Of a stretch of DNA of 57,861 nucleotides, positions 1 to 57,861 are shown one piece after another. The position numbers and the translations under genes are program-made. Each line of letters opens with the position of its first letter. Positions within the stretch are counted from its first letter, which is position 1. The stretch is taken from contig JABSQO010000011.1 of the NCBI GenBank assembly GCA_013215775.1, forward strand, positions 1 to 57,861, written 5' to 3'. The notes below the pieces were generated by a model. It searched no databases and was not told the DNA's origin. It saw only the letters and a program-made list of their open reading frames with translations. This DNA comes from Piscirickettsiaceae bacterium (GTDB lineage Bacteria; Pseudomonadota; Gammaproteobacteria; Nitrosococcales; Methylophagaceae).

Positions 1-928
1 CTTCACCGGCAACAGCAAACTGACTATTAATGTTATAAGTATCGGTTGCTGCAAAACCACCCTCATCATAAACAGTAACCGACCAGAAATTATCTGTAGG
101 TACTTCTTTCAATGTTAATGTTTGATACTCAGTACTGGTTGGGTAAAACAATGGATACACTGCTTGCTCAGGTGTAAACCCACCCCAACCAACGGCCGTG
201 CCAGCTCGATGTTGCTCTGGTGTTCTCTCGCCTTTTTTACCAAACATCACCTCGGATGTAATACCTTTGTCTTTCGCCAGTTTTTCGAAATGGGCACGCA
301 TATTCTTAACTTCATCATGATTCCATTTATAAGACGGAACATAAGCTCCTTTATCTTTTTGCAAAAGCATCAATCCATCTTGTGCTTTATTCGCTTTAGC
401 CAAGTCATCGGGATCAGTACTATTCACTTGTGTTCGTATGGCAACCACCGCGTAACGAGTACCTACATTTTCTTCTGTTAGTTTATATTCCCCCGGCTCA
501 TTAAATGCCATGGGATTGTAGTGTTCTTCATCGACAATCCAGGCACTCTGATAACGACTACCGGTTTCTGGCATGGTCAGGGTAAGTTCTTCTGTTAGGT
601 CAACGATTGTCCAAGAATAAATCGTATCAAAATTGATACGTGGAATGGTTTTGTCCTTGGGGTCAGCTGTCTTTCTGTCGTGCCAGAAAACCCCAATACC
701 ATCGGTGTTTGTCGCCTTAGCTATTTTCTTAATATAACTTTCAATAATGCCCTGAGTTTCCGCTATGTCGTAGTTTTCCTCAGTGACCGTTGTTGTTTCA
801 ACTTGTTGAGTTACTTCTTCCGATATTAGTGTGGCCTTCTCATTCTCAACCATAGTTGCTGCATCATCACCACAGGCAGTTAGTGCTAACAAAGCAGTAA
901 TTGTCATACTTAATATTAACTTGTTCAT
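1..928 (-). CDS. DUF1254/DUF1214-type lipoprotein, C-terminus cut by window edge
   Basis: The open frame runs from an ATG at 928 to the window's left edge (about 309 codons) without a stop. A good Shine-Dalgarno (AGGGA) lies 6 nt before the ATG. The N-terminus is a lipoprotein signal with lipobox LTAC (Cys19), followed by a Thr/Glu-rich linker. The body reads like the DUF1254-DUF1214 family: a region around PRINFDTIYSWT, then a DNFWSVTVYD stretch near the cut end. The family is often secreted or membrane-anchored and has no settled function. It is related to the next gene at 1076-2737, so the two form a tandem pair of divergent paralogues. The frame and lipobox are seen directly; the family call is from recognised motifs. 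Confidence 0.8.
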   Translation of the reverse strand, partial: MNKLILSMTITALLALTACGDDAATMVENEKATLISEEVTQQVETTTVTEENYDIAETQGIIESYIKKIAKATNTDGIGVFWHDRKTADPKDKTIPRINFDTIYSWTIVDLTEELTLTMPETGSRYQSAWIVDEEHYNPMAFNEPGEYKLTEENVGTRYAVVAIRTQVNSTDPDDLAKANKAQDGLMLLQKDKGAYVPSYKWNHDEVKNMRAHFEKLAKDKGITSEVMFGKKGERTPEQHRAGTAVGWGGFTPEQAVYPLFYPTSTEYQTLTLKEVPTDNFWSVTVYDEGGFAATDTYNINSQFAVAGE

Positions 929-1026
929 TGTTTGTCCCTATCTTAAGAAAATAATAACGTCATCTAGCAAATCAATAATATTTTTTTCCATGCTTTTATA
1001 ACTCAATAAATATTGATTAAAAAATA

Positions 1027-1054
1027 GGCTGTCACCACTAGAATGATGACAGCC
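1027..1054 (-). terminator. Rho-independent terminator after the second DUF1254 gene
   Basis: A perfect 8-bp stem (GGCTGTCA/TGACAGCC) with a 12-nt loop is followed on the minus strand by TATTTTTT. It lies 22 nt past the stop of the 1076-2737 gene, so that transcript probably ends before the next DUF1254 gene. Confidence 0.75.
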
Positions 1055-1075
1055 CTTTCTAATTTAAGACGGTGA

Positions 1076-2737
1076 TTACTTAACTAACTCAAAATCACTT
1101 GGTGCCCATTCTTTATCAAACCACGGCTGTAATGGGCCATATAAACGCAGCATGCCAAACCACGCCTTACCTGGTGTGGTTTCTGTCCAGTTGGCTTCAG
1201 GTTTTCCCTCTGGCACTTGTGGGCCAAAATACAACGTTACCGAACCATCGTCGTTGTAAACCAATTCATCACGTTTATTATTTTTACTTGGATATTTAGA
1301 ACCACCTGGCACTTGCAGCTCAGAACGTGTTTGTGGATCATAAGCAACGATAGACCAAAAGTCTTGGGCTGGTGGTTCTGCTGGCAACGTTACTTGATAA
1401 CTCTTTTCACCATACAAAATATCGCCATTTTTATCGCCTGTAGCATAAGCATAATTTGAACCAACACCGGGGATTTGTAATGCCATTGCTGGGGTATTTA
1501 CTGTCGCTAAATAGAAGAATAAAGTACGGGCATCCATATTACGTCCGCCATCACCACCGTCTTTGAACCATTGATAGTCAAGTCCAATGAAACCCGTTAA
1601 CCAATGTTTTCCTTCAAAAATAACGGCATTTTCATCACGAGGTTTAAATGCAATACTACGTGCCGTGGCATTACCTACCGCAACCGCTTCGTGTAAAATC
1701 GCTTTAAGACGTGCGTCTGGTTCAAATGGCTTGCCTTTTTGCAGACCAATAGCGGCGGCTTGTCCGCGTAATTCCGGGTCGAGGAAAGATATAGGCTCTT
1801 TTTGTAATACATGCCATAACTCTTCATAAAATTTATAATCATTAGCATGTACCGTATTAAAGTACTTGCCCGAACCATTAACAAATTCCATTTCTGGCGG
1901 GTTTTCAGCTTGATCTAATGGGTATATTTTTAAACCCGTTCTCCACATATTTGAGGCATGATCCGGTTTACCATCTTTCAAGAAGCCTCGTAACAATATT
2001 AAATTGGTATAACTGGTTGATTGGGCAACCCACACTTTTTTACTTTCACCGCCGACCATCACATCAACACGCTGATCGTCTTTTCGATCAGCCATGCCAT
2101 TCTTAGTGACTTCTAAGTCACCCTCATAATCAGGTGGTAAAATAATATACATACCACCTTTTTTAGCATCGGGGCCTGGCGCACCCATATCAACCACAAA
2201 ACGGAAGAAAGCATCATTAACAGTACCGGGACCAGCACCCGCAGGTATTTCTACCACTGTTGCACCATCCTTTTCTAGATCCAACATTGCGGCAGCATAA
2301 ACTGTATCGGTATTGCCGGTTAAAAATAATGGCGCTGAATCCATTAGCTCATCAAAAACAAGTACTTTATGAGAATCATCTATCCCCATAGTTTTCAAGC
2401 CTATACGAAGACCTTCAATTGAGGTTGCTGGGACAAAATTCAAAAACACATCAACACCACGGATAAAATCCAGATTGTCATACACTAAATCAAGCGTTTC
2501 TTGGGTTGGAATACCATCATAAAAATTTAAATCACCGATTCGTGTTTCCACTTTATTCGGTGTCATGATTTCTGCTGGAATGTTGTAATCAAAGCCAGGA
2601 GTTATGGCTCCGTCATTGCTAGACTCCTCACTGACAGTTTCTACCATTGCTGCTTTAGGTGCTTCCGCCTCATCACTGCATCCAATGCTAAATACAATGA
2701 AGAATACTACCAGTACTATGGGTATCGCTTTTCTCAT
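1076..2737 (-). CDS. DUF1254 domain-containing lipoprotein
   Basis: This 553-residue protein has an N-terminal hydrophobic segment and a lipobox ending at Cys20 (SIGC). It is therefore probably an acylated envelope protein. The middle part (GNTDTVYAAAMLDL, near residue 145) matches the usual DUF1254 block. The C-terminal half (DFWSIVAYDPQTRSEL, then KAWFGMLRLYGP) matches DUF1214. Family function is not established. The start is supported by an AGGAG/AAGGGA-rich leader directly upstream. It ends at a strong hairpin terminator and precedes a second, shorter member of the same family. The upstream gene (2842-3120) is about 100 nt away, so a shared transcript is possible but not shown. Confidence 0.88.
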   Translation of the reverse strand: MRKAIPIVLVVFFIVFSIGCSDEAEAPKAAMVETVSEESSNDGAITPGFDYNIPAEIMTPNKVETRIGDLNFYDGIPTQETLDLVYDNLDFIRGVDVFLNFVPATSIEGLRIGLKTMGIDDSHKVLVFDELMDSAPLFLTGNTDTVYAAAMLDLEKDGATVVEIPAGAGPGTVNDAFFRFVVDMGAPGPDAKKGGMYIILPPDYEGDLEVTKNGMADRKDDQRVDVMVGGESKKVWVAQSTSYTNLILLRGFLKDGKPDHASNMWRTGLKIYPLDQAENPPEMEFVNGSGKYFNTVHANDYKFYEELWHVLQKEPISFLDPELRGQAAAIGLQKGKPFEPDARLKAILHEAVAVGNATARSIAFKPRDENAVIFEGKHWLTGFIGLDYQWFKDGGDGGRNMDARTLFFYLATVNTPAMALQIPGVGSNYAYATGDKNGDILYGEKSYQVTLPAEPPAQDFWSIVAYDPQTRSELQVPGGSKYPSKNNKRDELVYNDDGSVTLYFGPQVPEGKPEANWTETTPGKAWFGMLRLYGPLQPWFDKEWAPSDFELVK

Positions 2738-2841
2738 TCCCTTCTCTCCTGTTTGAAAATTAAGTTTTAATGTATTTTAGTACTCAGTTAGGAATTTCAT
2801 CATTCCCTGAACATTATTTTATTAAATGCTTAAAACAAGCC

Positions 2842-3120
2842 CTATCTTCGTGGTCTTCTATCTAAGTCTATGTCAACATCTCTATCAAGATGATCTTCTA
2901 TATCATTTTCTAGGCGGCGGTCTTGACGGCGATCTACACGGCGAACAGTCCCTGTCACTCCCGCTGGGCCAATTAAATTAATATCGTTGTCGTCTGTTGT
3001 TTCTTCAACTGTAGTAACGTTACCATTTTCATCTGTAGTGGTTGTTGTGGTAGTGCTATCAGCAAAACAGACATTTACTGACAGCATTGAAACTAAAGCA
3101 AGATAAAGGTAATTATTCAT
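2842..3120 (-). CDS. small secreted Asp/Arg-rich protein, unknown function
   Basis: The 92-aa product has a Sec signal peptide (cleavage probably after CFA, about residue 20). The mature part is low-complexity: a run of seven threonines, an acidic Glu/Asp stretch, then an alternating Arg/Asp tail (VDRRQDRRLENDIEDHLDRD). I recognise no domain. A GGAG sits 10 nt before the ATG. It follows the 432-aa secreted protein by 58 nt, so the two could be co-transcribed. The extreme composition argues for a periplasmic, possibly ion- or polymer-binding peptide, but that is inference. The frame could be an artefact; the signal peptide plus RBS makes it likely real. Confidence 0.65.
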   Translation of the reverse strand: MNNYLYLALVSMLSVNVCFADSTTTTTTTDENGNVTTVEETTDDNDINLIGPAGVTGTVRRVDRRQDRRLENDIEDHLDRDVDIDLDRRPRR

Positions 3121-3178
3121 ACTAGAACTACTCCTATTAAATTTATAATCCTAAAATCGTAATCAAGGGCTATGACGC

Positions 3179-4477
3179 TTACAATGCTGAGGTATTTTCA
3201 ATCACCTCCCAACCTAAGTTAGTCAAATTTTCACGTGCGAGTGGACTTACACTACCGGTGAAATACATTTCCTGTCCCGTTACCCACTCCAAATTATTGA
3301 CATATTCAGATAATAACTGTGTACTTTTTGCCATCGCTTCAGTCCAAAGCATATAATCCATAGGTAAATTGACAACTACGATATTGTCTTCTGTTACAGC
3401 TGCAACAAATGGCCCTAATTTTGTGAATGTTTTAAGAGGTGCAATATTCCGACTATGACTAGCATACATTTCAGCTTGCACTTGACGGAAATAGGTCACA
3501 TCATAGTGAACTGCATTTGTTGCAGTTTTGATAAACTGTTGACGGCCTTCTGTAGTACTCATTTCAGCCAGCGCATTGACTAAAACAGTTTGTTCTCTAG
3601 GTGTAAAACTCCCATTTGCGATAAATGCATCTGCAGTTGCATCTAAAACACCCATCTTTGTTAATTTTTCTCGATTCATTTTACGAAGGTCTGCCGGTGC
3701 CATATCTGCAATCACCTTATTTAACAGGTTAGTAGCTCCCGTTGTTGTGACAACAGGCCCTGTAAAGGCACCTATGCTCAAGGCTGCAAGCATATTACCG
3801 GTATAGCCAGATTTAGTTAAGCTATCTAGTTGCTCCTGTAACACAAGATTTCGTGAATAGACATCCACATTTAGTTGACTGGCATAATCACGCTTAGTCT
3901 TAGCATAACCTGATAAATCTTCTAGGCGACTTTCTTGATCACTTCTCGCTTGCCCTGTGATATTTTCACCTGCACGTTGAAAAAGCTTACCAACGCCACT
4001 GACCGCACCGCTAAGAGAATCAATAGGGGATGTAATGATATTTTTTACTCCAACAACAACGTCTTTACCTTTTTCCGCCATTCCATCAATGAATTCTTGC
4101 TCTTTACTAATACTTTCTATTTCAGAAATAACATCAAACTCATGTATACGCTTATGAAGTTTTGCCGTAGAAACAACCGTCAATGGCCCATAGGTTGACT
4201 CTATGGTGTAGTGATTCATAAACCCATCATTAAAAACGTTTTCTTTCACCAAATAATTAGAGCCAGTGAGCTCTACATTTGGCACAATCTCTGATGCATT
4301 TAAGACTTGTGAACCCTCAATCTTACCGTATGCACTAGGCGCATTTCCAGCTTGAGACTTAACATAATCCATTGTTCCCTTGGCATCTGTTTTTGAAATA
4401 TCAGCCATAGAAAGCATTGGTACCAAAAGAACCATTCCACACAACATTACTATTTTCTTTAGTTTTAGATTTTTCAT
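3179..4477 (-). CDS. secreted protein of unknown function (432 aa)
   Basis: A signal peptide occupies about residues 1-25 (MVLLVPMLSMA). The rest has no domain I recognise. There is a Gly/Ser-rich stretch around residues 150-175 (SLSGAVSGVGKLFQRAGENI) that could be amphipathic. A moderately hydrophobic segment near residues 230-255 (MLAALSIGAFTGPVVTTTGA) might touch the membrane. The gene starts 34 nt after the stop of the beta-barrel gene 4512-5324 and precedes the small Asp/Arg-rich gene. It is probably the second gene of an operon driven by the motif-bearing promoter near 5381-5400. That context suggests an envelope role. No catalytic motif is visible. Confidence 0.7.
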   Translation of the reverse strand: MKNLKLKKIVMLCGMVLLVPMLSMADISKTDAKGTMDYVKSQAGNAPSAYGKIEGSQVLNASEIVPNVELTGSNYLVKENVFNDGFMNHYTIESTYGPLTVVSTAKLHKRIHEFDVISEIESISKEQEFIDGMAEKGKDVVVGVKNIITSPIDSLSGAVSGVGKLFQRAGENITGQARSDQESRLEDLSGYAKTKRDYASQLNVDVYSRNLVLQEQLDSLTKSGYTGNMLAALSIGAFTGPVVTTTGATNLLNKVIADMAPADLRKMNREKLTKMGVLDATADAFIANGSFTPREQTVLVNALAEMSTTEGRQQFIKTATNAVHYDVTYFRQVQAEMYASHSRNIAPLKTFTKLGPFVAAVTEDNIVVVNLPMDYMLWTEAMAKSTQLLSEYVNNLEWVTGQEMYFTGSVSPLARENLTNLGWEVIENTSAL

Positions 4478-4511
4478 TTTATTACCTGAGTCTCATTTAG
4501 ATGTTAAATAT

Positions 4512-5324
4512 TTATTTTGGGAAAAGTAATGTGAATGTCGCATTAAAACCCCAATCTTCTGGGCCACCTGCAGGCGTATCAAGCCAATAGCGCACGCCAC
4601 CACCCACTTGTATTAATTGATCGCCGACTTTTAATAGTTGGGTAACAGTGAGGTTAACCGGCACGGTCCACGCTTCATTTTCCCAATCATAGGTTGATTC
4701 AGTATTCAGGCCGATCGTTGTTTTCGATTTAGTAATATAACTGACAAAAGGCTGTAGAAAGGTTGCACTGATATCAGCACGATCATGATCACCGGCAAAG
4801 GATTCAATATGATTTCCCAGAGCACCAATCGTCCACGGCCCTATTTGTTTAAGCACAACACCTGTCGGCCCCGCCCCCCATTGTTCACCACCGAGTTCAT
4901 TCTCTGTTGCTGTTGGCAGCAGAAATACCGGCCCAACACCCCACACCAAGCCTGAGGATGTCAGTTCTTTCGGCGAGAAGAATAGACTTTGGGTGGTATC
5001 ACCCAACCCTGTTTCACCTTGACCGTTTAATGGAATATTGTCTTGATCAATAATCGGTATGATTGTGCGTGAAATTAAATTCCAACTTTCATTAATAGAA
5101 ATAGGGATAACCGGCTGGATGGTCATCACCACTTGAGAACCGCGATCCTTTAGACCGATATTCTCATCATAGTTGACCTTTATTGGCACACTGATCAATG
5201 AGGCTAATGGATTAGCCAGCTGTTTTGCAAGATCACTTGCGGCATGAGCGGGGAAGTTGAAAAAGCTAATTACAAATATGAAAATAAAAATGGTTTTACG
5301 TGTATTCAACCCCAAAATATCCAT
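4512..5324 (-). CDS. outer-membrane beta-barrel protein (transporter / neuromedin-U-like family)
   Basis: The 270-aa protein has a signal peptide ending in AHA (about residue 28). Its alternating aromatic strands end in a hydrophobic C-terminal strand (FNATFTLLFPK), typical of outer-membrane barrels. The internal text (ISRTIIPIIDQDN, GLGDTTQSLFFSP, WGVGPVFLLPTAT, GGEQWGAGPTGVVLKQ) matches the family usually labelled 'transporter' or 'neuromedin U' in bacterial genomes. The substrate is unknown. It is the first gene of a probable three-gene run (with 3179-4477 and 2842-3120). The leader holds the 20-nt motif also found before two other barrel genes of this region. Confidence 0.78.
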   Translation of the reverse strand: MDILGLNTRKTIFIFIFVISFFNFPAHAASDLAKQLANPLASLISVPIKVNYDENIGLKDRGSQVVMTIQPVIPISINESWNLISRTIIPIIDQDNIPLNGQGETGLGDTTQSLFFSPKELTSSGLVWGVGPVFLLPTATENELGGEQWGAGPTGVVLKQIGPWTIGALGNHIESFAGDHDRADISATFLQPFVSYITKSKTTIGLNTESTYDWENEAWTVPVNLTVTQLLKVGDQLIQVGGGVRYWLDTPAGGPEDWGFNATFTLLFPK

Positions 5325-5380
5325 ATTTTTTTACCTAGTCGAAAAATGAAAAACAGTATGTTACTTTACCTTCACATTAT

Positions 5381-5400
5381 AAACTTAGCATCTCATGCCA
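5381..5400 (-). promoter_or_regulatory. shared 20-nt motif, copy 1 (before beta-barrel gene 4512-5324)
   Basis: The plus strand reads AAACTTAGCATCTCATGCCA. It matches copy 2 at 18 of 20 positions without gaps. The flanks extend it to an imperfect palindrome (TTAGCAT ... ATGCTAA, 5384-5407). It sits 57 nt before the start codon. It is probably an operator or promoter element; the regulator is unknown. Confidence 0.6.
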
Positions 5401-5472
5401 AATGCTAAATGTCTTTTTGTTCCTTATAATTCGTACTCACCACTAATATCAAACTGTAACTATTCATTAAGA

Positions 5473-6663
5473 TTAATTGTGAACATCAAACCCTGGTGGT
5501 GTGAATTTCCAGTCGTAACCTTTAAGACCCATTTGATATCCTAGGTCATAAAGTTTAGTCATATATACTGGGTCAAACCCTTCCGTTGGAACTTCTGTAA
5601 AACTGGCAGGAATGTATGCTAGATTGAAATTGTTACCATCACGTTCACATAACGCATAAATTTGATATAAATCACCAATACCTTGAGTTCGAATTAATGA
5701 GTCAATGGAACGACCAGCAATCGGCATCACGCTACGAGTAACACCATTGTAATCAGGCGCAAGGAATGAGTTTCTAATCACATAAACGTTAGGCTTTCCT
5801 TTTACTTTAAGTTTTTGGGTGATTTTATGCCAATTTATCGCCGCTGGATATACAAATACTTGACTGCCAGTCCCACCATCCACATGCATTTCATCATAAG
5901 ACTGACCATTAACTTCTACTGGAATCATTACTGGTGGGAAAGCGACAGGAATAGCCGAAGATGCTCTCAAAATTTCACGAATAAGATGATGTTTATCTGG
6001 GTAATCACTAATAGCAATTTCTCCAATATTCCAAATAACTGAACGGCCAGCATCTAGATTTACCGTACCAATAAATAACCGTCGACCTTTTTTATATTCT
6101 GTAGCTATAGAGTCAATGATTTCAGAGGTAATGTATTTGGCAAGCAATTTTTTTAATGGTTCAGTATCTGACAGAGAATCCCCTAACAATGCCGATAAGA
6201 GTCCACGCTCTTTGGCAATGTCTGCTGTGCTAGTAGTGGTATAAAGGACCTTTAAGACATCATCGTATTCCGCTCCAAGAAATGCAAATGGTGCCGTCAA
6301 TGCGCCAGTGCTCACACCGGTTACCATAGTAAATTCTGGCCGAGTTCCTAATGCCGCCCATCCAGCAAACAATCCTGCACCAAAGGCTCCGTTTGCCCCT
6401 CCACCTGATATAGCTAAATAGTTGTGGGGTTGTTCATAAATACCAGAGAAATGCTGCTGAAATTCTTCCTCTGAATACTGCTCAAATCTTTCAATACTAA
6501 ATTTTGGCCATTCATCAGCCCAAAACCTTGCTCCGGGAACCCCTGGGATCTCAGCTTGTTGGGTTAAATCTATTGGGAGAATATGTCGCTCAGGAGTATT
6601 AGAACAAGCACTTAGTATCAATAATGATACAAAAATTGCCACAAACTTCATTAGCAGTTTCAT
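5473..6663 (-). CDS. patatin-like phospholipase, lipoprotein
   Basis: This is a lipid acyl hydrolase of the patatin family with the full set of motifs: oxyanion loop GGGANGAFGAG, nucleophile elbow GVSTG (Ser118 in this numbering) and catalytic Asp in DGG (Asp262). A lipoprotein signal (LILSAC) puts it in the envelope. I chose the ATG at 6663 because AGGG lies 8 nt upstream and the product then begins directly with a typical lipoprotein signal. An ATG at 6696 would add 11 residues but has no RBS. It lies 69 nt behind the beta-barrel gene 6733-7503, so the two probably share a transcript. The expected substrates are phospholipids or other acyl esters. Confidence 0.88.
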   Translation of the reverse strand: MKLLMKFVAIFVSLLILSACSNTPERHILPIDLTQQAEIPGVPGARFWADEWPKFSIERFEQYSEEEFQQHFSGIYEQPHNYLAISGGGANGAFGAGLFAGWAALGTRPEFTMVTGVSTGALTAPFAFLGAEYDDVLKVLYTTTSTADIAKERGLLSALLGDSLSDTEPLKKLLAKYITSEIIDSIATEYKKGRRLFIGTVNLDAGRSVIWNIGEIAISDYPDKHHLIREILRASSAIPVAFPPVMIPVEVNGQSYDEMHVDGGTGSQVFVYPAAINWHKITQKLKVKGKPNVYVIRNSFLAPDYNGVTRSVMPIAGRSIDSLIRTQGIGDLYQIYALCERDGNNFNLAYIPASFTEVPTEGFDPVYMTKLYDLGYQMGLKGYDWKFTPPGFDVHN

Positions 6664-6732
6664 CGGTAAAACCCTAGTATGGAATTTATTGAACATCTAT
6701 TGTGAATCTAAATCACTCTTGATGCAACTATG

Positions 6733-7503
6733 TTAAAAAACAACCGTTAACCCTAGCACTGGACCTGACATCTCAACATCAAATAGAAAATCACCATCGT
6801 CATAATCCACTTCTTGATGTCTATAGCCAGCCAAAAATGAGATGCCATCACTATATTGATAATGTAGCCCGCCATATACATCCCAATGTCTATCTGAATC
6901 TCCAGCTACTGCAAAACTACCCGCACCAGATAGATACCAACGTTCATTAAGTGTCACTTGCCCATGGAGGCCAATCAATATATCGATCCATCGTTCTCGT
7001 TCTGAAACCTTTCGTGCTGCCAACGAACCGGCATCCAAATCAAAGGTATTATCTAAATCCCAATGACGCACACCAAGCAAAGCATCCAGCTGATACTGAT
7101 TATTCTGTGTTAATTGATAGCTACCACCTAAGGTCACTACCCATAAGTCTTGCTCATAGTCAGCACCAGAAAAATGAGAGCCCGGTGTATCTACATCCGC
7201 AGATATTCCCACGTGAAATACTTCCCCAATGAAACCAAACCGGCCTTTCTTCGCTTCAAAAAAAACCATCAATGCCATATCAAGGTTTTCGATAATATCG
7301 CTGAATGACACATCAATCTCCGCAGGTGCTGCGGGCGGTATCGTTGCCACATCACCCTTTTGACCTGTCACCCATAAATAAGATGTAAAATAATACTCCC
7401 ACTCCTCATTATTCTCAGCAAGAACACTCACTGGTAATGCAAGTAATGCCAAACATATTATCCACTGAAAGCGAGTGTGAAAATCCGTAGCTGTACGTGA
7501 CAT
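6733..7503 (-). CDS. outer-membrane beta-barrel protein, unknown function
   Basis: The 256-aa product has a signal peptide ending at VLA (about residue 29) and a mature part of alternating beta strands (YYFTSYLWVTGQKGDV, FGFIGEVFHVGISADV, YQLDALLGVRHWDL). The last strand is GPVLGLTVVF and ends in Phe, the usual signature of barrel insertion. Similar proteins are annotated only as hypothetical outer-membrane proteins. It heads a probable two-gene operon with the patatin lipoprotein. Its leader contains copy 2 of the 20-nt motif shared by three barrel genes here. Confidence 0.72.
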   Translation of the reverse strand: MSRTATDFHTRFQWIICLALLALPVSVLAENNEEWEYYFTSYLWVTGQKGDVATIPPAAPAEIDVSFSDIIENLDMALMVFFEAKKGRFGFIGEVFHVGISADVDTPGSHFSGADYEQDLWVVTLGGSYQLTQNNQYQLDALLGVRHWDLDNTFDLDAGSLAARKVSERERWIDILIGLHGQVTLNERWYLSGAGSFAVAGDSDRHWDVYGGLHYQYSDGISFLAGYRHQEVDYDDGDFLFDVEMSGPVLGLTVVF

Positions 7504-7597
7504 TTAAATTTATTCCTAAAAGATATGGGTGATTATTAGTATATTCAAATTAAAGCATGCCTATAGCGAAAATTATGATATATAACCACCGCAAGTA

Positions 7598-7617
7598 AAA
7601 CTTAGCTTTTCATGCCA
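7598..7617 (-). promoter_or_regulatory. shared 20-nt motif, copy 2 (before barrel/patatin operon)
   Basis: The plus strand reads AAACTTAGCTTTTCATGCCA. It lies about 95 nt before the start of the 6733-7503 gene. The flanks make a near palindrome (TTAGCTTTT ... AAAAAGCTAA, 7602-7627). It is the central member of the three copies, 18/20 to each of the other two. Confidence 0.6.
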
Positions 7618-7693
7618 AAAAAAGCTAATTTAATAAACACTGGAAATAGCTTTTGAATCCATACGATATCTTTATATTCAAACAGATACCGCT

Positions 7694-8365
7694 TTATTTT
7701 TTAGCTTTATCAAGACGAGAATGAAAACGTTTAGCATAAAAACGTAAACTCATATCAAGATCTTCCCATGATAATTCATCTTTTTCACTTGCAGATAAAG
7801 ATCGACTTATTCCTGTATCTACCAGCACGCCTAGTCGCTCACCCGTTACTGAATCCAAAATTTCCGCTTCAATACCTGCATCAATAAGTGAGACTCTCTT
7901 CAGTGCATCCGTATTTAAAGCTCCCACAACGAGTCCAATCGGTGTCCAACCTATTAAACCACGTTTTTTCTTCTTCATTTTAATACCGATAATGGCCAAT
8001 CGAATAACCAATGTTTCTGGCCCAGCTTTATTGACGGTAGGATAGTCAGGCGCTAATTCATCAATCAGTATTTGTGCAAAACCATCCCCTATTGCTTTTA
8101 CAACATCTGGTTCGATACCTTTGTATTCAGAATCAGGATGAATCCATATTTCCACAGGTTCTATGAGAACGCTACTATAGCCACTCAAATCTAAATCATG
8201 CTTCACATCAAGATACGCACCCGCTCTATCTGGATCATGCTCCAAATTGAGCTGACCACCTATAAATGCACTTACTGGCATAGATTCTTCAGCAAATGCT
8301 GGCTGCATCACTAAAAAAGCTAAACTAATCGAAAAAATGACACTACCAAACTTACCTACATCCAT
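7694..8365 (-). CDS. DUF3313 domain-containing secreted protein
   Basis: The 223-aa product has a signal peptide (cleavage after AFA, about residue 25). It then has the DUF3313 pattern: SSVLIEPVEIWIHPDSEY, a DELAPDYP block, a basic KMKKKKRG stretch and AEILDSVTGERLGVLVD. The family usually consists of small outer-membrane lipoproteins of unknown role; this copy has no lipobox cysteine. An AAGGGGAA Shine-Dalgarno precedes the ATG. It starts 30 nt downstream of the glycine-zipper gene 8396-8818, so they probably form an operon. A broken paralogue lies at 14223-14385. Confidence 0.85.
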   Translation of the reverse strand: MDVGKFGSVIFSISLAFLVMQPAFAEESMPVSAFIGGQLNLEHDPDRAGAYLDVKHDLDLSGYSSVLIEPVEIWIHPDSEYKGIEPDVVKAIGDGFAQILIDELAPDYPTVNKAGPETLVIRLAIIGIKMKKKKRGLIGWTPIGLVVGALNTDALKRVSLIDAGIEAEILDSVTGERLGVLVDTGISRSLSASEKDELSWEDLDMSLRFYAKRFHSRLDKAKK

Positions 8366-8395
8366 ATTATTCCCCTTAATAAACGCTGATTTCTG

Positions 8396-8818
8396 TTATT
8401 TGACGCTGTAACCCTTAGCTTCTAGACATGCTGCTCGTGCACGAAAATAATCATTCTTTCTTCCTGCGCTTTGGGCTTGTTGATTATCAACACTGGCACG
8501 TCGACCCCTCACTCCTCCTACAACAGCACCAGCAAGTGCCGCATTACCATTATCACCATCAACAATTTCACTAAGAAGTAGACCGCCTAATGCTCCTCTA
8601 ATAGCGCCTCGGGCACCTGTTCCTTGTTCTGCTTCAATATTTTGCTGCGCTCCTGTTGGGTCATATCCCGTTTGTTTTGTGGCCCAACTATGACAGTAAT
8701 ATTCATCTTGTTGTTGCTGTTCAGCAGATTGTCCATTCTCAGGGAATACATACTGTGCTGCTTGGGTATTACCCATAACAAAAATGCTTAAACTTAGTAC
8801 GGCATAGCCTATTTTCAT
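8396..8818 (-). CDS. glycine-zipper (YMGG-like) secreted protein
   Basis: The 140-aa product has a signal peptide (MGNTQAA, cleavage about residue 20). It then has a Gln-rich patch and a Cys/Trp block (DEYYCHSWATKQTGYDP). A glycine-zipper segment follows (GARGAIRGALGGLLL, then GNAALAGAVVGGVRGRR). The C-terminal CLEAKGYSV is typical of this family of small envelope proteins. Glycine zippers tend to insert in or associate with membranes. GGAG lies 7 nt before the ATG, immediately next to the 11-bp tandem repeat, so repeat length changes would alter the leader. The next gene in the same direction is the DUF3313 protein. Confidence 0.8.
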   Translation of the reverse strand: MKIGYAVLSLSIFVMGNTQAAQYVFPENGQSAEQQQQDEYYCHSWATKQTGYDPTGAQQNIEAEQGTGARGAIRGALGGLLLSEIVDGDNGNAALAGAVVGGVRGRRASVDNQQAQSAGRKNDYFRARAACLEAKGYSVK

Positions 8819-9185
8819 TTCATCACTCCATTAATCACAAATTAATCACAAATTAATCACAAATTAATCACAAATTAATCACAAATTAATCACAAATTAA
8901 TCACAAATTAATCACAAATTAATTGTTAGTCAGTTAATAATAAAATTGATTTTTGGTCAACTAAAAAATAAAACGTCAGTATTGCTTTTAGTTTCATCAG
9001 CTTAGTGTAACGCATGTCCACACTTCGAAATAAATTGCTTTTTTACTCATACATAACAGTGCTAAAAAACGTACCACCATTCATTACGTTATGGCAAAGA
9101 TAACTATTTTCCACCTGTCGCCTATACATGTGGCTAATCTCGGTGTACTGTTGGTTAACCTAAGATAATTTTTAGTGCTGGTAGA
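8819..9185. other. divergent intergenic region with tandem repeat
   Basis: These 367 nt separate the divergent glycine-zipper and lytic transglycosylase genes. They contain the 11-bp tandem array at 8830-8924 and AT-rich sequence after it. I see no ORF with an RBS and no convincing sigma70 promoter that I would place with confidence. Confidence 0.6.
8830..8924. repeat. 11-bp tandem repeat, 8 perfect copies plus 7 nt
   Basis: The unit ATTAATCACAA is repeated eight times without a mismatch (8830-8917), followed by ATTAATT. There are no spacers, so it is not CRISPR. The array begins directly next to the GGAG ribosome-binding site of the glycine-zipper gene. Confidence 0.97.
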
Positions 9186-10625
9186 ATGAGTAATAGATTT
9201 CTTTATACATACTTTTTGTTACAGATTTTATGCATCGTGTTACCTGCCAATGCTGTAGAAGAATCTCTAAACGCTGACAGATTAAGTCCCAGCTATCTAT
9301 CTGAACGATATTCCGACGATCTAACTGACTTAAAAAAACGAAAAATAATCCGTGCTCTGGTTGTGCCTGGAAGAACAGATTTTTATGTTAAAGATGGCAA
9401 AATTTCAGGGTTAATGGTTAAACTGTTAGATAATTATGAAAAGGCATTAAACGAAGGTATCAAAAGAGAAGATGACAAAACACGTATTGTTTATATTCCC
9501 GTTGATTTTAACCTTTTAATCCCACACTTACTCGCAGGGAAAGGTGATATTGCAGCGACTTTCCTGACCATTACTGAAGAGCGAGAAAAGCAGGTGAACT
9601 TTGCGTCAGGTCATAGCTTGAAAGTAAATGAGCTGATCGTGACTAATCTCAACAGTGGCATAAACTTATCAACTGTTGATGATTTAGCAGGGGAAAATAT
9701 CTATGTAGTAAAAGGCAGTAGCTATATTGAACATTTGCAGCTTCTAAATATAGCCTTGGCCAAAAGAGGTCTTAAAGCTATCAATATAGTTGAAGCAGAA
9801 ACGTATTTAACCAGTGAAGATATATTGGAAATGGTCAATGCTGGAGCTGTAGATATTACTGTAATAGATGATTTCAAAGCCAAGCTGTGGGGAAAAGTTT
9901 TACCCAATATTAAAATACACAATGATTTGACTATACATGATGCTGGTAGAGTCGGTTGGGCGATCAGAAAAAGTAATCCAGAACTTAAAAAACATATCGA
10001 AGAATTTGCTACATCCATAAAGAAAGGCACTTTACTCGGAAATATACTTTTTAATCAGCATTATGGTCGAGACCAAAAACTTGAGAATTTACAACTCCAT
10101 GAAGAACGTGAGAAATACAGCAAATTTGTCAATATCTTCAAAAAATATGGCGATAAATATAGTATCGATCATTTCAAACTTATTGCTCAAGGTTATCAAG
10201 AGTCAGCATTGAATCAAGATCGAATTAGCCATCGAGGTGCGGTGGGAATGATGCAGCTATTGCCTTCCACGGCAGCAGATAAAAATGTTGCCGTTAAGGA
10301 TATAGACCAACTCGAAAATAATATTCATGCTGGGGCAAAATACATGAATTTCCTAAGAACACGTTATTTTAGCAACCCAGACATTACACCAGAGAATCAA
10401 ATGTTTTTTTCTTGGGCAGCTTACAATGCTGGCCCTGCTAATGTGAGAAAGATGAGAAAGCTAGCGGAAGAAATGGGACTCAATAAAAATATCTGGTTTA
10501 AAAATGTCGAAGTCGCCGCTGGCAGACTGATCGGCACAGAGACTGTCCGATATGTTGCCAATATATATAAATACTACAGTACTTATTTATTATTAGAACA
10601 AAAAGAGGCGCTTGATAATAAGTAA
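9186..10625 (+). CDS. MltF-like lytic transglycosylase with solute-binding domain
   Basis: After a signal peptide (about residues 1-23) comes a periplasmic solute-binding-type domain (residues 50-285; DIAATFLTITEEREKQVNFASG is typical). A C-terminal SLT lysozyme-like domain spans residues 310-460. The likely catalytic Glu339 is in QGYQESALN, followed by HRGAVGMMQLLPSTA and AAYNAGPANV. This is the MltF architecture: peptidoglycan cleavage with formation of 1,6-anhydromuramic ends. The length (479) is close to MltF. It is transcribed alone, divergent from the glycine-zipper gene. The start has only a weak GGTAG nearby. The exact MltF orthology is uncertain, since family members with the same architecture are common as accessory copies. 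Confidence 0.87.
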   Translation: MSNRFLYTYFLLQILCIVLPANAVEESLNADRLSPSYLSERYSDDLTDLKKRKIIRALVVPGRTDFYVKDGKISGLMVKLLDNYEKALNEGIKREDDKTRIVYIPVDFNLLIPHLLAGKGDIAATFLTITEEREKQVNFASGHSLKVNELIVTNLNSGINLSTVDDLAGENIYVVKGSSYIEHLQLLNIALAKRGLKAINIVEAETYLTSEDILEMVNAGAVDITVIDDFKAKLWGKVLPNIKIHNDLTIHDAGRVGWAIRKSNPELKKHIEEFATSIKKGTLLGNILFNQHYGRDQKLENLQLHEEREKYSKFVNIFKKYGDKYSIDHFKLIAQGYQESALNQDRISHRGAVGMMQLLPSTAADKNVAVKDIDQLENNIHAGAKYMNFLRTRYFSNPDITPENQMFFSWAAYNAGPANVRKMRKLAEEMGLNKNIWFKNVEVAAGRLIGTETVRYVANIYKYYSTYLLLEQKEALDNK

Positions 10626-10665
10626 CGCTCCCTCTTGCGTTAGCACACTAAATGATTCGGCAACG

Positions 10666-10701
10666 TTATAAGGGAGCCTATCTAAACAGGCCCCCTTATA
10701 A
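10666..10701. terminator. hairpin between convergent genes
   Basis: A 14-bp inverted repeat with one mismatch (TTATAAGGGaGCCT / AGGCcCCCTTATAA) has an 8-nt loop. It lies between convergent genes and could end both transcripts. No strong T-run follows on either strand, so the terminator call is moderate. Confidence 0.5.
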
Positions 10702-10716
10702 ACCAGCTCTAAACTA

Positions 10717-11301
10717 TTATTTATTAATTCTAGAAATTTTAGTGCCTGTTATACCTAAACCAGCCATTAAACCTGATTGGCCGAAAGTAAAGGCATAAAC
10801 ATCTGCTTGTGCTGTTTCAGTGCTAAGTGTTTTTGCCACACCCGCATCAACAACAACGATCGTCGGACCTACACCCAACTCCCAGTTTTGAGACGTTTCA
10901 ACTTTTTCTACTGCGACATCGGTCATCAATGCCATGACATAACCAAATGTTTGTACGCCAGCTTGCAAGCCATATGATGCAGATTTAAGGCTATAGTATT
11001 TTGAAATATAATAACCCTCGCCACTTGCTCTACGTTTAATCAATGCACCATCACCATATTGGATGCCGATAATAAAACCGGCCTTAGTCACATTAGGAAA
11101 TACAAGCGCGCCTTTAGCAGTAGCAGCGAGCTCTTTTGCTGCTGGCGATGTTTCCAATAGGTGTGTAATGGCAGCATGAATATCACGATCTAAAGCAACA
11201 TCAACAAGCTCATCAGCATTAGCAATCGATGTCACCCCAAAGGTCATCGCTAAAAACAGAAAAACATTGCGGAACTTCATTGTAAATATACTTTTTTTCA
11301 T
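10717..11301 (-). CDS. SYLF domain (Ysc84-type) lipid-binding protein
   Basis: The 194-aa product has a signal peptide (ending SIANA, about residue 29) and one SYLF domain. Recognisable parts are AKGALVFPNVTKAGFIIGIQYGDGALI, YSLKSASYGLQAGVQTFGYVMALM and the end GQSGLMAGLGITGTKI. SYLF proteins bind phosphoinositide-like or other lipids in eukaryotes. In bacteria they are periplasmic proteins of uncertain role. A strong AAGGAG lies 5 nt before the ATG at 11301, which fixes the start. It is monocistronic and convergent with the lytic transglycosylase. Confidence 0.9.
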   Translation of the reverse strand: MKKSIFTMKFRNVFLFLAMTFGVTSIANADELVDVALDRDIHAAITHLLETSPAAKELAATAKGALVFPNVTKAGFIIGIQYGDGALIKRRASGEGYYISKYYSLKSASYGLQAGVQTFGYVMALMTDVAVEKVETSQNWELGVGPTIVVVDAGVAKTLSTETAQADVYAFTFGQSGLMAGLGITGTKISRINK

Positions 11302-11398
11302 AAAAACTCCTTAAATTTTAACGTTGTATAGAACCTAATCGTACTAGTTCTACGAGGCTTGTAGCAAACTGATGTATCCTTTTTTAAAGCATAGAATA

Positions 11399-11599
11399 TT
11401 AATTATTCTGTCGCTTTCTTTTTAATTGATTATCATGCAATTTGGCAAATAACACGATTGATAGCATAGCACCTAAAAGGGCTACCACCACCATATCAGA
11501 TTGTGTATCCCAAGCATATTCTTGAGTGAATAGAAAAGCCTCGGCACTCGCACCTGAAATTATAGCAACCCACCATTCAATAAGCTTATAAAAGCACAA
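11399..11599 (-). pseudogene. C-terminal remnant of a DUF2238 (YjdF-like) membrane protein
   Basis: The 66-codon frame opens with TTG. Its text (LIEWWVAIISGASAEAFLF, WDTQSDMVVVALLGAM, LHDNQLKR) matches the last third of DUF2238/YjdF membrane proteins, which normally have about 200 residues and several membrane spans. An in-frame TAG lies about 40 nt upstream and nothing upstream in this frame resembles the missing part. It therefore looks like a truncated relic rather than a new short gene. It begins 4 nt behind the stop of the beta-barrel gene 11604-12527, so it may still be translated by coupling. Family recognition is from memory of the C-terminal motif. Confidence 0.65.
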
Positions 11600-11603
11600 C
11601 CAC

Positions 11604-12527
11604 TCACCATAAAAAAGACAGGCTTGCTACCAAGGTATCGGTATCTAGTCCTACATCTTCTTGTGTTCGAGTACCAATATAAGCGACTTTAAGTGAATAT
11701 CGTTCTATCGGATAAGTAAAGCTAAGCGCCCAACCAATGTCCTGCTTTTTATCGTCACTGTTGACGCCATTAACACTACTTTCACCACCATAATCGTAAC
11801 CAATACTTAACCCTGCCCACACCCCCGGCCTAAAGGTATGGATAATGTGTCCATGAATGATATACAAAGGCTCCTGTTCTCTTGTTTTACCATTAAAAAA
11901 ATCATCATTATCAGTATGAAATGCAACTTCAGCTGTCAGTTCTGAAGTCCATTTTCCACGCTTATGAGTCACACCAAGTTGCGGTCTAAATACAAGGCGG
12001 TTTTGACCAAGGTTAATCAATTTATCATCCATGTAATCACCTGTTGGTAATCGTATTGCTAATGCGAATCCAATAATAGTTTCAACGTCCGTATTAGCAC
12101 GATATGCAAAGAAGTCTTTGCCAGTTAACGGCGGAGAACCATATAAATTAACAGCTAAACGTAGAAAGCTATCGGATAAACCCTTTCGAGAAATAGAAGC
12201 GGGGCTACCATTAACTAAACCGGTCCATTTTCCTTCTTGGTAGGACTGGCTAAGATCAATTCGTGCAGATTTATCAAACAAACTAAACGTACGAATATAC
12301 TTAGCAGCCCAAGTATGTAGCTCCATATCCACATCTTCCAGCAATATGACAGGATCAACAAAAATATTCGCCTCTGTGTAGGCGTATCCACCTCCAGCAA
12401 AATTTATTCCTATGGGAAGGTGACTCCATCGCAACGGTTCTAACTCCATTGCGTAACTCGAAGGCATAAAACTAATAAAGGTGAAAAATAAAATAATTAA
12501 ACTTTGTTTCAACGCTTTATATCCCAC
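11604..12527 (-). CDS. outer-membrane protein of the phenol MetA/transporter family (PF13557-like)
   Basis: The 307-aa product has a signal peptide (about residues 1-26) and a barrel-like mature part. The opening text LEPLRWSHLPIGINFAGGGY matches the 'transporter / MetA-pathway of phenol degradation' outer-membrane family, as do YIRTFSLFDKSARIDLSQSY, SDSFLRLAVNLYG and FALAIRLPTGDY. The C-terminus (DTLVASLSFLW) ends with an aromatic residue, as barrels do. The family is thought to pass hydrophobic compounds, but the substrate cannot be told here and no degradation genes are near. Copy 3 of the 20-nt motif lies in its long leader. It is followed by the DUF2238 remnant. Confidence 0.8.
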   Translation of the reverse strand: MGYKALKQSLIILFFTFISFMPSSYAMELEPLRWSHLPIGINFAGGGYAYTEANIFVDPVILLEDVDMELHTWAAKYIRTFSLFDKSARIDLSQSYQEGKWTGLVNGSPASISRKGLSDSFLRLAVNLYGSPPLTGKDFFAYRANTDVETIIGFALAIRLPTGDYMDDKLINLGQNRLVFRPQLGVTHKRGKWTSELTAEVAFHTDNDDFFNGKTREQEPLYIIHGHIIHTFRPGVWAGLSIGYDYGGESSVNGVNSDDKKQDIGWALSFTYPIERYSLKVAYIGTRTQEDVGLDTDTLVASLSFLW

Positions 12528-12685
12528 TCCCGCTTATTCTGTAACTATCTTTTCTAAAGAAATTCAGTAGACATTTAAAATGTTCATAATAAATTTTCTT
12601 GCAAACTCTTATTATTGAAAATCCACACTAACCTAAATAATGATATAGAGCCAGTATGGTGACTTATACTCAGATTAAAAATTTA

Positions 12686-12705
12686 AAACTTACCTTTTAA
12701 TGCCA
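12686..12705 (-). promoter_or_regulatory. shared 20-nt motif, copy 3 (before beta-barrel gene 11604-12527)
   Basis: The plus strand reads AAACTTACCTTTTAATGCCA. It is 18/20 identical to copy 2 and gap-free. The flanking palindrome of the other copies is degraded here. It lies about 159 nt before the start codon. Confidence 0.5.
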
Positions 12706-12789
12706 TAAAGATCGCCCATAAACTGCTCGTATTTCTACGAAAATGTACTCAAACGGTTTATCAGGATTTCGGGACTATTAAATATAGAT

Positions 12790-12825
12790 ACTACCTATCT
12801 CTCTTTTAGTTAGAGGTAGTTTTTA
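12790..12825 (+). terminator. possible hairpin terminator
   Basis: A 7-bp stem (ACTACCT / AGGTAGT) with a 17-nt loop is followed by TTTTT on the plus strand. No gene lies directly upstream on that strand, so its role is unclear; it may be a relic. Confidence 0.3.
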
Positions 12826-13070
12826 ATTTATTACATTTTAAATTTAAGGGGGCTCGATGTTTGATTCAACATCTTCTGGCCGTAGCAATAGCTTACGATC
12901 TTGTTGGAAGGGTCTTTGCCTGAATGAAAATATTGTTCTTACGAACATCGGCATGAAATTTAGTAGGGGAAGTGTTCTGATGGTAGTAATTTTACAGCGG
13001 CTTAAACAACACTGTGCACACTTGAAAAGTTTCTTAGATATGCATTTTCTGTTGAGTCCATACATTTAGT

Positions 13071-13162
13071 AACCTATGGCATTCGGTTAAAACTAAACTA
13101 CACTATTTATTCATTGGTAGCGGGGGCTGGATTTGAACCAACGACCTTCGGGTTATGAGCCC
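13071..13162. repeat. 92-bp direct repeat, left copy (attachment-site-like)
   Basis: It is identical base for base to 22013-22104. It consists of 44 nt flanking the tRNA 3' end and 48 nt of tRNA(fMet) from the anticodon stem to the CCA end. With the right copy it brackets about 8.85 kb. This is the geometry of an element inserted at the 3' end of a tRNA gene. Confidence 0.95.
13115..13162 (-). pseudogene. 3' fragment of initiator tRNA(fMet)
   Basis: The minus strand carries the anticodon loop with CAT, the T arm and the CCA end, identical to the intact tRNA at 22057-22133. The 5' acceptor, D arm and 5' half of the anticodon stem are missing. Sequence diverges sharply after 13162. It cannot make a tRNA and marks the left attachment scar. 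Confidence 0.93.
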
Positions 13163-13330
13163 TTCCAAAACCACCTCTAACTCACTTAAAGCGACATGTT
13201 ACAGTAGGTCTAAGAGTTTCAATTAGTTTGATGTAATCCTAAGTCGTTGATTAAAGTTTAGGGTTGCGTACTTATTTACGTACTAAAAGCGAAGGTCGTT
13301 TGTTACTTGATTTTCAACTAAGCCAAATAA

Positions 13331-13375
13331 TTTGTAATCAGAGGGTCGTAAGTTCAAGTCTTATCTCCGGCTCCA
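13331..13375 (+). pseudogene. 3' fragment of tRNA-Thr(TGT)
   Basis: Reading from the anticodon loop TTTGTAA (anticodon TGT), the fragment has a stem half TCAGA and variable loop GGGTC. The T arm is GTAAG-TTCAAGT-CTTAT, the acceptor half CTCCGGC, the discriminator T and an encoded CCA. The 5' half is absent. Isotype is inferred from the anticodon. The fragment is opposite in direction to the fMet fragment 168 nt away and is followed by its own terminator. Confidence 0.75.
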
Positions 13376-13382
13376 GATATAT

Positions 13383-13418
13383 AAAAGCCTCAGCACTTTT
13401 CAGTGTTGGGGCTTTTTT
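13383..13418 (+). terminator. Rho-independent terminator after the tRNA-Thr fragment
   Basis: A stem formed by AAAAGCC...GGCTTTT with inner pairs CACT/AGTG is followed by a T-run ending at 13418. It was probably carried along with the tRNA 3' end. Confidence 0.75.
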
Positions 13419-13453
13419 ATTGGATGTGGCAATCAGGTGATACGTATCAATCA

Positions 13454-13921
13454 CTATTTAAGTTCTAGCAACTTAAGGCCAAGAGATAATAATACGATTG
13501 ATATTGGCAATATCATCATTTCCCAGCTCAGATTATTCAAATTAAGTAATACTATTTCAAGAAATTTAACGAAGATGATGACAACGATCAGCTCTGCAAG
13601 AATCTTTTTCAATTGACTAATACTTGAAATATTTATCCAGCTTAAGGTTTTATCTGTGTCTGCAGAATTCGAATCGATAAATAACTTATATACGCCATAA
13701 GCAAATATAAAAAGAACAAAGGCAATTAAAAATGCATCTAGAGATTTGATGACATAAGATGTGGCCATGTCAATTGTATTAAGTGGCCCATCAGTGTTGC
13801 TCATGAAAAAAGAATTCACAGCGTAAAATGTCTTAAGTGATCCAATTACAAACATCAGTCCAGAACCAATCAGTGAACTGATAATGGCTACCCAACTCAT
13901 ATATCTAAATTTAAATATCAC
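13454..13921 (-). CDS. UPF0114 (YqhA-like) integral membrane protein
   Basis: The 155-aa product has four likely membrane spans (about residues 10-30, 55-80, 105-125 and 130-150). The text KTFYAVNSFF, SLDAFLIAFVLFIFAYGVYKLFI and SISQLKKILAELIVVIIFVKFLE is typical of UPF0114. Function is unknown. The start is a GTG with GGAG 7 nt upstream; an in-frame ATG lies seven codons in. It is isolated: the tRNA scars are on one side and transposase remnants on the other, inside the putative tRNA-fMet island. Confidence 0.85.
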   Translation of the reverse strand: MIFKFRYMSWVAIISSLIGSGLMFVIGSLKTFYAVNSFFMSNTDGPLNTIDMATSYVIKSLDAFLIAFVLFIFAYGVYKLFIDSNSADTDKTLSWINISSISQLKKILAELIVVIIFVKFLEIVLLNLNNLSWEMMILPISIVLLSLGLKLLELK

Positions 13922-14021
13922 TTTATTACTCCGTTAGTAATCAAAATCTACAATGTATCTATAGCAAATGGTACACCTAGTTGACCATTATTATGTGACT
14001 GTAATAGATGATCTGGTCAAG

Positions 14022-14222
14022 TTAAGCCGTACACATTTCTTTTACATTTTCGAACTCAATAGCCGACATGTCACTTAATGTCGTATGTATTCGTTCGTAG
14101 TTGTAATATTTAATATTTTCGCAACATCTAGTTACATGCTATTTCGATTTGGATAACGAACATGCAATAGCCATTCATTATTTATTTAAGCTCCCAAAGA
14201 ACCTTTCTACTACTGCATTAGT
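14022..14222 (-). pseudogene. IS3-family transposase remnant (C-terminal part)
   Basis: Minus-strand translation in shifting frames gives TNAVVERFFGSLNK, then EWLLHVRYPNRNSM followed by a stop. A further frame change gives IKYYNYERIHTTLSDMSAIE and a stop at 14022-14024. This is the C-terminal end of the IS3-type DDE transposase, including the final catalytic-Glu region (VERFF) and the YYNxERxH block. Internal stops and at least two frameshifts show decay. Confidence 0.8.
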
Positions 14223-14385
14223 TAAACTTTCCCATGATGGTTTATCTTTTTTTCTGACTGTTTTGGAAAGACTATCAACCAGTGTTCCGAGTCGCTCGCC
14301 ACTTTCACCGTCAAACAATTCCGCCTCTTTTTTCTTCATTTTGAGGCTAGTTATTACCTAAACGTACAACCAACATAGCTTTCCA
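14223..14385 (-). pseudogene. DUF3313 gene remnant
   Basis: Minus-strand frames give MLVVRLGN, a stop, QNEEKRGG and then, in another frame, EAELFDGESGERLGTLVD...KPSWESL. These align with the intact DUF3313 protein at 7694-8365 (TLVIRLAI, MKKKKRG, AEILDSVTGERLGVLVD, DELSWEDL). The middle is deleted and the end is joined directly to the IS3 relic at 14222/14223. The IS probably inserted in this gene before both decayed. Confidence 0.7.
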
Positions 14386-14440
14386 ACTATAGCACTCATC
14401 GCGGCGAGGAGCAGATGCAACTCAATGGATCATGCCTTTA

Positions 14441-17400
14441 TCATGACGTGGCAATCGTCTCGTGTTGCACTGACTGTCGCCTCCATCGAAACATCAAACT
14501 ATATAAGACTGGCACGAATCCCAGCGTCAACACTGTACCCATACCGAGTCCGCACATGATGACAATTGCCATGCCGTACCAAAACTCTCCGCCAAAAAGG
14601 GCGAGCGGTAATAAACCTACAATAGTTGTGATGGTTGTCATAATAATTGGTCTCGCTCGTGCCAGTGCTGCCTCGGTAACTGCATCATCCACATCAAACC
14701 CTTCGTCTCGTGCTTGATCAATACGATCAATCATGACGATACCATTATTAATAATGATGCCTGCCAGACTGAAAAGTCCGAGCATTGCGGTAAAGTCAAA
14801 GAACGCTCTAAACGTTACTAAGCCAAAATTTGCACCGATGATGATTAAAGGAATGGTTAATAGAATAATCGCTGGTCGTCGAAACGAATTAAATTGCAGT
14901 ACTAAGAGTAAAACAATCAGGAACAAGGCATGCGGTGCAAAGGCAAGCAATTTACTGTTCGATTGTTCTGCATCCTTGACTTCGCCTTCTATCTCCAGCT
15001 TGTAGCCATTGGGTATAACGATTTGATCTAACACCTCTTGCATCTCTTCAACTAGCTCAAATGCCGTTAATTCAGGATGAACTCCAGCAATCGTCAATGC
15101 ACGTTGCTGATTAAAACGACGTATCTTGCTAGGTTCGACCTCACCACGAAAATCAGCGATCTGTAATAGTGGTACGGGTACTCCATGTGATTGTGAAAAG
15201 ACTTCGATTGTACGAAGTCGATCTAAGCTATCACGTTCATCCGCATTCGCGCGCAACGTAACCGGTATCACTTTGTCACCTTCACGATAGCTGGTTATGT
15301 TCTGGCCATCGAAGTGGGCCGATAAGGTTCGCGCTATATCTTGACTGGTTACACCTGCACGTCTTGCGCGCTCTTGATCGACATCAACAAAAAATTTAAG
15401 TACGGGATTCTCCCAATCACTACGAACTGCTTTCGTACCGGGGATACTGTAAAAGGCTTGCTTTATTTGGTCTCCAAGGTCTCTTAAGATGTCCATATTA
15501 GATCCAAGTACACGCAGTTCTACCGTCCCCATTGGTGACTTACCAAGGAACAGAATCTGAGTACGGCCTGTCGCCTGCGGCAAATCTCGTTTAATGAAAC
15601 GCTCAACACGTTGCATCACTATATCTATCTGATCACTCGTCTGGGTATTAACGACGATAAATGCCTTATTGGGCTGTGGATCATTCGGTGAAAGCACCAG
15701 AAAAAATCGTGGGCCACCTGAGCCAACATAAGAGAGTATTTCTGTTACCTCTGGGTTTTTTTCGCCGTCATGCAAATAAGCGGATAAGGTTTTTGTCGCT
15801 GATATCGTTTCACTGATATGTGCTTCCGCTGGCAAGTCTAGATAAACCGTAAACTGATTACGCTCAGATGGACCTAAAGATCGCTGCTTAACGAACTGAA
15901 ATACTTGGCCCGCAGAAAATAACAGTCCGATCATTAATAAAACGAAGATGATACGGTTACTTAATAACACAGATAGTAACGTTTTATAAAATTGGTAGGC
16001 ACGTGAATCATTACTATTTTTTGTTTTTGATCCATTCTGCGAAGCGGGAGATAAAAACCAGTAACACAATGCTGGCGTCACGGTAATTGCTAATACCCAG
16101 GAAGAAAGCAAAGCAAGTGCAAGTACTTGTCCTAAGGAACGTAAAAACTCACCTGTAGAATCTTCAATCAGTACCAGTGGTAAAAATGCGATAATGGTTG
16201 TTAATGAACTGACCAGTAATGGTAGAGCTAACGTTCTTGTTGTTGAAAGTACTGCCTCCAAACGCTCCACACCAGAATCCATTCGCGAACGTATATCCTC
16301 AGCAATAACAATTCCGTTATCAACTAATAAACCCAGTGCAACAATAATGGCGGCAATTGATATGCGGTGCAGCTCAATACCCCAAATAGACATTCCTATT
16401 AATGTGATCATCATCGTCAACGGCACCATGGCACCGACAATCATGCCGGTTCGCAAACCCAGAAATATCATGACTATGATTAATACTGCGGCCATAGTTT
16501 GTAATAAGTTGTTCGTTGCATTACTAACCGAAGCCTTGACAAGATCGGGTTGAAAAATAGCAACATCAAGTTGCATCCCTACTGGCAACTTCGGACGAAC
16601 AATCATCAGGTGATCATTTATCTGGCGACCCAGTTCAACAACGTTTGATAATGTCACTATGGAAATGCCGAGAACAATTGCAGGCTCGCCATTAAAAAAC
16701 GCGGGTGACTGCGGCGGTTCTACATAGGCCCGTCTGATTGTGGCCAGATCCTGCAAATAAACTAACTGACCATTATTAGTTTCGATGGCAAGGTTGCGAA
16801 TCTCATCGACGGACTGAAAATCACCGGAGGGTTCGATAACAATATTTTGACCCGCAGCATTAACGGTACCACCAGGCAAGACAATGTTTTGTCCCTGAAG
16901 GGCAGAGACAATCGACGAATAAGTGAGGTTAAACTGCGCCATGAAATTCGGATCAAATTCCAGCCAAATCCGTTCATGTTGCACTCCATACAGATCAACA
17001 CTAGCAACTAATGGCAAGGCACTAATGCTATCTTTGAGGTCACGTGCCACCTCTCGCATCTCCGCCATGCTGTAGTCATTACCTGTTAGCGCTAACGTAA
17101 CAACAGCAACACGACCATAATCATCGTTGACAATAATCCCTTGATGACCTTCCGGTAGACTAGACTCCAGATCAGTCATCTCGTTACGAAGTTTGGTCCA
17201 GATAGGTGCCATATCGGTATATCGGTCATGAACATTCAGTGTAACAATGGATAAACCGGTCATTGATATCGAATGAATCTCATTAATCTCAGCAATTTGT
17301 TTAACCTGATCTTCTATTTGGCGTGTAATAAGTTGCTCTATGCGCTCTGGTGATAATCCCGGAAACCGGGTTATTATTTGTGCACTTCTTACTGTGACCT

Positions 17401-17518
17401 CGGGGTCTTCCTGTCTTGGTTGGGTACTGTAAGTTGCAAGACCGCCAATCAATACTGCCAGAATTAATAACCAGGTAAATCTGGCATGTGTAATGGTAAA
17501 GTGCGCGAGTTTATCCAT
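14441..17518 (-). CDS. RND-family efflux pump inner-membrane subunit
   Basis: This 1025-aa proton-driven exporter has the usual RND layout. There is an N-terminal span (residues 13-30) and a periplasmic porter domain. Spans 2-7 lie at about 330-530, followed by a second porter domain and six more spans at about 840-1010. The transmembrane-4 motif reads ALGLLVDNGIVIAED, with one Asp followed by Asn, as in several RND subfamilies. Substrates cannot be told. Its GTG/ATG region overlaps the end of the adaptor gene by 8 nt, so the two are translationally coupled. No outer-membrane channel gene is adjacent, so a TolC-type partner would be elsewhere. By eye the gene is more G+C rich than its neighbours, in line with transfer. 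Confidence 0.93.
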   Translation of the reverse strand: MDKLAHFTITHARFTWLLILAVLIGGLATYSTQPRQEDPEVTVRSAQIITRFPGLSPERIEQLITRQIEDQVKQIAEINEIHSISMTGLSIVTLNVHDRYTDMAPIWTKLRNEMTDLESSLPEGHQGIIVNDDYGRVAVVTLALTGNDYSMAEMREVARDLKDSISALPLVASVDLYGVQHERIWLEFDPNFMAQFNLTYSSIVSALQGQNIVLPGGTVNAAGQNIVIEPSGDFQSVDEIRNLAIETNNGQLVYLQDLATIRRAYVEPPQSPAFFNGEPAIVLGISIVTLSNVVELGRQINDHLMIVRPKLPVGMQLDVAIFQPDLVKASVSNATNNLLQTMAAVLIIVMIFLGLRTGMIVGAMVPLTMMITLIGMSIWGIELHRISIAAIIVALGLLVDNGIVIAEDIRSRMDSGVERLEAVLSTTRTLALPLLVSSLTTIIAFLPLVLIEDSTGEFLRSLGQVLALALLSSWVLAITVTPALCYWFLSPASQNGSKTKNSNDSRAYQFYKTLLSVLLSNRIIFVLLMIGLLFSAGQVFQFVKQRSLGPSERNQFTVYLDLPAEAHISETISATKTLSAYLHDGEKNPEVTEILSYVGSGGPRFFLVLSPNDPQPNKAFIVVNTQTSDQIDIVMQRVERFIKRDLPQATGRTQILFLGKSPMGTVELRVLGSNMDILRDLGDQIKQAFYSIPGTKAVRSDWENPVLKFFVDVDQERARRAGVTSQDIARTLSAHFDGQNITSYREGDKVIPVTLRANADERDSLDRLRTIEVFSQSHGVPVPLLQIADFRGEVEPSKIRRFNQQRALTIAGVHPELTAFELVEEMQEVLDQIVIPNGYKLEIEGEVKDAEQSNSKLLAFAPHALFLIVLLLVLQFNSFRRPAIILLTIPLIIIGANFGLVTFRAFFDFTAMLGLFSLAGIIINNGIVMIDRIDQARDEGFDVDDAVTEAALARARPIIMTTITTIVGLLPLALFGGEFWYGMAIVIMCGLGMGTVLTLGFVPVLYSLMFRWRRQSVQHETIATS

Positions 17519-18653
17519 CGTTTAGGCCTTGCTCTGGCGACCATAACTCGACTGTCATGCCTTCACGTAGTAATGGTACTCCAGCACTGACTATCTTTTC
17601 ACCAGCCTCGAGTCCTTCAAAAACCTCTAATTCATTTCCTCGCAAATCACCAACGACAACATACCTAAGCTGCAATTGATTAGTGTCATCGATAATGAAA
17701 AGGGGCGCATTATTGGGTGTCCTTTCCTGCCCGCGAGTAATCCTCAGCAAACCAACTTCAATGGCAATCGCAGATATTGGAATCAGATAGGCGATGCGAC
17801 CATCGAGATATTTATCAAAATTAAATGTCACACTGGCAGTCATGCCTGAGCGAAGATCGGTTTCAGTGGGTGACAGTTGTATCTCAACTGGAAAGGCATT
17901 TCCTGATTCAGCACGCGAACCAATTTGGCTAACGACACCACTCACTGTGGCACCCGCAATAGTGGGAAAGGTCAATTGTACAGCTTGCCCGTAATCAACA
18001 TCACGAATCAAGGTCTCTGGAACAAGCACCTCAACCTTAAGCGCATTTGATGACTGCAAGACAAAGGCTTCTTTACCAACAGATATTTCCTGGAATGGCT
18101 CAATCGATCGAGAAGCAATAGTTCCTGAAAATGGTGCGGTTAGTTTTGTTTGTTGCAGATCACGTTCCTTGTGATCCAGATCACTTTGCGCAGATTGCAG
18201 TTTGCCGCGTGCGGTTGAATGTTCTGCCGTTGCCCTCTCTACCGCCGATTGCATACCGGCGCCTTTTTCAAATATCCTCACTTCCCGTTCATAAGCTTGT
18301 TTGGATTCAACAAGCTTGGCACGTTCGATATTGAGTTGCGCGCGCGCCTGCTCGACTACAAGACGGAGTGGTTCTGAATCAATTCGCGCCAATATTTGAC
18401 CCTCGAGAACCTTGTCTCCTCTGGAAACAAAAACTTCCTCAACTGTTCCACTGACACTAAAGCTCAGTGGCGAAGTATCTGCTGCTACAATTTTTCCTGA
18501 GATACGTCGAGATTGTCCCGTCGCTTGTTCACCAACGACAAAATATTTAACCCTCGGGGTAATCTCTTCCACGGGTGCAGGTTTGTCACTACAAGAAGCT
18601 AGTATTATTCCAAAGGTAAAAACAGCACATAACTTTAGTCTTGTCAGCATCAT
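17511..18653 (-). CDS. RND efflux periplasmic adaptor (membrane fusion protein)
   Basis: This adaptor links the RND pump to an outer-membrane channel. A lipoprotein signal (IILASC) precedes the lipoyl/barrel-sandwich half (LSFSVSGTVEEVFVSRGDKVLEGQ). An alpha-helical hairpin at about residues 95-160 is rich in Ala/Glu. The second lipoyl half reads LTAPFSGTIASRSIEPFQ, followed by beta-barrel and membrane-proximal domains. I set the start at the ATG at 18653 because GGAGG lies 5 nt upstream; a GTG at 18665 would place that SD inside the gene. It is the second gene of the run after 18720-19430 and overlaps the pump by 8 nt. Confidence 0.92.
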   Translation of the reverse strand: MMLTRLKLCAVFTFGIILASCSDKPAPVEEITPRVKYFVVGEQATGQSRRISGKIVAADTSPLSFSVSGTVEEVFVSRGDKVLEGQILARIDSEPLRLVVEQARAQLNIERAKLVESKQAYEREVRIFEKGAGMQSAVERATAEHSTARGKLQSAQSDLDHKERDLQQTKLTAPFSGTIASRSIEPFQEISVGKEAFVLQSSNALKVEVLVPETLIRDVDYGQAVQLTFPTIAGATVSGVVSQIGSRAESGNAFPVEIQLSPTETDLRSGMTASVTFNFDKYLDGRIAYLIPISAIAIEVGLLRITRGQERTPNNAPLFIIDDTNQLQLRYVVVGDLRGNELEVFEGLEAGEKIVSAGVPLLREGMTVELWSPEQGLNDG

Positions 18654-18719
18654 AATTGCCTCCACAGTTTACTAAGTAGGTTAACAGCTAGGTATTAAAA
18701 CAAAATCTAAAGGGCTAAC

Positions 18720-19430
18720 TCAGCGGTAAAACCGGATTTCACGAATAAATGCTAACGATCTACCCCCATCGCCTGCTTTCTTTGTATCCAACCCCACAGC
18801 AAGCCCTGATATTGCAGGGTCATCGTCCCCCTCTTTATCAAAATAGCTCCGGTAAGCTTCAAGAAGATCGAACCGAGTCGTTACGAGTTGCCCCGGTGCC
18901 GGCCGGTCTGCACAAACATAACGACCACCCTTTTTGAAGTATGAGCCTTCATAAGGATGATCGATCCTGTCATCACCATGACACAAGAAGAGTCCTATGA
19001 AATAGGGACTGTTCGGAATAAATAAGGAGCCACTTGGTTGATTTTCGTCGCCCATAAATATGAAGACCATGATGGCTTCGTTTCGTACGCCCTGCTCATA
19101 CGATGCTCCTTCCGGAAACTTATTGACACCCCAGTCAATCTCAATATAGGTGAATTCCGGTACATTCACAGATTCGTTTGCCATCATCCCAAAAGCACGA
19201 CGTTTAGCTTCGATAACAAGGCCATTTTCTCCTATATCAAGGTCAATACGATTCCGATATTTTGCATCCTCATTGAATTGAAATCCCTTACCTTGGAGCC
19301 ATTCTTCCACTGGTCCAGATTCATAGTCCGAAAACCGTAGCAAATGGACCAACGTGCCTTCGTTAGCACAAACTGGAACCGCTGCCATTAGTAAAGCGAA
19401 AATCACGAACGAAGTATTAACAATACGCAT
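18720..19430 (-). CDS. secreted protein of unknown function upstream of the RND operon
   Basis: The 236-aa product has a signal peptide (ending VCANE, about residue 22). The mature protein has beta-rich text such as FTYIEIDWGVNKFPEG, AIMVFIFMGDENQPSGSLF and a final FIREIRFYR, which recalls sugar- or lipid-binding jelly-roll-like folds. I recognise no named family with confidence. It lies 66 nt before the adaptor, same strand, so it probably belongs to the efflux operon as its first gene. That suggests a periplasmic accessory role, but this is inference. Confidence 0.7.
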   Translation of the reverse strand: MRIVNTSFVIFALLMAAVPVCANEGTLVHLLRFSDYESGPVEEWLQGKGFQFNEDAKYRNRIDLDIGENGLVIEAKRRAFGMMANESVNVPEFTYIEIDWGVNKFPEGASYEQGVRNEAIMVFIFMGDENQPSGSLFIPNSPYFIGLFLCHGDDRIDHPYEGSYFKKGGRYVCADRPAPGQLVTTRFDLLEAYRSYFDKEGDDDPAISGLAVGLDTKKAGDGGRSLAFIREIRFYR

Positions 19431-19562
19431 CTTATTTGCCCCCCAGTTGAGTATGGGAAAATTACAAATCTTTTTCCTGAAGTCGCAATTGCTTGTTTGC
19501 CATTCAGAAGTGGATGAATAAATCTGGAATCCTCCCTAATTACTCATATAGAATTCGTTAAA

Positions 19563-19592
19563 TTGTAGACATACAGTTTGTAGACATACAGT
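19563..19592. repeat. 15-bp unit repeated twice
   Basis: TTGTAGACATACAGT occurs twice in tandem, upstream of the hydrolase gene. A 4-bp AATA-type microsatellite with interruptions follows at about 19609-19631. Confidence 0.9.
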
Positions 19593-19661
19593 TATTTAAG
19601 TTAACATGAATAAATAAATAAATGAATAAATGATGCAAGACTGTAATGCGGGAAAGTTAAT

Positions 19662-20942
19662 ATGAAACCGAAAATGATTAAGTATTTAATTGCATTTTTT
19701 TTATCAGTATGTCTGAATCATGTTACTGCAGGATCATATGATTACCCCATTTCTGAACCTTATGCAGCGACTGTACTTGGTACGCCACTTAATTTCAGAG
19801 CTACGATATCGAAAAAAGTACTTTCCAACAACCATAAACTCGTGGTATTCCCTAATCGAATAATACCTGAGCTTTTTTGGTATGACGACGGCTTACGTTA
19901 TTCGCTGGCGAAACAAAAAGACAGGGCACCATTAATTTTTATTATTGCTGGAACTGGTGGTAGTCACAACTCGGCAAGGATGAAGTCAATGGAAGGTGCA
20001 TTTTATATGGCCGGATTCCATGTAGTTTTATTATCATCACCAACACATCAAAATTTCATCATTTCTGCATCGGCTACCAGCATACCCGGGCATCTTGAGT
20101 ATGATGCGAAAGATATTTATCACGTCATGCAATTGATCAAGCATAAACACAATGATGAAATAAAAGTTAGTGAGAATTATTTAACGGGTTATAGTCTGGG
20201 AGGCACACAGGCTGCTTTTATATCCAAGTTGGATGAGAAAGAGCAGTTTTTTAAATTCAAGAAGGTGCTCATGATCAATCCGCCTGTGAGCTTGTTTAAC
20301 TCTGTAAACATTCTTGATGAGATGGCTTTTAATAATATTCCCGGTGGGCCGGATAACTTTAAGGCATATTTTGACGATTTGGTGGCGACCTTTGCTGATA
20401 TTTATAAAACTGGAAATGATTTAGGATTTGATGACGATTTTCTTTATGCTGCTTATCTCAATAAGCGGCCGAAGGACACACGCAAAATTGCCGCATTGAT
20501 TGGTGTCTCTTTTCGAATAGCGTTTGCAAACATGGTGTTTACCACGGACGTGATGAACAACTGGGGGTATATTGTTCCAAAAAATCGAGTACTGACGTCA
20601 GGTGATTCATTGACAAATTATTCTATTGTTGCCCATCGCATTACGTTCTTACAGTACTTCAATGAACTGTTGTTTCCATTTTACCAAAGCAAGAATCCCG
20701 ATCTCACACGGGAACAAATGTTACATAAGCTAAGTTTGAAAAGTATTGAGGATTACCTGAAAAACAGTGACAAAATAGGTGTAATGCATAACAGGGACGA
20801 TCTGATTCTGGCTCCAGGGGAGATTGAATATATTCAAGATATATTTCAATCGCGGGCAAAAATTTATCCAAAAGGCGGTCACCTCGGAAACATGGAATAC
20901 ACTGAAAATGTTGATTTCATGTTGGATTTTTTTAATCAATAA
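19662..20942 (+). CDS. secreted alpha/beta-hydrolase-type serine hydrolase
   Basis: The 426-aa product has a signal peptide (about residues 1-23). The alpha/beta-hydrolase core shows an oxyanion region (FIIAGTGGSHNSARMKSM), the nucleophile elbow GYSLGG and a late His (KGGHLGNMEY). A plausible acid is the Asp in MHNRDDLI. The substrate is unknown; an acyl ester or lipid is a fair guess since the next gene is MlaA. The stop codon TAA is itself part of the 7-bp tandem repeat that fills the gap to mlaA. The start has only a weak GGAAAG. The gene lies inside the putative tRNA-fMet island. Confidence 0.8.
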   Translation: MKPKMIKYLIAFFLSVCLNHVTAGSYDYPISEPYAATVLGTPLNFRATISKKVLSNNHKLVVFPNRIIPELFWYDDGLRYSLAKQKDRAPLIFIIAGTGGSHNSARMKSMEGAFYMAGFHVVLLSSPTHQNFIISASATSIPGHLEYDAKDIYHVMQLIKHKHNDEIKVSENYLTGYSLGGTQAAFISKLDEKEQFFKFKKVLMINPPVSLFNSVNILDEMAFNNIPGGPDNFKAYFDDLVATFADIYKTGNDLGFDDDFLYAAYLNKRPKDTRKIAALIGVSFRIAFANMVFTTDVMNNWGYIVPKNRVLTSGDSLTNYSIVAHRITFLQYFNELLFPFYQSKNPDLTREQMLHKLSLKSIEDYLKNSDKIGVMHNRDDLILAPGEIEYIQDIFQSRAKIYPKGGHLGNMEYTENVDFMLDFFNQ

Positions 20943-21003
20943 TCAATAATCAATAATCAATAATCAATAATCAATAATCAATAATCAATAATCAATAATC
21001 AAT
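20934..21003. repeat. 7-bp tandem repeat, 10 perfect copies
   Basis: The unit AATCAAT is repeated ten times, and an eleventh copy (AATCAAA) differs at its last base. The array starts inside the last codons of the hydrolase and ends just before the MlaA start codon. Because 7 is not a multiple of 3 and each unit pair contains TAA, all frames are closed here. Confidence 0.97.
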
Positions 21004-21017
21004 AATCAAATGACATT

Positions 21018-21788
21018 ATGAGATCGTTAAGATATTTTTTTGTAAAAATACATTTCTTGATGATTTTTTACATTGTTTTGGTGCTATCCGGTTGTAGCAC
21101 AACCGCCGATCTACAGAAAGAATACATCCCTCCGATGCACCCAGTTGAAGACTATGTTAAGGAGGATGTTGATTATGTTGTTAATGTCTACGATCCATGG
21201 GAAAAAATGAATCGTGCAGTCTATAAATTTAATGCGAAATTTGACCGATTTATTTTCCTCCCGATACTAGATGTTTACGATGCTATTTTGCCTGATTTTG
21301 TTGAAGACGGTATCGCTAATTTCTTTTCAAACATTGGCGAGACTACCAATTTCACCAACTCGGTATTACAGTTGAAACCCGATGCTGCGGTTTCTGCATT
21401 GAGTCGATTTGTTTTTAATTCGACAATCGGTCTCTTTGGTGTATTAGATGTTGCAACCCCGATGAATATTCCCGAATGGGAGGAGGATTTTGGACAGACA
21501 TTAGGGCACTATGGTGTAAGTAATGGCCCGTATCTTGTATTACCAATACTTGGCCCATCGAGTCTACGTGATGCCACCGGACTAGCGGTAGATGCCGCCG
21601 TATTTCAGGTTGTCGATCCACTAAATCTTGATGATCACAGAGAGAGAAAAATTGCATACGGTTCTTTAAAAGCAATTAGTACGAGGAGAGAAATTGAATT
21701 TCGTTACTATGAATCAGGAACACCATTTGAATATGATATGACTCGATTGCTTTATGGTAAATGGCGAGAAATACAAATTAACAAATAA
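21018..21788 (+). CDS. mlaA: MlaA/VacJ family outer-membrane lipoprotein
   Basis: MlaA sits in the outer membrane and removes phospholipids from the outer leaflet, passing them to MlaC for return transport. The 256-aa product has a lipobox (LVLSGC). The family text includes DPWEKMNRAVYKFNAKFDRFI, SNIGETTNFTNSVLQLKP and the glycine-rich EEDFGQTLGHYGVSNGPYLVLPILGPSSLRD. The rest of the mla system is not in this window, which is common. It may be co-transcribed with the hydrolase through the 7-bp repeat. The symbol is used for the family; this could be an extra, island-borne copy. Confidence 0.9.
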   Translation: MRSLRYFFVKIHFLMIFYIVLVLSGCSTTADLQKEYIPPMHPVEDYVKEDVDYVVNVYDPWEKMNRAVYKFNAKFDRFIFLPILDVYDAILPDFVEDGIANFFSNIGETTNFTNSVLQLKPDAAVSALSRFVFNSTIGLFGVLDVATPMNIPEWEEDFGQTLGHYGVSNGPYLVLPILGPSSLRDATGLAVDAAVFQVVDPLNLDDHRERKIAYGSLKAISTRREIEFRYYESGTPFEYDMTRLLYGKWREIQINK

Positions 21789-22012
21789 GATATTTAGCTA
21801 TAGATTTCATTATCCAAATTTAAAAGTCTATGATGCAGCACTGAGCCTGCGGTAGTGATGTAAAAGTTTTCGCCTGAATAAACGTGTAGTTTCTGCGGAT
21901 TTCTGCTTGATATGAGCATGATAATGATTTTCGGATACATGCCATGATTTCAGCTCACTACGTAAATCAAGTTACGCATATTTGCGTACTCTAGTGAGTT
22001 CGACTTGGTTTC

Positions 22013-22133
<121 letters not shown>

Positions 22134-22180
22134 CCTGAATAAGCGCAGAAGTATACTTACTCACATAGCGCCATGCAAGT

Positions 22181-23578
22181 TTATTTATTCCTTTCTTTCA
22201 GCTTTCTCGTTAGTGTGTTTCTGCCCCACCCTAAAAGTTTTGCTGCTTCTTGGCGTTTACCAACTGTTTTCTCAAGTGCCACGTCCATTAACAAGTATTC
22301 AACCTCCGATACTACATCCGCTAAAACACCCTCTTCTCCTGTTAATGCTTTTTGTGATGCCCATTGTTTAAATAATACTTGCCAACTACTTAACCCCTCT
22401 TGTGAAATGGATGTTTCGGTCATGAGTTCACTTGGTAAATCATCAACTTGAACAATTTTCGCTGGAGACATCACCGTTAACCAACGACACGTATTTTCTA
22501 ATTGTCTTACGTTACCCGCCCATAATAATTGGCTTAAATAACGTTCCACTTCTGGTGATAATATTTTTGTTGGTACCGCCAATTCACTCGCCGCTTTATT
22601 GAGAAAATAACTTGCTAGAGCAGGGATATCTTCGCGTCGTTCTCGCAGTGAAGGTATTTGAATACGAATCACATTTAATCGATGAAATAAATCTTCCCTA
22701 AACTCACCTCGTTGTACGCGCTGTTCTAAATTCTGGTGGGTTGCTGCCACAATACGAACATCAGCTTTAACAGCACTCTGACCACCGACTCGAAAAAACT
22801 CACCATCAGACAATACTCGTAGTAGCCTAGTTTGTAAGTCTAAAGGCATATCGCCTATTTCATCTAAAAATAAGGTTCCACCATCTGCTTGTTCAAACCG
22901 GCCCTTACGGGTTGCATGAGCCCCCGTAAAAGCGCCTTTTTCATGACCAAACAATTCAGATTCCATCAGTTCTTTTGGAATAGCAGCCATATTCAATGCA
23001 ATAAATGGAGATTTATTCCTCGGGCTATGTTTATGTAAAGCATTAGCAACTAACTCCTTACCGGTGCCTGATTCACCATTAATCAATACCGTAATATTTG
23101 AGCGGGCTAATCGTCCAATTGCTCTGAATACTTCCTGCATTGCCGGAGCTTCGCCAATAATTTCCGTGCCGAGATTAACGGTTTCCTCATCGACTTGATA
23201 TTGCTCTTGGCTATGTGAAATAGCACGTTGAACTAATTCAACTGCCTCATCAACATCAAATGGCTTAGGTAAATATTCAAATGCACCACCCTCATATACT
23301 GATACAGCACTATCTAAATCTGAGTAGGCAGTCATAATAATAACCGGCAGATCAGGCACCATTCGTTTAATATCAGCCATGAGTTGCAAACCATCAATGC
23401 CTGGCATCCGAATATCACTCACCAATACATCAGGTCGACTCGTTTTTAATTCATCCAATACCGAATTACCATTTTCAAATACCTGCACAGTAATACCAAC
23501 TGCTTGCATTGCTTTTTCTAACACCCAACGGATTGAACGGTCGTCATCCACTACCCATACTTTTGCTTTACTTGTCAC
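22181..23578 (-). CDS. ntrC: nitrogen regulation response regulator NtrC (NR(I))
   Basis: NtrC activates sigma54 promoters under nitrogen limitation. Three domains are clear. A receiver has phospho-acceptor Asp55 ([10 protein letters not shown]). A central AAA+ domain has Walker A GESGTGKE and the sigma54-contact loop GAFTGA. The C-terminal Fis-type helix-turn-helix reads [20 protein letters not shown] place the start at the GTG at 23578, because GGAG lies 7 nt upstream and the product then begins [12 protein letters not shown]. The GTG overlaps the ntrB stop by 11 nt, indicating coupling. A longer frame to 23602 lacks an RBS. Confidence 0.95.
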
Positions 23579-24623
23579 CAACTTTCTCCAAAGGAAAAAC
23601 AACTGAAAATACCGTGCGACCAGGCCGACTAGTACAACTTATCGAGCCATGATTTCGGTGAATTAAATTTTGTGAAAGATATAATCCCAAGCCCGTGCCT
23701 TCTGCTCGACCCGTTACCAGCGGATAAAACATGGTTTCTTTTAATGATTTAGGAATACCTGGGCCATTATCTTCAATATCAATACCCACTCCTGTGCGGT
23801 GGCGTTGATTTTCGATGGTGATATGGCGCTGAATGCGTGTCCGTAAAATAATCTTACCAACACCATTCATTGCTTGGACTGCATTACGAATGATATTTAA
23901 AAAGATTTGAACCAGTTGATCAAAATCAGCATAAAATTCTGGAATACTCGGATCGTAATCACCCTTGAATTCTAACCTCTCATCCACTTCAGCTAAAACT
24001 AATTGTCGAACATGCTGCATCACTTGGTGAATATTAACTAAGTTATTCTTCGTTTTTTGGCTCGGCCCTAACATGTCATTCATCAAGTTTTGTAAGCGAT
24101 CAGCCTCGCTAATAATAATGCCGGTATATTCTTTTAACTCATCAGAATCCAACTGGCGCTCTAATAATTGTGCGGCACCACGTAAGCCCCCCAAAGGGTT
24201 TTTGATCTCATGGGCAAGCCCACGGACGACTTGCTGTTGAGCATGTAAGCTATCATTACGGCTAATCCGATGTTGTACGTCCAGTTGAGAAAATTCGAGT
24301 AGTAGTAATGGTCTGTTAGGTTCGGATTCTAATAACTTAATCGAACAATCGACGAATGTTTCACCTGTCGTGTACACATACAGTTTCATTTCACGCTCAA
24401 TCAATTCTTGGCCTGTTTGTAATACTCGCTGCAAACAAGTAAACAAACTATGTTCACCTGGTAATAAACTCTGTAATGGAATATGTTTGGCTTGGTATTG
24501 ACTCATATCGAACAATATTTCTGCTGATGCATTAATAAATTTCACACTCAATTGTTCATCAAGAATAATGATAGATGTACTTAAATTCTCGATAATATTT
24601 TGATAAGGGATTTCAATTGTCAT
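23568..24623 (-). CDS. ntrB: nitrogen regulation sensor kinase NtrB (NR(II))
   Basis: This cytoplasmic histidine kinase/phosphatase controls NtrC in response to PII. The 351-aa product has a PAS-like N-terminal domain (about residues 8-110). The H-box has phospho-His138 (RGLAHEIKNPLGG), and the HATPase part has N, G1 and G2 boxes (NIIRNAVQAM, DIEDNGPGIP, GTGLGLYLS). It has no membrane spans, as expected. An NtrC-type box at 24808-24824 lies about 190 nt upstream and suggests autoregulation. Confidence 0.95.
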   Translation of the reverse strand: MTIEIPYQNIIENLSTSIIILDEQLSVKFINASAEILFDMSQYQAKHIPLQSLLPGEHSLFTCLQRVLQTGQELIEREMKLYVYTTGETFVDCSIKLLESEPNRPLLLLEFSQLDVQHRISRNDSLHAQQQVVRGLAHEIKNPLGGLRGAAQLLERQLDSDELKEYTGIIISEADRLQNLMNDMLGPSQKTKNNLVNIHQVMQHVRQLVLAEVDERLEFKGDYDPSIPEFYADFDQLVQIFLNIIRNAVQAMNGVGKIILRTRIQRHITIENQRHRTGVGIDIEDNGPGIPKSLKETMFYPLVTGRAEGTGLGLYLSQNLIHRNHGSISCTSRPGRTVFSVVFPLEKVGDK

Positions 24624-24807
24624 GTTAATTTATTCATCAATAACGTTTGCATAAAATCAATAGAGCAAAAACTGCTCCAACTCTTAAAGTACTGCCTTTA
24701 TTTATCAAATAAATATTAAATATCAACTGGTTAAAGTTAATATTAATTTAATCAAGATAGAAAATATCAGCCGACAAGCAACAGTATATGTCACACACAC
24801 CTTTTAT

Positions 24808-24824
24808 TGCACCATAATAGTGCA
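24808..24824. promoter_or_regulatory. NtrC-binding box upstream of ntrBC
   Basis: TGCACCATAATAGTGCA fits the enteric NtrC box pattern TGCAC-N7-GTGCA. It sits just past the stop codon of the DUF4124 gene. I found no good -24/-12 sigma54 element between it and ntrB, so it may repress a sigma70 promoter, as at enteric glnLp. Confidence 0.65.
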
Positions 24825-24851
24825 TTGCGGGAGTTTTGGGAATTTTATTTG

Positions 24852-25382
24852 TTACGGACCCGCGACAGAGCGACGGTGGATATGGAATAAAATAGATTTA
24901 CTGTTTTTCATAACCTTACCGGCTTTATCAACAACAGATGCAACAACAATATGGCTGCCACGGTCAATATTCGTTAAAGTAAAGCTTGTGCTGGACTGCG
25001 GTTCTCCAACACGTTGGCCATCTAATTTAAATACTATTTGATCCGCTCTCTCTGAATTAAGAGCAGGACTAATATTCACCGCAATGGTAACGGTACCACC
25101 ACCATCCCAAATACTTTCATTCTGCTCTGGAGATGCAATGCTAATTTTATAGTTGGGAGGCGTTAAATCTTGTTCTAGCTCAACGATGTCTTCAGTTATA
25201 ACATCAACTTTCGTAGGAATAGGGGTAGGCGTGTAAGTTGATAATTCTTTTAATTCAATTAGTTCGGCATTCTCAGAAGGCATATCAGAATATGAAACAT
25301 TACCGTACTCATCGATTGAACGATAAAGTGCCGCGTATGCACTCATCGTGACAAATAGTAGTGATACTAACCAATATTTCAT
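24852..25382 (-). CDS. DUF4124 domain-containing periplasmic protein
   Basis: The 176-aa product has a signal peptide (cleavage after AYA, about residue 17). The DUF4124 start (ALYRSIDEYGNVSYSDMPS) is followed by a Pro-rich linker. The C-terminal beta-sandwich-like part (LNSERADQIVFKLDGQRVG, GSHIVVASVVDKAGKV) resembles Ig-like or CARDB folds. Its function is unknown. A DUF4124 gene between glnA and ntrBC recurs in many gammaproteobacteria, to my recollection. It is separated from glnA by a strong terminator. Confidence 0.85.
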   Translation of the reverse strand: MKYWLVSLLFVTMSAYAALYRSIDEYGNVSYSDMPSENAELIELKELSTYTPTPIPTKVDVITEDIVELEQDLTPPNYKISIASPEQNESIWDGGGTVTIAVNISPALNSERADQIVFKLDGQRVGEPQSSTSFTLTNIDRGSHIVVASVVDKAGKVMKNSKSILFHIHRRSVAGP

Positions 25383-25433
25383 AGTCGAAGCATAGAACAG
25401 CTGCGTAGTAACTGCAACATATCAGGCATAAAA

Positions 25434-25469
25434 AAACGTCTCTACCTTATAAATAAAGTAGAGACGTTT
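25434..25469 (-). terminator. Rho-independent terminator after glnA
   Basis: A perfect 12-bp stem (AAACGTCTCTAC / GTAGAGACGTTT) with a 12-nt loop is followed by a run of T on the minus strand. It lies 24 nt past the glnA stop codon. Confidence 0.9.
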
Positions 25470-25492
25470 CACACATTTAAAACAAATGTTGC

Positions 25493-26902
25493 TTAACAGC
25501 TGTAATACAAATCAAACTCAGCAGGGTGAGTTTCCATACGTAAGCGAGTTACTTCTTCCATTTTCAACTCAATGAAAGCATCAATCATGTCATCGGTAAA
25601 TACATTACCATCCGTTAAGAATGCACGATCATTATCTAACGCAGTCAAAGCTTGATCTAATGAATAACAAACTTGTGGAATTGCCGCTTCTTCTTCTGGT
25701 GGCAAGTCATACAAATCTTTATCCATTGCATCGCCAGGGTGAATTTTATTTTTAACACCGTCAAGACCCGCCATCAACAGAGCTGCGAATGCTAAGTATG
25801 GGTTAGCAGTTGAATCACCAAAACGAACTTCAACACGACGACCTTTAGGATTATTTACAAAAGGAATACGAATTGATGCAGAGCGGTTACGTGCAGAGTA
25901 TGCCAACATGATTGGTGCTTCAAAACCAGGAACTAAACGTTTGTAGCTGTTAGTACTTGAATTTGTGAACGCATTCAATGCTTGAGCATGTTTGATAATA
26001 CCACCGATGTAGTACAAAGCAGTGTCAGACAATCCACCATATTTATTACCAGCAAACAAGTTTTCACCATCTTTAAATAAAGACATGTGAACGTGCATAC
26101 CATTACCGTTATCACCGACTAGTGGCTTAGGCATAAAAGTTGCTGTTTTACCGTATGCATGCGCAACGTTATGTACAACATATTTAAGCTGTTGAACTTC
26201 ATCAGCTTTTTTAACCAATGTGTTAAATTTAGAACCAATTTCACACTGACCAGCTGTCGCCACTTCGTGATGATGTACTTCCGTTATTTGGCCCATTTCT
26301 TCAAGTGTTAAACACATTGCAGAACGCATGTCTTGTAATGAGTCAACTGGAGGAACCGGAAAATAACCGCCTTTAACACTTGGGCGATGACCTTTATTAC
26401 CATCAGGAAATACTTTATCTGTATTCCAAGAAGCTTCATCAGAATCTATCTTATAAGATGAACCTGAGATATCGCTAGACCAACGAACATCGTCAAAGAT
26501 AAAGAATTCATTTTCAGGACCAAAGTATGCGGCATCCGCTATACCTGTTGCTTGCATATGTGCTTCAGCACGATGTGCAACAGAACGAGGGTCACGTTCA
26601 TAACCTTGCATCGTTGATGGTTCAATGATGTCACAGCTAATAATAAGCGTAATATCATCCATAAAAGGATCAATGACTGCCGTTTCAGGATCTGGCATCA
26701 AAATCATATCTGATTCATTAATACCCTTCCAACCTGCCACTGAAGAGCCATCAAACATATTACCTTCAGTAAAGGTGTCTTCATCAATAGAATGTGCAGG
26801 GAAAGTAACATGTTGCTCTTTACCACGGGTATCGGTAAAGCGGAAATCAACAAATAGGACTTCCTCATCTTTGATCATTTGAAGTACATTTTCGACTGAC
26901 AT
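25493..26902 (-). CDS. glnA: glutamine synthetase type I
   Basis: The enzyme makes glutamine from glutamate, ammonia and ATP as a dodecamer. The 469-aa product has the family's usual length. It contains [13 protein letters not shown], the glutamate-binding [11 protein letters not shown] block and the ATP-binding [10 protein letters not shown]. The adenylylation site is Tyr398 in [10 protein letters not shown], so it is the GlnE-regulated type. It is monocistronic. A sigma54-type promoter and an NtrC-like box lie upstream, and ntrBC is nearby. Confidence 0.98.
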
Positions 26903-26961
26903 TTACAAAATCTCCAATTTAAAAAACTGCACTCTCGTGCAAAAAAATACTCATGCTATGA

Positions 26962-26977
26962 TGCATAAAACAAGCCA
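26962..26977 (-). promoter_or_regulatory. sigma54 (-24/-12) promoter of glnA
   Basis: The minus strand reads TGGCTTGTTTTATGCA. It has GG at -24 and GC at -12 with the required 10-nt spacing. Transcription would start near 26950, about 48 nt before the glnA start codon. A TGCAC-N4-GTGCA palindrome (26927-26940) lies in the leader just past it. Confidence 0.6.
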
Positions 26978-27029
26978 ACTTTAATAGTTATTAAAAACTT
27001 GGATTCTCGCCTGATACATCCATCATAAA

Positions 27030-27046
27030 CGCACCATAGTAGCGCA
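27030..27046. promoter_or_regulatory. NtrC-like box upstream of glnA
   Basis: CGCACCATAGTAGCGCA differs from the ntrB-upstream box at three of 17 positions. It lies about 80-95 nt upstream of the predicted start site, a normal enhancer distance. Confidence 0.5.
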
Positions 27047-27068
27047 AACATAACTTTCTCGCATCATT

Positions 27069-27302
27069 TTAGTGCTCTGGGCCGACTTGAACCGTAATGA
27101 TTATTTCATCATCATTTTCATGATGTTCCATAATCTGATGGCCGTTAATCCGTGCCCAAGCAGGGATATCGCTCAGTGCACCAGGATCGGTACAAATGAC
27201 ATCTAATATATCGCCTTCTACCAGTTCTTTAACTTTATTTTGTGTCTTAATAACAGGCATCGGGCATAACATCCGTCTGGCATCTAATTCATAGCGGCTC
27301 AT
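27069..27302 (-). CDS. TusA/SirA-type sulfur carrier protein
   Basis: This small sulfur-relay protein has the conserved motif RRMLCPMPVIKTQN, in which the Cys carries persulfide sulfur. The usual length is about 75-80 aa. I set the start at the ATG at 27302, which overlaps the stop of the preceding gene as ATGA and has AGGA 9 nt upstream. A TTG at 27311 is unlikely. Coupling to a PP-loop ATPase suggests it hands sulfur to that enzyme. It need not be the housekeeping TusA of tRNA thiolation. Confidence 0.85.
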   Translation of the reverse strand: MSRYELDARRMLCPMPVIKTQNKVKELVEGDILDVICTDPGALSDIPAWARINGHQIMEHHENDDEIIITVQVGPEH

Positions 27303-28351
27303 ACGTGCCAATCCTTACTGACTTCATCTGATGACAGAGGTTTAATATTCATTGTTTGAATTTCTTGTCCTGGTACAGATAGCTCCACTTCAACATTATC
27401 TGCATCACGTCCTTGGCCATATCGCGCAACAACACCTGCAGCCAGAGAATAATCTTCAGGTTTAATCTCACCATCAACTAATGTCAAAGGACCATTGTGA
27501 CTAACAACTTGGATTGTTATAAACTGTTTACGATAGCCTTCTAAATATTTACTTTCGCCTGCATCGCGCGCGATGATCAATTTAAACTCTGGTTTAGGTC
27601 GAAGATGACGTCCTACTTTAAGTAGCATAATGTCATCCATTTCATATTCACGACTGCCTCGTCCCTGCCACAAATCAACCAATTTATCTGAATAGTTTTT
27701 ATCGGTCAGAAAGCAGCAGCCACCTGCCGGTGACGCATAATCAGTAAAGCCAAATTGCGCGGCTAAAGCCATTTGTGGTTTACGATTTCGGCCACTAAAA
27801 TCATATAGTTTTTCTCGGTCTACCCAACCCTCCAGCTCCGGTTTTGTGGCGGGTAAATTCTTGGCGCATAAAGGTCTTAGCAAGATATCATTTGCCCCCG
27901 ACTCATCTGCAATGATAGGCATAGTTTCTTTACGTTGCGACATGGGGCGTTGACCAATAACTTCACCCGTAATAATAAAATCAAAACCATTTTTGTGATT
28001 TTCTTTAACCCATTCCACGGCCTTACTCACCATAAAGATTTTACAATCTAAACAGGGATTCATATTGGCACCATAGCCATGCTTTGGATTTAGCAAAACA
28101 TCTTTATATTCTTCAATCACATCAACAATATGGAGCTTAATTCCTAATTGCTCTGCTACCCATAAGGCATTATTACGTTTTTTCTTGTCTTTATCATGAT
28201 TACGGATTGCATGAGTATGTCCTTCTACACAAAATCCTGTGTAAAAATTAATGCCTTCTACCTCAATACCTTGCTCTTGCAATACACGCACTGCCAGCAA
28301 TGAATCAAGACCGCCAGAAATTAAGGCAACTGCCTTATGTTTTTTTGTCAC
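27299..28351 (-). CDS. PP-loop ATPase of the MnmA/ThiI-like tRNA thiolase group
   Basis: The N-terminal PP-loop SGGLDS (about residues 12-17) adenylates a substrate. A Cys pair NPCLDCK (about residues 97-103) is typical of sulfur-transfer members. A second Cys pair (AGGCCFLT) follows near residue 210. The C-terminal half is beta-rich, as in the MnmA-like family. Length is 350 aa. The overall text resembles proteins loosely annotated as tRNA 2-thiouridylase or (5-methylaminomethyl-2-thiouridylate) methyltransferase. The true target RNA or metabolite is not known. It is coupled by ATGA overlaps to both tldD upstream and the TusA-like gene downstream. Confidence 0.78.
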
Positions 28352-29790
28352 GCTGTTCCACCTACTGTTAATCCGTCTATTTTAAGGGTTGGTTGACCTA
28401 CACCTACTGGCACAGTCTGCCCTTCTTTACCGCAACTACCGACGCCCGTGTCCAATTCCAAATCATTAGCGACCATACTGATACGTTTCATCACTTCTGG
28501 GCCATTGCCAATTAAAGTTGCACCTTTTATCGGTTGGGTAATTTTACCGTTTTCGATCAAATATACTTCACTGGTCGAAAATACAAATTTACCTGAAGTA
28601 ATATCAACCTGTCCGCCACCAAAGTTAACGGCATAAATACCTTTATCAACCGAAGCAATTATCTCTTCTGGTTCATGCTCACCCGGTAACATATATGTAT
28701 TAGTCATTCTTGGCATCGGTAAATGAGCATAAGACTCACGGCGGCCATTGCCAGTGCTACGAGAGCCCATCAACCGTGCATTCTGTTTATCTTGCATATA
28801 GCCAGTAAGCCTACCCTTTTCAATGAGGGTCGTTTTTTCAGTAGGCACGCCTTCATCATCAATGGATAAAGAACCACGTCGGTCTTGTAATGTGCCATCA
28901 TCAACAACCGTACAGAGCGGTGATGCGACCATTTCGCCTAAATGCCCTGAAAATGCTGAACTTCCTTTTCGATTGAAATCACCTTCAAGACCATGACCAA
29001 CTGCCTCATGTAGTAATACCCCGGGCCAACCAGACGCTAATACTACGGTCATATTACCCGCAGGTGCATCGACTGCTTCGAGATTCACTAATGCTTGTCT
29101 TACTGCTTCTTTAGCATAACTCTGCGCTAAATCATTATCCTGAAAGTATCGATAATCTAATCGTCGGCCACCACCTGCACTCCCCCTTTCTCGCCGCCCA
29201 TTTGATTCAACAATCACAGATACATTCATTCGTATCAATGGTCGAATATCCGCAGCATACGTGCCATCACTAGCCGCAATAAGAACAGTATCTAAACCAC
29301 CCGCCAAACTCACATTAACTTGGGTCACTCGTGGATCGGCTGCACGCGCAGCAATATCTGCCTGATACAATAAATCTAATTTTTGTTCCACAGATAATAC
29401 TGCTAAAGGATCCGTATCAGCATAAAACTTCGGTGCTACCGTTCGCTTCCAAGCTTGTACTTGGCCATTAGAACCCTGTCGAGAAATGGCTCGTGCTGCT
29501 TTTGCTGCATCTTGTAATGCGGGCAAAATCAAATCGTCAGAGTAAGCAAAACCTGTTTTTTCACCACTGCATGCTCGAACACCAACACCTTGCTCAATAT
29601 GATAGCCACCATCCTTAACAATGCCATCTTCTAGTGCCCAGTTTTCCTGGCGTGACTGTTGAAAATAGAGATCGGCATAGTCGACACCTCGCCCCATCAT
29701 TAGGCCCAGTGTTTTCTCTAAATCAGTTTCCATTAGTCCCGCAGGAACCAATAACTGTTGATTGACTTGTTCAAATAAAGAGTCTGACAT
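28348..29790 (-). CDS. tldD: metalloprotease TldD
   Basis: TldD forms a heterodimeric zinc protease with TldE/PmbA that cleaves unfolded peptides and matures microcin-type peptides. The 480-aa product has the diagnostic HExxxH in [13 protein letters not shown] and the family text [21 protein letters not shown]. The standard neighbourhood rng-yhdP-tldD is kept. Its stop overlaps the start of the PP-loop ATPase gene (ATGA). The PmbA partner is not in this window. Confidence 0.97.
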
Positions 29791-29844
29791 GAGATAACTA
29801 TTGTAAATTAAAGGAGGTAGATCATACCAGATATTGCTACAAAC

Positions 29845-32800
29845 TCACGGCGTAGTTGGCTTAACTACATTCAATTGCGGATCATCCCAAGAACCTGTTA
29901 AGTGATATCGATAGCTAATAAAGTTGACAATATCCTTATTGAAAAGTTTGTCGACAAGTTTATCGACAATCAAAATGGCAGCTCCCACGCCTATACCTAT
30001 CGGGCCACCCACAGCACCCGCGATAGGTAGCGTTGATGAAACATCAGGTGTCACCTTAACTGTTTGATCATATTGTTTATTAATAAGATCAATTGGACCT
30101 GATATTTCTATCTTGGCTGTTGCGCCATCCAGAAGTAAATCATCCGTTACAGCTTGACCATTGGCCAAATCAAATGTTCCTGTTATTGAACTAAAGCTAA
30201 AACCCTTAGCAAACAGGTCACTAAAATCTAATGCCAATCGTCTCGGTATTGCGGCAACACTTAATAATCCAAAAATCCGCCCAGCTGCACCCGGCTCAAC
30301 ATCTTCCAGCGTACCTTTACCGACTTCAAAATCCAATGTGCCATTAATATTGGCTCTTGAGACATTGAATGGTGAGTCTGACCATGATAAATTCGTTGTG
30401 ATTGCGACACTTTCAGCATCTATTGCTTGTTGGTAGCCAAAGTTCGTTAACAAATCGCCTAAATCATTACTGTCAGCAGTCACTTCAAAATGGGATTGGT
30501 CGCCAGATGGTGTTTTTTTCCACTCTCCAACCGATATTGATGCGGTAAATATATCTGATGTTAATGTTGCCGAATCAAGTATCCAAACATTTGACTGTCT
30601 ATGAGCTTGAGCTTGTAACGCTCCCAAAGCCATATCATTAATAGTTAATGCTCCGATTTTAATATCCATTGCTGGCCATAAACTGCTTTGTGAATCATCG
30701 CTATTATCAACATGTTCTGACTCTTCTTTAGGTAATAAAAAATCAACCTTATCTAAATCTACTTTTAAAACTGATGAACTATTCATATTAATCGGCAAAT
30801 AAAGCGAACCTGTTGTCTGATCACTATGAATATTAGTACGCCAACCTTGGGCATCTCTTTGAGCAGATAAATTTAGGTTCGTTAATTGTTGATTAAATGC
30901 TGTCAACCTTCCTATTGTCATCGAAATATCATCAATATCTGTCGTTGCTTGATTCATATCTTCAGGCTGTTGTTCATTCCATTTTAACCAATCCACAACA
31001 GCTAGTTCAGCCAATTGACCTCGAACTTTCAGGCCATGTTCGGGCAACTGAGCTTTACCAACTCCAAAACGAATCTCACCACGCCACAGCCCTTTCTCAG
31101 GTATCACTATTGCATTGAATAGTTCATCATATTCAATCGAATACGCCAAACTATCATCTATATGCTTAAATCCAATCTGAAATGATTTTTTGTCCTCTTT
31201 ATTTTTAGCAAAAGGTTCAGGAAAATCAAACTCAAAACCGCTCAAGTTTGAGCTCACCGTCATATCAACATTAAAGTCTCCTAATTCTTTTTCTGAAATA
31301 GTCAGATCCAATTGATATGCTGTTTTTCCAGAAATGGAATTCATTATCCTATTTGGCCAAATTGCTTTAATTTGTTCGCTTGTGGCATGTCCTTGAGTAG
31401 ACACAATTGTGCTATCAAACGCAGGTTTTACTGAAATAATCACTGGCTCAGATAACAGATTAGCTTTAATAGCCTGAGCGCTTACACCTTGATGATTGAA
31501 TTGTAATAATCCATTGATCTCTGACAATACCAAATTAGGTAATTCTTTTACTTGCATTTGACTCTCTACAAAACTGACATGCCCCAACACTTCAGTCGCA
31601 TCTGTATCATCCAATGGCACCATTAAATTCAAATGAATCTCACTAGTACCCATTGCTTGAATATCCTTCACAGCGCTACCAAATCGTTGCTTAAGTGGGC
31701 TGTTTTGCAGAAATTGTAATGCCTGAACTGTGGTCCCCTTCAACTCACTTTCTACTCGTAGAATAGGGTTAGATCTAATAAGATCCGTAATCGTTGCTGT
31801 GACACTGGCAAAATTATATCCTGCTATCTCACCTTGCTGGCTTTTAATAATTAAATCATTGCCTGTACTTGTGATTGTGGCATTCACACCCAATAAATCA
31901 GGCCATTCAGGTGCGTAATGCAAATGAACATCTTCTACCGTCAGCATCATATTAAATTGCCCTTTTCCAGCTGATTCCTTATATGGAAAATCAGCTAAAT
32001 TACCTTTCAATTCAATAACACCATCACTGATTTTCCCTGTCTGGAATGCCGTTGCAACCCATTTTTTGAAACTATCTTTTAATATTCGTTGTGGCACATA
32101 TGATTTCCATCTATCGACCACCACTTCTTCCAATGTTAATTTCAAATCATTGACCGTTTCACCTTCAATCGTGTGTTCAACACTGCCATCTACTTGCAGT
32201 GTCAGATCATCATTCCACATTCTAAAAGCATTGCTTGTCATAACCCATGATTGTGGATTTTTTTGCAGGCTTATCATTCCCGATACTGAATCAAAAAATA
32301 CCGCATCATCTAACCACTGCTCTGGATACAGCGTCAATTGATGACTATCTAAATTAAGATTCCCATGATCACCCTGCCAATCAACCTCGGCTGTTAATCC
32401 TGTAACACCGGCATAATCTTTCCAAGGTAATACTGCGCCATCACGCAAATTAAAAGCTAAGCTAGATATGCCTGTATCGGCCGAATAGTGAAGATTAAAC
32501 TTCTCAATATCCCCTGCTGGTTGTTGTTGTCGAATTATTTCAGGTGATTTTGTGGTTAATAAAGCAATGGAAGTGATATCACTTAAACGAAGGTAATCAC
32601 TTGCTATGAATAGAGAATCATCACTATTTTTATTGACTGTAAATGCTGTTTGTGGCCAAACATCTCCATTCATTTCCAGCTCTATCTGATGACCCGACAA
32701 TTGCCACTCTTGTTGCTGAGACTGCCAGTCAAACTCGCCTTTTAACTGTGCTATTGATACAGGTGTATAAACCAAATTCTGCTGTCGAGATATCAGTTCA

Positions 32801-33657
32801 CCTTTTTCCAAAGCCAATTCAGCTTTGACGGATTCAATAGTAAAACCAACACCATTGCCTGATAAAGTTGCATTGAGCATACCTTTTTTTATGCCAAGAT
32901 CTTGCCAAACAAGCTGCTCAGACAAAGAAGCTAGCTTTACATCGTTTAGCTTAGCTTGCCATTGCCACTCACTGTCATGCCAATTATTTTCATCTAGTAT
33001 CCCTTGGGCATTAATTTGCACATTGTCGCCTACAGCCTCTGGGAAATGGATATTCGTAGTGGTAGTCCAGCGTTGTTCTTCATGCGTTACCGTTGCATGG
33101 CTTAATTTATATTGACCTGAAAGTGACGTGTATTTATGGTCGGTATAGTTAATGGTAATAGCTTGTAAATGAATTCTGTTGAGTAGCTGTGCCCATGACA
33201 ATAACTTTACGATATCAACTGAGGATTGTGGACTTTCATCAAGCCCTTGTAATCGTAATTTTCCCACTTCATCACGTACAATAGAGATGGTCAATCCTGT
33301 TAATGTAATGTCATTTAACACTGGCTCTCTATTTTTCAGGCTTGCAACAATATCTAAGCCAAAATAAAGATATTGCAAACTGAGTAATTCCGACCCTCGA
33401 TCGTGCTTAAATACATGGACATTTTCAACCTGCAGTTTTGGCATCAGTCCAACCCAATCCAACCCCGCAACACCAATCTCAACTGGATAGCCCAGTTTAT
33501 CTCCTACCCAAATAGCAATTTCATCTTGCCGTTGTTCAACAGCGTCAGACAACCAATACACCGCACCAACAAATACGGTTAATAGCACGGCAACAATAAC
33601 CAGAAAATAGGCCACTTGTTTAGTGACTATGTGAAAGCCGTGTCGAATAATAGACAT
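29845..33657 (-). CDS. yhdP: YhdP family AsmA-like envelope protein
   Basis: This 1270-aa inner-membrane-anchored protein has a long periplasmic beta-groove. In E. coli, YhdP shuttles phospholipid to the outer membrane together with TamB and YdbH. The N-terminal span is about residues 15-35. The rest is repeated beta strands with the C-terminal domain (EDVEPGAAGRIFGLLSVAAIPRRLALDF), a hallmark of the family. Its length matches E. coli YhdP (1266). It lies 4 nt behind rng, before tldD. Confidence 0.95.
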   Translation of the reverse strand: MSIIRHGFHIVTKQVAYFLVIVAVLLTVFVGAVYWLSDAVEQRQDEIAIWVGDKLGYPVEIGVAGLDWVGLMPKLQVENVHVFKHDRGSELLSLQYLYFGLDIVASLKNREPVLNDITLTGLTISIVRDEVGKLRLQGLDESPQSSVDIVKLLSWAQLLNRIHLQAITINYTDHKYTSLSGQYKLSHATVTHEEQRWTTTTNIHFPEAVGDNVQINAQGILDENNWHDSEWQWQAKLNDVKLASLSEQLVWQDLGIKKGMLNATLSGNGVGFTIESVKAELALEKGELISRQQNLVYTPVSIAQLKGEFDWQSQQQEWQLSGHQIELEMNGDVWPQTAFTVNKNSDDSLFIASDYLRLSDITSIALLTTKSPEIIRQQQPAGDIEKFNLHYSADTGISSLAFNLRDGAVLPWKDYAGVTGLTAEVDWQGDHGNLNLDSHQLTLYPEQWLDDAVFFDSVSGMISLQKNPQSWVMTSNAFRMWNDDLTLQVDGSVEHTIEGETVNDLKLTLEEVVVDRWKSYVPQRILKDSFKKWVATAFQTGKISDGVIELKGNLADFPYKESAGKGQFNMMLTVEDVHLHYAPEWPDLLGVNATITSTGNDLIIKSQQGEIAGYNFASVTATITDLIRSNPILRVESELKGTTVQALQFLQNSPLKQRFGSAVKDIQAMGTSEIHLNLMVPLDDTDATEVLGHVSFVESQMQVKELPNLVLSEINGLLQFNHQGVSAQAIKANLLSEPVIISVKPAFDSTIVSTQGHATSEQIKAIWPNRIMNSISGKTAYQLDLTISEKELGDFNVDMTVSSNLSGFEFDFPEPFAKNKEDKKSFQIGFKHIDDSLAYSIEYDELFNAIVIPEKGLWRGEIRFGVGKAQLPEHGLKVRGQLAELAVVDWLKWNEQQPEDMNQATTDIDDISMTIGRLTAFNQQLTNLNLSAQRDAQGWRTNIHSDQTTGSLYLPINMNSSSVLKVDLDKVDFLLPKEESEHVDNSDDSQSSLWPAMDIKIGALTINDMALGALQAQAHRQSNVWILDSATLTSDIFTASISVGEWKKTPSGDQSHFEVTADSNDLGDLLTNFGYQQAIDAESVAITTNLSWSDSPFNVSRANINGTLDFEVGKGTLEDVEPGAAGRIFGLLSVAAIPRRLALDFSDLFAKGFSFSSITGTFDLANGQAVTDDLLLDGATAKIEISGPIDLINKQYDQTVKVTPDVSSTLPIAGAVGGPIGIGVGAAILIVDKLVDKLFNKDIVNFISYRYHLTGSWDDPQLNVVKPTTP

Positions 33658-33660
33658 GGA

Positions 33661-35127
33661 TTACATCAACACCACATTAAATTGTTCGCGGCTATATAGC
33701 GGCTCATTTTGGAATAAAATCGGCTTACCTATAAATTGTTCTAATTCAGCCAAATTAGTTGAATCTTCATCATTAAATCGGTCAATAATATCTTGGGATG
33801 CTAATACTAAGAATTGACTCGTTTCATACTGTTTCGCTTCTCGCAAAATTTCACGGAAAATCTCATAACACACCGATTCAGCACTTTTAGCATAACCTTT
33901 ACCATCACAACAAGGACAAGATTCGCAAAGGATATGACCGAGACTTTCACGCGTCCTCTTACGTGTCATTTCAACTAAACCAAGTTCAGATACACCACAA
34001 ATATTATGACGAGCCCTATCCGAACTCATTTCCCTTTCTAAAGCACGCAACACCTGATCACGATGTTCTTGTTCTTCCATGTCAATAAAATCGAGAATAA
34101 TAATGCCGCCAAGATTACGAACCCTTAATTGCCGTGCAATCGCGTGCGCCGCTTCTAAATTAGTTTTAAAAATAGTTTCTTCTAAATTTTTATGGCCAAC
34201 AAAACCACCGGTATTTACATCCACGGTTGTCATGGCTTCAGTTTGATCAAAGATTAAATAACCGCCAGATTTGAGCAGTACTTTACGTTCAAGTGCTTTA
34301 TTGATTTCATCTTCAACACTAAATAAATCAAATAACGGTCTATCACCTTTGTAATGTTCAAGACGAGAGGCACATTCAGGCATAAACCCCTCAGAAAATT
34401 TCATTGCTTTACGATAAGTCGTTCCTGAATCAATCCTAACTCGCTCAACTTCAGATGAAAATAAATCACGCAATGCACGTAACGCTAATGGTAAATCTTC
34501 ATATAGGGGATCACCACATTGAACTGATGGTTTTTTTTCTTCCAACTTATTCCATAAACGATGTAAGAATTCTAAATCTGCCAGTAGTTCTTTTTCAGTC
34601 ACACCTTCTGCAGCCGTACGCAGAATATAACCTGCCGCTTCAGGTTCAAGCTGTGACATCAAACAGGCTTTCAAACGTTCACGTTCTTCTTCGCCATCAA
34701 TTTTGAGTGAGACACCAATACCACTGGCTTCAGGCATATAAACCAAATAGCGTGATGAAACAGAGAGTTGTGTTGTTAAACGAGCGCCTTTAGACCCCAT
34801 AGGATCTTTAACAATCTGCACTAAAACTTCCTGCCCCTCGCGTAATAATGAAGTAATCGCAGGCACTTCAGCTTCTTGTAGATCACCGGTTTGCCCTTTA
34901 GGGATAGAAATATCAGAAGCATGTAAAAAGGCTGCTCGCGCCAAACCAATTTCAACAAACGCAGCTTGCATACCCGGTAAAACACGACATACCTTGCCTT
35001 TGTATATATTGCCGACTAAACCACGAGATTCCGTACGTTCTATATAGATTTCTTGCAATACGCCATTATCAACTACCGCAGCACGAGTTTCACTCGGTGT
35101 CACATTAATTAGTATTTCACTACTCAT
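33661..35127 (-). CDS. rng: ribonuclease G
   Basis: This endoribonuclease matures the 5' end of 16S rRNA and degrades some mRNAs. The 488-aa protein has an N-terminal S1 domain (about 38-125), then the RNase E/G catalytic core with GGFVGHKNLEETIFKTN and IILDFIDMEEQEHRDQV. The Zn-link is CESCPCCDGKG. Length equals E. coli RNase G. The start overlaps the maf stop (ATGA). Confidence 0.97.
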   Translation of the reverse strand: MSSEILINVTPSETRAAVVDNGVLQEIYIERTESRGLVGNIYKGKVCRVLPGMQAAFVEIGLARAAFLHASDISIPKGQTGDLQEAEVPAITSLLREGQEVLVQIVKDPMGSKGARLTTQLSVSSRYLVYMPEASGIGVSLKIDGEEERERLKACLMSQLEPEAAGYILRTAAEGVTEKELLADLEFLHRLWNKLEEKKPSVQCGDPLYEDLPLALRALRDLFSSEVERVRIDSGTTYRKAMKFSEGFMPECASRLEHYKGDRPLFDLFSVEDEINKALERKVLLKSGGYLIFDQTEAMTTVDVNTGGFVGHKNLEETIFKTNLEAAHAIARQLRVRNLGGIIILDFIDMEEQEHRDQVLRALEREMSSDRARHNICGVSELGLVEMTRKRTRESLGHILCESCPCCDGKGYAKSAESVCYEIFREILREAKQYETSQFLVLASQDIIDRFNDEDSTNLAELEQFIGKPILFQNEPLYSREQFNVVLM

Positions 35128-35708
35128 TCTATCTGTCCGGCTATGTCCGTTAATAACAATCCTGTTTCTCTCAAAGGCAATCCCATCACACCTGAATAAC
35201 TGCCTTGTATCTTCTCGATAAACAATGCTGCAAGCCCTTGCACAGCATAACTACCTGCTTTATCCACACCTTCGTTGGTTGATACATACCAATCAATATT
35301 GGCCTTAGTCAATGTGGCGAATGTCACTGTACTTACGCTTAACTCACACCATTCTTGCTCGCCAAGCACAACCGCTACCGCGGTCATTACTTGATGACTA
35401 CGACCAGACAACTTCTCCAGCATTGTCCTCGCATCGGATTCATCCCTTGGTTTACCGAAAATAATATCTTCTAAGACAACAGATGTATCAGCACCTAATA
35501 CAGGTAAATTATTTTGCTTGCCTACACCTTGCCAGCCTGCTCTAGCTTTCGCAAGTGCAACACGCTGTACATACTCTACGGGCATTTCACCTCGTAAGCT
35601 ACTCTCATCGACATCAACAGATATCACTGAGAAATCGACTCCGATTTGGGTCAAAAGTTCACGTCTACGCGGTGAATTTGAAGCTAAATAGAGTGTAGGG
35701 AAATTCAT
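35124..35708 (-). CDS. maf: Maf-type nucleoside triphosphate pyrophosphatase (YhdE-like)
   Basis: This house-cleaning enzyme hydrolyses dTTP/UTP and modified nucleotides to monophosphates. Conserved motifs are LASNSPRRRELL at the start, GADTSV and KPRDESDA. I set the start at the ATG at 35708, because it overlaps the rlmH stop as ATGA and places LASNSPRRREL at residue 7. The longer frame to 35744 lies inside rlmH. The next gene is rng, as in many gammaproteobacteria. Confidence 0.95.
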   Translation of the reverse strand: MNFPTLYLASNSPRRRELLTQIGVDFSVISVDVDESSLRGEMPVEYVQRVALAKARAGWQGVGKQNNLPVLGADTSVVLEDIIFGKPRDESDARTMLEKLSGRSHQVMTAVAVVLGEQEWCELSVSTVTFATLTKANIDWYVSTNEGVDKAGSYAVQGLAALFIEKIQGSYSGVMGLPLRETGLLLTDIAGQIE

Positions 35709-36175
35709 GCGCGATGATAAGGATGATTTTGCAACACAGTCCAAGCACGATATAACTGCTCAGCCATTACAATCCGTACTAATGGATGCGGTAATGTTAA
35801 TAAGGACAGTGACCAACGTTGATTAGCACGCTGTAAACAGCTATCAGATAAACCATCTGGCCCACCGACTAACAAGGAAACATCACGACCATCGGCCTGC
35901 CAGTTTTGGAGTTGTTCAGATAATTGTTCTGTACTCCACTCTTTACCTTTTACATCCAAGGCAACCACATGATGATTATTTGGAATATTGGCTAAAATAC
36001 GTTCGCCTTCCTCTTGTATCCATTGTGCAGAGCTACCACTTTTACCTCGTTTCGCAGGGGTTATTTCATGTAAATGAAGACTACATTCTCGCGGCATACG
36101 TTTGGCATATTCTTGATAACCATCGGTGACCCATGTTGGCATTTTTGTGCCAACGGCCAACAGATTTAACTTCAT
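35705..36175 (-). CDS. rlmH: 23S rRNA pseudouridine-1915 N3-methyltransferase
   Basis: This SPOUT methyltransferase acts on pseudouridine 1915 of 70S ribosomes. The 156-aa product has the usual length and the S-adenosylmethionine knot motif LLVGGPDGLS. It ends in a conserved EQLYRAWTVLQNHPYHR. It follows rsfS as in E. coli. Confidence 0.97.
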   Translation of the reverse strand: MKLNLLAVGTKMPTWVTDGYQEYAKRMPRECSLHLHEITPAKRGKSGSSAQWIQEEGERILANIPNNHHVVALDVKGKEWSTEQLSEQLQNWQADGRDVSLLVGGPDGLSDSCLQRANQRWSLSLLTLPHPLVRIVMAEQLYRAWTVLQNHPYHRA

Positions 36176-36192
36176 TAGTCTTCAGCCAGTGT

Positions 36193-36537
36193 CTATTCTG
36201 ATGCGTCCACTGTTTCAGGCACACTCCATAACTTTTCTAAGTTATACGTGGTGCGAGTTTGCGGGGTCATAATATGGGCAATCACATCACCTAAGTCGAC
36301 TAAAGCCCACTCTCCAACATTTTCACCTTCAACGCCCAGCGGCTGAATACCCGCGGCTTTAGCTTGGCTAGTAACTTGATTGGCTAGCGCTTTAACCTGA
36401 CGTGTTGATTTACCAGTTGCGATAATCATAAAGTCAGTCACATCTGTCATGGTGGTGACATCAAGTACCTGAATATCTTCAGCTTTAATATCTTCTAGTG
36501 CATCAATCACCAGTAGTTTTAATTCATTAACCTTCAT
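36193..36537 (-). CDS. rsfS: ribosomal silencing factor RsfS
   Basis: RsfS binds uL14 and blocks joining of ribosomal subunits in stationary phase. The product is 114 aa from the start I chose (ATG 36537, with GGAG 7 nt upstream). A start at 36549 would bury that RBS. Typical text is MTDVTDFMIIATGKSTRQVKAL and WALVDLGDVIAHIM. It sits between nadD and rlmH. Confidence 0.95.
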   Translation of the reverse strand: MKVNELKLLVIDALEDIKAEDIQVLDVTTMTDVTDFMIIATGKSTRQVKALANQVTSQAKAAGIQPLGVEGENVGEWALVDLGDVIAHIMTPQTRTTYNLEKLWSVPETVDASE

Positions 36538-36607
36538 CAGGCTCTCCATTAACTATAATAGTGCTAGTTTACAGTAACGGTGGCTTCTCGTCTGTTGCAG
36601 TTCTCAC

Positions 36608-37246
36608 TTACCGATTAGCTTTATATAAGCTTATTTCATTTATTACTTTAATAACCTCATCTGGCAATAAAAACTGTACGCTCACATTTCGAGCTATATC
36701 TGATCGAATATTCGTGGCAGATATAGCTAATTGAGTCACCACTATCGGCCAAATTTTACCGGCTGATAAATGACTGTCAGCGACAGATGCTAAATGCTGT
36801 TGATACCATCGCTCTAGATCTGATGATATGACTAAACCTTCATCAGGACGTTGCATGACCACTATATGACACAGATCCAGCAACTGCCGCCAGTGATGCC
36901 AAGCTTTAATACCTAAAAAAGCATCTGTACCCACTAGTAGATATAACGGGGTATCAGGAAAATCGTGTCGTAAACTCAATAAAGTATCGACTGTGTAAGA
37001 TAGTCCTTCACGCTGTAATTCACGATCGTCTACTACAAATTGTTCATTATCTTTTACCGCAAGGTTCAACATCAATAATCGCTGTTTAGCTGTCGCTTGA
37101 GGCTGATCACGGTGAGGTGGTGTTGAATTCGGGATTAAACGAATATGTGATAAGTTCAATTGTTCTGCAACATCTAATGCAGGTCTTAAATGACCATAAT
37201 GGATGGGATCAAATGTCCCACCCAAAATACCAATCGCTTCTTTCAT
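36608..37246 (-). CDS. nadD: nicotinate-nucleotide adenylyltransferase
   Basis: NadD makes nicotinate adenine dinucleotide from NaMN and ATP in NAD synthesis. The nucleotidyltransferase motifs are intact: GGTFDPIHYGHLRPA at the N-terminus and ISATNIRSDI at the C-terminus. It is 212 aa and lies 3 nt behind the proA stop. Confidence 0.97.
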   Translation of the reverse strand: MKEAIGILGGTFDPIHYGHLRPALDVAEQLNLSHIRLIPNSTPPHRDQPQATAKQRLLMLNLAVKDNEQFVVDDRELQREGLSYTVDTLLSLRHDFPDTPLYLLVGTDAFLGIKAWHHWRQLLDLCHIVVMQRPDEGLVISSDLERWYQQHLASVADSHLSAGKIWPIVVTQLAISATNIRSDIARNVSVQFLLPDEVIKVINEISLYKANR

Positions 37247-37249
37247 TGC

Positions 37250-38506
37250 TTAGCGACGAACTTGTCCGCTTCCTAACACAATCCATTTTTGCGAGGTTAA
37301 GCCTTCTAATCCTACTGGTCCACGTGCATGGATTTTATCGGTAGAAATACCAATCTCTGCACCTAAACCATATTCAAAACCATCGGCAAAACGCGTTGAT
37401 GCATTGACCATCACTGAACTGGAATCGACTTCCGCTAAGAACCGACGCGAGCGGTCATAATTTTCGGTGATAATTGCCTCGGTATGACCTGAGCTATGTT
37501 GATGAATATGATCCATGGCATCATCAAGGCCCTCGACAATACGTATTGATAAAATAGGTGCTAAATATTCGGTATCCCAATCTTCCTCAGTGGCTAATTT
37601 AATATCAGGCAATATAATTTGAGTAAGCTCACAACCGCGTAATTCCACTCCTTCTGCTGCATATCGTTTTGCCAAACGTGGCAATATCTCAGCAGAAATA
37701 GCACTGTCGATCAGTAATGTTTCCATTGCATTACACACACCATAACGATGACATTTTGCATTAAAGGCAATTTCTTCTGCCATATCCAAATCAGCTGCGC
37801 CATCAATATAAACATGACAAATACCATCAAGATGTTTGATAACAGGCACTCGCGCATCATTACTGATCCGTTCGATTAGGCTTTTACCACCACGAGGCAC
37901 AATCACATCAACATATTCTGTCATGGTAATTAATTGGCCTACAGCTTCACGATCCGTTGTTTCAACAACTTGTACTGCAGTCGTTGGCAAACCAGCTTGT
38001 GCAAGTCCTCGGTGAATACAACTAGCAAGCGCTTGATTGGAATTAATGGCTTCGCTACCACCACGTAAAATAGTGGCATTACCCGATTTCAAACATAAAC
38101 CCGCCGCATCCGCTGTTACATTAGGACGAGACTCATAAATAATCCCAACCACGCCCAAAGGTACTCGCATCTTGCCAAGTTCAATACCTGATGGTCGAAA
38201 ATGCAGATCACTGATTTCACCAACAGGATCAGGTAAGTCTGCAACTTGTTCCAAACCTTCCGCCATGGATTCTATGCGCGCATCTGTTAACTCAAGACGA
38301 TCTAATAAAGCAGCATCTAAACCTTTAGCTTTACCGGCTTCGAGATCAATATCATTTTGCTGTTTTAAGGTATCAGAAGCAGCTCTAATTTCCGTTGCAA
38401 TTGCTCGCAATGCATGATTTTTAGCCTTGGTATCTGCACGTGACATGGCTCGACTCGCCTCTCTCGCTTGCTGACCTAAGGTGTGCATATATTGCTCAAT
38501 ATCCAA
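37250..38506 (-). CDS. proA: gamma-glutamyl phosphate reductase
   Basis: ProA reduces glutamyl-5-phosphate to the semialdehyde in proline synthesis. The 418-aa product matches E. coli ProA (417). The catalytic Cys lies in [16 protein letters not shown], and the family block [18 protein letters not shown] is intact. Its place inside the leuS-nadD cluster, between holA and nadD, is common in gammaproteobacteria. The proB kinase is not in this window. Confidence 0.97.
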
Positions 38507-38519
38507 TGCAATACTCCTA

Positions 38520-39548
38520 CTAATGTTGATTGCTAATATTTATGCCTGCTACATGCAGACATAAGGCTTCTAACAATGACCATGGACAGATCTTTAAATT
38601 CCCTTTCGCCGCTTGATCAATACGAGCCATTTGCTGCAAAAATTCTTGCCACTGCATGCGATCATGCCTCATCAAGGCTTGTTGCATCATTGGACGACTC
38701 TTTTCCCATATTGGCGGTTTTTGAGATGCAAAAACTTGACCTAATTGCATACCATTATCAAGCTGTATCGCCATGTCAACCGCACGATGTAATGACCATG
38801 ATACTGCCGAAAACACTGCCAGTATATCCAATCCTTCAGCACGTAGCCGATTCAACATTCTTGGTATTTTTGTTGCTTGGCCGGAAAACACAGTATCCAT
38901 TAATCCAAACACTTCGAAACGAGCACTATCCGCCACGGATGCCAAGACTGTCTGCTCATCAACTTCGCCATCAGGGCAGAGTAACTGCAACTTCTCTATT
39001 TCTTGGGCTGCAGCAAATAAATTGCCTTCAACACGTTCGGCAATCAGTGCCGAAATCTGTTGATTTGCCCGCAGACCACGTTGTTGCATACGTTGTAATA
39101 TCCAATGCGGTAGCTTGGCTAAATCTATCGGCCAAACGGGGATAGTTGCACCAATTTTATCAATCTCAGTAAACCATTTACTTTTTTGAGAACGAGTGTC
39201 GATTTTGCCACTGATAATTAACAGTGTTGTGTCAATGGGTGGATTATCAACATAGCGGCGTAATGCTTCGCCACCCTCTTTACCTGGCGAACCAGAAGGC
39301 AATCGTATTTCTAACAAACGCTGGCTGGAAAATAAAGACATCGTCTGCTCTTGCCATTGTAGCTCTGACCAGTTAAACCGACCTTCCACATGCCAGACTT
39401 GGCGGTCATCAGCACCTTGTTTTCGTGCTTGTTGACGAATTACATCACTGGCTTCTTCCACCAGCATCTGCTCATCACCAAAAACCAAATAGACAGGCAA
39501 TAATCCTTGTTGTACATGCCCCACTATTTGATCAGATCGGAGGCGCAT
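38520..39548 (-). CDS. holA: DNA polymerase III delta subunit
   Basis: The delta subunit opens the beta clamp in the clamp-loader complex. The 342-aa product matches the family length (E. coli 343). It opens with the typical [16 protein letters not shown] and later contains the AAA+-like but ATPase-inactive fold, as expected. It starts 9 nt behind lptE. Confidence 0.95.
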
Positions 39549-39557
39549 GGCTGCGTT

Positions 39558-40052
39558 TTATTTCAGTGCAGATAAACGGCGCAATATGCTTTGTACTAAT
39601 TGCTTATCGAGTTGCTCACGTAATAAACGTTCTTCTTCATCTTTACCAAGCACTTGATCTTGATCAAATTGATAATCACGCCGCGCCTCAACTGTTTGAG
39701 CTTCACTTAATTCTTGGCCTTGACCATCACTTACGCTGAACTTAACTGAATTATGTATTTCATACTCACTCACTTTGGCAGTTCTATCAACAGACAAAAC
39801 ACGTCGTTCACTTTTATTCTCTAATATTGTTAATACCGCACTACCACTTTGATAATGATTTACAACGGTGACACCATTACGTGTCAAACCTCGTTTAAGC
39901 TCAAGCCCTAATCCAGTTTTTAGGTTAATGCCCTGTATATACATGGTTTTCAAACTGTCAGGAAGTGTTGCTGCGCCACGTAACTGAAATCCACAGCCGG
40001 CGATGACAATTAATAAGAAACCAACAAATACATTCGATAGGGAACGCTTCAT
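39558..40052 (-). CDS. lptE: LPS-assembly lipoprotein LptE
   Basis: LptE plugs the LptD barrel that inserts lipopolysaccharide in the outer membrane. The lipobox (VIAGC) is followed by GFQLRGAATLPDSLKTMYI, typical of LptE. I prefer the ATG at 40052: AAGGA then lies 8 nt upstream, against 2 nt for the ATG at 40058. The gene is in the canonical leuS-lptE-holA order, 9 nt from each neighbour. Confidence 0.94.
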   Translation of the reverse strand: MKRSLSNVFVGFLLIVIAGCGFQLRGAATLPDSLKTMYIQGINLKTGLGLELKRGLTRNGVTVVNHYQSGSAVLTILENKSERRVLSVDRTAKVSEYEIHNSVKFSVSDGQGQELSEAQTVEARRDYQFDQDQVLGKDEEERLLREQLDKQLVQSILRRLSALK

Positions 40053-40067
40053 GAACATGATCCTTTT

Positions 40068-42545
<2,478 letters not shown>

Positions 42546-42654
42546 TTAAAGCATGTAAGGATACCGTACACAGCAAATAGCTAAAAGAAAAAAATGAATA
42601 TTCAGCATCAGCCGCCCACCTCTGAGAGTAAAGAAAACAATATTGTCCAATTGC

Positions 42655-43596
42655 TTACATTTTGCCAATACAGTTTCTTCCCTCACGTTTTGCGTTATAA
42701 AGACCACAATCTATTTTTGACAGAACATCTTCCAAAGTGTCAAATTTTTCATCCTTATCCGATGTGGAAAAAATACCAATGCTAGTCGTTATATTGATAG
42801 TGCCTGCTTTTGTTATTATTGGGTGGTTTTCGATTTTATGTCGCAGTGTCTCTGCTAACAATATGCCTAAATCAAAGGAAGTATTCTGAAAAAACACCAA
42901 AAATTCTTCACCACCAATTCGGCCAAAAGTATCACTTGGCCTGATGTTGCTTTGTATAATATCTGCGAAGACCTGTAACACTTCATCTCCGATGATATGT
43001 CCATAATTATCATTCACAGATTTAAAGTGATCAATATCTAACATTAAAAATGTAATGGGTGAATTGTCTAGTTGAGAACGAGTAAATGCTCTACCGGCTA
43101 ACTCAAATATTTTTTGCCTTGATAAAATACCCGTCAAAAAGTCATAACTCGCTTTTTGATCAAGCTTCATTTCTAACTCTTTTTGTTTTGTTATATCGCA
43201 CCAAATAACTGAACCAGCAATAATGTTGCCTTCATCATCATAAATGGGAGAAGCGCTTGCCAATGCCCATTTCCTAGTACCATCATCTAGCTCTACAATG
43301 ATTTCTTCGCTTTCAACTATCTCACCAAACTGAATGGCTCTTATTAAGGGCAATTCATGCTCTGAAAGAAGATGGCCATCAGCAGAATATTCTTTCCATG
43401 TTTTTATATATTCTTCAATTTCAATATCAGTGAGTGAGAACCCAATTTTCCCCCAAAACTTTATAACAGCTTCGTTTATATAAGTAACTTCCCCGTTCGG
43501 AGCTTTAGCAATAACAATACACGCGGGTGAAAAATCGAGAGCCCCTTGAAGGTGAATAAGAAATGTTGAGTCGAGTTTTTGTCCAATTTTACTCAT
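42655..43596 (-). CDS. PAS-GGDEF diguanylate cyclase
   Basis: The 313-aa cytoplasmic protein has a PAS domain (about residues 15-130), then a GGDEF domain (about 150-313). The active-site motif is GGEEF (228-232), and an intact product-inhibition site RxxD (Arg219-Asp222) lies five residues before it. It should therefore make cyclic di-GMP and be feedback-controlled. No transmembrane segment is visible, so the PAS domain would read a cytoplasmic signal. It is transcribed away from the XRE gene, and two palindromes lie between them. Confidence 0.9.
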   Translation of the reverse strand: MSKIGQKLDSTFLIHLQGALDFSPACIVIAKAPNGEVTYINEAVIKFWGKIGFSLTDIEIEEYIKTWKEYSADGHLLSEHELPLIRAIQFGEIVESEEIIVELDDGTRKWALASASPIYDDEGNIIAGSVIWCDITKQKELEMKLDQKASYDFLTGILSRQKIFELAGRAFTRSQLDNSPITFLMLDIDHFKSVNDNYGHIIGDEVLQVFADIIQSNIRPSDTFGRIGGEEFLVFFQNTSFDLGILLAETLRHKIENHPIITKAGTINITTSIGIFSTSDKDEKFDTLEDVLSKIDCGLYNAKREGRNCIGKM

Positions 43597-43645
43597 TTAT
43601 AATCTACAACTATTTAACGCTAAACTAAGCGATTTTTGTACTTTT

Positions 43646-43669
43646 ATTTCAGCCAAAAATGGCTGAAAT
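43646..43669. promoter_or_regulatory. perfect palindrome upstream of the diguanylate cyclase
   Basis: A 10-bp inverted repeat (ATTTCAGCCA / TGGCTGAAAT) has an AAAA loop. It lies 50 nt before the diguanylate cyclase start. It could be a leader hairpin or an operator. The minus strand continues with TAAAAGTACAAAAA, so it is not a classical terminator. Confidence 0.55.
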
Positions 43670-43825
43670 CCCCTTATTTAATATAATAACTATTTCCAGA
43701 TAAATATCTTTATTCACTAACAATAGGTAGCGTCACATGAAAAATTAACCAGTTATTAAGGATGATGGGGCCATCACTTTTGGTTGTTGAGTGCAACTCC
43801 ATCGCCTAACAATCACTATATCCAT

Positions 43826-43846
43826 AATATCCCGAAATGGGATATT
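43826..43846. promoter_or_regulatory. candidate operator of the XRE regulator
   Basis: A perfect 8-bp inverted repeat (AATATCCC / GGGATATT) has a 5-nt spacer. A third GGGATATT lies at 43866-43873, 27 bp downstream, in a near-palindrome of its own (GTTGGGATATTTCTCAAC). The placement 24-71 nt before the XRE start fits autoregulation. Confidence 0.65.
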
Positions 43847-43896
43847 CAACACAATATACTAAGTTGGGATATTTCTCAACTAAGCGAAATATTTAG

Positions 43897-44148
43897 ATGT
43901 CCAATAAATCGTGGGATGAAAACAGGAAGAAGTTAAGGGATCTTCTCAAAGAACTGCGTAAGGATGAAGCGGGTTTAACACAGACTGAATTAAGTAAAGC
44001 ACTTGATCGGCCTCAAAGCTATGTTTCTAAATATGAAACAGGGGAACGTAAACTCGACTATATTGAAATCAATGATATTTGCAAAGCGCTTGATGTGGAG
44101 ATGGAAAGGTTTAATTACCTATATGGTAAAAGAACTGAGAAAAAGTAA
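43897..44148 (+). CDS. small XRE-family transcriptional regulator
   Basis: The 83-aa product is almost entirely a helix-turn-helix of the XRE/Cro type. The recognition region is LTQTELSKALDRPQSYVSKYETGERKLD, followed by DICKALDVEMERF. The AT-rich leader lacks a clear Shine-Dalgarno, so the message may be nearly leaderless. The palindromic sites just upstream are the likely targets. Being short, single-domain and unlinked to a toxin gene, it resembles stand-alone regulators. It may also control the divergent diguanylate cyclase. Confidence 0.88.
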   Translation: MSNKSWDENRKKLRDLLKELRKDEAGLTQTELSKALDRPQSYVSKYETGERKLDYIEINDICKALDVEMERFNYLYGKRTEKK

Positions 44149-44359
44149 TTGAATAACGTGCCTTGATTATTTTTAATTGCTGGTTTCAATTATTAATATC
44201 ATCAACCACACCATTAAAAATAATAGGTAGCAATCATCAGTGTGACAGTCCAAATTATGGCAACGGCCCCTTAATTTAATCTGGGTGATTCAAGTTCCTA
44301 TTTAGGCGATAGGTTGTTTGAGTTTAATGCTATTCAATTTGTATTTCCTAGCCTTTCCC

Positions 44360-44614
<255 letters not shown>

Positions 44615-44665
44615 TTAACACTCCAATATTTCTAATATAGTGAGATCTTAGCCCCTATTACGATA

Positions 44666-45715
<1,050 letters not shown>

Positions 45716-45732
<17 letters not shown>

Positions 45733-47020
45733 CCACTAACACCGTTACCATGTTTTCCGGTTTCACCCGACGAGAAAATGCATCTTTTATTTGTTTAACC
45801 GTGATTGCATCCACTTTATCTTTGAATGATTCCAAATAATCGATCGGTAGATCATAAAAACCAATCATCGTTAAATAACCAGCAATCTTACTATTACTAT
45901 CAACACGTAATGCAAAACCACCCGTAATATTTTGTTTAGCTGCCACGAGTTCAGCTTCTGTTGGACCATTTTTAATGAAGTCTTTTAATGTCTGTTGCAT
46001 AACATTCAGTGCTTCTTCTGCCTGATCATTACGTGTTTGCAAACCAAATTGATATGGTCCTAATTCACGCATTGGTCGAAAGTAGCTATAAACACTGTAT
46101 GACAAACCACGTTTTTCTCGCACTTCATTACTTAGCTGCGAAACCAAACCACTGCCACCTAATATGTGATTGCCTACATATAGGGCAAAATAATCAGCAT
46201 CACCACGATTCATACCTGGCTGTCCCATCGCTATATGTGTTTGTGATGATGGGTATTCAATCTCCTCAACTATTGCACCTGTTAAAGATTGCACCACTGG
46301 CAAATCTACTGCTTGTTTACCTACCGGCAATGTTGAGACTAATTGTTCGGCAATAATTTTAGCCTGAGATTGCCCTATATCTCCAACTAATACTACAACA
46401 GCATTAGCAGCCACATAATATTGTTGATAAAACATTTTTAATGACTCAATCGTTAATTTAGCTACTCCGTCCTCATCACCTGCTGGCATATTTGAATAGG
46501 GGTGTTCTTTATATACATTTTTGTAAAATGCACGTGATGCAATAGCAGATGGGGACTGCTTTTCTGCTTGCAATCCAATCAACATTTGTTTTTTAAGTCG
46601 GTCAAAGCCTACCTGAGGGAAGTCAGGTTTATTAAGTACCTTGCTAAATGCTTGAAGTGCGGATTCTAATATTGTTTCATCTGTCAGAGTTCGCAGACTT
46701 AATAATGCCATATCTCGCTCAGATGAATTACTAAATTGAGCACCTACATCATCAAAAGCAGCAGCAAGTTGATTAGCACTAAGACCACCAGCACCTTCAT
46801 TCAGCATGGCGTTGGTTAATAATGCTGTCCCTGACAACTCATTATCTCGTGCCGATCCTGCATCAAACACAACGGTAATATCTACCATTGGTAATTCAGG
46901 AGCAGATACAAAATAGACTCTGGCACCATTCGTTGTTTTCCAGTATTCAATATCAGGTGAGGCTTGTACTGCCAAAGCGACAAATAATGTAGCGATCATC
47001 AATCCTATTCTAGCGACCAT
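45716..47020 (-). CDS. M16-family peptidase homologue without zinc motif
   Basis: It has a signal peptide (ending AVQA) and the M16 fold. The HxxEH motif of the active subunit is absent: the corresponding part reads TALLTNAMLNEG. It is probably the non-catalytic half of a periplasmic M16 heterodimer with the next gene. I chose the ATG at 47020 because GGAGG lies 5 nt upstream; the longer frame to 47056 has no RBS. It overlaps the upstream M16 gene by 11 nt. Confidence 0.9.
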
Positions 47021-48377
47021 GACGACCTCCCGCTGATACTGCTTGTTTACTGCCATCTAATGGCATCGGAATTAATTCAGCCACCGTCAGCGTCTTATCA
47101 ATAAAATATTTTTTTGCCACGGCTTGTACTTGTTCAGCCGTGATGGCTTGCACATTCTCCACATAGGCATCACTTAATCGCCAATCGAGACCTATCGTTT
47201 CCAACATGCCAATTTGCATCGCTTGATAAAATACACTGTCACGTTCATACACTGCATTCGCTACAACTTGCGCTTTAATTCTCTTCAATTCTCGCTCACT
47301 GACTAGTTCGTTTTTTAATGCTGTAATCTGGCTGTGTATAGCTTGTTGTAAGTCTTGTACAGTTTTGCCTTTAGCAGGCGTCCCCACGACTAAGAACATA
47401 TCTGTTAATCGTGAAAACAAACCATATCCAGCACCCACACTCGCTGCTATTTCCTGACCTCTCACTAAATCTCGCGTAAAACGCGCACTATTACCGCCAT
47501 CTAAAATACCTGCCAACATTTCAAGAGCGTAAGTTTCCCATACCTGATCTTTTGCAATAGTAGCTACCACAGGCACTTTCCACCCCATCATCATATAAGG
47601 CAATTCAGCAGGTGCTGCTATTTCAATCGTCCGTTTGCCACGCTGTTCAACTTCAATTTGTGGCTTTACTTGTGCCGTTTTCTCCGGTTTTAATGGGCCA
47701 AAATACTCCTTTGCTAAGGCGTACACTGCCTCCGGTTCAACATCACCCACAATCACCACTGTCGCGTTATTAGGTGCATACCAATTTTGATACCACTGCT
47801 GCAAATCATCTACTTCATAATGATTAATATCACTCATCCAGCCAATAACGGGGTGATGATAAGGACTATTTACAAAGGCAGTCGCATTAAATGCTTCGCG
47901 CACTAGTGAATGTGGATTATCTTCGGTACGCATCCGACGCTCTTCTGCCACCACTTCGCGTTCTTTCAATAGCTCTGCTTCATCAATCACCAGTTTGCGC
48001 ATTCGTTCGGCTTCCAGACGAAAGCTCACTTCTAGCCGATCTTTTTCTAATGTTTGAAAATAAGCCGTGTAGTCTCGTCCTGTAAACGCATTTTCACGGC
48101 CGCCATTAGCTGCAATGATCTGTGAAAATTCATTGGGCCCTAAATTCTCAGTGCCCTTAAACATCATATGTTCTAGTACATGTGAGATCCCAGTAATACC
48201 ATTGTGTTCGTAACTTGAACCTACTTTGTACCAGACCTGAGAAACCACGACAGGTGCTCGATGATCTTCTTTAACAATTAACTTCAACCCATTATCGAGC
48301 TGATACTCACTTACATCCGCTATAACCGCTATCGGTAATAACAATAGTCCGACTAGTATTTTAAATTTTTGAACCAT
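47010..48377 (-). CDS. M16-family zinc peptidase (catalytic subunit)
   Basis: The 455-aa secreted product has a signal peptide (ending AVIA, about residue 20). The inverted zinc motif HVLEH (residues 66-70) and the downstream Glu region (RTEDNPHSLVREAF) mark an active pitrilysin-type peptidase. The second M16 half follows it on the same transcript. The pair is divergent from ftsY by only 62 nt. The substrate is not predictable. Confidence 0.93.
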   Translation of the reverse strand: MVQKFKILVGLLLLPIAVIADVSEYQLDNGLKLIVKEDHRAPVVVSQVWYKVGSSYEHNGITGISHVLEHMMFKGTENLGPNEFSQIIAANGGRENAFTGRDYTAYFQTLEKDRLEVSFRLEAERMRKLVIDEAELLKEREVVAEERRMRTEDNPHSLVREAFNATAFVNSPYHHPVIGWMSDINHYEVDDLQQWYQNWYAPNNATVVIVGDVEPEAVYALAKEYFGPLKPEKTAQVKPQIEVEQRGKRTIEIAAPAELPYMMMGWKVPVVATIAKDQVWETYALEMLAGILDGGNSARFTRDLVRGQEIAASVGAGYGLFSRLTDMFLVVGTPAKGKTVQDLQQAIHSQITALKNELVSERELKRIKAQVVANAVYERDSVFYQAMQIGMLETIGLDWRLSDAYVENVQAITAEQVQAVAKKYFIDKTLTVAELIPMPLDGSKQAVSAGGRHGR

Positions 48378-48439
48378 ACGCCCCTCACAACCATGACATG
48401 ATAAAATTGCTCATTAACGTTTAATGACAAGCAACAATT

Positions 48440-49495
48440 ATGTTTAGTTTCCTAAGAAAAAAAACAAAACCTCTTGAAAATACCGAGCAAGCCGAAGAGC
48501 AGCAGGTACAAGTGGTTGATAAACACAATGATACATCTCTAACAGCCCAAACTGAACCAGAAAAGCAAACAGCTAATTTATTCAGTCGTCTAAAACAGCG
48601 ACTTAATCGTACTAGCACCAAGTTAACGGAAGGTTTTGCTGATCTTATTCTGGGCAAAAAAGCCATAGATGATGAGTTATTAGAAGAACTTGAAACCCAA
48701 TTAATCACCGCTGATTTAGGTATTGATGCGACTCAAACTATCATTAATGATTTAACGCAACGAGTCGCCCGCAAACAATTAGGTGATTCAGATGCATTAT
48801 TTACCGCTTTACGCGATGATATGGTGGCAATTTTACAGCCTAGTTGCCAGCCCTTAGTTATTCCAAAGCAACAAAGTCCCTACGTTATTTTAATGGTCGG
48901 CATTAACGGTGTCGGTAAAACGACCACTATTGGCAAACTGGCCAAACAATTTCAACAACAAGGTAAGTCGGTCATGCTGGCGGCGGGTGATACATTCCGC
49001 GCCGCGGCAGTAGAACAATTACAAGTTTGGGGTGAGCGCAATAATATTGCGGTTATTTCTCAACACAATGGTGCAGACTCAGCATCGGTTATATTTGATG
49101 CCCTACAGGCTGCTAAAGCACGCAATATTGATATATTGATTGCTGATACTGCGGGTCGCCTGCATACCCAGTCGAATTTGATGGAAGAATTGAAAAAAGT
49201 AAGACGCGTAATGGGAAAATTAGATAGCAATGCACCACATGAAGTGATGTTAGTATTGGATGCTGGCACTGGCCAAAATGCTTTATCCCAAGCAGTGCAG
49301 TTCGAACAGGCTGTCGGAGTAACTGGAATTACACTAACCAAATTAGACGGTACAGCTAAAGGTGGAATTATCTTTGCGATTGCTAAAAAAACCGGCCTAC
49401 CTATTCGTTATATTGGCGTTGGTGAAACCATTGATGATCTCCGTCCTTTTCAAGCTGACGAATTTGTAGATGCACTCTTAGGCCGTGAAGATTAA
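48440..49495 (+). CDS. ftsY: signal recognition particle receptor FtsY
   Basis: FtsY brings SRP-bound ribosomes to the membrane. The 351-aa protein has an acidic N-terminal region (about 10-50) and the NG GTPase domain: GINGVGKTTTIGKLA, GDTFRAAAVEQL, DTAGRLHTQ and TKLDGTAKGG. It is the first gene of the ftsY-ftsE-ftsX run. Confidence 0.98.
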   Translation: MFSFLRKKTKPLENTEQAEEQQVQVVDKHNDTSLTAQTEPEKQTANLFSRLKQRLNRTSTKLTEGFADLILGKKAIDDELLEELETQLITADLGIDATQTIINDLTQRVARKQLGDSDALFTALRDDMVAILQPSCQPLVIPKQQSPYVILMVGINGVGKTTTIGKLAKQFQQQGKSVMLAAGDTFRAAAVEQLQVWGERNNIAVISQHNGADSASVIFDALQAAKARNIDILIADTAGRLHTQSNLMEELKKVRRVMGKLDSNAPHEVMLVLDAGTGQNALSQAVQFEQAVGVTGITLTKLDGTAKGGIIFAIAKKTGLPIRYIGVGETIDDLRPFQADEFVDALLGRED

Positions 49496-49498
49496 TCC

Positions 49499-50164
49499 AT
49501 GATCCATTTTTCTGATGTTCATAAACGCTATGCCAATCGGCATGAAGCATTATCAGGATTAACCTTTGAGTTAGCTAAAGGTGAAATGGCTTTTTTAACA
49601 GGCCATTCTGGTGCAGGTAAAAGCACCTTATTGAAATTAATTGCCTTGATTGAACGTAGTTCCCATGGTCAAGTCTTGGTCAACAATCAAAACCTAACGC
49701 GATTACCAAGACGTAAAATCCCCTATTATCGCCGTCAAATAGGTTTGGTTTTTCAGGACCACAACTTACTTCACGATCGTACTGTATTTGATAATGTGGC
49801 TTTACCGTTAGTTATTGCCGGTGAAAACCATCGTGAACTAGGCCGGCGAGTACGTGCTTCTTTAGATAAAGTTGGATTACTGGGTAAAGAACGTAGTCTA
49901 CCCATTGCATTATCTGGAGGGGAACAACAACGTGTTGGTATCGCACGCGCTGTTGTGAATCGTCCACCTATTTTATTGGCAGATGAACCCACGGGTAATC
50001 TTGATCCTGAATTATCTCGTGACATCATGCAGTTGTTTGAACAATTTAATCAGGTTGGAACAACCGTCTTTGTTGCCACACATGATCTTGATTTAATTCA
50101 GTCCATGCCCTACCGCCAAATCATACTTCAACAGGGTCGTTTAGCTCCACAGGTTCCCGCATGA
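49499..50164 (+). CDS. ftsE: cell-division ABC ATPase FtsE
   Basis: FtsE drives FtsX, which controls periplasmic amidase activators at the septum. The 221-aa product has Walker A GHSGAGKST, signature SGGEQQRVGIARA and Walker B ILLADEPTGNLD. It starts 3 nt after ftsY and overlaps ftsX by 4 nt (ATGA). Confidence 0.97.
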   Translation: MIHFSDVHKRYANRHEALSGLTFELAKGEMAFLTGHSGAGKSTLLKLIALIERSSHGQVLVNNQNLTRLPRRKIPYYRRQIGLVFQDHNLLHDRTVFDNVALPLVIAGENHRELGRRVRASLDKVGLLGKERSLPIALSGGEQQRVGIARAVVNRPPILLADEPTGNLDPELSRDIMQLFEQFNQVGTTVFVATHDLDLIQSMPYRQIILQQGRLAPQVPA

Positions 50165-51093
50165 AATTGTCTGACTTATTAAACAATTACTTGTTGCGCC
50201 ACGTGCAAACCATGTTATTTAGTTTAGGGCAGTTATGGCGTCAACCTTTTGCTAGTTTGATGACCATTACCGTTATTGGTATTGCTTTAGCATTACCCGC
50301 TGGACTTTATGTATTATTACAAAATATAAATAAGGTCAGTGATCAATGGGATAGCGCGAGTCAAATTACGCTTTTTTTACAACAAGATCTCAACTCGAAA
50401 CAAACTAAAAATTTAACCGAAAAACTACAGGATTGGCCAGAAATATCACTGATTAACTATCAATCTTCAGAGCAATCGTTAGCAGAGTTTCGACAGTTAT
50501 CTGGATTAGGAAGCTTATTAGACTCACTGCCAAACAATCCTTTACCAGCAATTATTATGATTACTCCTGCCAAAAAAAGTTTACGCGCAGATGCCATTGG
50601 TAGTCTATTAGCACGGCTTGAAGAATTACCTCAAGTCGAACAAGCTCAACTCGATATGGAATGGCTGCAACGATTGCGAAGTATTAATAAAACGATACAG
50701 CGTGGCATTACCATTTTAGGAATTTTATTGTCGCTGAGTGTGCTCTTAGTGATTGGCAATACCATTAGGCTTGCCATTCTGAATCGTCAATCTGAAATTC
50801 GGGTGATGAAACTTGTCGGAGCAACAGATCGTTTTGTCCGCCGACCATTTTTATACACTGGCTTATGGTATGGCATTTTAGGTGGTTTGTTTGCATGGTC
50901 CATTTTGTTATTGACCATGGGCCTCATCTCAGGACCAATCCATGAGCTTGTCGGTCAATATGATAGTGACTTTTCCTTACAATGGTTTGCCATTGATATG
51001 TTTATGACTCTACCGACTGTCGGGTTATCACTTGGTGTCTTAGGCGCGTGGCTTGCTGTCGGTCGCCACATTCATTCCATCGAGCCTAATTAA
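50161..51093 (+). CDS. ftsX: cell-division ABC permease FtsX
   Basis: The 310-aa product has four membrane spans, at about residues 35-55, 180-200, 235-260 and 280-305. The periplasmic loop after span 1 has the usual FtsX text (ITLFLQQDLNSKQ...). It is coupled to ftsE. No terminator separates it from rpoH, but rpoH has its own promoter. Confidence 0.96.
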   Translation: MKLSDLLNNYLLRHVQTMLFSLGQLWRQPFASLMTITVIGIALALPAGLYVLLQNINKVSDQWDSASQITLFLQQDLNSKQTKNLTEKLQDWPEISLINYQSSEQSLAEFRQLSGLGSLLDSLPNNPLPAIIMITPAKKSLRADAIGSLLARLEELPQVEQAQLDMEWLQRLRSINKTIQRGITILGILLSLSVLLVIGNTIRLAILNRQSEIRVMKLVGATDRFVRRPFLYTGLWYGILGGLFAWSILLLTMGLISGPIHELVGQYDSDFSLQWFAIDMFMTLPTVGLSLGVLGAWLAVGRHIHSIEPN

Positions 51094-51101
51094 CTATTTC
51101 G

Positions 51102-51129
51102 GGAACTTTTTCCTAAAATAAGACTCTTA
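51102..51129 (+). promoter_or_regulatory. sigmaE-type promoter of rpoH
   Basis: GGAACTT (51102-51108), a 16-nt spacer and TCTTA (51125-51129) match the sigmaE consensus (GGAACTT, about 16 nt, TCnnA-like). It lies about 60 nt before rpoH. The E. coli rpoH P3 promoter is also sigmaE-dependent. Confidence 0.65.
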
Positions 51130-51191
51130 GTATTTGAATTCATTAGTTAATGTTATATCATTCAGAAAATATTTTTTAAGAAGGCCACATA

Positions 51192-52052
51192 ATGACAACA
51201 AATGTAGTCCAATACAATTTAGCTTTAGCGCCTATTGGTAATGTAGATTCGTACACGAATCTTGTTCACAATGTGCCGATTTTAACCGCTGAAGAAGAAT
51301 ATGACCTTGCCTCTCGTTTACAACAAGATGGCGATCTTGAAGCCGCACATCGCTTAGTATTATCTCACCTTCGTTTTGTTAATCGAATTGCTAAAGGTTA
51401 TAGCGGTTACGGTTTACCCGTTGCTGATTTAATTCAGGAAGGTAATATCGGCCTCATGAAAGCAGTAAAACGTTTTGATCCTGATAAAGGTGTGCGTTTA
51501 GTTTCATTTGCTGTGCATTGGATCCGCGCTGAAATTCATGAATATGTTATTCGCAACTGGCGTATTGTGAAAATTGCTACGACTAAAGCTCAGCGTAAAT
51601 TATTCTTCAATTTACGCAGTGCTAAAAAACGTCTTGGTTGGTTAAATCTAGAAGAAGTGAAAGCGGTTGCCGAAGATCTAGGCGTCACACCGGATAATGT
51701 GATGGATATGGAACGTCGTCTAGCGCAACCCGATACCTCATTTGATTTACCGGTTGATGCTGAAGATGACGACAATACTTTCTCGCCAGCAGCTTATTTA
51801 GCTGGACCTGAACATTCAGATCCCTCTTTGCAGTTAGAACAAACTGATTTTGCTGATTTCCAACAACAGAAATTAGCTAATGCCTTAGCCAATCTGGACG
51901 AGCGTAGCCGTGATATTGTCAGCCAACGTTGGTTAAACGATGACGGAAAAGTCACCTTACATACTTTAGCCGATCGTTACCAAGTCTCTGCTGAACGCAT
52001 TCGTCAGATTGAAAGTAATGCCATGGCTAAATTAAAAAGCTTAATGTCATAA
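51192..52052 (+). CDS. rpoH: heat-shock sigma factor RpoH (sigma32)
   Basis: Region 2 is clear ([34 protein letters not shown]). The RpoH box lies at about residues 132-142 ([11 protein letters not shown]), which separates it from other group 3 sigma factors. Region 4 ends [20 protein letters not shown]. Length 286 matches E. coli (284). An AAGAAGG lies before the ATG. The order ftsX-rpoH is typical of gammaproteobacteria. Confidence 0.98.
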
Positions 52053-52076
52053 AATAACGTTCAGTTTATATAACTC

Positions 52077-52108
52077 AAAAAAAGCCCGCTTAAATGCGGG
52101 CTTTTTTT
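52077..52108. terminator. Rho-independent terminator after rpoH
   Basis: The stem AAAAGCCCGC / GCGGGCTTTT with a 6-nt loop is followed by T-runs on the plus strand and A-runs that give T-runs on the minus strand. It can serve both rpoH and the convergent fdxA. Confidence 0.92.
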
Positions 52109-52128
52109 AACGAATAAATCTGATATAA

Positions 52129-52452
52129 CTATCGTTCTAATAGTACTGTTTTACCTGTTTTACCATCCCAATCAGCTGCATCAGCTGGCGGATCTTTCTG
52201 CTCTGCAATAACAGGCCATACTTGTGACAATTCTTCATTGATCTGTAAAAATTCACTTTGCTCATCCGGCAGATCATCTTCTGAGAAAATAGCTTCTGCA
52301 GGGCATTCAGGTTCACACAGTGTGCAATCAATACATTCTTCCGGATCAATCACCAAAAAATTAGGGCCTTCATGAAAGCAATCTACTGGGCAAACCTCAA
52401 CGCAATCAGTGTATTTACATTTAATACAATTTTCTGTGACAATAAACGTCAT
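52129..52452 (-). CDS. fdxA: ferredoxin FdxA (7Fe type)
   Basis: The 107-aa protein has cysteines at 9, 12, 17 and 21, then 40, 43, 46 and 50. The pattern fits a 3Fe-4S plus 4Fe-4S ferredoxin of the FdxA group ([30 protein letters not shown]). The long C-terminal tail after residue 55 is normal. It is convergent with rpoH. Confidence 0.95.
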
Positions 52453-52587
52453 TCTTCTTTCTCCAAAACATGTAGCGAACTAACGGGTACATTAACTAAT
52501 AGTGTAATTTTACATGATTTGAAACTAGTCTGGGTAATGTTAAGTTTTAAGGTATGATCAACACTATCTAGTTGAGGAATATGTCTC

Positions 52588-52881
52588 GTGCGTCGAATAT
52601 TGACTATTATTATCTTTGTTATCGTTTTTACTGTTGGCGCAGCATTCTCTGCTATTAATACTAATCCTGTCGATATCAATTATTATATGGGTACATTGAC
52701 TGTGCCATTATCAGTGATCATGATTTTATCACTCATCATAGGCATCATACTTGGTGCAATAGCCATCTTCATCAGTAGCTTACGACTTCGTTATGAAAAT
52801 CGTCGCCTTAACAAAAAAATCGCTATCTCTGACCAAGAAATAAACAGCCTTCGAATTTTGCCAATCAAAGACGTGCGTTAG
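52588..52881 (+). CDS. lapA: LapA domain-containing membrane protein
   Basis: The 97-aa protein has two membrane spans (residues 3-23 and 41-64) and a cytoplasmic helix. The text TNPVDINYYMGTLTVPLSVIM matches LapA, partner of LapB in control of LPS synthesis through LpxC. The start is a GTG with GAGGA about 10 nt upstream. It is 12 nt before lapB. Confidence 0.92.
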   Translation: MRRILTIIIFVIVFTVGAAFSAINTNPVDINYYMGTLTVPLSVIMILSLIIGIILGAIAIFISSLRLRYENRRLNKKIAISDQEINSLRILPIKDVR

Positions 52882-52893
52882 GAGTTCAATTCC

Positions 52894-54072
52894 ATGGAAT
52901 GGCTTTTTCTACTTCTTCCTATCGCGGCTCTCTCCGGTTGGTTAGCTGCACGTAAGCACTACAAAATACACTTGAAAATATCAGGTGGTGCTTTCGATCC
53001 GGAATACTTCAAAGGATTAAATTACTTACTGAATGAACAACCTGACAAGGCCATTGATGTATTCATCCGTCTATTAGAGGTCAATAGTGATACAGTTGAA
53101 ACTCACTTAGCGCTTGCCAACCTGTTCCGTCGACGAGGTGAAACGGATCGTGCAATCCGCATTCATCAAAATCTAATTGCAAGACCTTCTCTCACACCTC
53201 AACAACGTGACCAAGCATTGGTAGAGCTAGGGTTGGATTATATGAATGCAGGTGTACTTGACCGAGCTGAACAACTTTTTCTTGAATTGCTCAATAAACC
53301 GTCACCACCAATCGAAGCTAGCCAACAACTTCTTCGTATCTATCAACAAGAAAAAAAATGGTTACAAGCGATTGAGATAGCCAAGAAAATTCAAATTCAA
53401 AGCCAGGAAAATATGGGGGAAATTATTGCCCAGTTTTACTGTGAACTAGCTGAACAACAGCTAACAATAAACTCCCATGACGCGAAGTCATTACTCAAAA
53501 AAGCACATACACATGATCATAAATGTGTTCGTGCAGCATTACTTAGTGCCGAACTCCACATCAATGCTAACAATTTCCGCAAAGCTCAAAAATTCTTGCT
53601 CAATATTGAACAACAAAATCATCACTACATTTCTGAAGCACTTCCTAAATTACTCGAGTGTCACCAACGACTGAATACTCTGCCAGCATTTGGTAACTGG
53701 TTGCAGGCATTGCTTATTAGTTATCCTAATATGACCAGTGCTCGACTCATGCTAACTCATATCATCCAACTTCAACAAGGTAGTCAAACAGCCCATGATT
53801 ACTTATATAAACAATTGCATAGTCACCCTTCTATTGAAGGTTTGCACTCTCTAATTTCATTAGGTGACACCTCTCATCCTGATATTATTCCACTGCTTAA
53901 AAACATTACTACAACATTAGTACGTCGTGGTCATCGCTATACCTGTAAACATTGTGGATTTTCAGGTAAATCAATGCACTGGCACTGTCCGAGTTGTAAA
54001 CAATGGGGCACAATTATGCCGGCAGAAGTTCACATTTCATCTTTAGAAACATTTTTGGAGTCATCACCATGA
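52894..54072 (+). CDS. lapB: lipopolysaccharide assembly protein LapB
   Basis: LapB (YciM) is an inner-membrane-anchored TPR protein that presents LpxC to FtsH and so limits lipid A synthesis. The 392-aa product has one N-terminal span and TPR units over about residues 35-330. The C-terminal rubredoxin-like knuckle is YTCKHCGFSGKSMHWHCPSCKQW. The stop overlaps arsC (ATGA). Confidence 0.96.
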   Translation: MEWLFLLLPIAALSGWLAARKHYKIHLKISGGAFDPEYFKGLNYLLNEQPDKAIDVFIRLLEVNSDTVETHLALANLFRRRGETDRAIRIHQNLIARPSLTPQQRDQALVELGLDYMNAGVLDRAEQLFLELLNKPSPPIEASQQLLRIYQQEKKWLQAIEIAKKIQIQSQENMGEIIAQFYCELAEQQLTINSHDAKSLLKKAHTHDHKCVRAALLSAELHINANNFRKAQKFLLNIEQQNHHYISEALPKLLECHQRLNTLPAFGNWLQALLISYPNMTSARLMLTHIIQLQQGSQTAHDYLYKQLHSHPSIEGLHSLISLGDTSHPDIIPLLKNITTTLVRRGHRYTCKHCGFSGKSMHWHCPSCKQWGTIMPAEVHISSLETFLESSP

Positions 54073-54419
54073 GTGATATTGAAATTTATCATAACCCAAG
54101 GTGTAGCAAGTCCCGTCAAACATTGGCATTACTTGAACAACAAGGTATTCAGGCAATCATTATTGACTATTTAAAAACACCACCAACAATTGGTCAACTA
54201 CGCACGATTCTTGGTCAACTCAATATCAACGCACGTCAATTACTACGTACTGGCGAAGCCATTTATAAAGAATTGAATCTAAAAGATTCATCATTGACTG
54301 ACCAGCAACTTATTCAGGCCATGTGTGATAATCCTAAATTAATTGAACGCCCTATTGTTATCAATAATGGCAAAGCAAAAATTGGACGACCTCCCGAAGC
54401 CGTCTTAGACATTATCTAA
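54069..54419 (+). CDS. arsC: ArsC-family arsenate reductase (glutaredoxin-type)
   Basis: The 116-aa product has the catalytic start YHNPRCSKSRQTL and the conserved IERPIVI near the end. That fits the glutaredoxin-dependent ArsC family, or Spx-like relatives. No other ars gene is near, so a general role is possible. The start at 54069 overlaps the lapB stop (ATGA); a longer frame from 54003 lies inside lapB. Confidence 0.9.
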   Translation: MSDIEIYHNPRCSKSRQTLALLEQQGIQAIIIDYLKTPPTIGQLRTILGQLNINARQLLRTGEAIYKELNLKDSSLTDQQLIQAMCDNPKLIERPIVINNGKAKIGRPPEAVLDII

Positions 54420-55381
<962 letters not shown>

Positions 55382-55426
55382 CTTAAGCCTGTTATATATA
55401 GGGAAATTTTATTTAGGAGATGAATC

Positions 55427-55657
55427 ATGAGTACAATCCCTGCTTTTCAATCGGGGCTAAATGGCATTCAATCTGGTTTACAAAGTCTAAACCGCAATGC
55501 CGCTAAAATTGCCAGTGTTGAACCCATTCAATCTGGCGCGGATATTACTGAGCCACTGATTAATCTGATTCGTGACAAACAACAAGTCCAAGCCTCTGCC
55601 AAAGTCATTGAAGCAAGTAATAATCTAATTGGCACTATCCTAGATATAAAAGCCTAA
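55427..55657 (+). CDS. small protein with flagellar-rod-like C-terminus
   Basis: The 76-aa product has an N-terminal Gln/Asn-containing helix (FQSGLNGIQSGLQSLNRNAAK). Its C-terminal helix, INLIRDKQQVQASAKVIEAS followed by NNLIGTILDIKA, closely resembles the last helix of flagellar rod/hook proteins such as FlgG. No flagellar gene is present here. A strong AGGAG leader precedes the ATG. It is 3 nt before the metalloprotease gene, so the two form a unit. I do not know a function. Confidence 0.75.
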   Translation: MSTIPAFQSGLNGIQSGLQSLNRNAAKIASVEPIQSGADITEPLINLIRDKQQVQASAKVIEASNNLIGTILDIKA

Positions 55658-55660
55658 CTG

Positions 55661-56182
55661 ATGGAAGTTCATGCTACCCCACCGCTGAACACGATTCCAA
55701 GCATCCACCGGCCGGGCGTGGTTACAGACTATAAACAACCTTCTGAAATCACCGAACAAGAACAACAACAAATCCAACAATTAACAGCCCGAGATCGAGT
55801 CGTACGCAGCCATGAAGCAGCTCACATTGCTGCAGGGGGAAGTATTATTCGTGGTAGTGCTGATTTCAGTTTTCAGCGCGGACCAGATGGTGTGCAATAT
55901 GCTGTTGGTGGCGAAGTAAACATTGACACATCGAAAGTCGAAGGTGACCCTCAAGCAACATTACAAAAAGCGATTCAAATTCAAGCAGCAGCACTTGCTC
56001 CTGCTCAACCTTCATCGCAAGACCGTTCTATCGCAGCACAAGCAGCACAATTAGCTGTTGAAGCACGAGCTGAAATAACACAGCAGCGTAATGTTGATAA
56101 CCGTGAACAACAAATTAGTCTTTCAACCGCTGCCTCAACACCACGACAACAAGCAGGTGAATTGCTCGATGTACTAGTCTAA
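55661..56182 (+). CDS. SprA-related putative zinc metalloprotease
   Basis: The 173-aa product has a perfect HEAAH zinc motif (residues 51-55). The family text DRVVRSHEAAHIAAGG, FQRGPDGVQYAVGGEVNID and an Ala/Gln-rich C-terminal helix match the SprA-like/PF12118 metalloproteases. No signal peptide is seen. It is coupled to the small rod-like protein by 3 nt. The substrate is unknown. Confidence 0.85.
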   Translation: MEVHATPPLNTIPSIHRPGVVTDYKQPSEITEQEQQQIQQLTARDRVVRSHEAAHIAAGGSIIRGSADFSFQRGPDGVQYAVGGEVNIDTSKVEGDPQATLQKAIQIQAAALAPAQPSSQDRSIAAQAAQLAVEARAEITQQRNVDNREQQISLSTAASTPRQQAGELLDVLV

Positions 56183-56231
56183 ATCCTTATTTGTTAAACT
56201 ATGTATTTCGTTTAACTAAATTACAACTATT

Positions 56232-57038
56232 TTGACGACCGTACAGAACTTCTCACCACTATCCTTGGCTGATATAAATGCAGCGATTGCTCCAAGTATT
56301 CGCAAACAATTTGATGATATTCTGATAAAAGACACCGTATCATCAACTAATGATGAACTATGGCAGCGAGTTAGCGAAGGTAAAATAACACCTACCGTTT
56401 GCCTTGCTGAAACGCAAACATCAGGGCGTGGTCGTCGAGGTGATCACTGGCATTCACCTTCTGTAGGGAATCTTTACCTGTCTATCCTATGGCCATTTCC
56501 CGCAGAATCAGCCCAAAATGGGCTAAGTATTGCTATTGGTATGAGTTTAATAAAGACGCTAAAATCTGTAGGAATCAATGACTTACAGTTAAAATGGCCT
56601 AATGACATTTTATATAAAAGACAAAAGTTAGCGGGAATTCTAGTAGAATCACGCCTCGGTAAACAACAAAATACCATCGTTGGCATTGGCCTTAATTTTA
56701 AGCTTCCAACTGCCATTAAAGAGAAAATCCAACAACCAACCACCAGTCTTCAACAGCTTTGTACTAAAGTACCCTGTCGAAATGAACTGGCAGGAAAAAT
56801 TATTCAAGCTATGATCGAAACATTACAACGATTTCAACATCGTGGATTAAGTGACTTAATTCCACAATGGCCACAATATGATGCACTTGCTAATCAAACT
56901 ATCACGTTAATTAATGGTGAAGAAAGCATTAAGGTTATTGCCTCAGGTATTAACGAACAAGGTGAATTACAATATTTACATGAGAATGAATTACATACTC
57001 TGTCTAATAGTCATATTCGCATCCGGTTTGCCTCATGA
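56232..57038 (+). CDS. birA: biotin-[acetyl-CoA-carboxylase] ligase, no DNA-binding domain
   Basis: The ligase biotinylates AccB. The catalytic core is intact: VSSTND, ETQTSGRGRRGDHWHSP, LKWPNDILY and KLAGILVESR. The protein is 268 aa and starts at a TTG. The N-terminal helix-turn-helix of E. coli BirA (321 aa) is absent and no upstream frame supplies it, so it cannot repress the biotin operon. The stop overlaps the coaX start (ATGA). Confidence 0.92.
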   Translation: MTTVQNFSPLSLADINAAIAPSIRKQFDDILIKDTVSSTNDELWQRVSEGKITPTVCLAETQTSGRGRRGDHWHSPSVGNLYLSILWPFPAESAQNGLSIAIGMSLIKTLKSVGINDLQLKWPNDILYKRQKLAGILVESRLGKQQNTIVGIGLNFKLPTAIKEKIQQPTTSLQQLCTKVPCRNELAGKIIQAMIETLQRFQHRGLSDLIPQWPQYDALANQTITLINGEESIKVIASGINEQGELQYLHENELHTLSNSHIRIRFAS

Positions 57039-57861
57039 AGCTATTAGTCGATATTGGTAACACACGTATTAAATGGGCATGCCTCGAATCGCGAAAAGCG
57101 TTGGAAAGCCAAAGTTTTAACCGCAGTAAGACTGGCATAAAAGCATCCCTTAATAGTCAATGGAAAGCACTCAAAGACATCAGTTCAGTTCACGTCTGTA
57201 ACGTTGCTGGTGACAAAATTGCCCAGCAACTGACTGAATGGACTGAAAAACACTGGCAACTCACACCCACATTTATTCAAAGTGAACAAAAAAGATTTGG
57301 TGTCACCAACTCATACTCCCAAGTAGAATTATTGGGTACTGATCGCTGGTTAACTTTAATTGCCGCTAGACAACATGCGCGTATGGCAACCTGTATTATT
57401 GATTGCGGCACGGCTATTACAATTGATATTGTCACCAAATATGGTGCTCACCAAGGCGGCATGATATTACCAGGTCTAATGTTAATGCGAAAAGCATTAA
57501 CAACTAATACCAATGACATTACCGATACTGTCGAGGAAGGTGATTTTAAAACCCTCGCCACAAATACCCAAAGTGCTATTCAAGCAGGTACTCTCTATAC
57601 AATCACCGCAAGCTTAGAACGCCTGATGGATGATCTCAAAGAGCAATTTAATAATCGTATCCGTTTTATTATCACCGGTGGTGATGCAGAAACTATCATA
57701 CCGATACTATCATCACCTATCTCACACTACCCCGATATTGTACTGAAAGGCTTGGCCTATTACGCCCGCCAAGGTGACAAGAGAATCACAACCGACCCAG
57801 ATGCTGTTGACGCTGTTGACGCTGTTGACGCTGTTGACGCTGTTGACGCTGTTGACGCTGT
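57035..57861 (+). CDS. coaX: type III pantothenate kinase, 3' end outside window
   Basis: CoaX phosphorylates pantothenate in CoA synthesis. Motifs are VDIGNTRIKW, LLGTDRWLTLIAA and IDCGTAITIDIV, with a final ITGGDAETI. The start at 57035 overlaps the birA stop (ATGA). The conserved fold ends near residue 250 (LKGLAYYARQGDK). After that come repeats of Asp-Ala-Val, in frame, until the window ends at codon 276. No stop is seen. Confidence 0.92.
   Translation, partial: MKLLVDIGNTRIKWACLESRKALESQSFNRSKTGIKASLNSQWKALKDISSVHVCNVAGDKIAQQLTEWTEKHWQLTPTFIQSEQKRFGVTNSYSQVELLGTDRWLTLIAARQHARMATCIIDCGTAITIDIVTKYGAHQGGMILPGLMLMRKALTTNTNDITDTVEEGDFKTLATNTQSAIQAGTLYTITASLERLMDDLKEQFNNRIRFIITGGDAETIIPILSSPISHYPDIVLKGLAYYARQGDKRITTDPDAVDAVDAVDAVDAVDAVDA
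57800..57861. repeat. 9-bp in-frame tandem repeat at the coaX 3' end
   Basis: The unit GACGCTGTT (Asp-Ala-Val) is repeated almost seven times to the window edge; the first copy has GAT. The repeat is in frame with coaX and continues past the edge. Confidence 0.95.

Follow-up and report, generated by a model that had tools for sequence, protein, structure and literature searches.

A shared motif upstream of three outer-membrane protein genes as a candidate operator of an AraC-family activator

The locus and its three motif copies

The window (the whole stretch of 57,861 nucleotides that was analysed) carries on its minus strand three putative transcription units, each headed by a gene for an outer-membrane barrel or barrel-like protein (Table 1). 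For barrel 1 the AlphaFold model has a pLDDT of 78 and, among PDB entries, comes closest to the COG4313 outer-membrane channel 4rl8. Pattern scanning placed copies of a 20-nt motif at 5381-5400 (two mismatches), 7598-7617 (none) and 12686-12705 (two), all on the same strand, in agreement with the earlier note, which had located them upstream of minus-strand beta-barrel genes. From the gene coordinates, the near edge of the 20-mer lies 56, 94 and 158 nt from the respective start codons, within 1-2 nt of the leader lengths given before (57, 95 and 159 nt). The leaders were found to contain no terminator-like sites; a TATAAT word is present directly 3' of operator 1.

Table 1. Coordinates of genes, motif copies and -10-like hexamers in the window
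Feature	Position	Strand	Basis or remark
Second DUF1254/DUF1214 gene, cut by contig end	1..928	-	C-terminal part = right end of contig C6
DUF1254/DUF1214 protein	1076..2737	-	Family match
Small protein without Pfam family	2842..3120	-	L067 homolog is first gene after araC promoter
Protein without Pfam family, 34-nt gap after barrel 1	3179..4477	-	L104 homolog lies next to DUF1254 and patatin
Outer-membrane beta-barrel 1, COG4313-like fold, lead gene of unit 1	4512..5324	-	AlphaFold and PDB match
-10-like hexamer TAACAT	5358..5363	-	Offset 21-26 from operator 1
Operator copy 1, TTGGCATGAGATGCTAAG	5384..5401	-	Pattern scans of window and genome
Patatin-like phospholipase, 36-nt gap after barrel 2	5473..6696	-	Family match
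Outer-membrane barrel 2, lead gene of unit 2	6733..7503	-	Weak TIGR04219 OMP match, below cut-off
-10-like hexamer TATCAT	7575..7580	-	Offset 21-26 from operator 2
Operator copy 2, TTGGCATGAAAAGCTAAG	7601..7618	-	Pattern scans of window and genome
Ysc84/SYLF-domain protein, possibly in unit 3	10717..11301	-	302-nt gap
Outer-membrane barrel 3, lead gene of unit 3	11604..12527	-	Phenol_MetA_deg
-10-like hexamer TATAAG	12663..12668	-	Offset 21-26 from operator 3
Operator copy 3, ATGGCATTAAAAGGTAAG	12689..12706	-	Pattern scans of window and genome

Shuffled sequences gave an expectation of 0.02 matches, and three matches were seen in none of 100. In the whole window the motif triple was the only non-tandem set of three 20-mers within two mismatches of a centre, the remaining repeated 20-mer groups being two tandem arrays, and none of 12 dinucleotide shuffles of the window produced a comparable triple. 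The copies lie near each other in one orientation and two share an inverted extension, as might be expected of remnants of a local leader duplication or of a small repeat element that has no part in regulation. This is extremely unlikely, since the likeness ends at the motif edges (by eye), BLAST finds no significant similarity among the three barrel genes (best E 0.66), and other bacteria carry the motif at the same spacing (see below).

Extent of the motif and its occurrence in the genome

As the earlier note had proposed, the whole genome and those of relatives were searched. Allowing up to three mismatches, the 20-mer was present in the genome (2,222,208 bases, 48 contigs) at the three window sites only, all inside 7.3 kb, and the reversed 20-mer used as control gave no match; the many unlinked matches that would have spoken against a local operator thus did not arise. 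Among 59 genomes, those of relatives and this one (G000), there were 13 matches in 12 other genomes, all with three mismatches, which we take as chance; their contexts look unrelated by eye.

An 18-bp core, read on the minus strand as TTGGCATGAAAAGCTAAG, describes the conserved unit better; it lies 59, 97 and 161 nt from the start codons. Using an 18-mer pattern derived from the window sites and others, we found sites 1 and 2 and one site on contig C6 without mismatch and site 3 with one mismatch; the genome has only two further places with one mismatch, both overlapping reading frames and without TANNNT at offset 21. A shorter degenerate 17-mer gave 102 genomic matches at up to three mismatches vs 49 for its reverse, and all 26 places inspected overlap an ORF of at least 90 amino acids, the C6 site excepted.

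The palindromic extensions described before are real at two window sites; they are missing, by eye, at site 3, the C6 site and most other aligned sites, and were for this reason left out of the conserved element. They look incidental. We also considered an RNA hairpin formed by sites 1 and 2 and dropped it, as no such stem is seen at site 3 (by eye); an integron-like or other recombination site was likewise dropped by eye. Finally, the GG-GC spacing in the window copies is 8 and not 10 (by eye), which bears out the view that the motif is not a sigma54 site.

Spacing between the motif and a -10-like hexamer

Conservation of the motif had been described as independent of spacing; this applies to the start codon, to which the distance is loose, but not to a -10-like hexamer, to which the distance is fixed (Table 1). 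In a set of 26 sites chosen from gene context, several of them from one genome (G407), TANNNT begins at offset 21 (20 nt downstream) in ten, among them two of the window's three promoters, and at offset 22 in four; no other offset between 1 and 74 exceeds three. Twelve sites have TANNNT at neither 21 nor 22, and the L067 site is without it at 21. The downstream sequence was known before the test for 15 of the 26 sites and not for the other 11, six of which have TANNNT at offset 21. None of ten coding or unplaced look-alikes has it there, and none of 500 permutations matched the count. A sigma70 scan found no excess over shuffles in the leaders: one promoter-like match, TTTACT-16-CATAAT, lies beside operator 2, leader 1 has none, leader 3 has two on the plus strand, and C6 has one.

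With TANNNT fixed at offset 21, the site would therefore lie over the -35 region, in the position of a class II activator, and the peak at this offset assigns these promoters, as far as sequence can tell, to the class II AraC-type. A protein bound over the -35 region could also block the polymerase, and the TATAAT word after operator 1 might be covered by it, so that the same AraC-type protein might occupy the sites and repress, or be silent. We regard this as unlikely, because enrichment of TANNNT at one offset, together with a site that overlaps a non-consensus -35, is how class II activator promoters are laid out; the class II boxes of MarA likewise overlap the -35 (PMC6900184, in its available part), as does motif A of GliR (PMC8151288).

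A candidate AraC-type regulator

The best 17-mer site outside the window, C6:45296-45312, lies approximately 20 nt upstream of the homology-supported ATG of an araC gene, in a promoter divergent from a Peptidase_C93 gene. There is also a longer, GTG-started araC frame (L157 9280), which, if it had the true start, would put the C6 site inside the gene. The C-terminal tandem HTH domain of the protein, which matches PF12833 (HTH_18) with 60.8 bits (cut-off 33.6) and PF00165 (HTH_AraC) with 38.3 bits (cut-off 26.6), places it in the AraC/XylS family, and its N-terminal half is of the Arabinose_bd type (PF12625, 50 bits over the full profile, cut-off 27.6). An AlphaFold model computed from two sequences was poor (pLDDT 47) and left unused.

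We infer that C6 adjoins the left edge of the window, because one DUF1254/DUF1214 gene is split between them: the genome has one full copy of DUF1214 and two complementary parts (C3:26-121 and C6:47777-47884), with residues ..FAVAGE / GEDGSV.. at the contig ends. The regulator gene would therefore lie approximately 1.6 kb beyond window position 1. The suggestion that a local envelope regulon, the patatin operon among its members, shares a common operator gains from this, with the best sites of the genome in one cluster and a predicted cognate regulator at its left end. Among 28 congeners, several of whose assemblies are incomplete, none has the regulator and one has the patatin, as a fragment; the genus otherwise lacks the cluster. 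Horizontal acquisition of the outer-membrane/lipid gene cluster is the best reading.

Occurrence of the motif at other araC genes

Twenty araC regions were first picked mostly by top E-value, plus G324, after earlier matches were known; this selection is biased, and 37 araC promoters (L067 included; four more were dropped as they have no upstream sequence) were therefore rescored with a matrix built from the three window sites alone. Seven of the 12 closest promoters (tblastn E ≤1e-25) reached a shuffle p of ≤0.05 and five did not, while none of the 25 more distant ones did, which suggests that the promoter code is limited to closer araC homologs. Outside the 37, a site is present at L206 (score 15.2) and at the third araC of L070 (E about 2e-19). 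The araC of G430, the closest after that of G225, has none in the 300 nt upstream.

Moreover, a matrix score of at least 11 was reached by 7 of 24 araC promoters vs 2 of 119 other promoters in the same 23 loci (Fisher 5e-5), after removal of the G000 locus and of 11 promoters shared with divergent partners; the remaining 17 araC promoters score below 11. Since the 24 include L067, L119 and L070, where matches had already been seen, we note that 5 of 19 reach score 11 without them. This comparison misses the L119 site, as the longest-ORF start is inside it, counts L204:8999, which adjoins an araC pair, as a negative, and omits L141 and L155, whose araC promoters scored low.

In 80 patatin loci (1.0 Mb), of which seven have an araC homolog, the leaders of window-gene homologs were without the motif, which was present only in the L119 and L067 araC promoters. 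In these 80 loci a strict composite pattern was found zero times at offset 21 and once each at 20 and 22, the core alone four times. The pooled consensus is TTGGC[AG][TC]GAAATGNC[AC]AG, and a second direct repeat of the half-site at a common offset was not found in 15 sites.

The operator could be real and belong to another, unlinked regulator or a general factor, given that the motif-AraC link is drawn from sequence. This is very unlikely: the motif is confined to one cluster and present in the araC gene's own promoter, it accompanies the closer araC homologs of unrelated genomes, and the cluster proteins searched matched no DNA-binding family other than AraC.

Proposed mechanism and significance

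Together, our data suggest that the 18-bp core is very probably the binding site of the C6 AraC-family activator (PF12625 and HTH_18). The protein would bind the core and contact RNA polymerase at a promoter whose -35 is poor. It may sense a compound, probably hydrophobic or lipid-like, in response to which three units would be turned on, i.e. barrel 1 with the gene at 3179 and DUF1254, barrel 2 with patatin, and the MetA barrel (possibly with Ysc84); its own divergent promoter region would be turned on as well.

More broadly, with slightly less than even confidence, this may be a horizontally moving AraC-activator module present across Proteobacteria and beyond, whose code (the pooled consensus, 20 nt, TANNNT) switches on DUF1254/DUF1214 proteins, COG4313-type channels, patatins and further secreted proteins, whose role would probably be to take up and cleave a hydrophobic compound. 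The open-access literature searched had no report linking this regulator, operator and module. A bare 20-nt repeat thereby becomes a regulon open to testing, for which a candidate regulator, the exact operator and promoter predictions are given, and the searchable signature links patatins and outer-membrane channels with protein families of unknown function (DUF1254, DUF1214, DUF3313). Knowing what induces the regulator would tell the purpose of these gene sets.

Comparison with known regulators

The best NCBIfam match of the regulator is QhpR (NF049968), with 125 bits over residues 58-322; this is half of the cut-off of 250, and the protein is not assigned as a QhpR equivalog. Our search of the open-access literature found nothing on QhpR binding, nor on DUF3604 together with AraC.

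Three regulators of Pseudomonas aeruginosa are compared here as described in the available parts of the respective sources. VqsM has a single asymmetric 15-bp site with a consensus ending in CGGCCA, i.e. TGGCC on the other strand, but occupies 48 ChIP-seq loci genome-wide rather than a local regulon as here (PMC4176358). SphR (sphA, sphBCD, cerN) is likewise of the AraC family with a very small regulon, which has a ceramidase and a porin akin to phenol degradation proteins of the meta-pathway, and we count as a likeness that its half-site begins TGNCC; however, an SphR site consists of two direct repeats separated by 6-8 bp, unlike the 15 sites above, the pathway genes differ, and nothing here points to sphingosine as inducer (PMC3900636). 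For GliR (PA3027) the right half of motif A, YYGGCGHTDTYSGMC, differs from the window motif, and the C6 protein, with 68 bits where the cut-off is 570, is not a GliR equivalog. Motif A shares the initial YYGGC, TTGGCATG opens one of its listed sites, the glycerolipid genes are counted as a further likeness, and in PA3026p the motif overlaps the -35, as proposed here (PMC8151288).

A shared motif in three barrel-gene leaders

The earlier note had described three copies of a 20-mer in the leaders of minus-strand beta-barrel genes, and its three positions were borne out, on one strand and nowhere else in the window. Chance would not be expected to give three such copies: none of 100 shuffles had three matches, 12 shuffled windows held no comparable 20-mer triple, and the real window, besides the three sites, gave comparable triples only from two tandem arrays. 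Across the whole genome (2,222,208 bases, 48 contigs) the count stayed at three with up to three mismatches, and the reversed pattern had no match at that threshold. Read on the gene strand, the conserved unit is 18 bp (see the table). Sites 1 and 2 also carry an inverted TTAGC...GCTAA extension with differing arm spacing, which is absent from site 3.

A degenerate 17-mer (up to three mismatches) matched the genome at 102 places versus 49 for its reverse. The best match outside the window, with one mismatch, lies on contig C6, and of 27 places inspected besides the three sites all except this one (26) overlap reading frames ≥90 aa long. With an 18-mer pattern derived from pooled sites we found sites 1 and 2 and the C6 site at zero mismatches, and at one mismatch site 3 and two places on contigs C12 and C15; the latter two overlap reading frames and lack the -10-like hexamer TANNNT at offset 21 (distance downstream of the 18-bp motif).

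Site 1 is followed by barrel 1, which has no Pfam family and a fold resembling the COG4313 channel of P. putida, by the gene w3179 at 34 nt, and then by a small protein and DUF1254 proteins. Behind site 2 lie a second barrel and, after a 36-nt gap, the patatin; behind site 3 lie a Phenol_MetA_deg barrel and a Ysc84 protein. Paralogy among the three barrels was not recognisable by BLAST (best E 0.66). This part of the window also contains an array in which the 11-nt unit ATTAATCACAA is repeated head to tail approximately nine times, a number that could vary and alter expression, and a plus-strand gene within the minus-strand cluster encoding a solute-binding domain fused to a lytic transglycosylase domain, a layout that we take to be MltF-like.

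Elsewhere in the window, a perfect 92-nt direct repeat brackets 8.85 kb, like an integrated island; its right copy includes the 3' part of an intact tRNA-Met and its left copy is a tRNA fragment. Six proteins searched in this segment (UPF0114, an ACR_tran pump, an HlyD-type adaptor, MlaA and two without a match above the cut-off) included no integrase. An array of the 7-nt unit TAATCAA lies between the hydrolase-like gene and the MlaA gene.

Coordinates of sites, genes and repeats (window positions unless a contig or locus is named; hexamers are those at offset 21)
Feature	Position	Strand	Sequence or content	Hexamer
Site 1, 18-bp unit	5384-5401	minus	TTGGCATGAGATGCTAAG	TAACAT
Site 2, 18-bp unit	7601-7618	minus	TTGGCATGAAAAGCTAAG	TATCAT
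Site 3, 18-bp unit	12689-12706	minus	ATGGCATTAAAAGGTAAG	TATAAG
C6 site, 17-mer match	C6:45296-45312			TACAAC
L067 araC promoter				CTGCAT
Inverted extension, site 1	5384-5410		TTAGC...GCTAA	
Inverted extension, site 2	7601-7630		TTAGC...GCTAA	
Gene w3179	3179-4477	minus		
11-nt array	8830-8927		leader of gene 8396-8818	
MltF-like gene	9186-10625	plus		
92-nt repeat, left copy	13071-13162		tRNA fragment	
92-nt repeat, right copy	22013-22104		3' part of tRNA-Met	
tRNA-Met	22057-22133			
Hydrolase-like gene	19662-20942			
7-nt array	20933-21009		TAATCAA	
Partial DUF1214 match	C3:26-121		profile 23-60	
Partial DUF1214 match	C6:47777-47884		profile 71-112	
Ligand-gated channel gene	L157 (C6) 10656-11696			

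A candidate regulator gene with the same site

The C6 site has a Peptidase_C93 (BTLCP) gene on one side and a divergent AraC-family gene on the other. It is approximately 20 nt upstream of the homology-supported araC ATG, and only a longer, GTG-started frame would include it. The distance from araC to the contig end is 1.56 kb. The terminal residues of C6 (reverse strand) represent a DUF1254/DUF1214 C-terminus, GEDGSVTINFGG.., and the first residues of the window, contig C3 (reverse strand), the remainder of such a protein, ending ..NINSQFAVAGE; among the three DUF1214 matches in the whole genome (E up to 1) one is complete. The right end of C6 and the left end of C3 therefore very probably adjoin, as judged from the split gene and not from reads, which would place the regulator and its targets in one cluster. 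Between araC and the split gene lies a gene for a Cys-loop ligand-gated ion channel (Neur_chan_LBD, Neur_chan_memb).

The motif in other genomes

In the species-genome collection a scan turned up 499 patatin relatives; the 80 best loci were retained. Among these 80, the window matrix scored highest at TTGGCATGAAAAGTCAAG, in L119, directly upstream of an AraC gene that is itself followed by a patatin. At locus L067 (G225), an AraC gene (39% identical) has relatives of the small protein, DUF3313, patatin and MetA barrel as neighbours, and TTGGCGTAAAAAGATAAG occurs in the promoter of this AraC gene. For 42 of the 80 loci the genome was searched for AraC homologs, with a match at E up to 1e-15 in 26, and promoters of AraC homologs were scored with a matrix built from the three window sites only; four homologs with missing upstream sequence were dropped. 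At tblastn E up to 1e-25 there were 12 distinct araC promoters, and 7 of them reached a shuffle p ≤0.05 (four with p ≤0.005), versus 0/25 of those with weaker E, so the motif tracks the closer relatives of the C6 regulator. Over 23 loci, 20 of them additionally fetched, scores ≥11 with the same matrix occurred in 7/24 araC versus 2/119 other promoters (Fisher 5e-5; rank test 5e-6), and in 5/19 araC promoters without the three loci where matches had been seen beforehand. No site accompanies the next-closest AraC homolog, in G430, and this counts against a link between motif and regulator.

Seventeen aligned sites gave the consensus TTGGC[AG][TC]GAAATGNC[AC]AG. The pattern TGGCRYGAAATGNCMAG (at most one mismatch) had 29 matches in 15 chosen genomes versus 8 for the reversed control, and none in the source genome, since its own sites differ from the pooled consensus. 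Eight of the 29 were already in the aligned set, leaving 21 versus 8; 11 of these precede genes, and 10 are coding (7) or without clear target (3). The 11 targets are three DUF1254 relatives, one barrel-1 relative, one araC promoter, a relative of the hydrolase-like window gene and, as judged by eye, five proteins of secreted or porin-like type; for one of these five, L253, the site is also inside a longer possible frame. All four matches in gamma proteobacterium NOR5-3 (G447) are on a single 585-kb contig, between 22 and 82 kb, around its patatin. In L260 (G420) the pooled operator, followed by TATTAT at offset 21, lies upstream of a relative of the hydrolase-like gene; no pooled-operator site ranks near the window gene itself, which lies in the tRNA-bracketed segment.

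Position relative to the promoter

We scored -10-like hexamers downstream of 26 sites, made up of the 11 further gene-preceding ones and 15 of the 17 in the alignment. The mean score peaks at offset 21, exceeding 500/500 permutations. TANNNT occurs at offset 21 in 10/26 sites (4/15 aligned, 6/11 further), at offset 22 in 4/26 and at all other offsets from 1 to 74 never in more than 3; none of the 10 coding or unplaced TGGCRYGAAATGNCMAG matches has it at offset 21. With a 17-nt spacer, the -35 hexamer would overlap the final three bases of the motif, and the centre of the site would lie at about -41 if transcription started 6-7 nt downstream of the -10. Class II AraC-type activators occupy the -35 region, as described for MarA (PMC6900184) and GliR (PMC8151288).

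Distribution of the cluster

Among 28 congeners, several with incomplete assemblies, the AraC gene was found in none (E up to 1e-12) and a patatin relative in one, as a fragment; the closest patatins that turned up (73% and 69%) belong to other families. By our own count, one or more further cluster genes (DUF1254, DUF3313, Ysc84, barrels or small proteins) have a relative at 21 of the best 80 patatin loci, loci with RND or MltF alone being left out; the titles of these 21 point to Gammaproteobacteria, Desulfobacterales and others. The cluster is therefore an acquired set found repeatedly, in varying combinations.

Discussion

The shared motif of the earlier note is real, and its reading as a common operator was right in outline. 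Most likely each site is bound as a single unit by one AraC-type protein, which would recruit polymerase to a promoter whose -35 is poor; the regulator's own divergent promoter carries the same site. SphR responds to sphingosine and targets a ceramidase and a porin related to phenol meta-pathway proteins (PMC3900636). From the lipase, Ysc84 and channel genes of the cluster, a hydrophobic inducer is no more than a reasonable guess for the C6 regulator. The SphR operator differs in that it consists of direct repeats, whereas a second direct repeat was sought here in 15 sites and not found. The system appears to be a local AraC regulon of a kind already known, whose operator and spacing are unusually clean, and its module of poorly known protein families makes it worth testing.
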